Below, piece by piece: positions 1-64,000 of a stretch of DNA of 64,000 nucleotides. The notes under the pieces are model-generated. The model ran no database searches and was not told where the DNA came from. It saw only the letters and a program-made list of their open reading frames with translations. The DNA lies in assembly GCF_014837175.1 (NCBI RefSeq), contig NZ_JACYFR010000001.1, positions 1 through 64,000 on the forward strand, read 5' to 3'. This DNA comes from Cellulomonas sp. JH27-2 (GTDB lineage: Bacteria; Actinomycetota; Actinomycetes; Actinomycetales; Cellulomonadaceae). Made by a program: the position numbers and the translations under genes. How positions within the stretch are numbered: the stretch's first letter is position 1; every line of letters begins with the position of its first letter.

Positions 1-146
1 CGGTCCTCCCACCGGGGCGCCGGCAATTCGCATGCAAGCCACGAAGGCAGTCACGCTAGGAGTCAGACGCCCCGGTGACAGGACCCAACCACCGCTAAGC
101 GGCACCGTCACCCTGACACTGAGCCTCACGCTACGCCGCGCATGCA
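1..146. other. Left edge, no gene recognised
   Basis: These bases lie downstream of the rplQ terminator. I see no open frame with coding character or a start signal on either strand. The truA-type gene that often follows rplQ in other bacteria is not visible here and may lie outside the window. Confidence 0.5.
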
Positions 147-182
147 CGAGGGCCCGGACACCGTGCGGTGTCCGGGCCCTCG
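147..182 (-). terminator. Terminator after rplQ (end of alpha operon)
   Basis: A perfect 16-bp inverted repeat (147-162 with 167-182) closes on a 4-base loop. It lies 16 bases after the rplQ stop codon. There is no U-tract, which is usual for actinobacterial terminators. It marks the end of the S10-spc-alpha ribosomal cluster. Confidence 0.85.
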
Positions 183-198
183 TGGGGTGCTGCGGGCG

Positions 199-717
199 TC
201 AGGCCTTGTCGGCCTCGGTCGCCTCGGCCTCGGTCGCCTCGTCGGCGGACGCCTCCGTGGCGGTCTCCTCGGCCTGGGGCTCCTCGGCCGGCTTGGCCTT
301 GGGCGCCGACTTCTGCGTCGCCTTGGTGGCCTCGCGGACGACGGCCTGCTTCGGCGAGACGGGCTCGAGGACGAGCTCGATCACGGCCATGGGCGCGTTG
401 TCGCCCTTGCGGGGGCCGACCTTCGTGATGCGGGTGTAGCCGCCCTGACGCTCGGCCATGGCGGGCGCGATCTCGGTGAAGAGGACGTGGACGACCTCCT
501 TCTCCTTGATCACGGTCATGACGCGGCGACGAGCGTGCAGGTCGCCGCGCTTGCCGAACGAGATCAGGCGCTCGGCCAGGGGGCGCAGGCGCTTGGCCTT
601 GGCCTCCGTCGTCGTGATGCGGCCGTACTTGAACAGCTGCGTCGCGAGGTTGGCGAGGATCAGGCGCTCGTGCGCCGGTCCGCCACCGAGCCGGGGACCC
701 TTGGTGGGCGTAGGCAT
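199..717 (-). CDS. rplQ: 50S ribosomal protein L17
   Basis: L17 is a large-subunit protein near the peptide exit tunnel. The 172-residue product starts [18 protein letters not shown], the usual actinobacterial L17 start. The family core (about 120 residues) is followed by a long Ala/Glu/Lys-rich low-complexity tail, common in actinobacteria. An ATG two codons upstream (723) is possible, but the AAGGAG Shine-Dalgarno sits only 1 base from it and 7 bases from the ATG chosen here. It is the last gene of the alpha operon, 63 bases after rpoA, and is followed by a strong terminator. Confidence 0.97.
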
Positions 718-780
718 GGTCATTCTCCTTGGAAGTTCATCGTCAGTACCGAATCAGTACTGGTCGGTCCTGAGGCTGAA

Positions 781-1791
781 TCAGTACTGCTCGTCCTCGA
801 CGAAGTCGCCCTCGTCGTCGCCGTAGTAGGCCGCCGTGGTCGGGTCGAAGTCGAGCGGGCTGTCCTTGAGGGACAGGCCCAGCTCGGCAAGCTTCTCCTT
901 GACCTCGGTGATCGACTTGGCGCCGAAGTTGCGGATGTCGAGCAGGTCGGCCTCGGAACGCGCCACGAGCTCACCCACCGAGTGGATGCCCTCACGCTTG
1001 AGGCAGTTGTACGACCGGATCGTCAGCTGCAGGTCCTCGATCGGCAGAGCCAGGTCGGCGGCGAGCGCGGCGTCCGTCGGCGACGGACCGATCTCGATGC
1101 CCTCGGCCTCGACGTTCAGCTCACGGGCCAGGCCGAAGAGCTCGACCAGCGTCTTGCCGGCCGACGCGAGCGCGTCGCGCGGGCTGATCGCGGCCTTCGT
1201 CTCGACGTCGACGATGAGCTTGTCGAAGTCCGTGCGCTGCTCGACACGCGTCGCCTCGACCTTGTAGGTCACCTTGAGGACCGGCGAGTAGATCGAGTCG
1301 ACCGGGATGCGGCCGATCTCGGCGTCGAACGACTTGTTCTGGTTCGCGGACACGTAGCCGCGGCCCCGCTCGACGGTCAGCTCGATCTCGAGCTTGCCCT
1401 TGTCGTTGAGCGTCGCCAGGTGCAGACCCGGGTTGTGGACCTCGACGCCGGCCGGGGGCACGATGTCGGCGGCCGAGACCTCACCAGCACCCTGCTTGCG
1501 CAGGTACATCACGACGGGCTCGTCGTTCTCCGAGGAGACGACCAGCTGCTTGATGTTGAGGATGATCTCGGTGACGTCCTCCTTGACCCCGGGCACGGTC
1601 GAGAACTCGTGCAGCACGCCGTCGATCCGGATGGACGTGACGGCGGCACCGGGGATGGAGGAGAGCAGCGTACGGCGCAGCGAGTTGCCGAGCGTGTAGC
1701 CGAAGCCGGGCTCGAGCGGCTCGATGGAGAAGCGCGAACGGTTCTCCGAGATGACCTCTTCGGTCAGGGTGGGGCGCTGTGCGATCAGCAC
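781..1791 (-). CDS. rpoA: DNA-directed RNA polymerase alpha subunit
   Basis: The 336-residue alpha subunit nucleates RNA polymerase assembly and contacts promoters and activators. The N-terminal dimerisation domain (about 1-230) shows the conserved [14 protein letters not shown] segment. A linker leads to the C-terminal helix-hairpin-helix domain (about 250-315) with NCLKREGI and DIRNFGAKS, and the tail is acidic. Length is normal. It lies between rpsK and rplQ; rpsD, which sits just upstream of rpoA in E. coli and mycobacteria, is missing, as in Streptomyces. A hairpin in the 133-base gap after rpsK may partly uncouple its expression. Confidence 0.99.
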
Positions 1792-1886
1792 GGTGTGATT
1801 CCTCTCAGCGGGCGTCCGCCATATGACACGCCGCAGGTACTACAGGCCGCCGCGGTCTCGGTCCACCGGGGCGGGACAGGCGAAAC

Positions 1887-1915
1887 CCCCGGGGGCGGCG
1901 AAGCCACCCCCGGGG
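1887..1915 (-). terminator. Hairpin between rpsK and rpoA
   Basis: A 13-bp stem with one mismatch (1887-1899 with 1903-1915) closes on a 3-base loop, 9 bases after the rpsK stop. It looks like an intra-operon attenuator or RNA-processing hairpin that lowers or separates transcription of rpoA-rplQ from the ribosomal genes. Whether it terminates transcription cannot be told from sequence. Confidence 0.55.
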
Positions 1916-1924
1916 TACGGGTGA

Positions 1925-2326
1925 TCAGACGCGGCGACGCTTCGGCGGGCGGCAGCCGTTGTGCGCCTGGGGCGTCACGTCCTGGATCGAGCCGACCTCG
2001 AGGCCGGTCGCCTGCAGCGAACGGATCGCGGTCTCGCGGCCCGAGCCCGGGCCCTTCACGAAGACGTCGACCTTGCGCATGCCGTGCTCCTGCGCACGAC
2101 GAGCGGCAGCCTCGGCGGCGAGCTGGGCGGCGAAGGGCGTCGACTTGCGCGAGCCCTTGAAGCCGACCTGGCCCGACGACGCCGACGCGATGACGGCGCC
2201 CGACGGGTCGGTGATCGAGATGATCGTGTTGTTGAACGTGCTCTTGATGTGCGCCTGGCCGTGGGAGACGTTCTTCTTCTCCTTGCGGCGCGGCTTGCGC
2301 ACGGCGGAACGGGTCTTGGGAGGCAT
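1925..2326 (-). CDS. rpsK: 30S ribosomal protein S11
   Basis: S11 is a platform protein of the small subunit that helps select the correct tRNA in the P site. The 133-residue product has a basic N-terminus, the [17 protein letters not shown] segment and a C-terminal RPPKRRRV, all typical; length is normal. It follows rpsM by 65 bases and precedes rpoA, so the alpha operon here runs infA-rpmJ-rpsM-rpsK-rpoA-rplQ without rpsD. Confidence 0.99.
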
Positions 2327-2391
2327 GTCTTCTTCTCTCTACAGGATCGAGGGTCCGGCTGCGCGGACGGTGCGCGCTGCGGCGGACAGGG

Positions 2392-2772
2392 CTACTTGCG
2401 CCCGGCCTTCTTCTTGCCGGCCACGGTGCGCTTGGGGCCCTTGCGGGTACGCGCGTTGGTCTTGGTGCGCTGACCGCGCACCGGCAGGCCGCGGCGGTGA
2501 CGCAGGCCCTCGTAGCAGCCGATCTCGACCTTGCGGCGGATGTCGGCGGCGACCTCACGGCGGAGGTCACCCTCGAGCTTGAAGCTGGCCTCGAGGTAGT
2601 CGCGCAGGGCGACGAGCTCGGTGTCGCCCATGTCCTTCACGCGAAGGTCACCGGAGATGCCGGTGGCGGCGAGGGTCTGCTTGGCGCGGGTGCGGCCGAC
2701 CCCGTAGATGTAGGTGAGCGCGATCTCCAGCCGCTTCTCGCGGGGGAGGTCCACTCCGATAAGACGTGCCAT
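2392..2772 (-). CDS. rpsM: 30S ribosomal protein S13
   Basis: S13 lies in the head of the small subunit and contacts the P-site tRNA and the large subunit through bridge B1. The 126-residue product starts [14 protein letters not shown] and has a helix-two-turn-helix region, the [21 protein letters not shown] motif and a lysine-rich tail. Length is normal. It is 189 bases from rpmJ, a longer gap than elsewhere in the cluster, which holds only small GC-rich inverted repeats (for example about 2865-2881). Confidence 0.99.
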
Positions 2773-2961
2773 GTGCCTGGTGGCTCCTGAACTGCGTCGG
2801 AGGTCTTCCGCACCATCTCCCCGCTGACTGCGGGCCCCGGCCTCCGACCGAGGGTTCGCCGGTCCGGCCCTGCGGGCCGGTTCCGGAGTGGTGGTGCGCT
2901 GTGCCGACCCCGTGGGGTCGTCGTACTGCGGGTGGAGCGAGACGCCGTGAGCGTCAGGGCA

Positions 2962-3075
2962 TCAGCCCTGGCGCTGCTTGTGGCGCAGGTTCTCGCAGAT
3001 CACCTGGACGCGACCGTGCCGGCGGATCACCTTGCACTTGTCGCAGATCTTCTTGACGCTGGGCTTGACCTTCAT
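2962..3075 (-). CDS. rpmJ: 50S ribosomal protein L36 (zinc form)
   Basis: L36 is the smallest large-subunit protein and binds 23S rRNA. The 37-residue product [14 protein letters not shown]... keeps the complete zinc ribbon: two Cys in CDKC, a third Cys in VIC and a His near the C-terminus (RHKQ). This is the zinc-dependent C+ form. It lies between infA and rpsM, the standard position in this operon. Confidence 0.98.
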
Positions 3076-3142
3076 CGCGTGTTCCTCCGCCGCCGTTTCG
3101 TTCCCCGGTGCACGGGGACATGACGGCGTGTTGATGTGGTGA

Positions 3143-3364
3143 TTACTTGTAGCGGTAGACGATGCGACCGCGGGACAGGTCGTACGGGCTGAGCTCCACC
3201 ACCACGCGGTCCTCGGGGAGGATCCGGATGTAGTGCTGCCGCATCTTGCCCGAGATGTGCGCGAGAACCTTGTGGCCGTTCGTGAGCTCCACCCGGAACA
3301 TCGCGTTGGGGAGCGCCTCGACGACACTTCCCTCGATCTCGATGACGCCGTCCTTCTTCGCCAT
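3143..3364 (-). CDS. infA: Translation initiation factor IF-1
   Basis: IF-1 binds the ribosomal A site during initiation. The 73-residue product [20 protein letters not shown]... is one OB-fold with the conserved [17 protein letters not shown] and RGRIVYRYK segments, normal in length. The ATG at 3364 follows GGAGG by 2 bases. Upstream is a 322-base non-coding gap that probably holds its own promoter, so infA-rpmJ-rpsM-rpsK may be transcribed separately from secY-adk-map. Confidence 0.99.
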
Positions 3365-3686
3365 GTCCTCCGCTAACTGTCGGTCTTCTGGAACAACCCA
3401 CGGCGACCGCGAACGACCGGCGACTGCCGACCGATGGCGGACGTACGTGGGGAGCGGGTGCTGATGCCGTTCGACCGGACACCCGCTCGGTCGCAGACCG
3501 GCTCGGCATCGGATGACTGACAGGGCGCACACACCCAACGGACAACTGTACGCCATCACTCCCAGCAGACGAAACCGGCTCGGACGTGACGTGCGGGACA
3601 TCCGCGCCGCTCGGTGCGCGCGGACGCGCACGCCCCGGTCGGATGTCACCCCGGCGTCACGTCCGCCCACGGCGGGCAGGAGCTGG
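3365..3686. other. Non-coding gap between map and infA
   Basis: No gene is seen on either strand. On the minus strand there is a 7-bp hairpin (3614-3631), possibly a weak terminator after map. Near 3544-3549 there is a TACAGT that could be a -10 element, without a convincing -35. In the infA leader there is a hairpin with a 9-bp stem (3452-3460 with 3480-3488). The region probably carries the infA promoter. Confidence 0.4.
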
Positions 3687-4532
3687 TCAGCCGAGCGGGG
3701 CGACCTGCACGCCGAGCGCGGCCAGCGCCTCGGCTCCACCGTCGGGCGAGGTCAGCACCCAGATGCCGCCCTCGTGGAGCGCAACGGTGTGCTCCCAGTG
3801 CGCCGCGCGGGACCCGTCCCGCGTCACGACCGTCCAGTCGTCCTCGAGGACGTCGCTCTCCTGCTCGCCACGGACGAGCATGGGCTCGACGGCGAGGCAC
3901 ATCCCCGGCCGCAGGCGTGGACCACGGTCTCGGGTCCGGTAGTTCAGGACGTCGGGCGGCTGGTGCATCTGCGTCCCGATCCCATGCCCGACGTAGTCCT
4001 CGACGATCCCGTACCGCACGCCTGCGTTGAGACCCGCTTCGTGCGCGGCGTCGACGACGTCCTCGACGGCCTCCCCCACCACACCGAGCCTGTCGGCCGT
4101 GGCGAGGGCGGCGATGCCGGCCCACATGGCGGCCTGGGTGGTGGCGACGAGCGCATCGTCACCGTCGTCGACCGCCCCGGGCACCACCATCGAGAACGCG
4201 GCGTCACCATGCCAGCCGTCGACGACCGCACCGAAGTCGACCGAGACGACGTCCCCGGCTGCCAGCTCGCGTTCGCCGGGGATGCCGTGCACGACCTCGT
4301 CGTTCACCGACACGCACAAGACCGCCGGGTAGTCGTGGTAGCCGAGGAAGGACGAGCCCGCGCCGGCCTCGGCCAGGACGCCCGCCGCGACGGCGTCGAG
4401 CTCCGCGGTCGTCACGCCGACGGCGACCGCCGCGCGCACCGCCGCGTGAGCGTCGGCCACGACGAGTCCGGCCCGCCGCATGAGCAGCATCTGCTCGGGC
4501 GACTTGAGCTCGATCCGTTCCCGGCCGAACAT
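3687..4532 (-). CDS. map: Type I methionine aminopeptidase
   Basis: This cytoplasmic metalloenzyme removes the N-terminal methionine from new proteins. The 281-residue product shows the pita-bread-fold ligands in order: Asp in SVDFGA, Asp in WHGDAAFS, His in GHGIGTQMH, Glu in LAVEPML and Glu in AHWEHTVAL. No SH3-binding N-terminal extension is seen, as in short bacterial type I enzymes. It is the last gene of the secY-adk-map operon and begins 2 bases after the adk stop, so translation is probably coupled. Confidence 0.97.
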
Positions 4533-4534
4533 CG

Positions 4535-5113
4535 TCAGCGCGCAGCCGTGCCGATCACCGCGAGCAGCCGCTCAGTGACCTCGTCGACCTCACCCAGGCC
4601 GTCAACCTGCGCGAGCAGGTCGCGCTCGGCGTAGACCGCCGAGATCGGCGCGGTCTGCTCGGCGTACACGTCGAGCCGGTGGCGGATGACGTCCGCCGTG
4701 TCGTCCTCGCGTCCCTCGATCTCGGCGCGCTTGATCAACCGCTCGGTCACGACCTCCGGGTCCGCCGTGATCTCGACCGCGAGGTCGAGCGAGAGACCGG
4801 CGTCGGCGAGGATCGTGTCCAGCTCCGCGACCTGAGCCACGTTGCGCGGGTAGCCGTCGAGCAGGAACCCCTCGGCCGCGTCCGCCTCGGCGAGCCGGTC
4901 GCGCACCATGGCGTTCGTGACCTCGTCGGGCACCAGGGCACCACGCGAGGAGTACGACTGGGCGAGCTTGCCCAGCTCCGTGCCGCCCTTGATGTTGGCG
5001 CGGAAGATGTCGCCCGTCGAGATGGCCGGCACGCCCAGGCGCTCGGCGAGCCGTGCGGCCTGGGTGCCCTTGCCCGCTCCGGGAGGACCGAGGAGGACCA
5101 GACGCGCGCTCAC
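4535..5113 (-). CDS. adk: Adenylate kinase
   Basis: It converts AMP and ATP to two ADP and balances adenylate pools. The 192-residue product has the P-loop GPPGAGKGTQ near residue 10, the AMP-binding STGDIFR and the DGYPRN motif. It is the short form, with a reduced LID lacking the four zinc-binding Cys. The GTG start at 5113 overlaps the secY stop by 4 bases (GTGA). A longer upstream frame is only a shadow of secY. It sits in the standard secY-adk-map order. Confidence 0.98.
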   Translation of the reverse strand: MSARLVLLGPPGAGKGTQAARLAERLGVPAISTGDIFRANIKGGTELGKLAQSYSSRGALVPDEVTNAMVRDRLAEADAAEGFLLDGYPRNVAQVAELDTILADAGLSLDLAVEITADPEVVTERLIKRAEIEGREDDTADVIRHRLDVYAEQTAPISAVYAERDLLAQVDGLGEVDEVTERLLAVIGTAAR

Positions 5114-6405
5114 CGGAGGAACCCTTCGTAGTGCCGCTGCTCGAGCTGCGACTGGATCTGCTTGACCGTCTCGAGGCCGACGCCGACGACGATGAGGATC
5201 GACGAGCCACCGAACGGGATGTTGTTGCCGACGCCCAGCACGATGAACGTGATCGTGGGGATCAGCGCGACGAGCGCCAGGTAGATCGAGCCGGGCGCGG
5301 TGATGCGCGAGATGACGTAGTTCAGGTAGTCCGCCGTGGGGCGCCCCGCGCGGATGCCGGGGATGAAGCCGCCGTACTTCTTCATGTTGTCGGCGACCTC
5401 GTCCGGGTTGAACGTGATGGCCGTGTAGAAGTAGCAGAAGAAGATGATCAGGACGACGTAGATCGCCAGGTGCAGCGGCGCGCTCGTGCTCGCCAGGTTC
5501 AGGGAGACCCAGCGGACCCACTCGGAGTTCTGGTCACCGAACTGGGCGATCAGCGCGGGCACCTGCAGCAGCGACGACGCGAAGATCACCGGGATGACGC
5601 CCGCCATGTTGATCTTGATCGGGATGTACGTGCTGGAGCCGCCGTACATGCGCCGCCCCACCATCCGCTTCGCGTACTGGACCGGGATGCGGCGCTGGCT
5701 CTGCTCGACGAACACGACGAGCCCGATGACGAGGATGATGATCGCCATCACGACGATGAACTTGCTGACACCGTTGTTCGAGCCGGCGATCGACCACATG
5801 TTGCCCGGGAAGCTCGCGGCGATCGAGGTGAAGATCAGCAGCGACATGCCGTTGCCGACACCGCGCTCGGTGATGAGCTCGCCGAGCCACATGATCAGGC
5901 CCGTACCGGCGGTCATGGTGATGACCATGATCAGCAGCGTGACCCACGAGTCGTCGGGGATCACGTCGAAGGAGCAGCCCTGGAACAGGTTGCCGCTGCG
6001 CGCGATCGTGATGATCGTCGTCGACTGCAGGATCGCCAGGCCGATCGTCAGGTACCGCGTGTACTGCGTGAGCTTCGCGGTGCCCGACTGCCCCTCCTTG
6101 TGGAGCTCCTCGAACTTGGGGATCACCACGCGCAGCAGCTGGACGATGATGCTCGCCGTGATGTACGGCATGATCCCGAGCGCGAAGACGGACAGGTGCA
6201 GCAGCGCACCACCGCTGAAGAGGTTGACCAACCCCAGCAGGTTGCTGTCCGCCGTCGCGTCGATGCACTTCTGGACGTTCGGGTAGGACACCCCCGGCGT
6301 CGGCAGGAAGGAGCCGAAGCGGAACACGACCATGATCCCGATCGTGAAGAGCAGCTTCCGCCGCAGGTCGGGCGTCCTGAACGCCCGCACGAATGCGCCT
6401 AGCAC
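5110..6405 (-). CDS. secY: Preprotein translocase subunit SecY
   Basis: SecY is the channel of the Sec translocon in the cytoplasmic membrane; its partner secE is also in this window (43533-43820). The 431-residue product is strongly hydrophobic, with the pattern expected for ten membrane segments. It starts FVRAFRTPDLRRK and keeps GIMPYITASIIVQLL and the PGIRAGRPTADYL loop. The GTG start follows AGGAGG by 6 bases. It is first in secY-adk-map and is separated from rplO by a terminator at 6522-6560, so it probably has its own promoter. Confidence 0.98.
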   Translation of the reverse strand: MLGAFVRAFRTPDLRRKLLFTIGIMVVFRFGSFLPTPGVSYPNVQKCIDATADSNLLGLVNLFSGGALLHLSVFALGIMPYITASIIVQLLRVVIPKFEELHKEGQSGTAKLTQYTRYLTIGLAILQSTTIITIARSGNLFQGCSFDVIPDDSWVTLLIMVITMTAGTGLIMWLGELITERGVGNGMSLLIFTSIAASFPGNMWSIAGSNNGVSKFIVVMAIIILVIGLVVFVEQSQRRIPVQYAKRMVGRRMYGGSSTYIPIKINMAGVIPVIFASSLLQVPALIAQFGDQNSEWVRWVSLNLASTSAPLHLAIYVVLIIFFCYFYTAITFNPDEVADNMKKYGGFIPGIRAGRPTADYLNYVISRITAPGSIYLALVALIPTITFIVLGVGNNIPFGGSSILIVVGVGLETVKQIQSQLEQRHYEGFLR

Positions 6406-6492
6406 CTGATCCTCCTGTACCGCTGTCGCGGCAGTTCGTGCGACCGGGTCGTTCCGGCCGCGTCGCCCGGCTGTCGCACAGGCACCCGGGGC

Positions 6493-6521
6493 ACCCTAGC
6501 CGATCGAGGTCGAGATACGGA
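6493..6521 (-). promoter_or_regulatory. Possible secY promoter
   Basis: On the minus strand TAGGGT (6493-6498) fits the TAnnnT -10 consensus. The element 18 bases upstream (TTCCGT) is a poor -35. It lies between the rplO terminator and secY, where a promoter is expected. Weak evidence. Confidence 0.35.
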
Positions 6522-6560
6522 ACGAGGCCGGTGGGCGTGAGAACGCACCACCGGCCTCGT
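6522..6560 (-). terminator. Terminator after rplO (end of spc operon)
   Basis: A 17-bp stem with a single bulged base pairs 6522-6538 with 6543-6560 around a 4-base loop, 9 bases after the rplO stop. It separates the spc ribosomal genes from secY-adk-map, which in E. coli are co-transcribed. Confidence 0.85.
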
Positions 6561-6569
6561 ACCGGTTTG

Positions 6570-7316
6570 TCAGTCCTGCGAGACGCTGCCGCCGGCAGCG
6601 ACGATCTTGTCCTTCGCCGACGCCGAGAAGGCGTCCACGGCGACGGAGACCTTGACCGTCAGCTCACCGGTGCCGAGCACCTTGACGGGCTGGCCCTTGC
6701 GGACCGCACCCTTGGCCACCAGGTCGGCGACCGTCACGTCGCCACCGTCGGGGTACAGCGCCGAGAGCTTGTCCAGGTTGACGACCTGGTACTCGACGCG
6801 GAACGGGTTCTTGAAGCCACGAAGCTTGGGCAGACGCATGTGCAGCGGCATCTGACCACCCTCGAAGCGGGTGGGGACCTGGTAACGGGCCTTCGTACCC
6901 TTGGTACCGCGACCGGCCGTCTTACCCTTCGACGCCTCACCACGACCCACGCGGGTCTTGGCGGTCTTGGCGCCGGGGGCCGGACGCAGGTGGTGCACCT
7001 TGAGGGTGCCACCGTTGCCGGGCACAGCAGCCGCCTCGGCAGCCGCGACCGCGGCAGCCGACTTCTCGGCCTTCGGCGCAGCGGCCGTGGCCTTCTTGGC
7101 GGCGGGCTTCTTGGCGGCAGGCTTCTCGGCCGACTCGCTCGCAGCCTCGGACTTGGCCGAGGTCTTGCTCGCAGCCGGCTTCTTCGCAGCCGTCGTCTTC
7201 GCAGCAGCCTTGGGGGCCGCAGCCTCCGAGGCAGCAGCCTTCTTTGCCGGAGCCTTCTTGGCGGTCGCCTTGGGGGCGTCCTCCGTGGACTCCGTGGCCT
7301 TCTTGTCGTCAGCCAT
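6570..7316 (-). CDS. rplO: 50S ribosomal protein L15 with long Ala/Lys-rich N-terminal extension
   Basis: L15 is an early-assembly large-subunit protein. The recognisable core begins near residue 104 ([18 protein letters not shown], then [21 protein letters not shown]) and has normal length. It is preceded by about 100 residues of Ala, Lys, Pro, Ser and Glu with repeated KKPAAKK-like blocks that look like histone-H1 tails and are presumably disordered. The frame is continuous from an ATG at 7316 ([11 protein letters not shown]). A GTG at 7322 is an alternative; GGAGG lies 10 and 4 bases upstream of the two starts respectively. It follows rpmD by 2 bases. Confidence 0.96.
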
Positions 7317-7318
7317 GG

Positions 7319-7501
7319 TCACTCGACCTCCTCGACCGCGACCAGGTGCTGCACGGTCCGGACCATGCCGCGGATCTCAGGACGGTCCTCCTTGACGACG
7401 ACGTCGCCGATCCGCTTGAGGCCCAGGGTGCGCAGCGTGTCGCGCTGGTTCTGCTTGCCACCGATGCCGGACTTCTTCTGGGTCACCTTGAGACGGGCCA
7501 T
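7319..7501 (-). CDS. rpmD: 50S ribosomal protein L30
   Basis: L30 is a small large-subunit protein. The 60-residue product [19 protein letters not shown]... has the L30 ferredoxin-like core with [13 protein letters not shown] and [14 protein letters not shown]. Length is typical of bacteria. Its ATG overlaps the rpsE stop by one base (TGATG), so it is probably translated by ribosomes finishing rpsE. Confidence 0.99.
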
Positions 7502-8166
7502 CACGCACCCACCTTCTCGGCAGCCTTCGCCCGACCCTCGGCCTGGGCGCGCAGGAGCGCGGCCGGGACGACGTGCTCGACCGGCAGGCCACGACGAGCG
7601 GCCACAGCCTCGGGCTGCTCGAGGCCACGCAGGGCCTCGACCGTCGCGTGCACGATGTTGATCGCGTTCGACGAGCCGAGCGACTTGCTCAGGACGTCGT
7701 GGATGCCGGCGCACTCCAGGACGGCGCGCACGGGACCACCGGCGATCACACCGGTACCCGGCGACGCCGGACGCAGGAACACGACACCGGCAGCGGCCTC
7801 ACCCTGGATGGGGTGCGGGATGGTGCCCTGGATGCGGGGGACGCGGAAGAAGTTCTTCTTCGCCTCCTCGACGCCCTTGGCGATCGCCGCGGGCACCTCC
7901 TTGGCCTTGCCGTAGCCGACACCGACGGTCCCGTCGCCGTCGCCCACCACGACGAGCGCGGTGAAGCTGAAGCGGCGGCCGCCCTTGACGACCTTCGAGA
8001 CACGGTTGATCGTCACGACGCGCTCGAGGAACGCGCTCTTCTCTGCGGCGTCGCGGCCTCCGCGGCCGCCGCCGTCGCGGCCACGACCGCCGTCGCGACG
8101 GTCACCGCCGCCCGTCCCGGTGCCGCCCGCGGGCGCCCCGGTGTTGCTGCGCTGAGGAGCAGCCAT
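7501..8166 (-). CDS. rpsE: 30S ribosomal protein S5
   Basis: S5 contributes to decoding accuracy and mRNA helicase activity of the small subunit. The 221-residue product has an N-terminal Gly/Arg/Asp-rich tail of about 40 residues, then the double-stranded RNA-binding domain ([20 protein letters not shown]) and the C-terminal domain ([14 protein letters not shown], then [13 protein letters not shown]). The ATG at 8166 follows AGAGGA by 8 bases. An apparent in-frame extension upstream runs into rplR and is rejected. Length with the tail is usual for actinobacteria. Confidence 0.98.
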
Positions 8167-8197
8167 CAGTGAGTCCTCTTCTTCCGGTTCGTCGTCG

Positions 8198-8569
8198 TCA
8201 CAGCGCCAGACCACCCTCGCGGGCACCGTCGGCCACCGCGGCCACCCGGCCGTGGTACTTGTTGCCGCCGCGGTCGAAGACGACCGCGTCGATGCCTGCT
8301 GCCTTGGCGCGGTCGGCGATGAGCTCGCCGACCTTCTTCGCCTTGGCGGTCTTGTCGCCGTCCGCGGTCCGCAGGCTCGCCTCGAGGGTCGAGGCCGAGA
8401 CCACGGTCTGCCCGATGCCGTCGTCGACGACCTGAGCGGTGATGTGGCGCGCGGAGCGCGTCACGACGAGACGGGGGCGCGTGGCCGAACCCTGAACCTT
8501 CTTGCGAAGACGCAGGTGACGACGCTGGCGCGCCTTCCGCTTGCCCTTGCCGATGATCTTGATCGCCAT
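8198..8569 (-). CDS. rplR: 50S ribosomal protein L18
   Basis: L18 binds 5S rRNA together with L5 and brings it into the central protuberance. The 123-residue product has a basic N-terminus ([18 protein letters not shown]) followed by the L18 core with [20 protein letters not shown] and ending [20 protein letters not shown]. Length is normal. It starts 3 bases after the rplF stop. Confidence 0.99.
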
Positions 8570-8572
8570 GGC

Positions 8573-9109
8573 TTACTTACCGGCCTTTCCGACCTTGCGG
8601 CGCACGTTCTCGCCCGCGTACCGCACGCCCTTGCCCTTGTACGGCTCAGGCTTGCGGATCTTGCGGATGTTCGCTGCGACCTCGCCGACCTGCTGCTTGT
8701 CGATGCCCTGCACCGAGAAGCGCGTCGGGGCCTCGACCACGAAGGTGATGCCCTCGGGCGGGGAGACGACGACGGGGTGGCTGAAGCCGAGGGCGAACTC
8801 GAGGTCCGAACCCTTGGCGACGACTCGGTAACCCGTGCCGACGATCTCCAGCTTCTTGACGTAGCCCTCGGTCACGCCGGTGACGAGGTTCGCCAGCAGC
8901 GTGCGGGTCAGGCCGTGCAGCGAGCGCGACGCGCGCTCGTCGTCAGGACGCGAGACGACGAGGGTGCCGTCCTCGTTCTTGACCTCGATGGGGGCGGCGA
9001 CCGTGTGCGCGAGGGTGCCCTTGGGGCCCTTCACCGTCACGACGGCTCCGTTGATGTTGACATCCACGCCGGCCGGGACCGGGACGGGGATTCTGCCGAT
9101 ACGAGACAT
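8573..9109 (-). CDS. rplF: 50S ribosomal protein L6
   Basis: L6 supports the factor-binding region of the large subunit near the sarcin-ricin loop. The 178-residue product contains two tandem L6 folds and the C-terminal signature [16 protein letters not shown]. Length is normal. The ATG at 9109 encodes [14 protein letters not shown]. It follows rpsH by 25 bases. Confidence 0.99.
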
Positions 9110-9134
9110 TGGCTAGCTCCTTTCCGTCTCGGGA

Positions 9135-9533
9135 TTACCAGACGTAGGCGAGGACTTCCCCACCCACGCCCTTCTTGGCGGCCTGCTTGTCGGTGAGGAG
9201 ACCGGAGGACGTGGACAGGATCGCCACGCCCAGGCCGCCGAGCACCTTGGGCAGGTTGGTGGACTTGGCGTAGACGCGCAGGCCCGGCTTGGACACGCGC
9301 TTGACGCCGGCGAGCGCACGCTCGCGGTTGGGGCCGTACTTCAGCTCGATGACGAGGTTCTGGCCAACAGTGGCCTCCTCGACCTTCCAGCCGACGATGT
9401 ACCCCTCGGCCTGAAGGATCTCCGCGATGTGCGACTTCAACTTCGAGAACGGGATCGAGACCTCGTCGTGGTGCGCCGAGTTCGCGTTCCGCAGCCGCGT
9501 GAGCAGGTCTGCGATCGGGTCGGTCATGGTCAT
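9135..9533 (-). CDS. rpsH: 30S ribosomal protein S8
   Basis: S8 binds the central domain of 16S rRNA and, in E. coli, represses the spc operon. The 132-residue product starts [18 protein letters not shown] and ends with the S8 signature [20 protein letters not shown] second ATG two codons in is possible, but the longer form is the usual actinobacterial start. It lies 95 bases from rpsN. Confidence 0.98.
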
Positions 9534-9628
9534 GGGGGCTTCCGCCCTTTCTCGCCGGGGTATCCCGGCCCGCTCTGCGCTGTGCAGGGAGCTGGCCGGG
9601 ACCTACCGACGCTCGTACTACTGAGTGA

Positions 9629-9814
9629 TTACCAGCTGCTCTTGGTGACGCCGGGGAGCTCGCCGCGGTGGGCCATCTCCCGCACGCAGATCCGGCACAG
9701 GCCGAACTTGCGGTACACCGAGTGCGGACGGCCGCAGCGCTGGCAGCGCGTGTAGCCGCGAACCGCGAACTTGGGCTTCGCAGCCGCCTTGTTCTTCAGA
9801 GCGGTCTTCGCCAT
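9629..9814 (-). CDS. rpsN: 30S ribosomal protein S14, zinc-binding (type Z)
   Basis: S14 is a late-assembly protein of the 30S head. The 61-residue product has the CxxC...CxxC zinc ribbon (CQRC and CRIC), marking the short type Z form, unlike the longer zinc-free paralogue many actinobacteria encode elsewhere. It starts 2 bases after the rplE stop. Confidence 0.99.
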
Positions 9815-9816
9815 GG

Positions 9817-10389
9817 TCAGTTCTCCTTGAACGGGAAGCCGAGGAGCTTGAGGAAAGCGCGACCCTCGTCGTCCGTGTCAGCGGTGGTGACGATCGTGAT
9901 GTCCATACCGCGGACACGGTCGATCTTGTCCTGGTCGATCTCGTGGAACATCGACTGCTCCGTGAGGCCGAACGTGTAGTTGCCGTGGCCGTCGAACTGC
10001 TTGGGCGACAGGCCGCGGAAGTCACGGATGCGCGGGAGCGCGGTCGACAGCAGTCGGTCCAGGAACTCCCAGGCACGGTCGCCGCGCAGCGTGACGTGGG
10101 CGCCGATCGGCATGCCCTCGCGCAGCTTGAACTGGGCGATCGACTTGCGGGCCTTGGTGACCTGCGGCTTCTGGCCCGTGATCTGGGTGAGGTCGCGGAT
10201 AGCGCCCTCGATCAGCTTCGAGTCCTTGGCGGCGTCACCGACACCCATGTTGACGACGACCTTGACCAGCCGCGCGACCTGGTTGATGTTCGCGTGGCCG
10301 AAGTCCTTGAACAGGGCCGGCTTGATCTCGTCGTTGTACTTGGTCTTGAGGCGCGGCAGGGCCGGGGCCTCGAGAGTCGTCTCGGTCAT
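9817..10389 (-). CDS. rplE: 50S ribosomal protein L5
   Basis: L5 binds 5S rRNA and contacts the P-site tRNA. The 190-residue product begins [20 protein letters not shown] and has the [16 protein letters not shown] and [18 protein letters not shown] segments. Length is normal. Its ATG overlaps the rplX stop by one base (TGATG). Confidence 0.99.
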
Positions 10390-10730
10390 CAGACGTCCTT
10401 CCCGGAGCGCTTGGCGACGCGAACGCGAACGTTGCGCGTGCGGCCGTCACGCTCGACCTGCTCGGTGCGGTAGCCGACGCGAGTGCCCTTCTTGGTCTCC
10501 GGGTCCACGAGCATCACGTTGCTGATGTGGATGGGAGCCTCGACGGTCTCGATGCCACCGGTGCGCGTTCCGCGCTGGGTCTGGCCGGCCTTGACGTGCT
10601 TCTGCACGCGCTGGACGCCCTCGACGACGACGCGCTGCGTCTCCGTGAGCACCTCGAGCACGCGGCCCTGGCGGCCCTTGTCACGGCCGGAGATGACGAC
10701 GACGAGGTCGCCCTTCTTGATCTTCGCCAT
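10389..10730 (-). CDS. rplX: 50S ribosomal protein L24
   Basis: L24 starts assembly of the large subunit. The 113-residue product has an N-terminal KOW motif ([18 protein letters not shown]) and the conserved [17 protein letters not shown]. Length is normal. It starts 2 bases after the rplN stop and overlaps rplE by one base. Confidence 0.99.
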
Positions 10731-10732
10731 GA

Positions 10733-11101
10733 TCAGATCACCTCCGGTGCCAGCGAGATGATCTTCATGAACTTCTTGTCGCGCAGCTCGCGGCCCACGG
10801 GGCCGAAGATGCGCGTGCCACGGGGCTCGCCGTCGCTCTTGAGGATCACTGCGGCGTTCTCGTCGAACTTGATGTACGAACCGTCGGGCCGGCGCCGCTC
10901 CTTGCGGGTGCGCACGATGACGGCCTTGACGACGTCGCCCTTCTTGACGTTGCCGCCGGGGATCGCGTCCTTGACGGTGGCGACGATGACGTCGCCGATT
11001 CCGGCGTAACGGCGGCCCGAGCCACCGAGAACACGGATGCAGAGAATCTCCTTGGCACCCGTGTTGTCGGCGACGCGCAGTCGCGTCTCCTGCTGGATCA
11101 T
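10733..11101 (-). CDS. rplN: 50S ribosomal protein L14
   Basis: L14 lies at the subunit interface (bridges B5 and B8). The 122-residue product [19 protein letters not shown]... ends in [21 protein letters not shown], as expected. AGGAG lies 7 bases before the ATG. It is the first gene of the spc segment; a hairpin at 11191-11220 separates it from rpsQ. Confidence 0.99.
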
Positions 11102-11190
11102 CTACCTACTCCTGTCGTCTGGCGGGTTCTGCGCCGCGCTTCTCGCGAGCAGCCTGGCCGAACGGATAGTTGCCGTGATGCACACGTCGC

Positions 11191-11220
11191 GGCGGGGACC
11201 TTCTTGCGTCGGCCCCCGCC
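11191..11220 (-). terminator. Hairpin between S10 and spc segments
   Basis: A 10-bp stem with one mismatch (11191-11200 with 11211-11220) and a 10-base loop lies 30 bases after the rpsQ stop, at the boundary where the S10 and spc operons are separate units in E. coli. It could be a partial terminator. No clear spc promoter consensus was found between it and rplN. Confidence 0.5.
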
Positions 11221-11250
11221 GCCCGTGGGCAACTTGGGGTGGTGCTGGGC

Positions 11251-11535
11251 TTACTTGGCCTTCTCGAGGACCTCGACCAGACGCCACCGCTTGGTGGCGG
11301 AGAGCGGCCGCGTCTCCATGATCAGCACGAGGTCGCCCACGCCCGCCGAGCCCTGCTCGTCGTGCGCCTTGACCTTGCTGGTGCGTCGGATGACCTTGCC
11401 GTAGAGCGGGTGCTTGACCCGGTCCTCGACCTCGACCACGACGGTCTTGTCCATCTTGTCGCTCACGACGTAGCCCCGACGCGTCTTGCGGTACGCGCGG
11501 TGCTCGGCCGTGGCGGTGGTGTGCTTGTCGTTCAT
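11251..11535 (-). CDS. rpsQ: 30S ribosomal protein S17
   Basis: S17 is a primary 16S rRNA-binding protein. The 94-residue product [17 protein letters not shown]... is an OB-fold with [19 protein letters not shown] and [13 protein letters not shown]. The ATG at 11535 lies 7 bases after the rpmC stop with GAGG upstream; an in-frame extension into rpmC is rejected. Length is normal. It is the last gene of the S10 segment. Confidence 0.98.
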
Positions 11536-11542
11536 GTCAGCC

Positions 11543-11782
11543 TCACTCGCTCGCGGTCGGAGCGGTACGGATGCCGAGCTCACGCTCGCGCAGGATCGTG
11601 TAGATCCGGGCGATGTCGCGGCGCACGGCCTTGAGCCGCCCGTGGCTCTCGAGCTGACCGGTGGCCGACTGGAAGCGGAGGTTGAAAAGCTCCTCCTTGG
11701 ACTTCTTCAGCTCGGCAACCAGCTTCTCGTCGTCAAAGGCGTCGAGCTCGGTGGGAGCCAGGTCCTTGGTTCCGATAGTCAT
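11543..11782 (-). CDS. rpmC: 50S ribosomal protein L29
   Basis: L29 surrounds the peptide exit tunnel and forms part of the docking site for trigger factor and SRP. The 79-residue product has the helical hairpin core ([18 protein letters not shown], then [19 protein letters not shown]). Length is normal for actinobacteria. Its start overlaps the rplP stop by one base. Confidence 0.98.
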
Positions 11783-12198
11783 CAGTTACCACCCTCGCGA
11801 ACCACAAAACGGGTCTTCATGGGGAGCTTGTGCTGCGCGCGACGCATGGCCTCGCGGGCGAGCTCCTCCGGGACGCCGGCGAGCTCGAACATCACTCGGC
11901 CGGGCTTGACGTTGGCGATCCACCACTCGGGGGAACCCTTACCGGAACCCATGCGGGTCTCGGCGGGCTTCTTGGTGAGCGGACGGTCCGGGTAGATGTT
12001 GATCCAGACCTTGCCGCCACGCTTGATGTGGCGGGTCATCGCGATACGAGCAGCCTCGATCTGACGGTTGGTGACGTAGGCGGGCTCGAGGGCCTGGATG
12101 CCGTACTCACCGAACGTGATCGACGTACCACCGGTCGCGGCGCCGGAGCGCCCGGGGTGGTGCTGCTTGCGGTGCTTCAGCCTGCGCGGGATAAGCAC
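11782..12198 (-). CDS. rplP: 50S ribosomal protein L16
   Basis: L16 helps form the A-site tRNA binding region. The 138-residue product starts [19 protein letters not shown] (GTG start) and keeps [19 protein letters not shown] and [12 protein letters not shown]. Length is normal. It begins 3 bases after the rpsC stop. Confidence 0.99.
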
Positions 12199-12201
12199 GG
12201 C

Positions 12202-13035
12202 TCAGGCCTCCGTTCCGGACTCGGGGGTCGCCTCGGGGTTGGCCTCGACGGCACCCTCGGCCGCGGGGGCCTCAGTGCGCTCACGACGAGGGCCACCGGC
12301 ACGGGGACCGCGGTCTCCACCGCGCTCGCCGCGGTCACCACGCGGGCCGCGCGACGGACGAGGAGCCTGCGTCGCCTGCTCGCGGGCGAACTCCTTCTCC
12401 GTCATGTCGCCCTTGTAGATCCAGACCTTGACACCGATGCGACCGAAGGTGGTACGGGCCTCGAAGAACCCGTAGTCGATGTTCGCGCGCAGCGTGTGCA
12501 GCGGCACACGACCCTCGCGGTAGAACTCCGTCCGGCTCATCTCCGCGCCACCGAGGCGGCCGGAGACCTGCACGCGGATGCCCTTGGCGCCGGCGCGCTG
12601 CGCCGACTGGATGCCCTTGCGCATGGCGCGACGGAACGAGACACGGCTCGCCAGCTGCTCGGCGATGCCCTGGGCGACCAGCTGGGCCTCGATCTCGGCG
12701 TTCTTGACCTCGAGGATGTTCAGCTGGACCTGCTTGCCCGTGAGCTTCTCGAGCTCGCCACGGATGCGGTCGGCCTCCGCGCCACGACGCCCGATGACGA
12801 TGCCCGGGCGGGCGGTGTGGATGTCGACGCGAACGCGGTCACGCGTGCGCTCGATCTCGACCTTGGCGATGCCCGCACGCTCGAGGCCGGTGCCCATGAG
12901 CTTACGGATCTGCACGTCCTCGCGGACGTAGTCGCGGTAGCGCTGACCCGGCTTGGTCGAGTCGGCGAACCACCGCGAACGGTGATCGGTGGTGATGCCC
13001 AGGCGATACCCGAGCGGGTTGACCTTCTGTCCCAC
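12202..13035 (-). CDS. rpsC: 30S ribosomal protein S3
   Basis: S3 forms part of the mRNA entry channel and its helicase. The 277-residue product has an N-terminal KH domain with the [10 protein letters not shown] segment and a C-terminal domain ([20 protein letters not shown]). The last 55 residues are a Gly/Arg/Asp- then Glu/Ala-rich low-complexity tail, common in actinobacteria. The GTG start overlaps the rplV stop by one base (TAGTG). Confidence 0.98.
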
Positions 13036-13406
13036 TATCGGGTCCGTCCCTTCGTGCTCTGGCGCTCGCTGACGACCACGGTGATGTGGCTCGAACGCTT
13101 GAGGATCTGGCTCGCACGGCCCTGCGCCCGGGGGCGGAACCGCTTGAGGGTGGGCCCCTCGTCGACGAAGACCTCGGAGATGTAGAGGTCCGCCTCGTCG
13201 AGGCGCTCACTGTTGCGCTTGGCACCCTCGACCGCGTTCGCGATCGCGGACTGCACCGTCTTGAGGACGGGCTCCGCTGCAGACTGCGGTGCGAACTTCA
13301 GCACCGCGACGGCCTCGCCGGCCTGCTTGCCACGGATGAGGTCCACGACGCGCCGGGCCTTCTGGGGAGTGACGCGGACGAACCGCGCGCTCGCCTTGGC
13401 TTCCAT
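13035..13406 (-). CDS. rplV: 50S ribosomal protein L22
   Basis: L22 lines the peptide exit tunnel; its loop is a site of macrolide resistance in other bacteria. The 123-residue product from the ATG at 13406 ([18 protein letters not shown]) keeps [10 protein letters not shown] and the loop region near [10 protein letters not shown]. An upstream GTG would add 13 residues but lacks support. AGGA precedes the chosen ATG. It overlaps rpsC by one base. Confidence 0.97.
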
Positions 13407-13458
13407 TGCTGTCCTGCTCTCTTGTCTCTGCCGCTCGGGCGTCACCTGCTGACCGGGG

Positions 13459-13740
13459 TCAGCGGCGACGGCCCTTACGGTCGTCCTTCTCGTGGCCGCG
13501 GAACGTCCGCGTCGGGGCGAACTCGCCGAGCTTGTGCCCGACCATCGACTCCGTCACGAACACCGGGGTGTGCTTGCGTCCGTCGTGCACGGCAAAGGTG
13601 TGGCCGAGGAAGTCCGGGGTGATCACCGAACGGCGCGACCACGTCTTGATGACGTTCTTCGTGCCGGCCGTGTTCTGGACATCGACCTTCTTCTGCAGGT
13701 GACCGTCGACGAACGGGCCCTTCTTCAGGCTACGTGGCAT
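13459..13740 (-). CDS. rpsS: 30S ribosomal protein S19
   Basis: S19 is a 30S head protein near the A site. The 93-residue product [18 protein letters not shown]... shows [21 protein letters not shown] and a basic C-terminal tail. Length is normal. It lies between rplB and rplV, as usual. Confidence 0.99.
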
Positions 13741-13752
13741 CTCAGGCTCCTA

Positions 13753-14592
<840 letters not shown>

Positions 14593-14610
14593 GAGTTCTC
14601 AGTCCTTCGA

Positions 14611-14913
14611 TCAGCCGACCGGACCGCCGAAGATGTCGATCGTTCCCTCGCGGAGGGTGACGATCGCACGCTTCGTGTCCTTGCGGCGGCCGGTGCCGAA
14701 ACGGGTCCGACGGGACTTGCCCTGTCGGTTCGCGGTGTTGACCGAGTCGACCTTGACGCCGAAGACCTGCTCGACAGCGATCTTGATCTCAGTCTTGTTG
14801 GCACGCGGGTCGACGAGGAAGGTGTACTTCCCCTCGTCCAGCAGGCCGTAGCTCTTCTCCGACACGACGGGGGCGAGCAGGATGTCGCGCGGGTTCTTCC
14901 CGAGGTCGCTCAC
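14611..14913 (-). CDS. rplW: 50S ribosomal protein L23
   Basis: L23 is the main exit-tunnel docking protein for trigger factor and SRP. The 100-residue product has [20 protein letters not shown] and the [17 protein letters not shown] segment. The GTG start at 14913 overlaps the rplD stop (GTGA). Length is normal. Confidence 0.99.
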
Positions 14914-15569
14914 TTGGACTCCTCCTTCGCGCCCTTGACGGGGCCAGCGAGGAACGCGTCGAGCGCGCCCTGCGTGAAGACGACGTCATCCGAGATGAGC
15001 ACGTCGTACGTGTTGAGCTGGTCGGCGACGAGCAGGTGGACCCGCTCGACGTTGCGCAGCGACTTCCACGTGATCTCGTCCGAACGCTCGACGACGACCA
15101 GCACGTTCTTGCGACCCGAGAGGTTCTCGAGCACGGCCAGAGCGGACTTCGTCGACGGCGCGGTCCCGGGCGCGAAGCCCGACACCACGTGGACGCGACC
15201 GGCGCGGGCGCGGTCCGAGAGAGCACCACGGAGCGCCGCGGCCTTCATCTTCTTGGGCGTGCGCTGGCTGTAGTCACGCGGCGTGGGGCCGTGGACGACG
15301 CCACCACCGGCGAACTGGGGCGCACGGGTCGAACCCTGGCGGGCGCGGCCGGTGCCCTTCTGCTTGTACGGCTTGCGGCCGCCACCACGGACCTCGCCAC
15401 GAGACTTCGTGTCGTGCGTGCCCTGGCGAGCCGCCGCGAGCTGCGCGACGACGACCTGGTGGATCAGCGGAACATTGGTCTGCACGTCGAAGACGTCGGC
15501 GGGAAGCTCGGCCTGGCCGGCCTTCGCACCCTTCGCGTCCAGGACGTCGACGGTCAGCGTGTCACTCAT
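14910..15569 (-). CDS. rplD: 50S ribosomal protein L4
   Basis: L4 lines the exit tunnel; in E. coli it also represses the S10 operon through its leader. The 219-residue product has [20 protein letters not shown] and the tunnel loop [20 protein letters not shown]. The ATG at 15569 gives [15 protein letters not shown] three codons upstream, overlapping the rplC stop, is an alternative and has a closer purine-rich site, so the start is uncertain by three residues. Confidence 0.97.
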
Positions 15570-15574
15570 CGTGT

Positions 15575-16234
15575 TCACGCACCCTTCGCAGCGGAACGCA
15601 CGACGACGACGCCACCCTTGGGGCCGGGAACGGCACCCTTGACGAGGATCAGGCCCCGCTCGGCGTCGACCGCGTGCACGGTCAGGTTCTGGGTGGTCTG
15701 GCGGGCGACGCCCATCCGACCGGCCATCTTGATGCCCTTGAACACGCGCGACGGCGTCGATGCGCCACCGATCGAGCCGGGCTTGCGGTGGTTCTTGTGC
15801 GCACCGTGGGACGCGCCGACTCCGTGGAAGCCGTGGCGCTTCATGACACCGGCGGTGCCCTTGCCCTTGGTGGTGCCGATGACGTCGACGATCTGGCCGG
15901 CCTCGAAGGCCGCCGCGGTGATCTCCTGACCGAGCGCGAACTCGGCAGCGTCGGACGTACGGATCTCGGCCACGTGCCGGCGCGGGGTGACCCCGGCCTT
16001 CTCGAAGTGGCCCTTCAGCGGCTTGGTGACCTTGCGGGGGTCGATCTGGCCGTAGGCCAGCTGGACCGCAGCGTAGCCGTCAGCGTCAGCGGAGCGCACC
16101 TGGGTGACGACGTTCGTACCGACCTCGACGACCGTCACCGGGACGAGGCGACCGGCCTCGTCCCAGAGCTGGGTCATGCCGAGCTTGCGGCCGAGCAGTG
16201 CCTTCACGGGGCGCTCGTTCTGCTGGGTAACCAT
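15575..16234 (-). CDS. rplC: 50S ribosomal protein L3
   Basis: L3 reaches toward the peptidyl transferase centre and helps start large-subunit assembly. The 219-residue product has [16 protein letters not shown] and the conserved [19 protein letters not shown] loop, which carries a methylated Gln in other species. ATG at 16234 follows AAGGAA. Length is normal. Confidence 0.99.
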
Positions 16235-16256
16235 AGAAATCAGTTCCTTCCCAGCG

Positions 16257-16565
16257 TCAGAGCTTGATCTCGATGTTCACGTCCGCGGGCAGGTCGAGAC
16301 GCATGAGCGAGTCGACGGCCTTCGGCGTGGGATCGATGATGTCGATGAGCCGCTTGTGCGTGCGCATCTCGAAGTGCTCGCGGCTGTCCTTGTACTTGTG
16401 GGGCGACCGGATGACGCAGAAAACGTTCTTCTCCGTCGGCAACGGCACCGGACCCACGACCGACGCACCAGCGCGAGTCACCGTGTCGACGATCTTGCGC
16501 GCCGAGCTGTCGATGACCTCGTGGTCGTAGGACTTGAGCCTGATGCGGATCTTCTGTCCCGCCAT
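16257..16565 (-). CDS. rpsJ: 30S ribosomal protein S10
   Basis: S10 (NusE) is a 30S head protein and a transcription antitermination partner of NusG, which is also in this window. The 102-residue product [20 protein letters not shown]... shows [21 protein letters not shown]. Length is normal. It is first in the S10 operon, preceded by a leader of about 210 bases from the proposed promoter. Confidence 0.99.
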
Positions 16566-16889
16566 GGCGTCGTCTCAATCTCTCTCTTCGAACCGATCCG
16601 TCCGACCCCCGCACTCGGGCGTGTCGCATTTCGCGCCACACCGTTGCGCTGCGTACCGTCAGGCACGAGGTCGGTGGTTGTTGTCGAACGTCCACCACCG
16701 GGTTGACCCCGGGGTCCTGCCGTTCGCCACGTCTGTCAGCCCAGCTGGCCGAGCGCGCACGAACGCGCCACCTCAGCGGGCAACTTGACTAGTCTGCCAG
16801 AGACACCCAGCAATGGCCAATTCCCTGCGTCACACCGCCCGCACCGACACCCGTGATCTCCCCCACACCCCCGGCGGCGCGACCGCGCG
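16566..16889. other. S10 operon leader and promoter region
   Basis: No gene is seen here. On the minus strand the proposed promoter (16786-16813) would give a leader of about 210 bases before rpsJ. It contains a hairpin with a 7-bp stem (16672-16678 with 16694-16700) and an adjacent CCGGG/CCCGG pair. Whether it takes part in L4-type autoregulation cannot be decided from sequence. Confidence 0.45.
16786..16813 (-). promoter_or_regulatory. Possible rpsJ (S10 operon) promoter
   Basis: On the minus strand TTGCTG (16808-16813) and TAGTCA (16786-16791) are 16 bases apart. The -10 is imperfect. The position upstream of a long leader is where the S10 promoter is expected. Confidence 0.4.
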
Positions 16890-17891
16890 TCAGGCGGCAC
16901 GACCGCGCGTGGCGCTCGACGCGCGGTCGACGCGGGAGACGCGCGGTCGAGGCGATCCGTCGACGAGCACGCCGGCATTACGGAGGTGGGCCGCGAAAAG
17001 CGCCGGGTCAAGCGCTGTTCGCCACGTCCAGCGCGTGACGCCCAGCCCGGTCGCGCGGATCGCGTCCTCGCGCCGCTTCTCGCTCCAGAGTCGCTCCTCG
17101 AGCGGGCGCCCATCGGCGATCCCGTCCATGCGGTACTTCAGGCGCCCGTCGAACTCGCCCACGAGCCCGAGCGCCGGCCAGTAGAAGTCGACACGACCTA
17201 CGAGGCGGTCGTCGACGCGCACCTCGTGCTGCAGGTCGGGTAGCGAGACCGCGAGCTCGATCATCCGCGCGCGGCTGAGCTACTCCCCTACCGACTCCGC
17301 ACGAGCATCGGCCGCAGCGACGACGCGCCGTGCGCGTGCAGCGCCCCGCCTCGACCCCAGTGTCTCGGCCCCCGCTGCCAGCGCGTCTGACGTCGTCAGC
17401 TCGGCGCGCAGCGCGTGGTCGGCCATCGCGAGGCCAGTGGCGAACGGTGCGACGCGTGCGACACCGAGCACCGTGGTCGCCGGATCCGTGACGGTGAAGC
17501 CGTCGCGAACGTCTGTCGGCGGGTCGAGGTCGGTCCCGTGCACGACCACACCCCGCCAGGAACGCCCGCCGCTCGCGCCGCGCGCCACGACGTGCACCGA
17601 CTCCGGCCATCGGCCCACCAACGGCAGGCCCCAGAGAGCCGCCGCGGAGTAGTGGGAGAAGACCGGAGCGGTGAGCGTCCGCGCGGCGGCCATGACGGTC
17701 TGCCGGTAGCGAGCCTCGTCGGACATCGCCGCCCACACCTGCGCGTCCACGTACGCGCCCGGGCGGATCCGCGTCATCAGTGCTGCCGCGCGCGCCGTCC
17801 TCAACGCGCGGTCGTCGAGCCCTGCCGCGCGCGCATCCTCGGTCAGCACCACACCCCTGCGCGCCAGCGCGCGCACCGCCTCGTCATCCAC
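16890..17891 (-). pseudogene. AbiEi-like / DUF559-type protein gene split by an in-frame amber codon
   Basis: Two frames (17280-17891, 203 residues; 16890-17264, 124 residues) lie in the same register, separated only by a TAG at 17280-17282 and five sense codons. The first part has an N-terminal winged-helix-like region as in AbiEi-family antitoxin/regulator proteins (GVVLTEDARAAGLDDRALR, then IRPGAYVDAQVW). The second resembles the DUF559/Vsr-type endonuclease-like domain (HEVRVDDRLVGRVDFYWP, LVGEFDGRLKYR). In such fused proteins a serine normally follows ESxGE; here ESVGE-stop-LSRAR suggests TCG changed to TAG. The whole would be about 333 residues. It could be a pseudogene, two separate polypeptides or a readthrough product. 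It sits alone between rpsJ and tuf with no partner toxin. Confidence 0.75.
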
Positions 17892-18087
17892 CAGGCCACC
17901 GTGGCACCGCTGGATCCGTCACGATGGCGGTCATCCACAGCGCCGCACATCTCATGACCGGCCCACCCGCCCGCACCCGCGCAACGTGGGCCGCGACCCA
18001 CCGCGGGTCCGGCGGCGGCGACGCGCGGCGCATACAACGCACGCCGGCGACGGACGACCCGCCGTCGCGGTCCGGTGTGCGGGCGTG

Positions 18088-18120
18088 GCGATGGGCCGGT
18101 CCGCGGTGGACCGGCCCATC
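18088..18120 (-). terminator. Terminator after the 18132 gene
   Basis: A perfect 14-bp stem (18088-18101 with 18107-18120) with a 5-base loop lies 11 bases after the stop of the membrane-anchored protein gene. The rest of the gap 17892-18087 shows no gene. Confidence 0.8.
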
Positions 18121-18131
18121 GATGGAGCACG

Positions 18132-18908
18132 TCAGGGGTGGTCGATGGTGAGGGTGGACAGGCCACCACCCACCTTGAGCTCGTAGCGGTCGTCGCCGAG
18201 CTGCTCGGTCTTGAGCGTCGTGCCGCTCCCGACGCCCTGCGTGGCCTTGCCGTCGACGGTCGCGGTGCCGATGCCCGAGGTGACGTCGACCTGGGCGCCG
18301 ACTCCGTCTGGCAGGTGCACGGCCAGGTCCTGCGCACCGCCCGGCTGGTCGATCGTCACGGCACCGTCAGGCTTGGGCAGCGTGAGCTCGATCGTCCGGG
18401 TACCGCCGGCGAGGGTGAGGTCGGTCAGCTTGCCGGCACCGAGATCGGCCGTGAGCGTGTCCAGGCTCGAGGAGATCTCCAGCGTCCACGCCACGTCCGG
18501 CGCAAGCCGCAGCGCGACCTCGTCGCCCGAGCCGAGGTGGAGCTTGTCGGCGCCGTCCGCCGTGGGCTGCTGCCCCGTGGTCGCGTCGGCCGTCAGCAGG
18601 TTGGCACTCGGGGCGTCTGCCGTGATCGTCAGCGCTCGGACGGAGCCGTCGATCGCGAGCGTCGCCTCGGTGGCGCTGCCGCGGTCGATGCGGACCGGGT
18701 CCCCCGTGGGGCCGTCGCCATCGCCCGCCCACGGCTTGATGACGATCAGGGCGATCGCCACGGCGACCGCGACGGCTGCTGCGACGACGATCCAGGCCGT
18801 GCGCGCGGGGGGCCGACTGCTCCGCGTGGAGGATCGTCGGGTGGTCATCGTCGACGAGCCGGTACTCGACTCGCCCGTTCCCGCGTCGTTGCGGTCGGGG
18901 GTATCCAT
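18132..18908 (-). CDS. Membrane-anchored adhesin-like (DUF4097-type) protein
   Basis: I do not recognise a specific function. The 258-residue product from ATG 18908 ([10 protein letters not shown]) has a Ser/Thr/Arg-rich cytoplasmic N-terminus of about 37 residues, one membrane segment (about 38-57) and an outside domain of alternating beta strands rich in Gly, Asp and Thr. It resembles the putative auto-transporter adhesin/DUF4097 beta-helix folds of actinobacterial membrane proteins. No strong ribosome-binding site precedes either this start or a downstream ATG at 18848, so the N-terminus is uncertain. It follows the tuf terminator and has its own terminator, so it is probably a single-gene unit. 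Confidence 0.75.
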
Positions 18909-18992
18909 GGCGGAGATGGTAGCGATCCCACGCCCGCTTTTCACCCGCTTGTCCGCTCTGCGGGATCCGCCCGGAAAGCGAGCGGGTACGCA

Positions 18993-19026
18993 GGAAGGCC
19001 CGGACGCCGAAGCGCCCGGGCCTTCC
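18993..19026 (-). terminator. Terminator after tuf (end of str operon)
   Basis: An 11-bp outer stem (18993-19003 with 19016-19026) and a 3-bp inner stem close on CGAA, with one internal mismatch. It begins 27 bases after the tuf stop. Confidence 0.85.
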
Positions 19027-19053
19027 CGGTGTTCCTACCCCGAAGGGCTCAGA

Positions 19054-20247
<1,194 letters not shown>

Positions 20248-20366
20248 TGGGTGTCCTCCTCAGGACTTGGTAGAGATTGCCCGTCTGCGATACCGAACGG
20301 TACCTGCCAGGCGCGCGTCCTACGGGTCGGTTTATGTGATGGAACTACAGGGTTCGACCTGTGGGA

Positions 20367-22469
<2,103 letters not shown>

Positions 22470-22550
22470 GTTGGTTGCCCCTTGTCGGTTGGCTCGTGGA
22501 GGTGCCGCGTGCCCGCCCGCATCGGGGCGGACGGGCCGCGGCTGCCGGGA

Positions 22551-23021
22551 TTACCAGCGGTAGTGCGCGAAGGCCTTGTTGGACTCGGCCATCTTGTGCA
22601 TGTCCTCGCGGCGCTTGACCGCGGCACCGAGGCCGTTCGAGGCGTCGAGGATCTCGTTCATGAGGCGCTCGGTCATCGTCTTCTCGCGGCGGGCGCGGGA
22701 GTAGTCGGTGAGCCAGCGCAGCGCGAGCGTCGTCTGGCGGACCGGACGGACCTCGACGGGCACCTGGTACGTCGCACCACCGACGCGGCGCGAACGCACC
22801 TCGAGCGACGGGCGGACGTTGTCGAGCGCGCGCTTGAGCACGACGACCGGGTCGCCCTGCGTCTTCTCACGGACGCCCTCGAGGGCGCCGTAGACGATCG
22901 ACTCGGCGACGGACTTCTTGCCGTCGAGCAGGATCTTGTTGATCAGCTGCGTGACGACCGGGGACCCGTAGACGGGGTCAGCGATCAGCGGCCGCTTGGG
23001 GGCCGGACCCTTGCGAGGCAT
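22551..23021 (-). CDS. rpsG: 30S ribosomal protein S7
   Basis: S7 nucleates assembly of the 30S head and forms part of the E site. The 156-residue product [20 protein letters not shown]... has the S7 core ([17 protein letters not shown], then [17 protein letters not shown]) and ends FAHYRW. Its ATG overlaps the rpsL stop by one base, indicating coupled translation. Confidence 0.99.
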
Positions 23022-23392
23022 CAGCCCACCTTCTTCGCGCCGTAGCGGCTGCGCGCCTGCTTGCGGTTCTTGACGCCCTGCGTGTCGAGGGCGCCGCGGA
23101 CGATCTTGTAGCGGACACCGGGGAGGTCCTTCACACGACCACCGCGCACGAGCACGATGGAGTGCTCCTGCAGGTTGTGGCCGACGCCCGGGATGTACGC
23201 CGTGACCTCGACCTGGCTCGAGAGGCGAACGCGCGCGACCTTGCGGAGGGCGGAGTTCGGCTTCTTCGGGGTCGTGGTGTAGACGCGGGTGCACACACCG
23301 CGTCGCTGGGGGCTGCCCTTGAGGGCAGGCGTCTTCGACTTGTTCGTCTTCGCCTGCCGGCCCTTGCGGACCAGCTGCTGGATCGTAGGCAC
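23021..23392 (-). CDS. rpsL: 30S ribosomal protein S12
   Basis: S12 is at the decoding centre. The 123-residue product (GTG start; [14 protein letters not shown]) carries the streptomycin-related segments [17 protein letters not shown] and [11 protein letters not shown] with the usual Lys residues, so no ribosomal streptomycin-resistance change is apparent. GGAG lies 5 bases before the GTG. First gene of the str operon with a leader of about 280 bases. Confidence 0.99.
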
Positions 23393-23801
23393 TACGTCTC
23401 CGTCTGTTGGATGAGCTCTGGTCGACCGGATCCCGTCACCCTGGACGGCCGGCATGTTCGAGGAGTGCCGCCCGTCGCGCGGCTGCCTCGGTGGTCTGGA
23501 GTCCCGAACCGACCCCCGCGCCCGGGCGTGTCGCCCCGCTCCCCGGCGGCACCGGCCATCCAGGTAGACCTGGCTGATTCGGCTTCGCTCGGCGGCGGTT
23601 CTCCACCCGGTGCACGTCCCCGGACGAGTCCGGATCGTGTGCACGCACGAGGGCCCGACGGCGCGGGCACGGTGTCCTACGCTACCTGCCACCTCGATGG
23701 GCGTCAAAGTGGCTGACCAGCGGCCCCTCGCCTCGCGTGCGCGGGTCACACCACGTCATCGACGCTACGCCTTCGTGACGCCGCGCACCAGGGACCAAAG
23801 A
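23393..23801. other. str operon leader and promoter region
   Basis: No gene is seen. From the promoter at 23679-23707 the minus-strand transcript would have a leader of roughly 280 bases before rpsL, containing short palindromes such as CCAGG/CCTGG near 23568. The remainder up to the rpoC terminator shows nothing recognisable. Confidence 0.5.
23679..23707 (-). promoter_or_regulatory. Promoter of rpsL-rpsG-fusA-tuf
   Basis: On the minus strand TTGACG (23702-23707) and TAGCGT (23679-23684) are separated by exactly 17 bases: a strong match to the primary-sigma consensus. It lies just downstream of the rpoC terminator and reads into the str operon. Confidence 0.8.
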
Positions 23802-23839
23802 CCCGAGGGGGCCCGCCGCGAACGGCGAGCCCCCTCGGG
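23802..23839 (-). terminator. Terminator after rpoC
   Basis: A 17-bp stem with one mismatch (23802-23818 with 23823-23839) closes on CGAA, 27 bases after the rpoC stop. It ends the rpoBC unit and insulates the str promoter just downstream. Confidence 0.88.
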
Positions 23840-23866
23840 CTGGGACGCGAGTCCCGGTGGATCGGA

Positions 23867-27736
<3,870 letters not shown>

Positions 27737-27803
27737 GGGGGGTCCTACTTCCTTCGCTTGCCGGGTTGTCCGGCGGACGGAAATGGTGCAAGGGGTGCGG
27801 GCG

Positions 27804-27835
27804 CCCGCCGCCCGCCCTCACGGAAGGGCGGCGGG
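27804..27835 (-). terminator. Hairpin between rpoB and rpoC
   Basis: A 10-bp GC-only stem (27804-27813 with 27826-27835) with a 12-base loop lies in the 107-base gap. It may be a processing site or weak attenuator; rpoC is still expected to be co-transcribed with rpoB. Confidence 0.4.
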
Positions 27836-27843
27836 GCTCGGCG

Positions 27844-30800
27844 TCAGATCTCTTCGATGCTGCTGGCGTTGGGCCGGCGCGACAGGTCGATGCCGAGCTC
27901 CTCCGCTGCGCGGTAGACCTCGTCGTCGTTGTCCTTCATGTCGATCGACACGCCATCCGAGGACAGCACCTCGACGTTCAGGCACAGCGACTGCATCTCC
28001 TTGAGGAGGACCTTGAAGGACTCCGGGATGCCCGAGTCGGGGATGTTCTCCCCCTTCACGATCGCCTCGTAGACCTTCACGCGGCCGGGCACGTCGTCCG
28101 ACTTGATCGTCAGGAGCTCCTGGAGCGTGTAGGCCGCGCCGTACGCCTCGAGGGCCCAGACCTCCATCTCGCCGAACCGCTGGCCACCGAACTGCGCCTT
28201 ACCACCCAGCGGCTGCTGCGTGATCATCGAGTACGGGCCGGTCGAGCGGGCGTGGATCTTGTCGTCGACCAGGTGGTGCAGCTTGAGGATGTACATGTAG
28301 CCGACCGAGACGGCCTCGGGGAACGGCTCGCCGGAGCGGCCGTCGAAGAGGAACGCCTTGCCGTCGCCGCCGACGGTGCGCACACCGTCACGGTTGGGCA
28401 GCGTGCTGGAGAGCAGCCCCGACAGGGCGTTCTCCTGCAGACCGTCGAACACCGGCGTCGCCACCGGGTTGCGCGGCTCGCTGCTCGCGGCGATCGCGGG
28501 GACGTTGTCCTTCCAGGACAGGTCGCCCTCCGTGGCCAGGGAGATGTCCCAGCCCTGCGCGGCGATCCACCCGAGGTGGACCTCCAGCACCTGGCCGACG
28601 TTCATGCGCCCGGGCACACCCATCGGGTTCAGGATGATGTCGACCGGCGTGCCGTCCGCGAGGAACGGCATGTCCTCCTCGGGCAGGATCGTCGAGATGA
28701 CGCCCTTGTTCCCGTGGCGGCCGGCGAGCTTGTCACCCGCGGTGATCTTGCGGCGCTGGGCGATGTAGACGCGCACCAGCTCGTTGACGCCGGCGGGCAG
28801 CTCGTCGCCGTCGTCGCGGCTGAACGTGCGCACCTCGATGACCGTGCCGGACTCGCCGTGGGGCACCTTGAGCGACGTGTCGCGGACCTCGCGGGCCTTC
28901 TCGCCGAAGATGGCGCGCAGCAGGCGCTCCTCCGGGGTGAGCTCGGTCTCGCCCTTGGGCGTGACCTTCCCGACGAGGATGTCGCCGGCCGCGACCTCGG
29001 CACCGATGCGGATGATGCCGCGCTCGTCGAGGTCCGCCAGGACCTCCTCGGAGACGTTCGGGATGTCCCGCGTGATCTCCTCGGGGCCGAGCTTGGTGTC
29101 GCGCGCGTCGACCTCGTGCTCCTCGATGTGGATCGAGGAGAGCACGTCGTCGGCCACGAGACGCTGGCTCAGGATGATGGCGTCCTCGTAGTTGTGGCCC
29201 TCCCACGACATGAACGCGACCAGCAGGTTGCGGCCGAGCGCGAGCTCGCCCTCGTCCGTGGCGGGACCGTCCGCGAGCACCGAGCCGGGCTCGACGCGGG
29301 CGCCGGCCTCGACCAGGACGCGCTGGTTGTAGCTCGTGCCCTGGTTGGAGCGACGGAACTTCGCGACGCGGTGCGTCGACGTCGTGGCGTCGTCGTTGGC
29401 GATCGTGATCAGGTCGGCCGAGACCTCGGTGACCACACCGGGCTTGCTCGCGACGATGACGTCACCGGCGTCGACGGCCGCGCGACGCTCCATGCCGGTG
29501 CCGACGAGCGGCGCCTCGGAGCGGACCAACGGCACGGCCTGGCGCTGCATGTTGGCACCCATGAGGGCGCGGTTGGCGTCATCGTGCTCGAGGAACGGGA
29601 TCAGCGCGGTGGCGACCGACACCATCTGGCGCGGGGAGACGTCCATGTAGTCGACGTTCTCGCCAGCGACGTACTCGATCTCGCCGCCCTTGACGCGGAC
29701 CAGGACGCGGTCCTCCGCGAAGTGGCCGTCGGCCTTGAGCGCGGCGTTCGCCTGGGCGATGACGAAGCGGTCCTCGTCGTCGGCCGTCAGGTAGTGGACC
29801 TCGTCGCTGACCTTGCCCTTGATGACCTTGCGGTAGGGGGTCTCGACGAAGCCGAACGGGTTGATGCGCCCGTAGGTGGCCAGCGAGCCGATGAGGCCGA
29901 TGTTCGGGCCCTCAGGGGTCTCGATGGGGCACATGCGGCCGTAGTGCGACGGGTGGACGTCACGGACCTCCATGCCGGCGCGGTCGCGGGACAGACCACC
30001 CGGGCCGAGTGCCGACAGACGCCGCTTGTGCGTCAGGCCCGCGAGCGGGTTGTTCTGGTCCATGAACTGCGACAGCTGGCTCGTCCCGAAGAACTCCTTG
30101 ATGGAGGCGACGACGGGGCGGATGTTGATCAGCGTCTGCGGCGTGATGGCCTCGACGTCCTGCGTCGTCATGCGCTCGCGCACGACGCGCTCCATCCGGG
30201 ACAGGCCCGTGCGGACCTGGTTCTGGATGAGCTCGCCGACCGCGCGGATGCGACGGTTGCCGAAGTGGTCGATGTCGTCGGTCTCGACGCGCACGTCCAC
30301 GGCCTCGCCGGCACGCTGGCCGGGCAGGGTGCCGACCTCGGTGTGCAGGGCGGCGAGGTACTTGATCGCGGCGACGACGTCGGCCAGCGACAGCACCGAG
30401 TCGGCGAGCGGCACGTCGATGCCGAGCTTCTTGTTCAGCTTGTAGCGGCCGACCTTCGCCAGGTCGTAGCGCTTCGGGTTGAAGTAGAAGTTCTCGAGCA
30501 GCGCGCGACCGGCCTCGACCGTGGGCGGCTCGCCCGGGCGGATCTTGCGATACAGGTCGAGCAGCGACTCGTCCTGGGTCTGGACGTGGTCCTTCTCCAG
30601 CGTGTCGATGACGGCCGGGAACTGCGCGAACTCCTCGCGGATCTCCGCCTCGCTCATGCCGAGGGCCTTGAGCAGGACGGTCGCGTTCTGCTTGCGCTTG
30701 CGGTCGACGCGGACGCCGACGTTGTCGCGCTTGTCGATCTCGAACTCGAGCCAGGCGCCGCGGCTCGGGATGATCTTGGCCGTCAGGATGTCCTTGTCGG

Positions 30801-31353
30801 ACGTCTTGTCGGCGGTGCGCTCGAAGTAGACGCCCGGCGAGCGGACGAGCTGCGAGACGACCACGCGCTCGGTGCCGTTGATGATGAACGTGCCGCGCTC
30901 GCTCATGAGCGGGAAGTCGCCCATGAAGACGGTCTGGCTCTTGATCTCACCGGTGGTGTAGTTGACGAACTCCGCGGTCACGAAGAGCGGCGCGGCGTAC
31001 GTGAAGTCCTTCTCCTTGCACTCTTCGGCCGTGTACTTGGGCGGCTCGAAGCGGTGCTCGCGGAAGGAGAGGGACATGGTGCCGCCGAAGTCCTCGATCG
31101 GGGAGATCTCCTCGAAGATCTCCTCGAGGCCGGCGGTCTCCGGGACGTCCTGACGTCCCGCCTCGAGAGCGGCGGCCACACGGGCCTGCCAGCGCTCGTT
31201 GCCCAGGAGCCAGTCGAAGCTCTCGGTCTGCAGACCGAGCAGGTCCGGGACCTCGAGGGGCTCGTGGATCTTGGCGAAGGAGATGCGGCGCGATGCGGTG
31301 CGGTTCGCGATGGCGTCGGCGGACGGAGCAGAAGGGGTGCGCGAGGCAGCCAA
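27844..31353 (-). CDS. rpoB: DNA-directed RNA polymerase beta subunit
   Basis: The 1169-residue beta subunit. The rifampicin region reads [20 protein letters not shown] then [11 protein letters not shown], the wild-type form, so the protein should be rifampicin-sensitive. Downstream are [18 protein letters not shown] and [10 protein letters not shown]. The start is TTG at 31353 ([10 protein letters not shown], then [18 protein letters not shown]) with AAGGA 7 bases upstream; the longer open frame beyond it covers the promoter and is not coding. Own promoter at 31504-31532. Confidence 0.99.
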
Positions 31354-31669
31354 GAGGGGTCCTTCCCTGCGGATCGATTGCACGCTGCGCCAGAACCTGG
31401 CGAGTCGCGACCCCCCGGCCTCGCAGCACTCCGCGTCGCGCACGTACGGCGCGTGAGGGCTGGGGTTATACGGGATCGCGGGCACAGGCCAGCGCAAAGC
31501 GCTAGCATACTCAGCCCGTGGGGGAAAGTCCACCCCCGCCGACGGGCCGGGCCGCGCCGGACGTCACCGCCCGGTGGACGACCTCGTCGTCGTCGGGCGC
31601 CATGGTGGCACAAGTCACGGCGCGCGCCAAGCCCAGGGCGCCGCTGCCGGCCGGTCGCCGGGGGGACGA
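31354..31669. other. rpoB leader and promoter region
   Basis: No gene is seen. The rpoB transcript would begin near 31497 and have a leader of about 145 bases. The part between the promoter and the rplL terminator shows nothing recognisable. Confidence 0.5.
31504..31532 (-). promoter_or_regulatory. Promoter of rpoB-rpoC
   Basis: On the minus strand TGGACT (31527-31532) and TATGCT (31504-31509) are separated by 17 bases, each matching the consensus at four of six positions. It lies between the rplL terminator and rpoB, giving the polymerase genes a promoter independent of rplJL. Confidence 0.7.
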
Positions 31670-31702
31670 CGAAGGCCCGCACCCCAGGGGTGCGGGCCTT
31701 CG
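31670..31702 (-). terminator. Terminator after rplL
   Basis: A 15-bp perfect stem (31670-31684 with 31688-31702) with a 3-base loop, 44 bases after the rplL stop. It separates rplJL from rpoBC, unlike E. coli, where rplL reads into rpoB through a partial terminator. Confidence 0.88.
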
Positions 31703-31746
31703 GTGCGCTCCGGTGCTCAGATCACGCGAGAGCTCCGGAGCTCAGA

Positions 31747-32136
31747 TCACTTGAGGGTGACGGTCGCGCCGGCGCCCTCGAGCTGCTCCTTGGCCTTCTC
31801 GGCCGTCTCCTTGTTCGCGCCCTCCAGGACGGCCTTGGGAGCGGCGTCCACGAGGTCCTTGGCCTCCTTCAGGCCGAGGGACGTGAGAGCGCGCACCTCC
31901 TTGATGACCTGGATCTTCTTGTCGCCGGCGGCCTCGAGGACGACGTCGAACGAGTCCTTCTCCTCCTCGGCCGGGGCGTCGGCGGCGCCGCCACCAGCGG
32001 CGGGGGCGGCAACGGCGACCGGGGCGGCCGCGGTGACCTCGAAGACGTCCTCGAACGCCTTGACGAACTCGGAGAGCTCGATGAGGGTGAGGCCCTTGAA
32101 CTGCTCGATGAGCTCGTCGGTGCTGAGCTTCGCCAT
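31747..32136 (-). CDS. rplL: 50S ribosomal protein L7/L12
   Basis: L7/L12 forms the flexible stalk that recruits translation factors. The 129-residue product has the N-terminal dimerisation helices ([20 protein letters not shown]), an Ala/Gly/Pro hinge (about 45-65) and the C-terminal domain ([20 protein letters not shown]). Length is normal. It lies 96 bases after rplJ and is followed by a terminator. Confidence 0.99.
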
Positions 32137-32232
32137 GAGAGGCGTCCTTTCTTCGGTGCCAGGCAGCGGGGTCGTCCCGCGCCTGCGCAGGGTGTGGGTG
32201 TGCGCGGTGCGCGACCTCGGCAGGAGCCGGGA

Positions 32233-32763
32233 TCAGGCAGCTGCGGCTTCCGATTCCTGCTTCTGGCGCAGGGCATCGATGACACGGGCGGCCTGAGCGG
32301 TGTTCGCGGTGAAGACGTAGGCAGCCTGGTAGAGCTTGGCCTTCATCGCACCGGCCGCCTTGGCCAGGAGAACCTCGCGGGACTCGAGGTCCGCGAGCTT
32401 GGTGACCTCAGCAGCGGTCAGGGCGCGTCCGTCGAGGACACCGCCCTTGATGACCAGTGCCGGGTTCGCCTTGGCGAAGTCACGCAGACCCTTGGCGGCC
32501 TCGACCGGGTCGCCGTTGACGAAGGCGATCGCCGACGGGCCCGCGAGCGCGTCGTCGAGGCCGGTCAGACCAGCGTCCTTGGCCGCGATCGCGGTCAGCG
32601 TGTTCTTCACCACGGCGTAGGTTGCGTTGCCGCTGAGCGCGACGCGCAGCTGCTTGAGCTGCGCGACGGTGAGCCCGCGGTACTCGGTCAGCACGGCCGC
32701 GTTCGACTCGCGGAACTTGTCCGTGAGCTCTGCGACTGCGGCTGCCTTGTCCGGCCTCGCCAT
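32233..32763 (-). CDS. rplJ: 50S ribosomal protein L10
   Basis: L10 anchors the L7/L12 stalk and, bound to L12, represses its own mRNA. The 176-residue product from ATG 32763 ([20 protein letters not shown]) has [17 protein letters not shown] and the C-terminal helix that binds L12 dimers. AAGGA precedes the ATG. An in-frame extension upstream overlaps the regulatory leader and is rejected. Confidence 0.98.
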
Positions 32764-32943
32764 GGCAATCCTTCCAGTGGTGGTGCCACCGGTCCTGGTC
32801 CCCACAAACGAAAGAGCCCCGCGCAGGCGCGGGGCTCGCATCCGGATCGCTCCGGGACGTGAACTCTCACCTGCGCTGGCCTCCGCGTGCTGCGGGACTT
32901 CGGGCGGTCCGACGAATCGGGCCGACGACCGGCGGTCTTGGGC
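32764..32943 (-). ncRNA. L10-type ribosomal leader of rplJ
   Basis: The leader of about 180 bases from the proposed promoter to rplJ contains a 10-bp hairpin (32814-32823 with 32828-32837) followed on the minus strand by the T-rich stretch TCTTTCGTTTG, and upstream a second structured arm around GGCCAGCGCAGGTGAGAG. This arrangement and position fit the L10 leader family, where the L10(L12)4 complex binds a kink-turn and represses rplJL. I judged this by eye; a covariance-model search (Rfam L10 leader) would decide. Confidence 0.65.
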
Positions 32944-32949
32944 TCGTCC

Positions 32950-32978
32950 AGCGTACGTGACATCCGCGCGACGACCAA
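32950..32978 (-). promoter_or_regulatory. Promoter of rplJ-rplL
   Basis: On the minus strand TTGGTC (32973-32978) and TACGCT (32950-32955) are 17 bases apart. Transcription would start near 32943, giving the L10 leader. Divergent from the DUF4383 gene at 33088, for which no clear promoter was found. Confidence 0.65.
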
Positions 32979-33087
32979 ATCGCCCGCCACGCGCCGGGCC
33001 GGACCCATCCGCACGCGGCTCGGCGTCGAACCACGTGCGACCGACCCCGGCCGTCGCCGGGATCCACCGCACGGAAGGCCACATCCC

Positions 33088-33504
33088 ATGAGCCAGTCAC
33101 CGAATCGCCTGCTCGGAGCCGTCTTCGGCACCGTCTACCTGCTGGTCGGCCTCGCCGGCTTCTTCGTCACGTCGGGTGTCGCGTTCGCGGCGACGACCGG
33201 CAAGGCGCTGATCATCTTCGACGTCAACCCGCTGCACAACATCATCCACCTGCTGATCGGTGCCGCCCTGCTCTTCGCCGCCACCCGGTCGGTGCCGGCG
33301 GCGAAGGGTGTCAACACGACCGTCGGGGCCGTCTACCTGCTGGTGGGCGTCGTCGGCCTGTTCTTGGTGGGGTCGAGCGCCAACATCATCGCGCTGAACG
33401 GCGCGGACAACGTACTGCACCTCGCGAGCGCCGTGCTCCTGCTGGGAGTCGGCCTGGGCGCGGACAAGGTCGCGAGCACCACGGCCGGCGCACGGACGGC
33501 GTGA
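33088..33504 (+). CDS. DUF4383-type four-helix membrane protein
   Basis: The 138-residue product from ATG 33088 ([19 protein letters not shown]), with GGAAGG upstream, has four predicted membrane segments and the internally repeated pattern [17 protein letters not shown] / [16 protein letters not shown] with [16 protein letters not shown] and [16 protein letters not shown]. This fits the DUF4383 family common in actinobacteria; function unknown. It is divergent from rplJ and 7 bases upstream of another membrane protein gene, so the two probably form an operon. Both lie in the non-conserved insert between rplJ and rplA. Confidence 0.85.
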
Positions 33505-33511
33505 CGTCCCG

Positions 33512-34189
33512 ATGACCATCGCCCACCCCCTGCGGACCGGCGCGGGCCCGCGCGCGGCGGACCACACCGCCCGCACGACCCCGCCGGCCCCTGCGGGCGT
33601 AGCCGGTCTCGTGGCGGCCGAGGGTGCCGGTGCCGAGCGCACCGGCGCCCTCGCCGCCCGGACGTGGGCCGCGGACGCCGCGCTCGGCGCCGGCCTGGTC
33701 CTGTTCGCACTGGGCGCCGAGCACCTGGGCGACCACGTGGTGCTCGCCGCGATCCTGATCACCTGGGGCGCAGCCGAGACGCTCTGGGCGGTGCTCGCGC
33801 TGCGCGGTCCCGCACCGCTGCCCCGGTCCGCGCTCGCCGTCCTGCTGGTGGGCGCCGCCGGATGGGTGGTCGTCCAGCCCGCCACCCGGACGACGATCGG
33901 CACGGCCGACCTCGCCGTCGTCGTCCTCCAGCTCGCGGCCGCGATGCTCCTGGCCGCACGCCTGCGCGCAGGTCGCGTCGGCGCGGGTCGCGGGAACCGC
34001 GCGACCGGCGGAGCGGCGACACCGGTCGCCGTGGGCGCCGGACGCCAGCTCGCCGTCATGGCCGCCGGCGCACTCGTGGTCGCCACCGTCACGGTGCCCG
34101 GCCTGGCCGCCACGAACGCAGGCGCCCACGCGGTGCCGCACTCGGAGCACTCCGTCAGCTGGCTGGGTGGCGGCCACCACCACGGATGA
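33512..34189 (+). CDS. Membrane protein of unknown function with His-rich C-terminus
   Basis: I do not recognise this 225-residue protein. It has an Ala/Thr/Pro-rich N-terminus (about 50 residues), then at least four hydrophobic segments (about 52-70, 75-96, 105-122, 128-148) and a last one near 180-200, followed by an exported-looking tail ending SWLGGGHHHG. The His-rich end could bind metal, but there is no other sign of that. It lies 7 bases downstream of the DUF4383 gene and is followed by a bidirectional terminator. Codon use fits the genome. Confidence 0.75.
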   Translation: MTIAHPLRTGAGPRAADHTARTTPPAPAGVAGLVAAEGAGAERTGALAARTWAADAALGAGLVLFALGAEHLGDHVVLAAILITWGAAETLWAVLALRGPAPLPRSALAVLLVGAAGWVVVQPATRTTIGTADLAVVVLQLAAAMLLAARLRAGRVGAGRGNRATGGAATPVAVGAGRQLAVMAAGALVVATVTVPGLAATNAGAHAVPHSEHSVSWLGGGHHHG

Positions 34190-34216
34190 TCCATCGTCGT
34201 CGGCCCGCCATCGAGC

Positions 34217-34253
34217 CACCGCCTCGCTGACGCCGCAGGTCAGCGGGGCGGTG
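34217..34253. terminator. Bidirectional terminator between the membrane-protein and CHAT operons
   Basis: A 15-bp stem with one G-T pair (34217-34231 with 34239-34253) and a 7-base loop lies between two convergent genes, 27 bases after the plus-strand stop and 93 bases after the CHAT gene stop. It probably ends transcription from both sides. Confidence 0.75.
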
Positions 34254-34346
34254 CTGTACCCCCGGTGTACCCCCGGCACCCCAGGGTCCACGAGTGCAGC
34301 CGGAACCTCCGGCTCGGACGTGACCGTCGGCGTCCCGGCCGGCGGG

Positions 34347-36950
34347 TCAGACCGGGGCGCCGAAGCAGACGAGCGGGACGAGGGCGCCCGTCGCGTCGCG
34401 GTCCTCGCTGGTCGCCTGGGCGAGCGCCCGAGCGACGGGGACGTCGTCGCGCAGCAGCTGGTGCGTGCGCGTCATGACCCGCCGCGCGGTCTCGTCGGGC
34501 AGCGGCGCCAACGCCGCGACCACGCACCCGACGCCCTGGCGCAGCAGCACGCTCGCCATCCCGAGCGCCTCTCCCCCCGCGCGGATGCTGGCGCGGCCCA
34601 CCTCGCAGGACGACAACAGCACGAGGTCCGGCACGGACCCGCCCGTGTCGAGCTCGTGCGCGAACAGCGGGCCGTCGGCCAGTCGCACCGACGAGAACAG
34701 CGGGTTGTCGGGCTCGTGCCGACCGTGCGCGGCGAGATGGACGATCCCGGGAGACGCGAGCAGCTCGATCATGCGCGCGACGGTCGCGTCCTCGCCGACC
34801 ACCGCCTCTCCCCCGGGCCACAGGTCGGCGACCTCGCGGACCTCGGCCTCGGCGTGACGCAGGCCGGGACCGGCCGCCGCGCGGATGCGCACCGGCGGCA
34901 GGGCGGCCGAGCCGGCGTACCGCATCCAGTGGTGGACCGACGGTGCGACCACCGTCGACGAGCCGATCCGCGACGGCAGCAGCGACCAGGGCAGGACCCC
35001 CAACCAGCCCCCCGCGACCACCACCAGCTCGCCCGACGAGGGCAGGACCGGCGACAGACTCTCCTCCAGGCGCGCCAGGCACGCGTCCAACGACCTGTCG
35101 GCGACCGCGCGCAGCTCGGCCGGGACCAGCGGGTTCGCGACGACCTCGAGGTCGGCGTGCACGCGTCGCACCTGCTCCGCCACGTGGGCCGCGGGACCGA
35201 GCTCGTGCAGCGTCGCCACCCGGCCGTCGACGAGGACCGCGACCAGCTCACCCCGGTGCTCGACGACGTCGAGCAGCACGACGTCGCCCCGCTCGCCGAC
35301 GGCCTCGACCACGGCGGGCGCCCGCGGAGCACGCTCGGCCCGCGCGCTGCCCTGCTCGTGCCACGACCGGGCCAGGATCTCGTGCTTGAGGCGACGCTCC
35401 TCACGCAGGTGCTGCACGCGGACCGGGTCGCTCGCGGGCAGCGACGGCGCGGCGCGACCTTCGTCGACGAGCCGGCGCAGCTGCCACAGCAGCGTCGCGG
35501 TCTCCGGGTCGGACGGCGGCCGCACGCGCGGCGACCCTCCGATCACCGCCCGCACCCGCTCGGTCGCCTCCAGCACCGCACCCGCCCGCTCGGTGCTCAG
35601 CGCGATCTGCATGTCGAGGTCGGCGAGCGCCGACCCGTGCACCGCACCCGCCGTACGCAGGTCCAGCGAGCCGAACCGGGCGCGGTGCATCTCGAGGTCC
35701 TGCTGACCGGCCCGGACGTGCTCGCCGGCGCTGATCCGCTCGCCGGCCGCGAGCGCGAGCATCGCCCGGATGCGCCGGCCGTGCAGGCGCACGGGCAGCG
35801 GGTCGTCGGTACGCACCGGGCCCAGGTCCTCGAGCAGGCCGCCGGGATCGGGCATGGCACCACGCGCGATGTCCGCCTCGATGCGGACGTAGGCGGCGGC
35901 GTCCTGCCACACCCGCCGCCCGGTCTGTGCGCACAGGTGCTCGAGCTCGGTCGCGCGACGCGCCAGGGCCGTCCAGGCCGCCCGCGTACCTGCCGGACCT
36001 GCGGCGAAGTCGGCGGCGTCGGCCTGCAGCCCCAGCAGGGCGGCGCGCACGGCCCACGCCTCGTCGCCGCGCCGGCGGAACCGCCGCCGCGCGGACGCCG
36101 CGAAAGCCCGCGCCGCGGGAAGGTCGCCGCGCAGCAGCGCGCACTCCGCGCGCCCCAGCTCGCACTCCGCGACGTCGCGGGTCAGACGACGTCGCGCGAA
36201 CATCGCGGCGGCCTCGGCGAGCGTCGCGTCGGCGACGCTGACCAGACCCGCCTCGAGCAGGACGTCGCTGCGGTCCCGCAGCGCCGTGGGTCGGGGCGGT
36301 CCGGGCAGCGAGCGCGCCGCCTCCTCCATGCTCGCGAGCGCCTCAGGCAGCTGACCGGCGTAGAAGTGCACGTACCCGAGGTTGTGCTCGGCCTTGAACC
36401 GCAACAGCTCGAAGCCCCCCTCGCCCGCCCGACGCGCGCACTCCGTGAGGTCGGCGCGCGCGAGCGTGATCTCCCGGCGTTCGAGCTGCAGCACGCCGCG
36501 GTTGAGCAGGGCTCGGCAGACGTCGACGGCATCGGCCACCGCGGAGGCGTCGACCGTCGCCGTGAGCAGCCGCAACGCCTCGTCGTGCCGCCCCGCTCGC
36601 ACCGCGGCCAGCCCGCGCATACCGTCGACCGCCGGCCGCAGACCGGGCCAGACGTCAGCCGCCCCCGCAGCCAGCATCGCGTCGAGCCGCTCCTCCGCCA
36701 CGCGCGTCCGGCTGCCCGTCTCCGTCTCGCTCTTGGCCAGCTCGGTCAGGGCCCGCGCGCGGACGCGCACCACCGCCTCGGCACGATCCGCGGGGTCGAT
36801 GCCGTCGAGCTGCTCGAGCGCGACACCCAGGCGACGACGCGCACTCTCCGGACGCCCTTCCGCGTTGTCCCTCTCGGCACGACGAACCGCCCCGACGACG
36901 GCGTCGAGGGACGACGGCCCGGCGGCCGCCGGTCCGTGCTTCGCGGGCAT
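34347..36950 (-). CDS. TPR-CHAT caspase-like protease
   Basis: The 867-residue protein has an N-terminal half of helical, TPR-like repeats (for example about 155-245, ALLNRGVLQLERREITLARA and HNLGYVHFYAGQLPEALASM) and a C-terminal CHAT domain (about 590-867). The caspase-type dyad is visible: His742 in IVHLAAHGRH and Cys782 in LVLLSSCEVGRAS. CHAT domains are cysteine peptidases used in signalling, defence and cell death; the substrate is unknown. ATG at 36950 follows AAAGGA; the longer upstream frame runs through the preceding genes and is rejected. It is the last gene of a three-gene operon with an ECF-like sigma factor and a small regulatory-type protein, which suggests that cleavage controls the sigma factor. 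Confidence 0.9.
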   Translation of the reverse strand: MPAKHGPAAAGPSSLDAVVGAVRRAERDNAEGRPESARRRLGVALEQLDGIDPADRAEAVVRVRARALTELAKSETETGSRTRVAEERLDAMLAAGAADVWPGLRPAVDGMRGLAAVRAGRHDEALRLLTATVDASAVADAVDVCRALLNRGVLQLERREITLARADLTECARRAGEGGFELLRFKAEHNLGYVHFYAGQLPEALASMEEAARSLPGPPRPTALRDRSDVLLEAGLVSVADATLAEAAAMFARRRLTRDVAECELGRAECALLRGDLPAARAFAASARRRFRRRGDEAWAVRAALLGLQADAADFAAGPAGTRAAWTALARRATELEHLCAQTGRRVWQDAAAYVRIEADIARGAMPDPGGLLEDLGPVRTDDPLPVRLHGRRIRAMLALAAGERISAGEHVRAGQQDLEMHRARFGSLDLRTAGAVHGSALADLDMQIALSTERAGAVLEATERVRAVIGGSPRVRPPSDPETATLLWQLRRLVDEGRAAPSLPASDPVRVQHLREERRLKHEILARSWHEQGSARAERAPRAPAVVEAVGERGDVVLLDVVEHRGELVAVLVDGRVATLHELGPAAHVAEQVRRVHADLEVVANPLVPAELRAVADRSLDACLARLEESLSPVLPSSGELVVVAGGWLGVLPWSLLPSRIGSSTVVAPSVHHWMRYAGSAALPPVRIRAAAGPGLRHAEAEVREVADLWPGGEAVVGEDATVARMIELLASPGIVHLAAHGRHEPDNPLFSSVRLADGPLFAHELDTGGSVPDLVLLSSCEVGRASIRAGGEALGMASVLLRQGVGCVVAALAPLPDETARRVMTRTHQLLRDDVPVARALAQATSEDRDATGALVPLVCFGAPV

Positions 36951-36958
36951 GGGTTCCT

Positions 36959-37462
36959 TTACAGCTCGATCTGAGGCGTCACCACGGGGACGGTGGGCTC
37001 GGACAGACGACGCAGCACCAGCCTGGCAGGTCCGCGCTCGATGTCGACGAACGAGAACCGCCCGTCGTCGTCGGAGATCGTGGAGATGACCTCCGCGCCC
37101 TGGTGCAGCTCGACGTCGATGGCCTCGGCCGGGGCGGCCCAGCCGTCGACACGCACCCGGCCGGCTTCGGCGTGCACCGAGATCATGACGGTCAGGACGT
37201 CGGTCGTGAACGTGATCGTGCCGGCCTCGATGCTCGTCTCGTCGGTGCGCACCGCGAGCGCGAGCTCGCCGTCCAGGCGGAGCTCGGCGACGTCCGCGTG
37301 CAGCGCCTCGATCGTCAGGGCCATGCCGATCCGGTCGACCAGGCCCGCCGGCACGGGATCCGTGTCCTCGACCATCCGGGCCAGGCTCTCGAAGACCTCG
37401 CGGTCCAGCTCGTCCAGCACTCCTGCCGCCAGGAGGGCGACCGTGGCGTCGTCGTTGCTCAT
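36959..37462 (-). CDS. Small protein with carboxypeptidase-regulatory-like beta domain
   Basis: This 167-residue protein lies between sigma and CHAT genes. From ATG 37462 (MSNDDATVALLAAGVLDEL) the first 60 residues are helical and acidic, reminiscent of small anti-sigma-like helices, with no membrane segment. The middle and C-terminus are beta strands ending in a fold like carboxypeptidase-regulatory/transthyretin-like domains (GWAAPAEAIDVELHQG, DDDGRFSFVDIERGPARLVL, VTPQIEL). Its start overlaps the sigma stop by 4 bases (ATGA) and it ends 8 bases before the CHAT start, so the three are probably co-translated. By position it is the best candidate for a sigma-binding partner and CHAT substrate; that is inference. 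Confidence 0.8.
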   Translation of the reverse strand: MSNDDATVALLAAGVLDELDREVFESLARMVEDTDPVPAGLVDRIGMALTIEALHADVAELRLDGELALAVRTDETSIEAGTITFTTDVLTVMISVHAEAGRVRVDGWAAPAEAIDVELHQGAEVISTISDDDGRFSFVDIERGPARLVLRRLSEPTVPVVTPQIEL

Positions 37463-38091
37463 GACAGGCTCCAGGTGGGGTCGGCGTCGAGGGCGGCGCG
37501 CAGCTTGCCGAGGCACCGGCCACGCGTGGGGCCGATGCTTCCGACCGGCATCCCCAGCGCCTGGGAGACGACCGTGTAGTCAGGGCGTTCGACGAGGGCC
37601 ACGAGCCCGAGCAGCTTGCGGCACCGGTCCGGAAGCGCCCGCACGTGGTTCCACAGCGCCTGGTCGCGCTCGCTGCGGACCGCGACCGAGTCAGGCAGGT
37701 CCTCGACGGGCGCGGTCAGCCACTCGGTCGCGTTCTCGTCGGCCGCCTGCCGCACGTGCTCGTCGCGGCTGCGCCGGACCGAGCGCCAGGCGGCGCGCTT
37801 GGCGGTGACGAGCATCCACTGCAACGTGGCGCGGGGGTCGCGGATCTGCTCGATGTCCCGCACCAGCGTGAGCCACACGTTCTGCACGATGTCTTGGGCC
37901 TGCTCCGGGTCGGCACCCTGCGCCCGCACCGTGTGCCAGAGCAGCGGGGTCATGACCTGCACGAGCGCAGCGAGCTGGCCGCGGTCTCCGGCTCGGTAGG
38001 CCAGCACCGCTCGGGCGGCCTGGTCGGCCAACCCATCCCCCTGGTCGCGGAGCGCGGTGTCCACCGGCTCCACCAGGTCGTCACTCATCAT
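37459..38091 (-). CDS. ECF-type RNA polymerase sigma factor
   Basis: The 210-residue product has a sigma region 2 (about 45-115: AQDIVQNVWLTLVRDIEQI, TLQWMLVTAKRAAWRSVRR) and a region 4 helix-turn-helix (about 145-205: LPDRCRKLLGLVALV, SQALGMPVGSIGPTRGRCLG), with no region 1 or 3, as in ECF sigma factors. Start at one of two adjacent ATGs (38091 or 38088), with GAGGGG 5-8 bases upstream. It is first in an operon with the small protein and TPR-CHAT protease and is divergent from the trypsin-like protease gene. No membrane anti-sigma gene is adjacent. Confidence 0.93.
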   Translation of the reverse strand: MMSDDLVEPVDTALRDQGDGLADQAARAVLAYRAGDRGQLAALVQVMTPLLWHTVRAQGADPEQAQDIVQNVWLTLVRDIEQIRDPRATLQWMLVTAKRAAWRSVRRSRDEHVRQAADENATEWLTAPVEDLPDSVAVRSERDQALWNHVRALPDRCRKLLGLVALVERPDYTVVSQALGMPVGSIGPTRGRCLGKLRAALDADPTWSLS

Positions 38092-38419
38092 GGAACCCCT
38101 CACAGCGGGCCTCGTCGGGCGGCCGCCCTGCTCAGACTAGGGCGACCCGGATGACCCGGACAAGGAACGGCGCGCAGCCCGGGTGCCGGTGCCCGGGCGG
38201 CAGCGCGGGCAGGCGGCATGGACAGACGCTCCTCGACCAGGAACGCCGGGAAGGAGCACGCACCCGGCCACCAGATACATGCAGTCCACGATCTCTGCCC
38301 TCTTTCTTGCGCCGCGGTGTATCTGGGCCGGTCGTGCGCGCTCCTGACCTGGTGCCGCACCCCCGGGAGACCGCGTGCAGCACGCCCCGTTCGAGCCCGA
38401 CGCCAGGAGAGACCGCGAG
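38092..38419. other. Divergent regulatory region between sigma and protease operons
   Basis: No gene is seen. The stretch should hold promoters for both directions. Its main feature is a perfect 9-bp inverted repeat (38271-38279 and 38318-38326). On each strand the unit reads TGTATCTGG and contains TATCTG, a possible -10, but no matching -35 elements are obvious. Confidence 0.5.
38271..38326. repeat. Widely spaced 9-bp inverted repeat TGTATCTGG
   Basis: CCAGATACA at 38271-38279 is the exact reverse complement of TGTATCTGG at 38318-38326, with 38 bases between. The pair sits in the middle of the divergent region. It could be a pair of operator sites or the -10 regions of two divergent promoters read by the same sigma factor. 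Confidence 0.6.
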
Positions 38420-40195
38420 ATGAGCGAGCACGAGAGCGCCACGCCGGCGGACGCCGCCGACCAGATCCGACCGACGAAGCGCCGCGTGGAGGATGCCCTG
38501 CTGGCCAGGCCCGGTGTGGTCGGTGTCGACATCGCCGAGAAGTGGTCCGACGGCCGTCCGACCGGTCAGCAGGCGATCGTGGTGCACGTGGTCGCGAAGC
38601 GCGACCACGGTGACCTGGGGGCGGACGAGCTCGTCCCGCCGTCGTTCGACGGCATCCCGACGGACGTCGTTGCCCGGGTCGTGCGCCCCCTGTCCGTCCA
38701 GGAGTCCGACCCGCCGCAGGTCGACGACGAAGGACCGACGACGCGCCGGCGCACGCGGCCGCTGGCCGGCGGCCTCAGCTTCGGTCCCGCCGACGCCGTG
38801 ACGATCCCCGTCGACGGGATCGCGCAGCGCCGGACCGTCAACGGGACGCTCGGCGCACTCGTCGTCGAGCGTCACACGGGGCGCCTCATGGCGCTGACCA
38901 ACTGGCACGTGGCGGCGGGCGACGGGCTCGAGGACCTCGGCAGCACCTGGATCCAGCCGGCCCTCGCCGACGACGGCGACCCGCGCTCCGACCGCGTCGG
39001 CGCGCTGGTGCGCGGCACGCTCACCGACCGGATCGACGCCGCGCTCGTGGCCATCGCTCCCGGAGCGCCGTGGCTGCCTGGGATCGTGGGCATCGGTGCC
39101 GTGACGGGTGCCGCGCCCGCCGTCACCGGTACGACCGTCCGCAAGAGCGGGCGCACGACGGGCCTGCGCACGGGCGTCGTCACGTCCGTGGACTACACGA
39201 CGTCGGTGGACTTCGGCCCGGGGATCGGCTGGCACACCCTGCGCGATCAGGTCCGCGTCGAGCCCGAGGCCGGCGGCCAGGCTTTCTCGGCGGGGGGCGA
39301 CTCCGGGTCCGTGGTGGTCGACGAGGAGGGGCGCGTCGTGGCGTTGCTGTGGGCCGGGGAGGACGACGGCAGCTTCTCGGTGGCCAGCCCGATCGCGGTC
39401 GTGCTCGACACTCTGGGGATCGATGTCCTCGACGTCCGCACGGCCCGGGCGCTGCTGGCCGCCCAGGCGCGTGCCGCGCGCGCCCGGAAGGTGCAGGCGA
39501 TCAGCCCGTGGGCGGCGTCGCTGCCCCCGATCTCGTCCGTCTACCGGGGTGTCTCGACCTGGGGCGCGCGGCCGCCCGCCGGTGCGCGGAGCCGGTCGGC
39601 TGCAGCCCGGCCGACGTTCCGCCCGACCTGGACGTCGTCCCCTGCCGCGGGTGCGGCGTCGTCCGACGGTGCGGCACCGGGTCGGCCGACGGGGAGCGCT
39701 CGCACGCACGACGGCGCGTCGACGGAACCGTTCACCGAACCTTTCACGGAGCCCTTCACCGAGCCGTTCACGGAGCCGTTCACCGAACCGTTCACCGAGG
39801 CCCTCGGGACCAACCCGTTCACCGAACCCTTCACCGAGCCCTTCACCGAACCGTTCACCGAACCGTTCACCGAGGCCCTCGGGACCAACCCGTTCACCGA
39901 ACCCTTCACCGAGCCCTTCACCGAACCGTTCACGGAACCCTTCACGGAACCGTTCACCGAGGCCCTCGGCACCAACCCCTTCACCGAACCCTTCACCGAA
40001 CCCTTCACCGAGCCCTTCACCGAACCGTTCACGGAACCCTTCACCGAGCCGTTCACCGAGTCCGCCGGCACCGCATTCACAGCGTCGCTCGCGTCCGCCT
40101 CGCCGCGCACGCAGGCCCGCGTGATCGCGGCGATCCGGGCCCGGGAGATCTTCTGGGCGGGCTTCATCGCCGCGGCGACGCGACGAGCGCGGTGA
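38420..40195 (+). CDS. Nal1-like trypsin-fold serine protease with EPFT repeat tail
   Basis: The 591-residue protein from ATG 38420 (AGGAG about 10 bases upstream) has no signal peptide. Residues about 20-95 form the small domain seen in front of Nal1-like proteases (RPGVVGVDIAEKWSDG, PPSFDGIPTDVV). The trypsin-like domain (about 115-335) shows the triad His163 (TNWHVAAG), Asp206 (DRIDAALVAI) and Ser295 (GGDSGSVVV), plus RKSGRTTGLRTGVV. A Ser/Ala/Pro/Arg-rich linker (about 380-435) leads to 111 residues of EPFT/NPFT tetrapeptides (436-546), then a 45-residue tail with a hydrophobic helix (IFWAGFIAAA). It is divergent from the sigma-CHAT operon and followed by an APH-like gene. Confidence 0.9.
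   Translation: MSEHESATPADAADQIRPTKRRVEDALLARPGVVGVDIAEKWSDGRPTGQQAIVVHVVAKRDHGDLGADELVPPSFDGIPTDVVARVVRPLSVQESDPPQVDDEGPTTRRRTRPLAGGLSFGPADAVTIPVDGIAQRRTVNGTLGALVVERHTGRLMALTNWHVAAGDGLEDLGSTWIQPALADDGDPRSDRVGALVRGTLTDRIDAALVAIAPGAPWLPGIVGIGAVTGAAPAVTGTTVRKSGRTTGLRTGVVTSVDYTTSVDFGPGIGWHTLRDQVRVEPEAGGQAFSAGGDSGSVVVDEEGRVVALLWAGEDDGSFSVASPIAVVLDTLGIDVLDVRTARALLAAQARAARARKVQAISPWAASLPPISSVYRGVSTWGARPPAGARSRSAAARPTFRPTWTSSPAAGAASSDGAAPGRPTGSARTHDGASTEPFTEPFTEPFTEPFTEPFTEPFTEALGTNPFTEPFTEPFTEPFTEPFTEALGTNPFTEPFTEPFTEPFTEPFTEPFTEALGTNPFTEPFTEPFTEPFTEPFTEPFTEPFTESAGTAFTASLASASPRTQARVIAAIRAREIFWAGFIAAATRRAR
39725..40057 (+). repeat. Coding 12-bp tandem repeat: 24 EPFT/NPFT units
   Basis: Blocks of 6, then NPFT+4, NPFT+5 and NPFT+6 EPFT units are separated by EALGT, giving 21 EPFT and 3 NPFT tetrapeptides in 111 residues. 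The DNA units vary at third positions (GAA/GAG, CCG/CCC/CCT, ACC/ACG; TTC is constant), so this is an older protein-level repeat, not a fresh slippage product. Block lengths differ, which points to unit gain and loss. Confidence 0.95.
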
Positions 40196-40256
40196 CGGAC
40201 CGCACCAGCCGGCCCGTCACCGCGGGCCGGCGCCCGCCCACCGACAGGAGAGGACG

Positions 40257-41060
40257 ATGACGATCCCGACCACGTCAGTCGACGACACCGACCTGGTGCC
40301 CGTCCCGCTGCGGCGGAGCCTGCGGCTCCTGCCGGGCGACGGCGCAGCGGTGCACGCTGCACGGCCCCTCGTCCGCGAGCTCGAGGACCTCACCGACGCC
40401 ATGCACGAGCGCGGTGCCACGGCGCGCTTGCGGTCGGACCTGGTGGACCTGCTCGGGTGCTGGGCACAGGCGCTCGTCGGCCTGCACCGCAGCAGCGTCA
40501 CCATGCTGACGCCTGTCGGCGAGCTGCCCTGGGTGCTGGCCGACGGCCTGCCGGCGTGGCTCGACGAGCTCCCCCGTGAGGCGGGGCCCGTGTGGGCGGT
40601 CCGCGCTCACCCGGCGATCCGGCGGGCGCTCGACGACACCCGCCGGGCCTGGTCCGCGGTCCAGCTGACCCACGGTGACCCGACCGGCGACGCCGTCGAC
40701 GTCACCCGTTCGGCCGCCGAGGTGGAAGCGCGGCTGACACCGACCGGATCGGCGCGGGCGGGCGTCCTCGGCGACCCGCGCTGGGACGTCGCGACTGTCG
40801 TCGACTGGCTCGCGTGCGCGCTCGATCCGGCGCTCGACCCGGTGTGGGGCATCGACCCTGCCGCGACCTTCGTCGCGCGCTACCGGGCCCACGGCGGTGA
40901 CGCGCTGCCGTCCCGCGCGATGGCGGCCGCCCGCACGCTGACGACCGCCGTCGAGTGGACCGCTCAGCTCGCGGTCCTGCAGGAGCCCGACGAGGAGGAG
41001 CTCGCCTGGCTCGCCGGGCTGTGGGGACGCCCGCTCTCGCTCGTGGCGCCCGGGGGCTGA
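40257..41060 (+). CDS. APH-like protein, probably a degenerate kinase
   Basis: The 267-residue protein is cytoplasmic by composition. Its C-terminal half follows the aminoglycoside phosphotransferase pattern: QLTHGDPTGDAVDV (His139-Gly-Asp141) where active enzymes have HGDxxxxN, and AGVLGDPRWDVATVVDWL (170-184) where they have GLGDPxxDLA. The conserved Asn is replaced by Asp and the second catalytic segment (usually IDWE) is not visible, so phosphotransfer activity is doubtful. The first 110 residues show no P-loop. It starts 61 bases after the protease gene on the same strand and is probably co-expressed. The family assignment is by pattern only. Confidence 0.6.
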   Translation: MTIPTTSVDDTDLVPVPLRRSLRLLPGDGAAVHAARPLVRELEDLTDAMHERGATARLRSDLVDLLGCWAQALVGLHRSSVTMLTPVGELPWVLADGLPAWLDELPREAGPVWAVRAHPAIRRALDDTRRAWSAVQLTHGDPTGDAVDVTRSAAEVEARLTPTGSARAGVLGDPRWDVATVVDWLACALDPALDPVWGIDPAATFVARYRAHGGDALPSRAMAAARTLTTAVEWTAQLAVLQEPDEEELAWLAGLWGRPLSLVAPGG

Positions 41061-41100
41061 TCCGCAGGGGGGACCAGACCGCGGCCCACGTCGGACCGAC

Positions 41101-41124
41101 GCAGGCAGGCAGGCAGGCAGGCAG
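41101..41124. repeat. GCAG microsatellite, six copies
   Basis: Six perfect tandem copies of GCAG lie between the APH-like gene and the rplA terminator, outside coding sequence. Copy number of such tracts often varies between strains. Confidence 0.9.
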
Positions 41125-41125
41125 G

Positions 41126-41172
41126 GTACGACGAAGGCCCGATCCGCAGGGGGGATCGGGCCTTCGTCGTAC
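41126..41172 (-). terminator. Terminator after rplA
   Basis: A perfect 20-bp stem (41126-41145 with 41153-41172) with a 7-base loop lies 22 bases after the rplA stop. It also lies 65 bases after the convergent APH-like gene, so it may serve both directions. Confidence 0.9.
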
Positions 41173-41194
41173 GTTCAGCCGAGCGTGACCTGGA

Positions 41195-41914
41195 TCAGGC
41201 CGCGTCGTCCTCCGACGTCAGGTTCCGGGTCTTGTTCTGGTCGAACAGGATGCCGGGGCCGTTCGTGGTCGAGATCGTCGCCTTGGCGATGTAGCGACCC
41301 TTCGAGGCCGACGGCTTCAGACGCAGGACCTCGTCGAGAGCGGCAGCGTAGTTCTCCACCAGCTGGACGTCGGAGAACGACGTCTTGCCGATGATGAAGT
41401 GCAGGTTCGCGTGACGGTCCACACGGAACTCGATCTTGCCGCCCTTGATGTCGGCGACAGCCTTCGCGACGTCCATCGTCACCGTGCCGGTCTTCGGGTT
41501 CGGCATCAGACCACGCGGGCCCAGCACCTTGCCCAGTCGACCGACCTTGCCCATGAGGTCGGGCGTCGCGACGGCGGAGTCGAAGTCCGTGTAGCCCTTG
41601 GCCACCTTGTCGATGAGCTCGTCGCCACCGACCTCGTCGGCGCCGGCCGCGCGGGCCTGCTCGGCACGCTCACCCGTCGCGAAGACGATGACGCGGGCGG
41701 TCTTGCCCGTGCCGTGGGGCAGGTTGACGGTGCCACGGACCATCTGGTCCGCCTTGCGCGGGTCGACACCGAGGCGGAAGACCACCTCGACGGTCGCGTC
41801 GTACTTGGTCGTCGACGTGGCCTGGGCCAGACGAACGGCCTCGAGCGGGTTGTAGAGCTTGCCCGCCTCGATCTTCTCGGCGGCGTTGCGGTACGCCTTG
41901 CTGTGCTTAGCCAT
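41195..41914 (-). CDS. rplA: 50S ribosomal protein L1
   Basis: L1 forms the mobile stalk at the E site and in E. coli represses the rplK-rplA mRNA. The 239-residue product from ATG 41914 ([20 protein letters not shown]) has [20 protein letters not shown] and the signature [23 protein letters not shown] lies 8 bases upstream. The frame extends upstream, but only through the intergenic region. It ends the secE-nusG-rplK-rplA unit. Confidence 0.98.
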
Positions 41915-42119
41915 CTGCTTGTTCTCCTTGTCAGCAGTCGTGGTCTTCACGGGCCGCACTGGCCCTGCCACTGGAACTTCTTGCTCAGTCGGTTCGTGCT
42001 TCGTTCTCAGTCGGTTCGGCCCGTCTCGGACGTCGCCTTGCCCACTGTTCCTTCTTCTCGGGCTGACCGCCGCTCCGTGATCGGCGGAGGCGTCGCCCCC
42101 ACCGATCACTGCGCTCTGG
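41915..42119. other. rplK-rplA intergenic region with repeats
   Basis: This 205-base gap is unusually long for these two genes. It holds two direct copies of the 13-mer CTCAGTCGGTTCG (near 41991 and 42008) and an inverted repeat GTGATCGG/CCGATCAC (42077-42084 with 42102-42109). No gene is seen. It could carry a second promoter or a regulatory RNA structure for L1. Confidence 0.45.
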
Positions 42120-42551
42120 TCAGCCCTCGACCTTGATGCCCATGGAACGCGCGGTCCCGGCGATGATCTTCTCGGCCGCGTCCAGGTCGTTCGCGTTGAG
42201 GTCCTCGAGCTTGGTCGAGGCGATCTCGCGCACCTGGGCGGAGGTCAGCGTCGCGACCTTGACCGTGTGAGGGGTCGGCGAGCCCTTGGCCACACCAGCG
42301 GCCTTCTTGATGAGCTCGGCGGCCGGCGGCGTCTTGGTGATGAAGGTGAACGAGCGGTCCTCGTACACCGTGATCTCCACGGGGATGACGTTGCCGCGCT
42401 GGGCCTCGGTCGCCGCGTTGTACGCCTTGCAGAACTCCATGATGTTGACGCCGTGCTGACCCAGCGCCGGACCGATCGGCGGCGCGGGGGTGGCGGCGCC
42501 GGCCTTGATCTGGAGCTTGATCAGGCCGGTGACCTTCTTCTTCGGGGGCAT
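42120..42551 (-). CDS. rplK: 50S ribosomal protein L11
   Basis: L11 forms the GTPase-associated centre with 23S rRNA and is needed for the RelA stringent response. The 143-residue product has [20 protein letters not shown], the proline-rich hinge and the C-terminal RNA-binding domain ending [13 protein letters not shown] at 42551 follows GGAAGG. Length is normal. Confidence 0.99.
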
Positions 42552-42633
42552 GATGCCTTCCGTTTCTTCTTCGTGGACCGACGCCGTGGGCGATGACCCG
42601 GTTGCAGGACGCCCCGGGACCGGGGCGTGACAG

Positions 42634-43452
42634 TCAGATCTTGGCGACCTGGCTGAAGGCGAGCTCGACCGGGGTCTCCCGGCCGAAGATGGAGACGAGG
42701 ACCTTGAGCTTCTGGTTCTCGGCGTTGATCTCGGAGATCGTCGCGGGGAGCGTGTCGAACGGGCCGTCCGTGACGGTGACCGACTCGCCGACCGTGAAGT
42801 CGACCTGGATCTTGGGGGCCGCCTTGGCGCCACCGGCCGCGGCGGCGGGCGCCTTGACCTCGAGCGTCGGGGCCAGCATCGAGAAGACCTCGTCGAGCGT
42901 GAGCGGGACGGGCTGGTGCGTGTGGCCGACGAAGCCGGTCACGCCGGGCGTGTGACGGACGGCGCCCCACGACTCGTCGGTCAGGTCCATGCGCACCAGG
43001 ACGTAGCCGGGGATCCGGACGCGACGCACGACCTTGCGCTGCGCGTTCTTGATCTCCACGACCTCCTCCATGGGGACCTCCACCTGGTAGATGAAGTCCT
43101 CCATGTTGAGGCTCTGCGTGCGGTTCTCGAGGTTCGCCTTCACGCGGTTCTCGTAGCCCGCGTACGAGTGGATGACGTACCAGTCGCCGAACTGGCTCTT
43201 GAGCTGCGCCTTGAACGCCGCGACGGGGTCCTCGTCGACGTCGGGCTCGTCGGCCTGCTCGTCCTCGTCCGCCAGCTCAGCCTCGTCCGCCAGCTCAGCC
43301 TCGTCGGCCTGCTCGGCCTCAGCCTGCTCGGCCTCGTCGTCCTCGTGCTCGGGCGCGACGTCACCCTCGGGCGCCTCGACGGCCTCGACCGACGCCAGGG
43401 CGTCCTCGAGCTCGGCGGCAGCCGGCGTGGGCTCCTGCGACTCCTGCGACAC
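42634..43452 (-). CDS. nusG: Transcription termination/antitermination protein NusG
   Basis: NusG binds RNA polymerase and couples it to Rho or to the ribosome through S10. The 272-residue product (GTG at 43452) has an acidic N-terminal extension of about 88 residues, a NGN domain (about 90-200: [30 protein letters not shown]) and a KOW domain ([19 protein letters not shown]). The extension contains DEAELA repeats encoded by two 18-bp tandem units near 43267-43302. Acidic extensions are usual in actinobacterial NusG. It lies 82 bases before rplK and 80 after secE. Confidence 0.98.
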
Positions 43453-43480
43453 GTACGAACCTGCTTTCTCAGCGTGTGGT

Positions 43481-43497
43481 GCGGGGCGATGCCCCGC
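43481..43497 (-). other. Hairpin between secE and nusG
   Basis: A 7-bp stem (43481-43487 with 43491-43497) with a 3-base loop in the 80-base gap. Possibly an attenuator or RNA-stability element; too short to call a terminator. Confidence 0.35.
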
Positions 43498-43532
43498 GTG
43501 TGACGACGGACGATGTCTGCCCGTGACGGCGG

Positions 43533-43820
43533 TCAGCCGCCGAAGACCCAGAAGGTCAGCTTGCCGATGGCGAGGTCGACCACGGTCACGAAGGCCATGA
43601 CGACCGCGACGAACACGAGGACGACCGACGTGTAGGTGATCAGCTCCGAGCGCGTCGGGCGGACGACCTTCTTGAGCTCGGAGACGACCTGGCGGAAGAA
43701 CAGCGCGATGCGGGCGAACAGGCCGCGCTTGGCGGTCTTGCTCGCGCCCTTCGACGAGTTCGACGACGGCGTCCGCGGCGCGTCGGCACCCGGCGCTGCG
43801 GAAGCTGCGGTTTCGCTCAC
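43533..43820 (-). CDS. secE: Preprotein translocase subunit SecE
   Basis: SecE clamps the SecY channel. The 95-residue product has a Ser/Ala-rich N-terminus, the amphipathic helix with [17 protein letters not shown] and one membrane segment (about 62-85), the one-helix form typical of most bacteria. GTG start. It lies between tRNA-Trp and nusG, a conserved actinobacterial order. Confidence 0.97.
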
Positions 43821-43920
43821 GTCTGGCCCCTACGTCTCGTCGTGGTCGATCCCCCGTGCGGGGGTCGACGCTGCGGTCAGGCCGACGCTTCGCGCCGGAC
43901 CGTCCGGCGGTCCTGCTCGC

Positions 43921-43955
43921 GTCCGCCCGGGAACTGCGAAGTTCCCGGGACGGAC
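43921..43955 (-). terminator. Hairpin after tRNA-Trp
   Basis: A 10-bp stem (43926-43935 with 43940-43949) around a 4-base loop, extended by five more pairs across a one-base bulge, lies 9 bases after the tRNA. It could act as a 3'-processing signal or partial terminator before secE. Confidence 0.65.
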
Positions 43956-43964
43956 CGCGTGCGC

Positions 43965-44036
43965 AGGGTAGACAGGACTCGAACCTGCAACCTGCGGTTT
44001 TGGAGACCGCTGCGCTACCAATTGCGCCACTACCCT
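43965..44036 (-). tRNA. trpT: tRNA-Trp (CCA)
   Basis: The 72-base minus-strand sequence folds into a full cloverleaf: acceptor AGGGTAG/CTACCCT, D-stem GCGC/GCGC, anticodon stem GCGGT/ACCGC with loop CTCCAAA (anticodon CCA), T-stem with TTCGAGT. The terminal CCA is not encoded. It precedes secE-nusG-rplK-rplA, as in mycobacteria. Confidence 0.97.
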
Positions 44037-44119
44037 TCGAGGTCCACGCCGCCACGACCGGTCCGACGGCCCCTCGCAGGGCGCAGACCATCATGGCGTT
44101 CGTCAACCGCCGACGGATC

Positions 44120-44148
44120 ACTGTACGCGACGCGAGGCCATGGGTCGA
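44120..44148 (-). promoter_or_regulatory. Promoter of tRNA-Trp-secE-nusG unit
   Basis: On the minus strand TCGACC (44143-44148) and TACAGT (44120-44125) are 17 bases apart, reading toward the tRNA about 77 bases downstream. Confidence 0.6.
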
Positions 44149-44234
44149 ACCGCGTCTCCCGGAGCAGTCCGCCCCCCGTCCACCGACCGAAATTCGGACG
44201 TCGACCGGACGTGACGTCTGCCACTATGGTGCCC

Positions 44235-45452
44235 GTGAGCGAGTCCACCTCCCGTCCGCGCGTGTCCGCCCGTCTGGCCGCGATCGCCGAGTCCGCGACG
44301 CTGGCCGTCGACGCCAAGGCCAAGGCCCTCAAGGCCGCTGGCCGCCCGGTCATCGGGTTCGGTGCCGGCGAGCCCGACTTCCCGACGCCGGGCTACATCG
44401 TCGACGCCGCCGTCGCCGCCGCGAAGGACCCGGTCAACCACCGGTACACCCCCGCCGCCGGGCTCCCCGCGCTCCGCGAGGCCGTGGCCGCCAAGACGCT
44501 GCGCGACTCGGGCTACGAGGTCTCGCCCGGTTCGGTCCTGGTGACGAACGGCGGCAAGCAGGCCGTCTACCAGGCGTTCGCGGCGATCCTGGACCCGGGC
44601 GACGAGGTGCTGCTGCCGGCGCCGTACTGGACCACCTACCCCGAGGCGATCTCGCTCACGGGCGCGCGGCCGGTGGAGGTGTTCGCCGGCGTCGAGCAGG
44701 GGTACCTCGTGACGGTCGAGCAGCTGGAGGCGGCCCGGACCCCGCAGACGAAGGCGCTGCTCTTCTGCTCGCCGTCCAACCCCACGGGGGCCGTCTACTC
44801 CCCCGAGCAGACCGCGGAGATCGGACGCTGGGCGCTCGAGCACGGCATCTGGGTCATCACCGACGAGATCTACGAGCACCTGACCTACGACCACGCGGTG
44901 TTCACGCCGATCGTCCGCGTCGTGCCCGAGCTCGCCGACACGACCATCGTCCTGAACGGCGTCGCGAAGACCTACGCCATGACGGGCTGGCGCGTGGGCT
45001 GGATGATCGGGCCGGCCGACGTCATCAAGGCGGCGACCAACCTGCAGAGCCACCTGACGTCCAACGTCGCGAACGTCTCGCAGCGTGCGGCGATCGCGGC
45101 CCTCTCCGGCGACCTCGCCGCCGTCGAGCAGATGCGCACCGCGTTCGACCGTCGCCGGCGCACCATGGTCGAGATGCTGGCGGCGATCGACGGTGTGCAG
45201 ATCCCCGCCCCGCAGGGCGCGTTCTACGCGTACCCCTCGGTGGAGGGGTTGATCGGTCGCACGGTCCGCGGTGTCACGATCGGCTCGTCGGCGGACCTGG
45301 CCGCCGTGATCCTCGACGAGGCCGAGGTCGCGGTCGTGCCCGGGGAGGCGTTCGGGCCCAGCGGGTACCTGCGTCTGTCGTACGCGCTGTCCGACGACGA
45401 CCTCGTCGAGGGCGTCGGGCGCATCCAGAAGCTGCTCGCCGAGGCGGAGTAG
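44235..45452 (+). CDS. Class I PLP-dependent aminotransferase (aspartate aminotransferase-like)
   Basis: The 405-residue enzyme belongs to the aspC/aspartate aminotransferase group that transfers amino groups between aspartate or related amino acids and 2-oxoglutarate. It shows [10 protein letters not shown], the [16 protein letters not shown] segment, [20 protein letters not shown] and the PLP lysine in [16 protein letters not shown]. The start is uncertain: GTG 44235 is chosen, with ATG 44226 and GTG 44229 as alternatives. There is no ribosome-binding site; a TATGGT (44225-44230) just upstream suggests a leaderless mRNA. An ABC exporter follows after 4 bases. Confidence 0.93.
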
Positions 45453-45456
45453 AGCC

Positions 45457-46317
45457 GTGCCGGGCGCCGTCCTCGAGGTGATCGGGCTGCGCAAGCGGTA
45501 CGGCGACAAGCAGGCGGTCGACGGGCTCGACCTGCACGTCGACCTCGGCGAGATCGTCGCCGTGCTGGGTCCCAACGGCGCCGGGAAGACCACCACCGTC
45601 GAGATCTGCACGGGGTTCCGGCACCGCGACGACGGTGACGTCCGCGTGCTCGGCGTCGACCCGCAGCGCGGCGACCGGTCGTGGCGCTCGCGCATCGGCG
45701 TGGTGCTGCAGACGAACAACGACCTGGCCGAGGCGTCGGTCGGCGAGCTCGTGCGGCACTTCGCGCGCTTCTACCCGCACGCGCGCGACCCCGACGAGGT
45801 GGTCGACGCGGTGGGGCTGCGCGAGAAGGTCGGTGTCCGGGCCCGCCAGCTCTCCGGTGGTCAGCGCCGCCGCCTGGACGTCGCGCTCGGCATCGTCGGC
45901 TCGCCCGAGCTCATCTTCCTCGACGAGCCCACGACGGGCTTCGACCCGCAGGCGCGGCGCGCCTTCTGGGACCTGATCGGCAGCCTGCGCGACGACGGCA
46001 CCACGGTGCTGCTCACGACGCACTACCTCGAGGAGGCGGAGCACCTGGCCGACCGCGTCGTGGTCGTCGACCGGGGCACGGTCGTGGCCCAGGGGGCACC
46101 GCAGGAGCTGGGCGGTCGCGGTGCGCGGCAGGCGGTCGTCCGGTGGTCGGAGGGCGGCGGCGTGCGCGAGGAACGGACCGACACGCCGACGGCGTTCGTC
46201 GCGCAGCTCGGCGCCCGCCTCGGCGAGGTCCCCGGCCTGGAGGTGCGCCGGCCGACGCTCGAGGACGTGTACCTCGCGCTCGTGGACGCCACGCCCGACG
46301 ACGAGGAGCGGTCCTGA
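45457..46317 (+). CDS. ABC transporter ATP-binding protein (ABC-2 exporter type)
   Basis: The 286-residue ATPase has Walker A GPNGAGKTTT, the Q-loop in GVVLQTNND, the signature LSGGQRRRLDVAL, Walker B LIFLDEP and the switch His in LLTTHYLEEA. The order and C-terminal region fit drug/lipid or antibiotic-resistance exporters of the CcmA/DrrA type. GTG start 4 bases after the aminotransferase stop. It overlaps the permease start by one base (TGATG), so the two form one transporter. Substrate unknown. Confidence 0.95.
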   Translation: MPGAVLEVIGLRKRYGDKQAVDGLDLHVDLGEIVAVLGPNGAGKTTTVEICTGFRHRDDGDVRVLGVDPQRGDRSWRSRIGVVLQTNNDLAEASVGELVRHFARFYPHARDPDEVVDAVGLREKVGVRARQLSGGQRRRLDVALGIVGSPELIFLDEPTTGFDPQARRAFWDLIGSLRDDGTTVLLTTHYLEEAEHLADRVVVVDRGTVVAQGAPQELGGRGARQAVVRWSEGGGVREERTDTPTAFVAQLGARLGEVPGLEVRRPTLEDVYLALVDATPDDEERS

Positions 46318-47159
46318 TGGCCACCGCGACGCAGGTCACGACGCCACTGCCCGGCACCCTGCGGCTCGGCTGGGAACGCACCCGGTTCGAGCTGCGGACG
46401 TACTTCCGCGAGCGCGACGCGGTCGTGTTCATCTTCGCCTACCCCGTGATCATGCTGGCGATCTTCGCGACGGTGTTCGGGCAGGACGGTGCCAGCGTCG
46501 ACGTCGGCGACGTGCGGATCCCGTTCGCGCAGTACTTCCTGCCCGGCATGGTCGCCACCGGCGTCATGCTGTCCAGCTTCCAGAACCTCGCGATCTCCAT
46601 CGCCGTGGAACGCGACGAAGGGGCGCTCAAGCGCCTGCGGGCGACGCCTCTGCCGCCCGCGTCGTACTTCGTCGGCAAGGTCGGGCAGGTGCTGCTCAGC
46701 TCGCTGCTGCAGACGACGCTGCTGCTCGCGGTCGCCCGTGTCGTCTTCGACGTCCCGCTGCCCGCCGACGCGGCACGCTGGGCGACCTTCGCGTGGGTGT
46801 TCGTGCTCGGCACGGCCACCGGTTCGGTGTGCGGCGTCGCCTACTCGAGCATCCCCCGCTCCGGACGCGCCGCGAGCGCGGTCGTGACGCCCGTCGTGCT
46901 GGTCCTGCAGTTCATCTCCGGCGTCTTCTTCCAGTTCGACCAGCTGCCCGCCTGGATGCAGCAGGTCGCGGCCCTGTTCCCGCTCAAGTGGATGGCGCAG
47001 GGGATGCGGTCGGTGTTCCTCCCCGACGCGGCCGAGCAGCTCGAGGTAGGCGGCTCCTGGCAGCTGGGCATGGTCGCCGCGGTGCTGCTCGTGTGGCTCG
47101 TCGGAGGCCTGGTGCTCGGCGTGCGCACGTTCCGCTGGAGGCGCCGCGACGACGGTTGA
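46317..47159 (+). CDS. ABC-2 type transporter permease
   Basis: The 280-residue membrane protein has about six segments: one near 38-58, a cluster at 85-180 with RDEGALKRLRATPLPPASYF between, and a last one near 245-268. It is an ABC-2 family permease pairing with the ATPase just upstream. It ends 3 bases before the stop of the convergent gene at 47163. Export substrate unknown. Confidence 0.93.
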   Translation: MATATQVTTPLPGTLRLGWERTRFELRTYFRERDAVVFIFAYPVIMLAIFATVFGQDGASVDVGDVRIPFAQYFLPGMVATGVMLSSFQNLAISIAVERDEGALKRLRATPLPPASYFVGKVGQVLLSSLLQTTLLLAVARVVFDVPLPADAARWATFAWVFVLGTATGSVCGVAYSSIPRSGRAASAVVTPVVLVLQFISGVFFQFDQLPAWMQQVAALFPLKWMAQGMRSVFLPDAAEQLEVGGSWQLGMVAAVLLVWLVGGLVLGVRTFRWRRRDDG

Positions 47160-47162
47160 GGG

Positions 47163-48986
47163 CTACGGCCCCGCGAGGACGGTGCCGTCCTCGTCGAGCA
47201 GGCTTCCGTCGTTGCGCATCGACCAGTTCTCGACCACCTCGCCGTCGGGTCCGTGCAGGACGCCGTCCGAGTCGAACGAGTAGCCGGACCCGGCCCACGG
47301 GTCGGGCTCGAGCAGGTCGGAGCCCAGCCCGTCACCGTCGTCCGTCTCGGGGAGCGGCCACACCGAGTCCGTGTCGCCGGGAGCCGTGTCGTCGACCCCC
47401 TCGAGCTGCTCGGAGAACGCGTCCATCCACAGCTTTTGCAGGAACTCGCCGTCGTCGAGGTCCCCGGACGCCTTGAGCTCGCGCACGTGGTGCGCGACGA
47501 GCCTGCTGATGTCCGCGGTCGTCGCGAGGATCGAGACGCGCCAGCCGTCGTCGTCGCGCACGGCGACCAGACCGGCGTCGTCGAGGCCCAGCTGCCGGAC
47601 GAGCGGCTGGTCGGCGAAGCACTCGCGCGGCCCGTCGTCCTGCGTCACGCACGTCCCTTCGATCGTCGTCCGGACCGGGTCGCGGTCCGTCGCCGGGGTG
47701 GTGACGACCACCGGTGCGGCCACGAGCCGTGCGCGGTCGCCCTCGCCGTCGATGGCCGTGCTGGTGAACCGCGCCTCCTCGATCGTCGGGACGTCCATCG
47801 CGTCGGGCTCGTCCTGGTCGGCCCATACCTGGCCGTAGACCGCGACGAACCGGCGCTCGGCGGGCGGGAGCAGGTCCGCGAGCGGGCCCAGGTCACCCGA
47901 CGCCGCGTCCGTGAACGAACGGACGAATGCCTCGCCCGCATCCTCGGGCGTCCCGACGAACGTCCCCGGCCCGGTCGGCATCGCGCCACGCGTCGTGCCC
48001 CGCTCGGCCGTGGCGTACTCGCCCATCGTCATGAGCGGGCTCACGTACCACGCGTCGCCCTCGCGGACGGCGACGAGGAACGGCTCGATGTCCCCCCGCT
48101 CGGAGTGCGCGACGAGTTCGTCGGCCGTGATCGTCCACGGCAGCTTCGCGTCGATCTCCTGCGTGGCCTCCGCCCAGCCCGCGTCGACGTCCTCGGCCGA
48201 CAGGCCGGCCGTCGCGAGCGGCCCGTACACGTCCGCGAGGGCGTCCACGATCGCGGCGCCGTCGCCGTCGACGGTCAGCGAGCCGCCGACGATCGTCACC
48301 TTCGCCAGGCCGTCGCCGATCGACTCGCTGTGCAGCCGCAACCCGCTCAGGTCCGCGTCGAGCGTGTCCAGCACGCCCAGCAGCTTCTGCGCGGAGACCT
48401 CCTGCCCCGTCACCCCGCTGAGCTCGGAGAAGGGCTCGACCAGGTCGGTGAACGTCGAGACCTCGGCCGGTGAGATGGCTCCGTAGACCGCGACACCGTC
48501 CTTCGCGGCCGCCCCCTCGACGAGCTGCGTGACGGCCGCCTCGGGCGTCGACGACCCGCCCAGCTTGCTCAGGACCAGCAGCCACGCGGCGCCGGCCCCC
48601 AGTCCGACGACGAGCACGACGGCCACCGCGACCGCGACCGACCTTCCGCGCCTCGAGCGCCCCGGAGCCTCGGGCGTGCCGGCCTGCTCGTCCAGGGCGA
48701 CACCGACCGCGGCGGACCCGCCTCCCGGCGTGGTCCGCGCGGGGGCACCGTCGGGGTGGAACACGGCGCCCGGTCGCACGGTCGGCGGCGTCGCGGACAC
48801 CGACCGGCGCGCGAGCGCGGCATCGACTGCCGGGTCCCGCAGTGCAGCCAGCCAGTCGAGGAGGCCAGGGTGCGCGGCGGGGTTGGCGGCGACGACCGGG
48901 CGCAGGTCGGGACGCTGCGTGACGATCCGCGCCAGGTCGGCCGCCGAGGCCTGTGGGTGCGCCGCGAGCGCCGCGTCGTCTGGCAT
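47163..48986 (-). CDS. Large single-pass membrane protein with N-terminal LRV-like repeats
   Basis: The 607-residue protein (ATG 48986, GGGGGAGG 5 bases upstream) has a cytoplasmic N-terminus with short variant leucine-rich-type repeats (AALAAHPQASAADLARIV, PVVAANPAAHPGLLDWLAAL), a basic/Pro linker, one membrane segment (about 117-139) and a large outside part of about 465 residues rich in Asp, Thr and Val. The outside part looks like two copies of a DUF4878/NTF2-like lipoprotein-type domain (about 150-300 and 320-450), but that is tentative. Two Cys (near TCVTQDDGPRECF) could form a disulfide. Function unknown; it is transcribed alone. Confidence 0.8.
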   Translation of the reverse strand: MPDDAALAAHPQASAADLARIVTQRPDLRPVVAANPAAHPGLLDWLAALRDPAVDAALARRSVSATPPTVRPGAVFHPDGAPARTTPGGGSAAVGVALDEQAGTPEAPGRSRRGRSVAVAVAVVLVVGLGAGAAWLLVLSKLGGSSTPEAAVTQLVEGAAAKDGVAVYGAISPAEVSTFTDLVEPFSELSGVTGQEVSAQKLLGVLDTLDADLSGLRLHSESIGDGLAKVTIVGGSLTVDGDGAAIVDALADVYGPLATAGLSAEDVDAGWAEATQEIDAKLPWTITADELVAHSERGDIEPFLVAVREGDAWYVSPLMTMGEYATAERGTTRGAMPTGPGTFVGTPEDAGEAFVRSFTDAASGDLGPLADLLPPAERRFVAVYGQVWADQDEPDAMDVPTIEEARFTSTAIDGEGDRARLVAAPVVVTTPATDRDPVRTTIEGTCVTQDDGPRECFADQPLVRQLGLDDAGLVAVRDDDGWRVSILATTADISRLVAHHVRELKASGDLDDGEFLQKLWMDAFSEQLEGVDDTAPGDTDSVWPLPETDDGDGLGSDLLEPDPWAGSGYSFDSDGVLHGPDGEVVENWSMRNDGSLLDEDGTVLAGP

Positions 48987-49106
48987 GTGGACCTCCCCCT
49001 CGGCGGCGCGGGTCGCGCTCAGCCAGCTCACAGGCTAGGGGTGGCGACGCGCCCACCACGCCGCCCGTCCGGGTGAAGCGCTCGGACTTGCTGGCACACT
49101 GGCCGG

Positions 49107-50141
49107 GTGCGTGACCTGGCGAAACTCCCCAAAGCGCACCTGCACCTGCACTTCACGGGTTCGATGCGCCCGTCGACGCTCGCCGACCTGGCTGCGCAGC
49201 ACGGCGTGCGGCTGCCGTCGGCGCTGCTCGACGACGACCCGCTCAAGGTGCCCGCGGACGAGCGCGGCTGGTTCCGGTTCCAGCGGTTGTACGACGCGGC
49301 GCGCGCGTGCGTGCGCAGCGAGGCGGACATGCGGCGCATCGTCACGGAGGCCGCGGCCGACGACGCCGCCGAGGGTTCAGGCCGCCTGGAGATCCAGGTC
49401 GACCCCACGTCGTACGCGCCGTTCGTCGGCGGCATCACTCCCGCGATCGAGATCGTGCTCGACGCGGCGCGCCAGGCCGGCGACGCGGCCGGCATCGAGG
49501 TGGCCGTCGTCGTCGCAGCCTCCCGCATGCGCCACCCGCTCGACGCCCGCACCCTGGCCCGGCTCGCGGCGCGGTACGCGGGCGACGGGCACGGCGAGGT
49601 GATCGGCTTCGGGCTGTCGAACGACGAGCGGCGCGGCGAGACGGCCGAGTTCGGGCCTGCATTCGCGATCGCCCGCCGAGCGGGCCTGGCATCGGTGCCG
49701 CACGGCGGCGAGCTGCTGGGGCCGGCGCACGTCGAGGCCGTCGTCGACTCGCTGGTGCCCGACCGACTGGGGCACGGGATCCGCTCCGCGGAGGACCCGC
49801 GCGTGCTGGAACGCGTGGTCGACGACGGCATCGCCCTCGAGGTCTGCCCCGCGTCCAACGTCTCGCTGGGCGTCTACCGGTCCCCCGCCGACGTGCCGCT
49901 GCGCGCGCTCGTCGACGCCGGCGCGACCGTGGCGCTCGGCGCCGACGATCCGCTGCTGTTCCGTTCCCGCCTGCTCGCGCAGTACGAGGACGCGCGCACC
50001 GTGCTCGGCTTCTCCGACGACGAGCTCGCCGACCTGGCCCGCTCGTCGATCCGAGCGAGCCGCGCGTCGGACACGACGAAACGGGGCCTGCTGGCAGGCG
50101 TCGACGACTGGCTCGCGACGCCTGCGCGCTCGTCGGGCTAG
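49107..50141 (+). CDS. add: Adenosine deaminase
   Basis: The enzyme hydrolyses adenosine to inosine and ammonia in purine salvage. The 344-residue product has the metal motif HLHLHFTGSMRP near residue 12, VPHGGE with the catalytic Glu, RLGHGIR and the GADDP metal/catalytic Asp pair. GADDP replaces the more usual NSDDP. GTG start without a ribosome-binding site, so the mRNA may be leaderless. Its stop codon shares the CTAG palindrome with the convergent gene at 50138. Confidence 0.92.
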   Translation: MRDLAKLPKAHLHLHFTGSMRPSTLADLAAQHGVRLPSALLDDDPLKVPADERGWFRFQRLYDAARACVRSEADMRRIVTEAAADDAAEGSGRLEIQVDPTSYAPFVGGITPAIEIVLDAARQAGDAAGIEVAVVVAASRMRHPLDARTLARLAARYAGDGHGEVIGFGLSNDERRGETAEFGPAFAIARRAGLASVPHGGELLGPAHVEAVVDSLVPDRLGHGIRSAEDPRVLERVVDDGIALEVCPASNVSLGVYRSPADVPLRALVDAGATVALGADDPLLFRSRLLAQYEDARTVLGFSDDELADLARSSIRASRASDTTKRGLLAGVDDWLATPARSSG

Positions 50142-50419
50142 CGCCGCTCGGCCTCGTCGACCCATTCGACCGGATCTGCCTGCGCCCGCTTCTCCGGGTC
50201 TGCCACGTGCCGCAGCACGAGCGAAGCGGCAACGAGCGCGGCGCCCAGGACGATTCCGATCTGCAGCACCTGGCTGAGCACGATGAAGAAGCGAAGGGTG
50301 ACCTCGCCGTCGAACGGACTGCGGAACTGCAGCCAGACGTTCACGACGAACCCCACGGCGAGCATGACGACCCCCGTCCAGAACGTGCGGGCGGGCGTGA
50401 GGCGAGGCGGCATCGTCAT
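50138..50419 (-). CDS. Small two-helix membrane protein, unknown
   Basis: The 93-residue product from ATG 50419 (MTMPPRLTPARTFWTGV), with GGAG 6 bases upstream, has two hydrophobic segments (about 14-32 and 46-70) and a charged C-terminus. An upstream ATG at 50443 lacks a ribosome-binding site. No family recognised. It is convergent with add and sits between add and murB. Confidence 0.75.
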   Translation of the reverse strand: MTMPPRLTPARTFWTGVVMLAVGFVVNVWLQFRSPFDGEVTLRFFIVLSQVLQIGIVLGAALVAASLVLRHVADPEKRAQADPVEWVDEAERR

Positions 50420-50517
50420 CGGTGCTCCCGGTGTGAAGGCCATCCGGGCGGACGGCGCGTCGGGGGATGCTATCGGAGCCCGGTGCTCGCCGTCCGGCGA
50501 ACGAGCCGTCGCGGCGA

Positions 50518-51609
50518 CTACAGCGAGAGGCCCACCAGCACGGGTTCGGCCTCGAGGGTGACGCCGTAGGCGGCTCGCACGCCGTCGCGGACCTCGCGGG
50601 CCAGGGCGACGAGGTCAGCTGCCGACGCGCCACCGCGGTTGGTGAGCGCGAGGGTGTGCTTCGTCGACAGCGTCGCCCGGCCGGGCGCGCCGTAGCCGCG
50701 TGTGAAGCCGGCGTGCTCGATGAGCCAGCCCGCGCTCGTCTTGACGGCACCGTCCGCGGCCGGGAAGCGCGGAGCCTCGTCGGGCAGCGTCGCGGCCTGC
50801 TCGGCCGTCAGGATCGGGTTGGTGAAGAACGAGCCGGCGCTCGTCGTGTCGGGGTCGGTCGGATCCAGGACCATGCCCTTGCCGGCCCGCAGCGCGAGCA
50901 CGGCGGCGCGGACGTCGAGCAGCGGCGCCCGCTCCCCCACCTCGACGCCGAGCGTGCGCGCGAGCTCGGCGTAGGCGATCGGCGCCGACAGCGTCCCCTG
51001 CCGGAGTTGGAAGGTCACGTCCAGGACCACGTAGCGCGGGGTCGGGTGCCAGGGGCTGCGCGGGTCGTCGACCGACGCACGCATCGACCGCTTGAGCAGC
51101 GACGTCCGGTAGCCGAACTGCAGGTCGACGAACGGCAGCGTCCGCACGCGGGCGCGCTCGCGGTCCCAGACCCGGACGGTCGCGATCGTCTGTGACACCT
51201 CCTGCCCGTACGCGCCGACGTTCTGCACGGGCGTCGCGCCCGTCGAGCCCGGGATACCGGACAGGGCCTCGATGCCGTACAGGCGGTGGCTCGTCGCCTC
51301 GGCGACGACGTCGTCCCACGGCGTCCCCGCAGGGACCTGGTACGTCACGCCCGCGCACGCGGAGTGGTCCGGGACGTCGATGCCGGCGCGCAGGTCGCGC
51401 ACGACGACGCCGTCGAAGCCCTCGTCGGCCACCAGCAGGTTGGACCCGCCGCCGAGGACCAGGAGCGGTCGTCCTTCCTCGTCGGTCGTGCGAACCGCGT
51501 CGATGAGCTCCGCCTCGGTGTTCGTCGTGACGTACTGGCCCACCGGGCCGCCGACGCGCAGGGTCGTGAGGTCGGCGAGGGCGGGGGCGGTGGTCACGTC
51601 GGGCACCAC
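50518..51609 (-). CDS. murB: UDP-N-acetylenolpyruvoylglucosamine reductase (MurB)
   Basis: MurB reduces UDP-GlcNAc-enolpyruvate to UDP-MurNAc with NADPH and FAD, an early step in peptidoglycan synthesis. The 363-residue product shows TTLRVGGPVGQ, the FAD-binding VLGGGSNLLV, GIPGSTGATPVQNVGAYGQE, GSFFTNP with the catalytic Ser, and SAGWLIEHAGF. This is the longer actinobacterial form. It starts with GTG (51609 or 51606); TAACCT a few bases upstream suggests a leaderless transcript. It follows the MFS genes by 6 bases. Confidence 0.97.
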   Translation of the reverse strand: MVPDVTTAPALADLTTLRVGGPVGQYVTTNTEAELIDAVRTTDEEGRPLLVLGGGSNLLVADEGFDGVVVRDLRAGIDVPDHSACAGVTYQVPAGTPWDDVVAEATSHRLYGIEALSGIPGSTGATPVQNVGAYGQEVSQTIATVRVWDRERARVRTLPFVDLQFGYRTSLLKRSMRASVDDPRSPWHPTPRYVVLDVTFQLRQGTLSAPIAYAELARTLGVEVGERAPLLDVRAAVLALRAGKGMVLDPTDPDTTSAGSFFTNPILTAEQAATLPDEAPRFPAADGAVKTSAGWLIEHAGFTRGYGAPGRATLSTKHTLALTNRGGASAADLVALAREVRDGVRAAYGVTLEAEPVLVGLSL

Positions 51610-51615
51610 CCCAGG

Positions 51616-52857
51616 TTAGTCGCCCTGCGCAGGCCGGAGCGGGCGGGCGGCGTTGGTCACCAGCAGGCCCAGGACCGTGGGGATCAGCACGGCCAGCAAC
51701 GCGTGCCGGTAGCCGACGTGGTGGGCGAGCAGCCCGAGCAGCGGCGGACCCGCCAGGAACGCGGTGTAGCCGATGGTGGACACGACGCTGACGCGCGCGG
51801 CGGCGCGCACGGGGTCGTCGGACGCCGAGCTCATGCCGACGGGGAAGCCCAGCGCGGCACCGGCGCCCCACAGGACGATGCCGACCGCGGCGAGCCACAG
51901 CGGTCCCACCAGCGCGAAGATCGACAGACCGACGATGGCCAGCGCGCTGCACGCGCGCAGCACGGCGACCCGGCCGTAGCGGTCCAGGACCCGCGTGCCG
52001 AACCAGCGTGCCGTCGTCATCGTGCCGACGAAGACACCGAACGCGACCGCCCCGAGCGAGTCCTGGGTGTCCCAGCCGTCGACGACCGCGAGGCCCACCC
52101 AGTCGTTGGCCGACCCCTCGGTGAGGGCTGCGGCCATGACGATGAGGCCGATCATGAGCGTGCGCGGCTCGGTCCACGCGGCGAGCGCGCCCCGCGCGCC
52201 ACGGGGGGCGGTCGCGGCCGGCTCGTCGCCGGGCGTCACGGTGAGCACGTGCTCCTCCGAGGCAGGGAGGAACCAGCGCACGGCCACGATGACCAGCACC
52301 GACGTGATCACGACGGCGACCGGCACGTGCACCCACACGTCGACGTGCAGCGCGGCGGCGCCCGCCGCGATCGCTGCGGCCGCGAACGTGCCGAAGGAGA
52401 AGCCCGCATGGTAGCGCGGCATGACGGTGCGCCCGAGCTTCTGCTCGACGGCGGCACCCTCCAGGTTCATCGCGGCGTCCCACACGCCGGTGCCGGCGCC
52501 GAACACGAGCAGGCCCGCAGCCGTGAGCGGCACCGAGTCGATGCCGACACCGCTGGTCGCCACGATCAGGCCACCCGCGTTGAGCAGCGCGAAGATCGTC
52601 ACGGTGCGACGCGCGCCGAGGCGCTCGACGACGAGCCCCGCGAGCGGGATGGAGACGAGCGAGCCGACGGCGATGACCAGCAGCAGCAGGCCCATCTGCG
52701 CCTGCGAGAACGACAGCCCGTCACGGACGGCGGGCAGCCGCGACGCCCACGTCGCGAAGTTGAAGCCGTTGAGGAAGAAGACTGCGAAGACGGCGAAGGA
52801 CGAGGCCTGCGCGGTCGGGCGGCGTGTCATAGCCCCTCTCAGGGTGTCGGTCGTCAT
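51616..52857 (-). CDS. MFS transporter, paralogue A
   Basis: The 413-residue protein has twelve hydrophobic segments in the MFS pattern and the GLxVERLGARR motif between segments 2 and 3. It shares FATWASRLPAVRDGLSF, GSANDWVGLAVVDG and FPVGMSSASDDPVRAAARVS with its upstream neighbour, so the two are tandem paralogues. The ATG at 52857 has GAGGA 6 bases upstream; an inner ATG at 52830 is also possible. It lies 41 bases from the paralogue and 6 from murB. Substrate unknown; the LacI-type regulator nearby suggests a sugar-like ligand. Confidence 0.9.
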   Translation of the reverse strand: MTTDTLRGAMTRRPTAQASSFAVFAVFFLNGFNFATWASRLPAVRDGLSFSQAQMGLLLLVIAVGSLVSIPLAGLVVERLGARRTVTIFALLNAGGLIVATSGVGIDSVPLTAAGLLVFGAGTGVWDAAMNLEGAAVEQKLGRTVMPRYHAGFSFGTFAAAAIAAGAAALHVDVWVHVPVAVVITSVLVIVAVRWFLPASEEHVLTVTPGDEPAATAPRGARGALAAWTEPRTLMIGLIVMAAALTEGSANDWVGLAVVDGWDTQDSLGAVAFGVFVGTMTTARWFGTRVLDRYGRVAVLRACSALAIVGLSIFALVGPLWLAAVGIVLWGAGAALGFPVGMSSASDDPVRAAARVSVVSTIGYTAFLAGPPLLGLLAHHVGYRHALLAVLIPTVLGLLVTNAARPLRPAQGD

Positions 52858-52898
52858 CGATCGTCCTCGGTGGTCGTGGTGGATGGTCTCATGGGGTT

Positions 52899-54236
52899 TC
52901 AGGGCACCCGCAGCGGAGCGGGCTCGCCCGCGCTCTGGCCGACGAGCACCGACAGCTCTTCCTCGATCGGCCGGGCGGTTTCGGCGGCCTCGTCGGGCCG
53001 GCGCGTCGCCTCGACCAGGGCCGGAGCCTCCGGGGCGACCCGACGCGAGAGGCTCACGGAGACCACCATCGCCGCCGCGATGAGCACGAGTGCGTGCCGC
53101 GCGCCCATGGACTCGGCCGCAAGGCCCAGCAACGGTGGCGCCGCGATCGACGCGACCGACGAGAACGACGACACGACGGACACGCGTCCCGCAGCCCGCA
53201 ACGGGTCGTCCGAGGCGGCCGCGATGCCGACCGGTACAGCCAGCGCCGCGCCGAAGCCCCACAGGGCGACACCGGTGCCGGCGAGCTGCAGGCTCGGGGC
53301 GAAGCCGAAGACCAGCAGGCCGACGAGCGAGACGAGGCCGGAGGTCCGCAGCACGACGACGCGCCCGAAGCGGTCGATCAGGCGCGTGCCGAGCAGCCGC
53401 ACGACCGTCATCGACGCGACGAACAGCCCGAGCACGAGCCCTCCGATCGCCTCCGTCCGGTCGAAGCCGTCGACGACGGCGAGCGAGAGCCAGTCGTTCG
53501 CCGACCCCTCGGACAGGGCGGCCGCGAGCACGACGACGCCGATCAGCAGGGTGCGCGGCTCGCGCCAGGCGTCGAGGGTCGACCCGATCCGACGGCCCGC
53601 GCCGGCCGGCGCCGCAGGCCGCGACTTCGTCGGGGCCTCGTCGGGCGCGTAGGGCAGGACGACCCCGCGCAGCGACGCGAGTCGCCACACGACCGCGACG
53701 CCGGCGACGACTGAGAACTGCACGACGACGGGCACCTCGAGGTGCGACGCAGCCGCGCCGAGCGCCGAGCCCGTCACCGCGCCGATCGAGAAGGCGGCGT
53801 GGAACTGCGGGATGACCGTGCGACCCATCGCACGCTCGATCCGGCCGGACTCGACGTTGATCGGGACGTTGCCGAGCGCGATCGCGACACCGTTCAGGAA
53901 GATGCCGACCGCCAGCACCGGGATCGAGCCCGTCGCGGGCCCCACGCCCATCAGCACGTACCCGAGCGCGAGCACGGCGGTCGACGCGACGATCGCGCGA
54001 CGGCTGCCGAAGCGCTGCACGACGATCCCCGACGCGGTGACCGTCAGGAGCGCACCGACCGAGCCGACGAGGAGGATCCCGCCGAGCTCCGCCGTCGACA
54101 GGCCGAGGTCGCTGCGGACCGTGGGGATCCGGGCGAGCCAGCTCGAGAACGTGATCCCCGTGAGCGCGAACAGACCCATGAGGAGCCATCGGGCCCGGGC
54201 GAGCTCGGGGTGCCCGGTCGGGGCGGGATGGGACAC
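52899..54236 (-). CDS. MFS transporter, paralogue B
   Basis: The 445-residue protein has twelve predicted membrane segments, with FSSWLARIPTVRSDLGLS, VVQRFGSRRAIV, SEGSANDWLSLAVVDG and VPVGIAAASDDPLRAAGRVS matching paralogue A. It has an extra charged C-terminal tail of about 45 residues. GTG start with GGAG 6 bases upstream. Transcription should start in the operator-bearing region 54237-54310 shared with the LacI gene. Confidence 0.9.
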   Translation of the reverse strand: MSHPAPTGHPELARARWLLMGLFALTGITFSSWLARIPTVRSDLGLSTAELGGILLVGSVGALLTVTASGIVVQRFGSRRAIVASTAVLALGYVLMGVGPATGSIPVLAVGIFLNGVAIALGNVPINVESGRIERAMGRTVIPQFHAAFSIGAVTGSALGAAASHLEVPVVVQFSVVAGVAVVWRLASLRGVVLPYAPDEAPTKSRPAAPAGAGRRIGSTLDAWREPRTLLIGVVVLAAALSEGSANDWLSLAVVDGFDRTEAIGGLVLGLFVASMTVVRLLGTRLIDRFGRVVVLRTSGLVSLVGLLVFGFAPSLQLAGTGVALWGFGAALAVPVGIAAASDDPLRAAGRVSVVSSFSSVASIAAPPLLGLAAESMGARHALVLIAAAMVVSVSLSRRVAPEAPALVEATRRPDEAAETARPIEEELSVLVGQSAGEPAPLRVP

Positions 54237-54260
54237 GTCGGACTCCGGGACAGGCCGTGG

Positions 54261-54274
54261 TCGAATCGTTTCGA
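54261..54274. promoter_or_regulatory. LacI-type operator, site 1
   Basis: TCGAATCGTTTCGA is a 14-bp palindrome with two mismatched positions around a central CG, the layout of LacI-family operators. It lies just upstream of the MFS start and overlaps a possible -10 (TATCGA on the minus strand). Confidence 0.6.
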
Positions 54275-54294
54275 TATGTCAGCGAACGAGACGG

Positions 54295-54308
54295 TCGAAT
54301 CGATTTGA
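54295..54308. promoter_or_regulatory. LacI-type operator, site 2
   Basis: TCGAATCGATTTGA matches its reverse complement at 12 of 14 positions with a perfect AATCGATT core. It is 34 bp (about three helical turns) from site 1. It overlaps a possible minus-strand -35 (TCGACC) for the MFS genes and a possible plus-strand -35 (TTGAGG, 54305-54310) for the regulator, so one bound repressor could shut both. Confidence 0.65.
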
Positions 54309-54335
54309 GGGACGATGCCATTGTGCGGGTACGCT
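54305..54335 (+). promoter_or_regulatory. Possible promoter of the LacI-family gene
   Basis: TTGAGG (54305-54310) and TACGCT (54330-54335) are 19 bases apart, overlapping operator site 2, which suggests autorepression. The spacing is long, so support is moderate. Confidence 0.4.
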
Positions 54336-54427
54336 GACCGCGGCGTCAAACAGGCCGCCAAGCCACCGACCAGCAACGATGTCGACGGTCTCGTCCCGGG
54401 TCCCCCGGCCCGACACGGAGGTGTCCC

Positions 54428-55489
54428 CTGTCTTCCCAGCGCCCCACGCTCGCCGACGTCGCGGCAGCTGCCAAGGTGTCCGTGTCGACGGCCTCGCTCG
54501 CGTTCTCCGGGGCCGGCCCCATCGCCGCGACGACGCGACAGCGGGTGCACGATGCCGCCGCCGAGCTCGGCTACGCCGGTCCGAACCCCCTCGGCCGTCA
54601 GCTGCGACGCGGCCGGTCGGGCATCGTCGGGGTCGTCGTCGGGGATGCCTTGAGCCGCGCGTTCCGTGACCCGGTGACCACGCAGGTGCTCGACGGCCTC
54701 GTCGGCCACCTCGGGACCCTGGACCTGGGCGTCCTGCTCATCCCCAGCGCATCCGGACCCACGACCACGACGATCGACCCTCTGCTCGAGTCCGCGGCCA
54801 TGGACGTCGCCGTGGTGATGTGGGGCGGCGCGGGCGACAGCCCCGTGCTCGCAGGCCTCGCCCGGCGCGGCATCCCCACCGTGCTCATCGAGGGTCGGCT
54901 CGCACCGGGCGTCAGCGTCGTCGGCATCGACGACCGCGGGGGCATCGAGCAGGTCACCCGCCACCTCCTCGACCTGGGCCACACGCGCATCGCGTCGGTC
55001 ACGCTGCCGTTCGACCACGAGCGTCGCGACGGTCTCATGACCAGCCAGCGACTGGCCGACCCCGCCTGGGAGATCACCCGGCGGCGCCTCGCCGGCATCC
55101 ACGACGCCGGCGTCACGCCCGTCGCGGTCTACGAGACGCCCGCCTCGCTCGTCGAGCACGGCGCTACCGCCGGCCGGGTCCTGCTCTCCGGCCCGGACCG
55201 CCCCACGGCGGTCGTCTGCCAGTCCGACCTGCTCGCCTCCGGCGTCGTGCTCGCCGCCCGCGAGCTCGGCCTGCGCGTGCCGCAGGACGTGTCGATCGCC
55301 GGCTTCGACGGCATCGACCTGCCGTGGCTCGCGCCCGACGTGCTCACGACCGTGGTCCAGCCGCTCACCGAGAAGGGTGCGACCGTCGGCCACCTGGTCG
55401 AGGACATCCTGGCCGGTGCCGAGCCCGAGCACCGCGAGCTGCCCGTCACGCTGCGCGTCGGGACCACCACGGGCCCCGCGCCCTCCTGA
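54428..55489 (+). CDS. LacI-family transcriptional regulator with apparent CTG start
   Basis: The 353-residue product has the N-terminal LacI helix-turn-helix (PTLADVAAAAKVSVSTASLA) and a periplasmic-binding-protein-like ligand domain (GIVGVVVGDALS, DDRGGIEQVTRHLLDLGHTR, VCQSDLLASGVVLAARELGL, DVSIAGFDGIDLP). The HTH begins upstream of the first standard start (GTG 54476). From the preceding stop at 54335 to 54476 the frame has no ATG, GTG or TTG; CTG at 54428 lies 6 bases after a perfect GGAGG and gives the expected N-terminus. It probably represses the divergent MFS genes and itself. Confidence 0.88.
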   Translation: MSSQRPTLADVAAAAKVSVSTASLAFSGAGPIAATTRQRVHDAAAELGYAGPNPLGRQLRRGRSGIVGVVVGDALSRAFRDPVTTQVLDGLVGHLGTLDLGVLLIPSASGPTTTTIDPLLESAAMDVAVVMWGGAGDSPVLAGLARRGIPTVLIEGRLAPGVSVVGIDDRGGIEQVTRHLLDLGHTRIASVTLPFDHERRDGLMTSQRLADPAWEITRRRLAGIHDAGVTPVAVYETPASLVEHGATAGRVLLSGPDRPTAVVCQSDLLASGVVLAARELGLRVPQDVSIAGFDGIDLPWLAPDVLTTVVQPLTEKGATVGHLVEDILAGAEPEHRELPVTLRVGTTTGPAPS

Positions 55490-55492
55490 CGA

Positions 55493-55915
55493 TCAGCCCA
55501 GACGGACGACCGCCTGCGCCTTGCCCAGCACGCGCGCGCCCTCGACAGTGACCGTCAGGTCGATGCGGGCGGTGTGCGCGTCCTCGTCGAGCGCACCGAC
55601 GGCACCGACGACCTCGACCGTGGCCGAGCCGGGGTCCGGCACGGGGACCGGACGCGTGAAGCGCACCTGGTAGTCGACGACGGCGCCCGGGTCACCGGCC
55701 CAGTCGGCGACCGGCCCGGCCGCGGCGCCCATCGTCCACATGCCGTGCGCGATGACACCGGGAAGGCCGACGGCCGTCGCGACCCGCTCGTTCCAGTGGA
55801 TCGGGTTGAAGTCGCCCGACGCACCGGCGTAGCGGACCAGGCGGGCACGGTCGACGACGATCTGCGCGCGCAGGACCTCATCCCCGACGCTCAGGTCGGC
55901 GATCGCGGGGCTCAT
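55493..55915 (-). CDS. MaoC-like dehydratase, HadB type
   Basis: The 140-residue hotdog-fold protein resembles mycobacterial HadB, the catalytic subunit of the FAS-II (3R)-hydroxyacyl-ACP dehydratase. It shows the hydratase motif YAGASGDFNPIHWNERVA with the catalytic Asp and His, then GVIAHGMWTMG and VRFTRPVPVPD. Its ATG overlaps the stop of the HadA-like gene by 4 bases, so the pair likely forms a heterodimer. The stop is 3 bases from the convergent LacI gene. Mycolates are not expected in this genus, so a more general acyl substrate is likely. Confidence 0.9.
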   Translation of the reverse strand: MSPAIADLSVGDEVLRAQIVVDRARLVRYAGASGDFNPIHWNERVATAVGLPGVIAHGMWTMGAAAGPVADWAGDPGAVVDYQVRFTRPVPVPDPGSATVEVVGAVGALDEDAHTARIDLTVTVEGARVLGKAQAVVRLG

Positions 55916-56364
55916 GCGGCCTCCTCCGGACGGACGGCGAGCGTGGAGACGACGGTGGCGACGCGCTCGCCGGCCTCGGTGCCGATCTCGCAGCGCGTCG
56001 TGATCATCGCCAGGCCCGCGCGCTCGACGATCGAGTCGACGTGCAGCACCGTGACCAGGCGGTCGCCGGCCATGATGGGGCGGTGGTGGGTGAAGCGCTC
56101 GTCGGCGTGGACCACGCGGGAGAAGTCGATGCCCGCAGCCTCGTCGGTGAACAGCTGGGACTCGGCCCGCTGCGCGACGACGACCGCGAACGTCGGCGGT
56201 GCGATCACGTCGGCGTGGCCGAGGGCGCGCGCCGCGGCCTCGTCGGTGTGCGCGTGGTGGTTCGCGCCGACCGCGTCGGCGAACTCGGCGAGCTTGACGC
56301 GGCTCACCTCGTAGACGGCGTTCGGCGGGTACTCGCGCCCCGCATAGCTCGTGTCGACGGGCAT
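55912..56364 (-). CDS. MaoC N-terminal-type dehydratase subunit, HadA type
   Basis: The 150-residue hotdog-fold protein resembles HadA/HadC (the FAS1-like dehydratase N-terminal family), which binds the acyl chain but lacks the catalytic Asp-His pair: YEVSRVKLAEFADAVGANHH, VIAPPTFAVVVAQRA, IMAGDRLVTVLHVDSI. It lies between rpmG and hadB-like. The order rpmG-hadA-hadB is the mycobacterial order, but hadC does not follow here; the regulator/MFS/murB block does. Confidence 0.88.
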   Translation of the reverse strand: MPVDTSYAGREYPPNAVYEVSRVKLAEFADAVGANHHAHTDEAAARALGHADVIAPPTFAVVVAQRAESQLFTDEAAGIDFSRVVHADERFTHHRPIMAGDRLVTVLHVDSIVERAGLAMITTRCEIGTEAGERVATVVSTLAVRPEEAA

Positions 56365-56413
56365 CGTTCGCTCCCAGCGTCGTTGATGGTCTGGTCCGAG
56401 TCCTGGTACGACA

Positions 56414-56449
56414 CAGGCACGCCTACCGGCCTGGGCCGGGGCGTGCCTG
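56414..56449 (-). terminator. Terminator after rpmG
   Basis: A 10-bp outer stem (56414-56423 with 56440-56449) and a 6-bp inner stem (56426-56431 with 56434-56439), joined across a 2-base bulge, lie 29 bases after the rpmG stop. It separates rpmG from the had genes. Confidence 0.8.
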
Positions 56450-56478
56450 ACGTCTGTGAGCCCCTGTCGGGGCCGAGA

Positions 56479-56649
56479 TCAGCGGGTCTCGCGGTGAACC
56501 GTGTGGCGGTTGTCGCGGGGGCAGAACTTCTTCATCTCGAGACGGTCGGGGTCGTTCCGACGGTTCTTCTTCGTGATGTAGTTCCGCTCCTTGCACTCCG
56601 TGCACGCGAGCGTGATCTTCGGACGGACGTCCGAGCTCTTGCTGGCCAT
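56479..56649 (-). CDS. rpmG: 50S ribosomal protein L33
   Basis: The 56-residue product [16 protein letters not shown]... carries [20 protein letters not shown] and [16 protein letters not shown]. The first CxxC is intact, but the second is CPRD, so one of the four zinc-ribbon Cys is missing; it is intermediate between C+ and C- forms. It lies between tRNA-Met and the had genes, as in mycobacteria. Confidence 0.97.
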
Positions 56650-56729
56650 GGTCTTGCCACCTCTCGCGCCCGAGGCGCTTGCATCTGCTTGTCGCGGTGC
56701 GCCGGCCGACGCACTGCTCTCGTTCGTCT

Positions 56730-56806
56730 TGGTAGCGGGAGCGGGGCTCGAACCCGCGACCTCACGATTATGAGTCGTGCGCTCTAACCAGCTGAGCTAC
56801 CCCGCC
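56730..56806 (-). tRNA. metT: tRNA-Met (CAT), elongator
   Basis: The 77-base minus-strand sequence, including an encoded CCA, folds into a cloverleaf: acceptor GGCGGGG/TCCCGCT with G-U pairs at both ends, anticodon stem CACGA/TCGTG with loop CTCATAA (anticodon CAT), T-loop TTCGAGC. It lacks the initiator features (unpaired first position, three G-C pairs in the anticodon stem), so it is an elongator. tRNA-Ile2 with lysidine is a less likely alternative. Confidence 0.93.
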
Positions 56807-56859
56807 ACTGTCAGTGGGTCCGGGCCCGCGCTGACGCGCGGGCCCCGAACACACCACAG

Positions 56860-56932
56860 AGCCCCGAAAGGGAATCGAACCCTTGACCTTCTCCTTACCA
56901 TGGAGACGCTCTGCCGACTGAGCTATCGGGGC
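56860..56932 (-). tRNA. thrT: tRNA-Thr (GGT)
   Basis: The 73-base minus-strand sequence has acceptor GCCCCGA/TCGGGGC, anticodon stem TCTCC/GGAGA with loop ATGGTAA (anticodon GGT) and T-loop TTCGATT. CCA is not encoded. tRNA-Thr and tRNA-Met are adjacent, as in mycobacteria. Confidence 0.96.
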
Positions 56933-56942
56933 AGCGCGGATT

Positions 56943-56972
56943 AGGTTACACGGCGACCAGCGCGGAAGCGAA
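56943..56972 (-). promoter_or_regulatory. Promoter of tRNA-Thr-tRNA-Met-rpmG
   Basis: On the minus strand TAACCT (56943-56948) lies 11 bases before the tRNA-Thr 5' end, with TTCGCT 18 bases further upstream. The distance to the tRNA is what is expected for a tRNA promoter. Confidence 0.5.
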
Positions 56973-57150
56973 ATCGGCCCCGAGCCCGCCCGCGGGTCGC
57001 CCGCCACCACCGCGCGTCGCCCGCAGCACGCGCCCGCGCCGGCGGACCCGCGGTCGGTGTCGACGGAGCGCCACCGGCGACGTCGGGTGCCGCACGCGGT
57101 GGCGTCGATCACTGCGGCGGCGCGGTCCTGGCGCGGGCGCGGTGGGACGA

Positions 57151-57184
57151 CGAAGGGGCCGTCCTGGTCAGGACGGCCCCTTCG
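57151..57184 (-). terminator. Terminator after tRNA-Tyr
   Basis: A perfect 14-bp stem (57151-57164 with 57171-57184) with a 6-base loop, 6 bases after the tRNA-Tyr 3' end. tRNA-Tyr is thus a separate unit from tRNA-Thr/Met. Confidence 0.85.
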
Positions 57185-57190
57185 GCAACG

Positions 57191-57272
57191 TGGCGGGTGA
57201 GGGATTCGAACCCCCGTAGGCGTTGCCAGCTGATTTACAGTCAGCCCCCTTTGGCCACTCGGGTAACCCGCC
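57191..57272 (-). tRNA. tyrT: tRNA-Tyr (GTA)
   Basis: The 82-base class II tRNA on the minus strand has acceptor GGCGGGT/ACCCGCC, anticodon stem GCTGA/TCAGC with loop CTGTAAA (anticodon GTA), a long variable arm and T-loop TTCGAAT. CCA is not encoded. A TATCCT (57330-57335 on the minus strand) upstream may be its -10. Confidence 0.95.
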
Positions 57273-57500
57273 GGGGATGCGCACCGGGTGGACCGCCGCT
57301 CGGGCGGCACCGCCGTGGCGTGCCGTGGAAGGATAGCAACACCCGGGCGCCCAGAGCGAAACGGGTGGTCACCGGCCTCGCGGGATCGCGGCGGCCCGGT
57401 GGCGACGAAGCAGCAGTGACCGCGCAACGAGCACGAGGAACAGCCCGGCGGGCAAGGGCCGACGACAAGTCGGGACCGCGCCGGACAGGAGAGGAATGCC

Positions 57501-58004
57501 ATGGCGAGCGAGTCGTCGTTCGACGTCGTCAGCAAGGTCGACCACCAGGAGGTCGACAACGCGCTGAACCAGGCCGGCAAGGAGATCGCGCAGCGCTACG
57601 ACTTCAAGGGCGTCGGCGCGTCGATCGCCTGGTCGGGCGAGAAGATCCTGATGGTCGCCAACTCCTCCGAGCGCGTGCTGGCGGTGCTGGACGTCTTCCA
57701 GACCAAGCTCATCAAGCGCGGCATCTCGCTGAAGTCCCTCGACACCGGCGAGGACGGGCCCGAGCCGAAGCCGTCGGGCAAGGAGTACCGCCTGGAGGCG
57801 GGCATCAAGGAGGGGCTGAGCAGCGAGACCGCGAAGAAGGTCGCCAAGATCATCCGCGACGAGGGCCCCAAGGGCATCAAGACGCAGATCCAGGGCGACG
57901 AGCTGCGCGTCACGGGCAAGAGCCGCGACGACCTGCAGGCCGTGATCGCGCTGCTCAAGGGCGCCGACGTGGACGCCGACCTCCAGTTCACGAACTACCG
58001 CTGA
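57501..58004 (+). CDS. YajQ-family nucleotide-binding protein
   Basis: The 167-residue product [21 protein letters not shown]... matches the YajQ/UPF0234 family, with two RNA-recognition-like folds ([39 protein letters not shown]). Members bind nucleotides, in some species cyclic di-GMP; the role here is not known. A GACAGGAGAGG region precedes the ATG. The next gene starts 2 bases after the stop, so they are probably an operon. Length is normal. Confidence 0.95.
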
Positions 58005-58006
58005 TC

Positions 58007-58660
58007 GTGCGCGTCTTCCAGATCGGAGCGGCGGGCGGGGTCGGCCAGCGGCTGTCGGCCCTGCTCGTCGCGCGCGGTGACGAGGTCACGGGGATGCACC
58101 GGCGCCCGGAGCAGGCCGCCGTGATCGAGGCGACTGGGGCGACGGCCGTCACCGGTGACCTCGTCGCGGACGACGTGGCGACGCTCGCCGAGCGCCTGGC
58201 CGGCCAGGACGCGGTCGTCTTCAGCGCGGGTGCGCACGGCACGGGGACCGACGCGACGACGAAGATCGACGGTGAGGGCCTGCGCAAGGCCGCCGACGCG
58301 GCGGTGCAGGCGGGCGTCCGGACGTTCGTGCTCGTGTCGGTGTTCCCCGACGCCGGTCGGGCGGCCGGCGCCGGCGACGCGTTCGAGCACTACATGCGGG
58401 TGAAGAAGTCGGCCGACGTGCACCTGGTCGGCACCGACCTGGACTGGGTGATCGTCCGCCCCGGCACCCTCGTCGACGAGCCGGGCGACGGGCACGTCAC
58501 CGCGGGACCGGCGATCGAGTACGGCGACGTGCGGCGCGACCACGTCGCGGCGTTCATCGCCGAGGTTCTCCACACGCCGGGGTTGCGGCGCAGCATCGTC
58601 GAGCTCACCGACGGCCCGACGCCGGTCGCCGAGGCCGTGGCCGCGCTCGTCGACCGCTGA
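58007..58660 (+). CDS. NAD(P)H-binding atypical SDR-type protein
   Basis: The 217-residue product has an N-terminal Rossmann motif QIGAAGGVGQRL and the DLDWVIVRPGTLVDEP segment of NmrA/NAD(P)H-binding proteins. The usual YxxxK catalytic pair appears as HYMRVKKSAD. Such proteins are oxidoreductases or redox sensors; no substrate is evident. GTG start 2 bases after the YajQ stop. Confidence 0.9.
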   Translation: MRVFQIGAAGGVGQRLSALLVARGDEVTGMHRRPEQAAVIEATGATAVTGDLVADDVATLAERLAGQDAVVFSAGAHGTGTDATTKIDGEGLRKAADAAVQAGVRTFVLVSVFPDAGRAAGAGDAFEHYMRVKKSADVHLVGTDLDWVIVRPGTLVDEPGDGHVTAGPAIEYGDVRRDHVAAFIAEVLHTPGLRRSIVELTDGPTPVAEAVAALVDR

Positions 58661-58675
58661 CGGGCCAGGACGCGA

Positions 58676-58707
58676 CAGGCGCCGCACCCCTCGGGGAGCG
58701 GCGCCTG
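58676..58707. terminator. Bidirectional terminator between 58660 and ohr
   Basis: A 10-bp outer stem (58676-58685 with 58698-58707) with an inner CCCC/GGGG pairing lies between two convergent genes, 16 bases from each stop. Confidence 0.8.
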
Positions 58708-58723
58708 CGGCGTGCCAGGGGCG

Positions 58724-59143
58724 TCAGCCCACGGTGACGTCCAGGTCGACGACCACGTTGCCGCGCGTCGCGTTGGAGTACGGGCACACCTGGTGGGCCT
58801 TGGCGACGAGGTCGTCGGCCACGTCCTGCGCGACGCCGGGGAGCTCGACGCGCAGCACGACGGCCAGGCCGAAGCCGACCTCCTGCTTGAGCAGCGAGAC
58901 CTCGGCGGTCACGGAGTCGTCGGCGAGCGTCGCCCCGGACTGGCGGGCCACCCCGCGCAGCGCCGAGTGGAAGCACGCGGCATAGCCGGCGGCGAAGAGC
59001 TGCTCGGGGTTGAGCGCCCCTCCCCCACCACCCATCTCCTTCGGTACGGCGAGGTCGACGTCCAGGGTGCCGTCCGACGTGCGGACGTGGCCGTTGCGGC
59101 CGTCACCGGTCGAGAGGGCGGATGCGGTGTAGATCGGGTCCAC
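58724..59143 (-). CDS. Organic hydroperoxide resistance protein (Ohr/OsmC family)
   Basis: The thiol peroxidase reduces organic and lipid hydroperoxides. The 139-residue product from GTG 59143 (DPIYTASALSTGDGRNG), with AAGGAG 8 bases upstream, has both reactive Cys in the Ohr context: GYAACFHSAL (peroxidatic) and HQVCPYSNATRGN (resolving). Length is exact for Ohr. No OhrR-type MarR gene is adjacent. The longer open frame upstream is not coding. Confidence 0.95.
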   Translation of the reverse strand: MDPIYTASALSTGDGRNGHVRTSDGTLDVDLAVPKEMGGGGGALNPEQLFAAGYAACFHSALRGVARQSGATLADDSVTAEVSLLKQEVGFGLAVVLRVELPGVAQDVADDLVAKAHQVCPYSNATRGNVVVDLDVTVG

Positions 59144-59210
59144 GGGTGAAACTCCTTGCCTCGGGTACCTACCCGACAACGAACGTAGGACCCGACGTGT
59201 TCCGCCCGCG

Positions 59211-61391
59211 TCAGCCCTGGTTGCGCCTGCGCGCGACGAGCAGGAGCACCAGGCCCGCGAGCAGCAGGACAGCCACACCCACGACGACCGGAGCGACGTT
59301 CGAGCCGGTCTGCGAGAGCTCGCCGCCCGGAGTGGTCGGGGAGGCGCTCGGCTGCGGACTCTGGGTCGGGGCCTGCGTGGGGCTCACCGTGGTCGACGGG
59401 GTCGGGGTCGGAGTGGGCGACGGGGTGGGAGCCGCCTCGACCTGCGTGGTCGCGCTCGCGGTGCGGGCGGCGCCTGGGGTGCACGCATCGCACGGCGTCA
59501 CGACGGCGGTGTTCGTCACCGAACCAGCGACGCTCGCCGTCGCGGTCACCTGGACGGTCATCGAACCGCCCGCGGGCACGGTGGCCACGGCGTCGACGTC
59601 ACCGCCGCCTGACGACGGTGCGCACGACGACCCGTCGGACACCGCGCACGTCCACGTCGCGTCGTCCAGGCCGGCGGGCAGGGCGTCCGCGACCGTTGTG
59701 GCGGGCGCGGCGACCGCTGCCGCGTTCGTCACCACGACGGTGTACGCCACCTGGTCCCCCACCGTCGCGGTGGCCGGACCCGACTTCGTGATCGCGAGGT
59801 CCACCGGGACGGTGCACGGCACCCGCACGGTGTCGGTGTCGTTGTCCGGGTCGGCGTCGGTGAGCGACGTCGACGTCGTCGCGCTGAACGCAGCATCACC
59901 AGCCAGGCACGCGTCGAGGCCGCCTGAGGCGTCGCCCGTGAACGACAACGTGTCAGCACCGCTCGCGGCGATGGCCCCCAGGCTGCACAGGAACCCCGCC
60001 GGGCTGGGGGTGCACCCGGCCGGTGTGACGATGCTCGACCGGTCGATCAGGGCCGGGACGGTGACCGAGACGGCGGCGTCCGGTGCGTCACCGTCGGGTG
60101 CGGCCAGGTTCTCGACGTCGACCGTCCACGTCACCGGCTGCCCGTAGAAGATCGGGTCGGTGGCGACGTCGACCGTCGGTGCCAGGTCCGGCAGGGCGCG
60201 CACGCGGGTGGTCCAGGTCGCGGTGTTGTCGGCGGGTGTCAGCTCGCTGCGGTGGGCGGCGGTGATCGTGGCGGTGTTGGCGAGGTCGCTGCCCGCGAGC
60301 GCGTCGGTGGTCGTCCCGGTCACGGTGATCGTCGCGGACTCGTCCCGCTGGAGGGCGAGCGGTACGTCGAGCGTGCTGCCGGTGACGTCGCCGCTCGCGG
60401 GGTCCGGGCAGGCCGTCGACACGTCGGAGGTGCACGTCCACGTCACGTCCTGGAGACCGCCGGGGATCGTGTCGCTCACCACGGTGTCGGCGGCAGGGTT
60501 GATGTCGTCGTTGCTCGCGATGATGGTCCACGCGACCTGGTCGCCCGCGTTCACCGTCGCCGGGCCGGTCTTGGTCACGGACAGGTCGGCGTCCGCGGTG
60601 GCGACGAAGTTCGAGATCTCGTAGTTGTTGGTGGCTCCGCCGGTGCCCGCGGAGAAGCCGAGCTTGAGCTGGGCCGGCCGAGCGGGCTCCCCCTGCCCGA
60701 GCCCGCGGACGTCCACACGGTTGTAGACCGTCTGCAGCGGACCGCCCGACGTCGCATTCATCTGCACGGTCACGAAGAGGCTGTCGGTGCCGCTCGGCTC
60801 GACCTCGACGTGCACGTGACGCGGCGCCGTGGGCAGGGCCGTCAGCGCGCCGCCCGGCGCGTCCGTGTCGGCGAGCACCGGCCACGCCGTGGGGAGCGCG
60901 GCCGCGGCACCACGCAGGGTGATCGTGTTGGGCGTGCTCGGGAACCCGTTCCCCGCCCCGAAGTTGCCGTCGTTGTCGAAGCCGATGCCCAGGTACGCGC
61001 CCTGGATGGAGACGTATCCCGCCGCACCGCCGCTCTGCCCCAGGTTCGGAGCCTGCGCGGCGTCCATGAGGAACACGGTCGCGGCGTCGCCCGGGTTGCC
61101 GCCGCCGTAGTTGGCGTAGTCGAAGTCGAGTGAGAACGCGACGTCCGAGGGGAAGCCGTCGTCGAGCGTCGCGTTGCCCACCTGGAAACCTGGCGAGGCG
61201 CTCGTCAGACGCAGCGCGTCGGCCGTGAGGACCGCCGAGTTGGACGCCGGCTCCGGAAGCACCCAGTCGGGGCTCGCGAACGAGCCGGCGAAGGGCTCGT
61301 CCACCGGGAAGGGGTCCGCGAGCGCGGGAGCGGCGACCGCGACGACGAGCGCTGCGGCACCGACGGCCGCCGCGAGACGATGTGTCCTCAT
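59211..61391 (-). CDS. Secreted/wall-anchored surface protein: lectin-like domain and DUF11 repeats
   Basis: The 726-residue protein has a signal peptide (cut likely after APALA, residue 25), an L-type lectin-like beta-sandwich domain (about 30-265: DFDYANYGGG, YLGIGFDNDGNFG, SLFVTVQMNA), then DUF11-type repeats (about 270-390 ADLSVTKTGPATVNAGDQVAW; 395-520; 530-640 VDLAITKSGPATATVGDQVA), a Thr/Pro/Ser stalk with TPTPTP runs, a sorting-like LSQTG at 692-696, a membrane helix and an RRR tail. The sorting motif lacks the Pro or Ala usual for sortase substrates. It probably displays a carbohydrate-binding domain at the cell surface. Confidence 0.88.
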   Translation of the reverse strand: MRTHRLAAAVGAAALVVAVAAPALADPFPVDEPFAGSFASPDWVLPEPASNSAVLTADALRLTSASPGFQVGNATLDDGFPSDVAFSLDFDYANYGGGNPGDAATVFLMDAAQAPNLGQSGGAAGYVSIQGAYLGIGFDNDGNFGAGNGFPSTPNTITLRGAAAALPTAWPVLADTDAPGGALTALPTAPRHVHVEVEPSGTDSLFVTVQMNATSGGPLQTVYNRVDVRGLGQGEPARPAQLKLGFSAGTGGATNNYEISNFVATADADLSVTKTGPATVNAGDQVAWTIIASNDDINPAADTVVSDTIPGGLQDVTWTCTSDVSTACPDPASGDVTGSTLDVPLALQRDESATITVTGTTTDALAGSDLANTATITAAHRSELTPADNTATWTTRVRALPDLAPTVDVATDPIFYGQPVTWTVDVENLAAPDGDAPDAAVSVTVPALIDRSSIVTPAGCTPSPAGFLCSLGAIAASGADTLSFTGDASGGLDACLAGDAAFSATTSTSLTDADPDNDTDTVRVPCTVPVDLAITKSGPATATVGDQVAYTVVVTNAAAVAAPATTVADALPAGLDDATWTCAVSDGSSCAPSSGGGDVDAVATVPAGGSMTVQVTATASVAGSVTNTAVVTPCDACTPGAARTASATTQVEAAPTPSPTPTPTPSTTVSPTQAPTQSPQPSASPTTPGGELSQTGSNVAPVVVGVAVLLLAGLVLLLVARRRNQG

Positions 61392-61480
61392 CCAGGCATC
61401 TTGCCTCGTGCCGCCCGATGCGTCCTGCTTCCTCAGGTCACGATCGAGAATCACCCGGCGGCTACCGCCCCCGCGGTGGA

Positions 61481-62362
61481 TCAGTACCGCGTGATGCCGC
61501 CCTGCTGACCGGCCTGAGCCTCGAGACGCGCGATCCTCTCGGCCATCGGCGGGTGCGTCGAGAAGAGCCGGGCGGCACCCTTGGCGCTGAACGGGTTCGC
61601 GATCATCAGGTGCGACACGTTCTCGAGCTTCTGGTCCTGCGGCAGCGGACGCGCGGCCGTGCCCTGCTCGAGCTTGCGCAGGGCCGACGCGAGCGCGAGC
61701 GGGTCGCCCGTCAGCCTGGCGCCGTCCTCGTCGGCGTCGTACTCCCGCGTCCGGCTGATCGCGAGCTGGATCACGGTCGCCGCCAGCGGCGCGAGGAAGA
61801 CGAGCAGCAGCCCGGCGAGCGGGTTGCCGCCGTCCCGCCGGTCCCCACCGCCGAAGAACAGCGCGAACTGCGCCAGCGACGTGATGACCCCTGCGATCGC
61901 TGCCGCGACGGACGACGTCAGGATGTCCCGGTTGTAGACGTGCTGCAGCTCGTGGCCGAGCACGCCGCGCAGCTCACGCTCGTCGAGCAGCTGCAGGATG
62001 CCCGCCGTGCAGCACACCGCCGCGTTCCGGGGGTTGCGGCCCGTCGCGAAGGCGTTGGGTGCCATCGTCGGCGAGACGTACAGGCGCGGCATGGGCTGCT
62101 TGGCCGACGTGGAGAGCTCACGCACGATCCGGTACATCGCCGGCTGCTCCGCCTCGCTGACCGGCGCGGCGCGCATGGAACGGATGGCGATCTTGTCGCT
62201 GTTCCAGTAGCCGACGAAGGTCATCACCAGGCCGAGCGCGGTGAAGATCAGCAGGTACCGGGGTGTCCCACCGCCAAGGATCCAGCCGATCCCGAGCAGC
62301 ACAGCCCACATGACGCCGAACAGGGCCGCCGTCTTCAGGCCGTTGTAGTGCTGGTGCCCCAT
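61481..62362 (-). CDS. htpX: Zinc metalloprotease HtpX
   Basis: HtpX is a membrane-bound M48 peptidase of membrane protein quality control. The 293-residue product has two N-terminal membrane segments (about 11-30 and 34-53), the zinc motif [10 protein letters not shown], two more hydrophobic segments (about 150-170 and 184-205), the third ligand Glu in [11 protein letters not shown], and [15 protein letters not shown]. Length is normal. It is preceded by fprA on the same strand but 79 bases away. Confidence 0.96.
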
Positions 62363-62441
62363 GCGTCCGTCCTCCTCGAGATGTCGAACCTGCCAACGTC
62401 CCGAGGATTCTCGCAGTTCCCTGCGCCGCAGCAGGCGCCAG

Positions 62442-63824
62442 TCAGCTCACCGACGCGCGGTTCAGCGCGACCTGCACCATCTCGTCGCGCGGGACCACCT
62501 TGATGCGCTCGCGGCCGTGCGGCTCACCCAGCGTCTTCTCGTAGGCGTCGAGCAGCTCCCAGTCGGTCCACTGGATGACGTCGACGCCACGCTCGGTGAG
62601 GAAGTCCACGATCGCCGCGGGGTCGCGGTCGGTCGCCGTGTAGAACGCCTCGCCGGCGGCCTCGACGTCCTCGCTCAGGTGGCGGATGGTCTCCGACGCG
62701 TCCGACTTGGTGTGGCCGATGAGGCCGACGGGGCCACGCTTGATCCAGCCCGTCGCGTACACGCCGTCGATGTGCTCGCCGTCCACGTCGAGCACCCTGC
62801 CCTCGCGGTTGGGGATGACGCCCGCGACGTCGTCGAACGGGATGTCCACCAGCGGCGAGCCGAAGTACCCGACCGCGCGGTAAACCGCCTGGACGTCCCA
62901 GTCGTGGAACTGGCCGGTGCCCGTGACGTTGCCGTCGCCGTTGAGCGCCGTGCGCTCGGTGCGCAGGCCGACGACCTTGCCGTCCTCACCCACGATCTCG
63001 GCCGGCTTGTGCAGGAAGTGCAGGTGGAGGCGGCGGCTGGCCGAGTTCTCCTCCGGGTCCTTCAGCGTCCAGTCCGTCAGGGTCTTGACGACCTGCTTGG
63101 TCTGGTTCGACGAGTGGATCGCAGCCATCGAGCCCTCGTCGAACTCGAAGTCCTCCGGGTAGACGATGACGTCGACGTCCGGGACGTGACCCAGCTCGCG
63201 GAGCTCCAAGGGCGAGAACTTCACCTGCGCGGGACCGCGACGCGCGAACACGTGCACGTCGGTGACCGGCGAGGCCTTCAGGACGGCGTAGACGTTGGCC
63301 GGCACGTCGGTCGGCAGCATGTCGTCCGCGTGCTTGGCCAGCACGCGCGCCACGTCGAGCGCGACGTTGCCCGCGCCCAGCACCGCGACCTGCTGCGCGT
63401 GCAGCGGCCACGTGCGCGCGACGTCGGGGTGCCCGTCGTACCAGGACACGAAGTCGGCGGCGCCGTAGGAGCCGTCCAGCTCGATGCCCGGGATCGGCAG
63501 CGCCGCGTCGCGGAACGAGCCCGTCGAGAAGATGACCGCGTCGTAGAACTGGCGCAGGTCGTCGAGCTTGAGGTCCGTGCCGTAGTCGACGTTGGCGAGC
63601 AGACGGATGTCGCCGCGCTCCAGCACCTTGTGCAGGGCGACGATGATCTGCTTGATGCGCGGGTGGTCCGGTGCCACGCCGTAGCGGACCAGGCCGAAGG
63701 GCGCGGGCAGTCGCTCGAACAGGTCGATGCTGACGTCGAGGCCGCTCTTGGAGAGGATGTCCGAGGCGTAGATGCCGGCCGGGCCGGCGCCCACCACGGC
63801 TACGCGCAGGGTCGGGGTGCTCAC
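62442..63824 (-). CDS. FprA-type ferredoxin/NADPH oxidoreductase
   Basis: The 460-residue FAD enzyme resembles adrenodoxin reductase and mycobacterial FprA. It has the FAD motif [15 protein letters not shown] near residue 7, [20 protein letters not shown], an NADP motif [19 protein letters not shown] near residue 160, and [18 protein letters not shown]. It should transfer electrons between NADPH and ferredoxin. The GTG at 63824 gives the conserved start; GGAAGG is 10 bases upstream. The longer frame is not coding. Possible -10 TACACT at 63892-63897. Confidence 0.95.
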
Positions 63825-63956
63825 GGGTGCGGTGCCTTCCGATCGGGGAGCCCGCCCGGGTGCGTCACGGGGCAGGGCTGGTCTGCGGACCAGTGTAGGA
63901 CTCCAGGTGAGTCTTGCCTCAGTCCCCGGCCACAATGCGGACAAGGTGAGTGGGAA

Positions 63957-63992
63957 TTGCCGCGTGGTGACGTCACCTAGAGTCGCTGGGTG
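63957..63992 (+). promoter_or_regulatory. Possible promoter and leaderless start of next gene at right edge
   Basis: TAGAGT (63978-63983) lies 6 bases before GTGCCGACC at 63990, the spacing of a leaderless actinobacterial gene; TTGCCG (63957-63962) is 15 bases upstream. A GTGACGTCAC palindrome lies between. Only three codons remain, so the gene is not identifiable. Confidence 0.3.
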
Positions 63993-64000
63993 CCGACCAC

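Follow-up and report, generated by a model that had tools for sequence, protein, structure and literature searches.

The 64,000 nt window (the whole stretch of DNA that was analyzed) carries a set of genes that is best explained, with slightly better than even confidence, as a proteolytic transcription switch. At rest, the small protein SMALL would bind the sigma factor SIG through its two N-terminal helices, a contact placed within a predicted complex, and would hold sigma domains 2 and 4 together, leaving RNA polymerase and DNA presumably not engaged. The protease CHAT may sense a signal through its TPR part and thereby become active; it would then cut SMALL, perhaps at the invariant residue Arg72, and free SIG. 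Freed SIG would transcribe its own operon and a divergent protease gene from the promoter-like motif GTATC-N16-GCTCCT, which is present at both. The output would be this second protease together with a few small genes; the protease is trypsin-like in the window, and many other lineages have a subtilase in its stead. We infer both the signal and the physiological role of the switch. The features of the locus are as follows:

34347..36950, minus strand: CHAT, TPR-CHAT protease of 867 aa with His742/Cys782 (PF12770, E 3e-26; dyad invariant in 47/47)
36959..37462, minus strand: SMALL, candidate anti-sigma factor of 167 aa (two helices, a loop at the junction that holds the invariant Arg72, CarboxypepD_reg-like beta domain)
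37459..38091, minus strand: SIG, ECF sigma factor of 210 aa (above the cut-offs of TIGR02937 and PF04542; nearest PDB sequence SigW)
38252..38278, minus strand: promoter-like motif GTATC-N16-GCTCCT facing SIG (conserved in a 14-species alignment; 2 in the window versus 0.02 expected)
38319..38345, plus strand: promoter-like motif GTATC-N16-GCTCCT facing TRYP (14-species alignment; 2 in the window versus 0.02 expected; genome site counts)
38420..40195, plus strand, divergent from SIG: TRYP, trypsin-like (NAL1-like) protease of 591 aa (PF13365 and PF25819 below cut-off; His, Asp and Ser motifs)
39697..40078, plus strand: 12-nt repeats coding for the FTEP tail of TRYP

SIG, SMALL and CHAT are consecutive on the minus strand within 34347-38091. 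The start codon of SMALL lies inside the stop codon of SIG (ATGA overlap), and only 8 nt separate the SMALL stop from the CHAT start. The first-pass annotation had placed three tightly spaced genes here, encoding an ECF-type sigma factor, a small two-part protein and a TPR-CHAT protease with His742/Cys782, and positions, spacing and all three assignments stood. SIG scored above the cut-offs for TIGR02937 (sigma70-ECF; 46.9 bits, cut-off 42.9) and PF04542 (31.2 bits, cut-off 24), and its closest sequence in the PDB was SigW. CHAT contains TPRs in addition to the CHAT domain, and both His742 and Cys782 were invariant in all 47 aligned homologs. The fold of SMALL, as predicted on the protein of a relative (locus L136), comprises two helices, a short irregular loop and a seven-stranded beta domain, that is, a helical N-terminal and a beta C-terminal part.

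No curated family of its own was found for SMALL, and a Pfam scan revealed no match to a known anti-sigma domain in SMALL or in 62 members of its family. PF13620 (CarboxypepD_reg) was weakly matched by SMALL (E 0.002, below cut-off) and also weakly, in the C-terminal part, by 37 of the 62 family members. A PDB search by sequence matched the beta domain to a stretch of NOMO2 (E 1e-4). Arg72, Gly107, Gly134 and Phe136 (window numbering) were invariant in 62/62 members. Since Arg72 falls in the lower-confidence loop that joins the helical and the beta part, we consider it a candidate cut site. The putative cleavage of SMALL by CHAT is plausible, with chances that we put at even or a little above.

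The order TRYP, SIG, SMALL, CHAT was kept in the 15 genomes of the genus that carry the trypsin version, with the exception of genome G032. Fifteen species of the genus and many further actinomycetes have kept the order, which puts the observation far above chance. The closest named relatives of SMALL, in a search with close members, were from Cellulomonas species. A first look, in which only 12 candidates were scored per genome, gave a SMALL match in 76 of 297 genomes across the class. We then considered 44 loci outside the genus set of the module, drawn from these 76 genomes and from an earlier search. In 42 of them, SIG immediately preceded SMALL, and CHAT was present within the stretch read in 33. 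In one family (f38) the SIG-SMALL pair stands without a linked CHAT gene; a CHAT homolog was present elsewhere in 18 of the 19 genomes searched, and the sole genome lacking it was 75% complete. Among 60 apparently SMALL-negative genomes, 13 showed a CHAT match. When the neighborhoods of all these matches except a weak partial one were read, a diverged SIG-SMALL pair adjoined CHAT in 12 out of 12, so that the supposed absence of SMALL from some genomes with CHAT was false. Since the co-occurrence holds even in the unlinked cases, we conclude from these sequence comparisons that SIG, SMALL and CHAT form a functional set and are not an accident of gene order. The gene set is carried by many soil actinobacteria.

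The divergent gene TRYP (38420-40195), which had been overlooked in the first-pass annotation, is also part of the gene set. Its matches to PF13365 (E 3.5e-5) and PF25819 (E 2e-4) were both below cut-off, and its sequence has the His, Asp and Ser motifs of trypsin-like proteases. Within the genus, each of the 15 genomes that have the trypsin version carried TRYP. Many loci of other lineages contain a subtilase gene (PF00082), either next to SIG or in the interval from SMALL to CHAT, and the subtilase version was found in other species of the genus as well. Both versions of the genus are located between rplA and rplJ, and so is a locus of another genus of the same family (L119). This shared position in the genus argues for a stable chromosomal locus. 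In G032 (locus L034), both versions are nested at the rplA-rplJ site, with the subtilase-type CHAT, SIG and SMALL genes inserted between the trypsin-type SIG and TRYP. As judged from gene order, this looks like one stable chromosomal locus at which the output protease was exchanged. A reading of the region as a defense island was rejected, as there was no PADLOC match and both versions of the genus occupy the rplA-rplJ position.

An alignment of the intergenic region between SIG and TRYP from 14 species revealed two divergent copies of GTATC-N16-GCTCCT, a motif that is unlike the classical ECF promoter in having no GGAAC. The 15 trypsin-type genomes contained 55 sites, 25 of them in the SIG-TRYP intergenic region. 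Sixteen sites were counted in another 15 genomes of the genus, which lack the trypsin-type module (several of them have the subtilase version), and the reversed controls gave 7 and 8 sites. Outside the intergenic region, the trypsin-type genomes had 30 sites versus 16 in the others, which is only about a 2-fold difference, and a tight genome-wide regulon could therefore not be drawn. The TRYP gene of G032, which is separated from SIG, retains the motif. The motif was also found upstream of a NAL1-like trypsin paralog in both species possessing one, and five species, including that of the window, have it upstream of a small basic ORF. In the genus, subtilase-type loci showed no copy of it upstream of SIG. 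From this distribution we infer use of the motif, and the most likely targets of SIG are SIG itself, TRYP and a few other genes.

TRYP or the subtilase could act on SMALL instead of CHAT. The second protease, whether trypsin-like or subtilase, would then cut the anti-sigma factor SMALL, and CHAT would be its upstream activator or downstream effector. This would fit the retention of the second-protease slot in the set although the protease family changes, and also the pairing of the promoter motif of TRYP with that of SIG in the trypsin version. We nevertheless consider it unlikely: CHAT accompanies the SIG-SMALL pair even in genomes in which the two are not linked, and TRYP appears to be a target of SIG, a position that suits an output or a feedback element better than a trigger.

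The action of SMALL on SIG was addressed by structure prediction, as had been suggested in the first-pass annotation. SIG and SMALL of the window are in different frames, and the pair of L136, which is in the same frame, was used instead; it was modeled as a single chain with one TAG stop read as serine. In the alignment for L136 only three rows were paired, and pTM, pLDDT and Foldseek scores served as readouts. The control was SIG by itself, with its rows of the alignment unchanged. SIG and SMALL of the window belong to the same families as the modeled pair (profile scores of 237 and 165 bits). AlphaFold returned a pTM of 0.70 and a mean pLDDT of 85.9 for the SIG-SMALL chain. About 18% of the residues were below pLDDT 70 and, together with the pTM of 0.70, this implies that most ordered residues, SMALL included, were confidently placed relative to each other. 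For SIG alone the pTM was 0.48, and the anti-sigma-bound arrangement was lost. The Foldseek target TM-scores were 0.69 with SMALL versus 0.50 without it for SigW-RsiW, 0.71 versus 0.49 for CnrH-CnrY, and 0.64 versus 0.42 for RpoE-NepR. ECF sigma factors bound to RNA polymerase gave TM-scores of about 0.3-0.4 with both models. In the prediction for the relative, SMALL thus fixes the sigma factor in the arrangement that is imposed by anti-sigma factors. As the anti-sigma-bound form of sigma was predicted in the presence of SMALL and lost in its absence, SMALL is likely an anti-sigma factor, and the earlier suggestion of a sigma inhibitor is supported in silico by the model and its control.

The proteases might instead act directly on SIG, as in the proposal for the sigma factor group ECF54; SMALL would then not inhibit SIG but bring it to CHAT as an adaptor or scaffold. 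Control by proteolysis in the absence of an anti-sigma factor has been proposed in the literature (PMC8999054), and the beta domain of SMALL could be a docking platform. An adaptor role is rather improbable, since the predicted sigma takes up the arrangement of anti-sigma complexes in the model with SMALL and loses it in the model of SIG alone. SMALL could also act positively on SIG, as a partner or as a factor that stabilizes it, in which case CHAT would end the response by removing SMALL. The predicted complex alone is silent on the sign of the effect, and the adjacency of the genes fits either sign. The likeness to inhibitory complexes and the poor match of RNA-polymerase-bound ECF sigma factors to the joint model leave little room for such a role. 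That the genes are merely co-transcribed and share a stress role with no direct switch is very improbable in view of their near-perfect co-occurrence, unlinked cases included, and of the SIG-SMALL structure prediction. The switch in which CHAT would release SIG from SMALL thus remains our preferred reading.

Among known systems, the locus fits the context of ECF54 (Huang 2015; Casas-Pastor 2021, cited in the review PMC8999054), whose neighbors are proteins with CHAT, subtilase and 'carboxypeptidase' domains. CHAT and CarboxypepD_reg were found in the family studied here, and the subtilase in other clades and in other species of the genus; in the window, the trypsin-like TRYP occupies the place of the subtilase. 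The gene association is thus not new, having been described before as the context of ECF54 (PMC8999054). According to the same review, control by proteolysis was proposed for ECF54 and the group is regarded as lacking an anti-sigma factor, whereas we propose SMALL as one. The 'carboxypeptidase' protein of ECF54 is most simply SMALL, with a CarboxypepD_reg domain that is regulatory-like and not a peptidase. What is added here beyond ECF54 is the identification of this protein as the predicted missing anti-sigma factor. In the literature searched, in which ECF54 was represented by the review, we saw no mention of the trypsin version, of the promoter motif or of the position between rplA and rplJ. 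If true, our reading provides a mechanism and the missing inhibitor for an ECF group thought to be free of anti-sigma factors, and it identifies a new anti-sigma family. It offers a testable mechanism for a group of sigma factors previously without one, and the parts are small, soluble and readily tested in laboratory hosts.

The modeled sigma factor resembles those bound by NepR and cytosolic CnrY, which share with SMALL a short helical sigma-binding part. SMALL differs from them by its C-terminal beta domain and by showing no detected match to an anti-sigma family. The EACC2-caspase systems also combine a caspase-like protease, an ECF sigma factor and a TPR protein in one neighborhood (PMC8195603). 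They differ by EACC2, TRADD-N and variable effectors, which were unmatched in the scans made here. In the CalpL-CalpT-CalpS system of type III CRISPR (PMC11417357, PMC12751052), a protease likewise acts on a sigma inhibitor and starts a transcriptional response. This protease is a Lon-SAVED protein that is activated by cyclic tetra-adenylate, is CRISPR-linked and is without CHAT or TPR.

In type III-E systems, Csx29 cuts Csx30, an inhibitor of an ECF sigma factor; full-length Csx30 blocks DNA binding of CASP-sigma, and the N-terminal part of Csx30 binds sigma (PMC10028731). The first-pass annotation had inferred a CRISPR-free mirror of this Csx30-RpoE-Csx29 arrangement. Freedom from type III CRISPR was borne out: a search of 20 genomes, including that of the window, for the RAMP family PF03787 revealed no type III CRISPR gene, neither Cas7-11 nor any other RAMP protein, while control genomes were matched. 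A link to type III CRISPR was therefore rejected. The mirror held in part. A TPR-CHAT protease, an ECF sigma factor and a sigma-binding protein (predicted to bind in the case of SMALL) are common to CASP/Craspase (PMC10028731) and the locus, the proposed logic is alike, and SMALL is likely a sigma inhibitor as judged from the model. Membership in the Csx29 family and in type III-E CASP did not hold. CHAT reached 12.4 bits with the Csx29 model NF041237 (cut-off 300 bits), and Csx29 in the PDB aligned with it over no more than the CHAT core (E 7e-5). SMALL had no match to a Csx30-named chain in the PDB at E values up to 10 and no meaningful match in NCBIfam, two libraries that may not include Csx30. 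Csx30 is cut near residue 428 (PMC10028731), whereas SMALL has only 167 aa, and the conserved second protease and the actinobacterial chromosomal locus also set our gene set apart from CASP/Craspase. The resemblance to type III-E lies in the logic of the proposed switch. If our reading is true, release of sigma by a caspase-like protease is a general bacterial signaling device and not a CRISPR speciality. We tentatively propose, with somewhat less than even confidence, that a CRISPR-free switch of CHAT protease, anti-sigma factor and sigma factor is widespread among actinomycetes. Under this proposal, the anti-sigma factors would form an undescribed family, built of two helices and a beta domain like CarboxypepD_reg, the output protease would be exchangeable, and type III-E systems may have borrowed or re-invented the logic of the switch.

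Two side observations on TRYP, the trypsin-like (NAL1-like) protease encoded divergently from the ECF sigma factor gene, concern its tail and its neighbor.

39697-40078, + strand, stretch encoding the FTEP tail, inside TRYP (38420-40195)
40257-41060, + strand, ORF5, 267 aa

The tail is a long run of FTEP tetrapeptides, which is interrupted by short spacers, e.g., FTEALGTN. It was conserved within the genus, where the species counted carried between 15 and 31 units. The FTEP-encoding pattern was not found in 147 other genomes of the class. ORF5 adjoins TRYP in several species and showed no match to any known family.

The promoter-like sigma motif (GTATC-N16-GCTCCT) that faces both the sigma factor gene and TRYP was also present upstream of other genes. 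A NAL1-like trypsin paralogue was preceded by it in both of the two species having this paralogue (L082 in G030 and L085 in G033). It was further found 5' of a small basic ORF at five loci (L070, L073, L075, L078, and L080), including one in the genome to which the window belongs (L070).

G000:C4:72051 (L070), outside the window, sigma motif 5' of the small basic ORF

The small ORF was conserved at these loci (LDRELRRL.VLHAREV.ARRR) and is accompanied by a Shine-Dalgarno-like sequence at L070. In close relatives (L071, L072), a conserved ORF of 64 residues (MDELDLENLRVDVTDQD...) lies downstream of the motif. In two species (L076, L077), the motif was located close to where a gene for an MmpL-like transporter begins.

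In G032 (L034/L173), the trypsin-type and subtilase-type modules were nested at one shared ribosomal-protein locus, which suggests cassette insertion at this locus.
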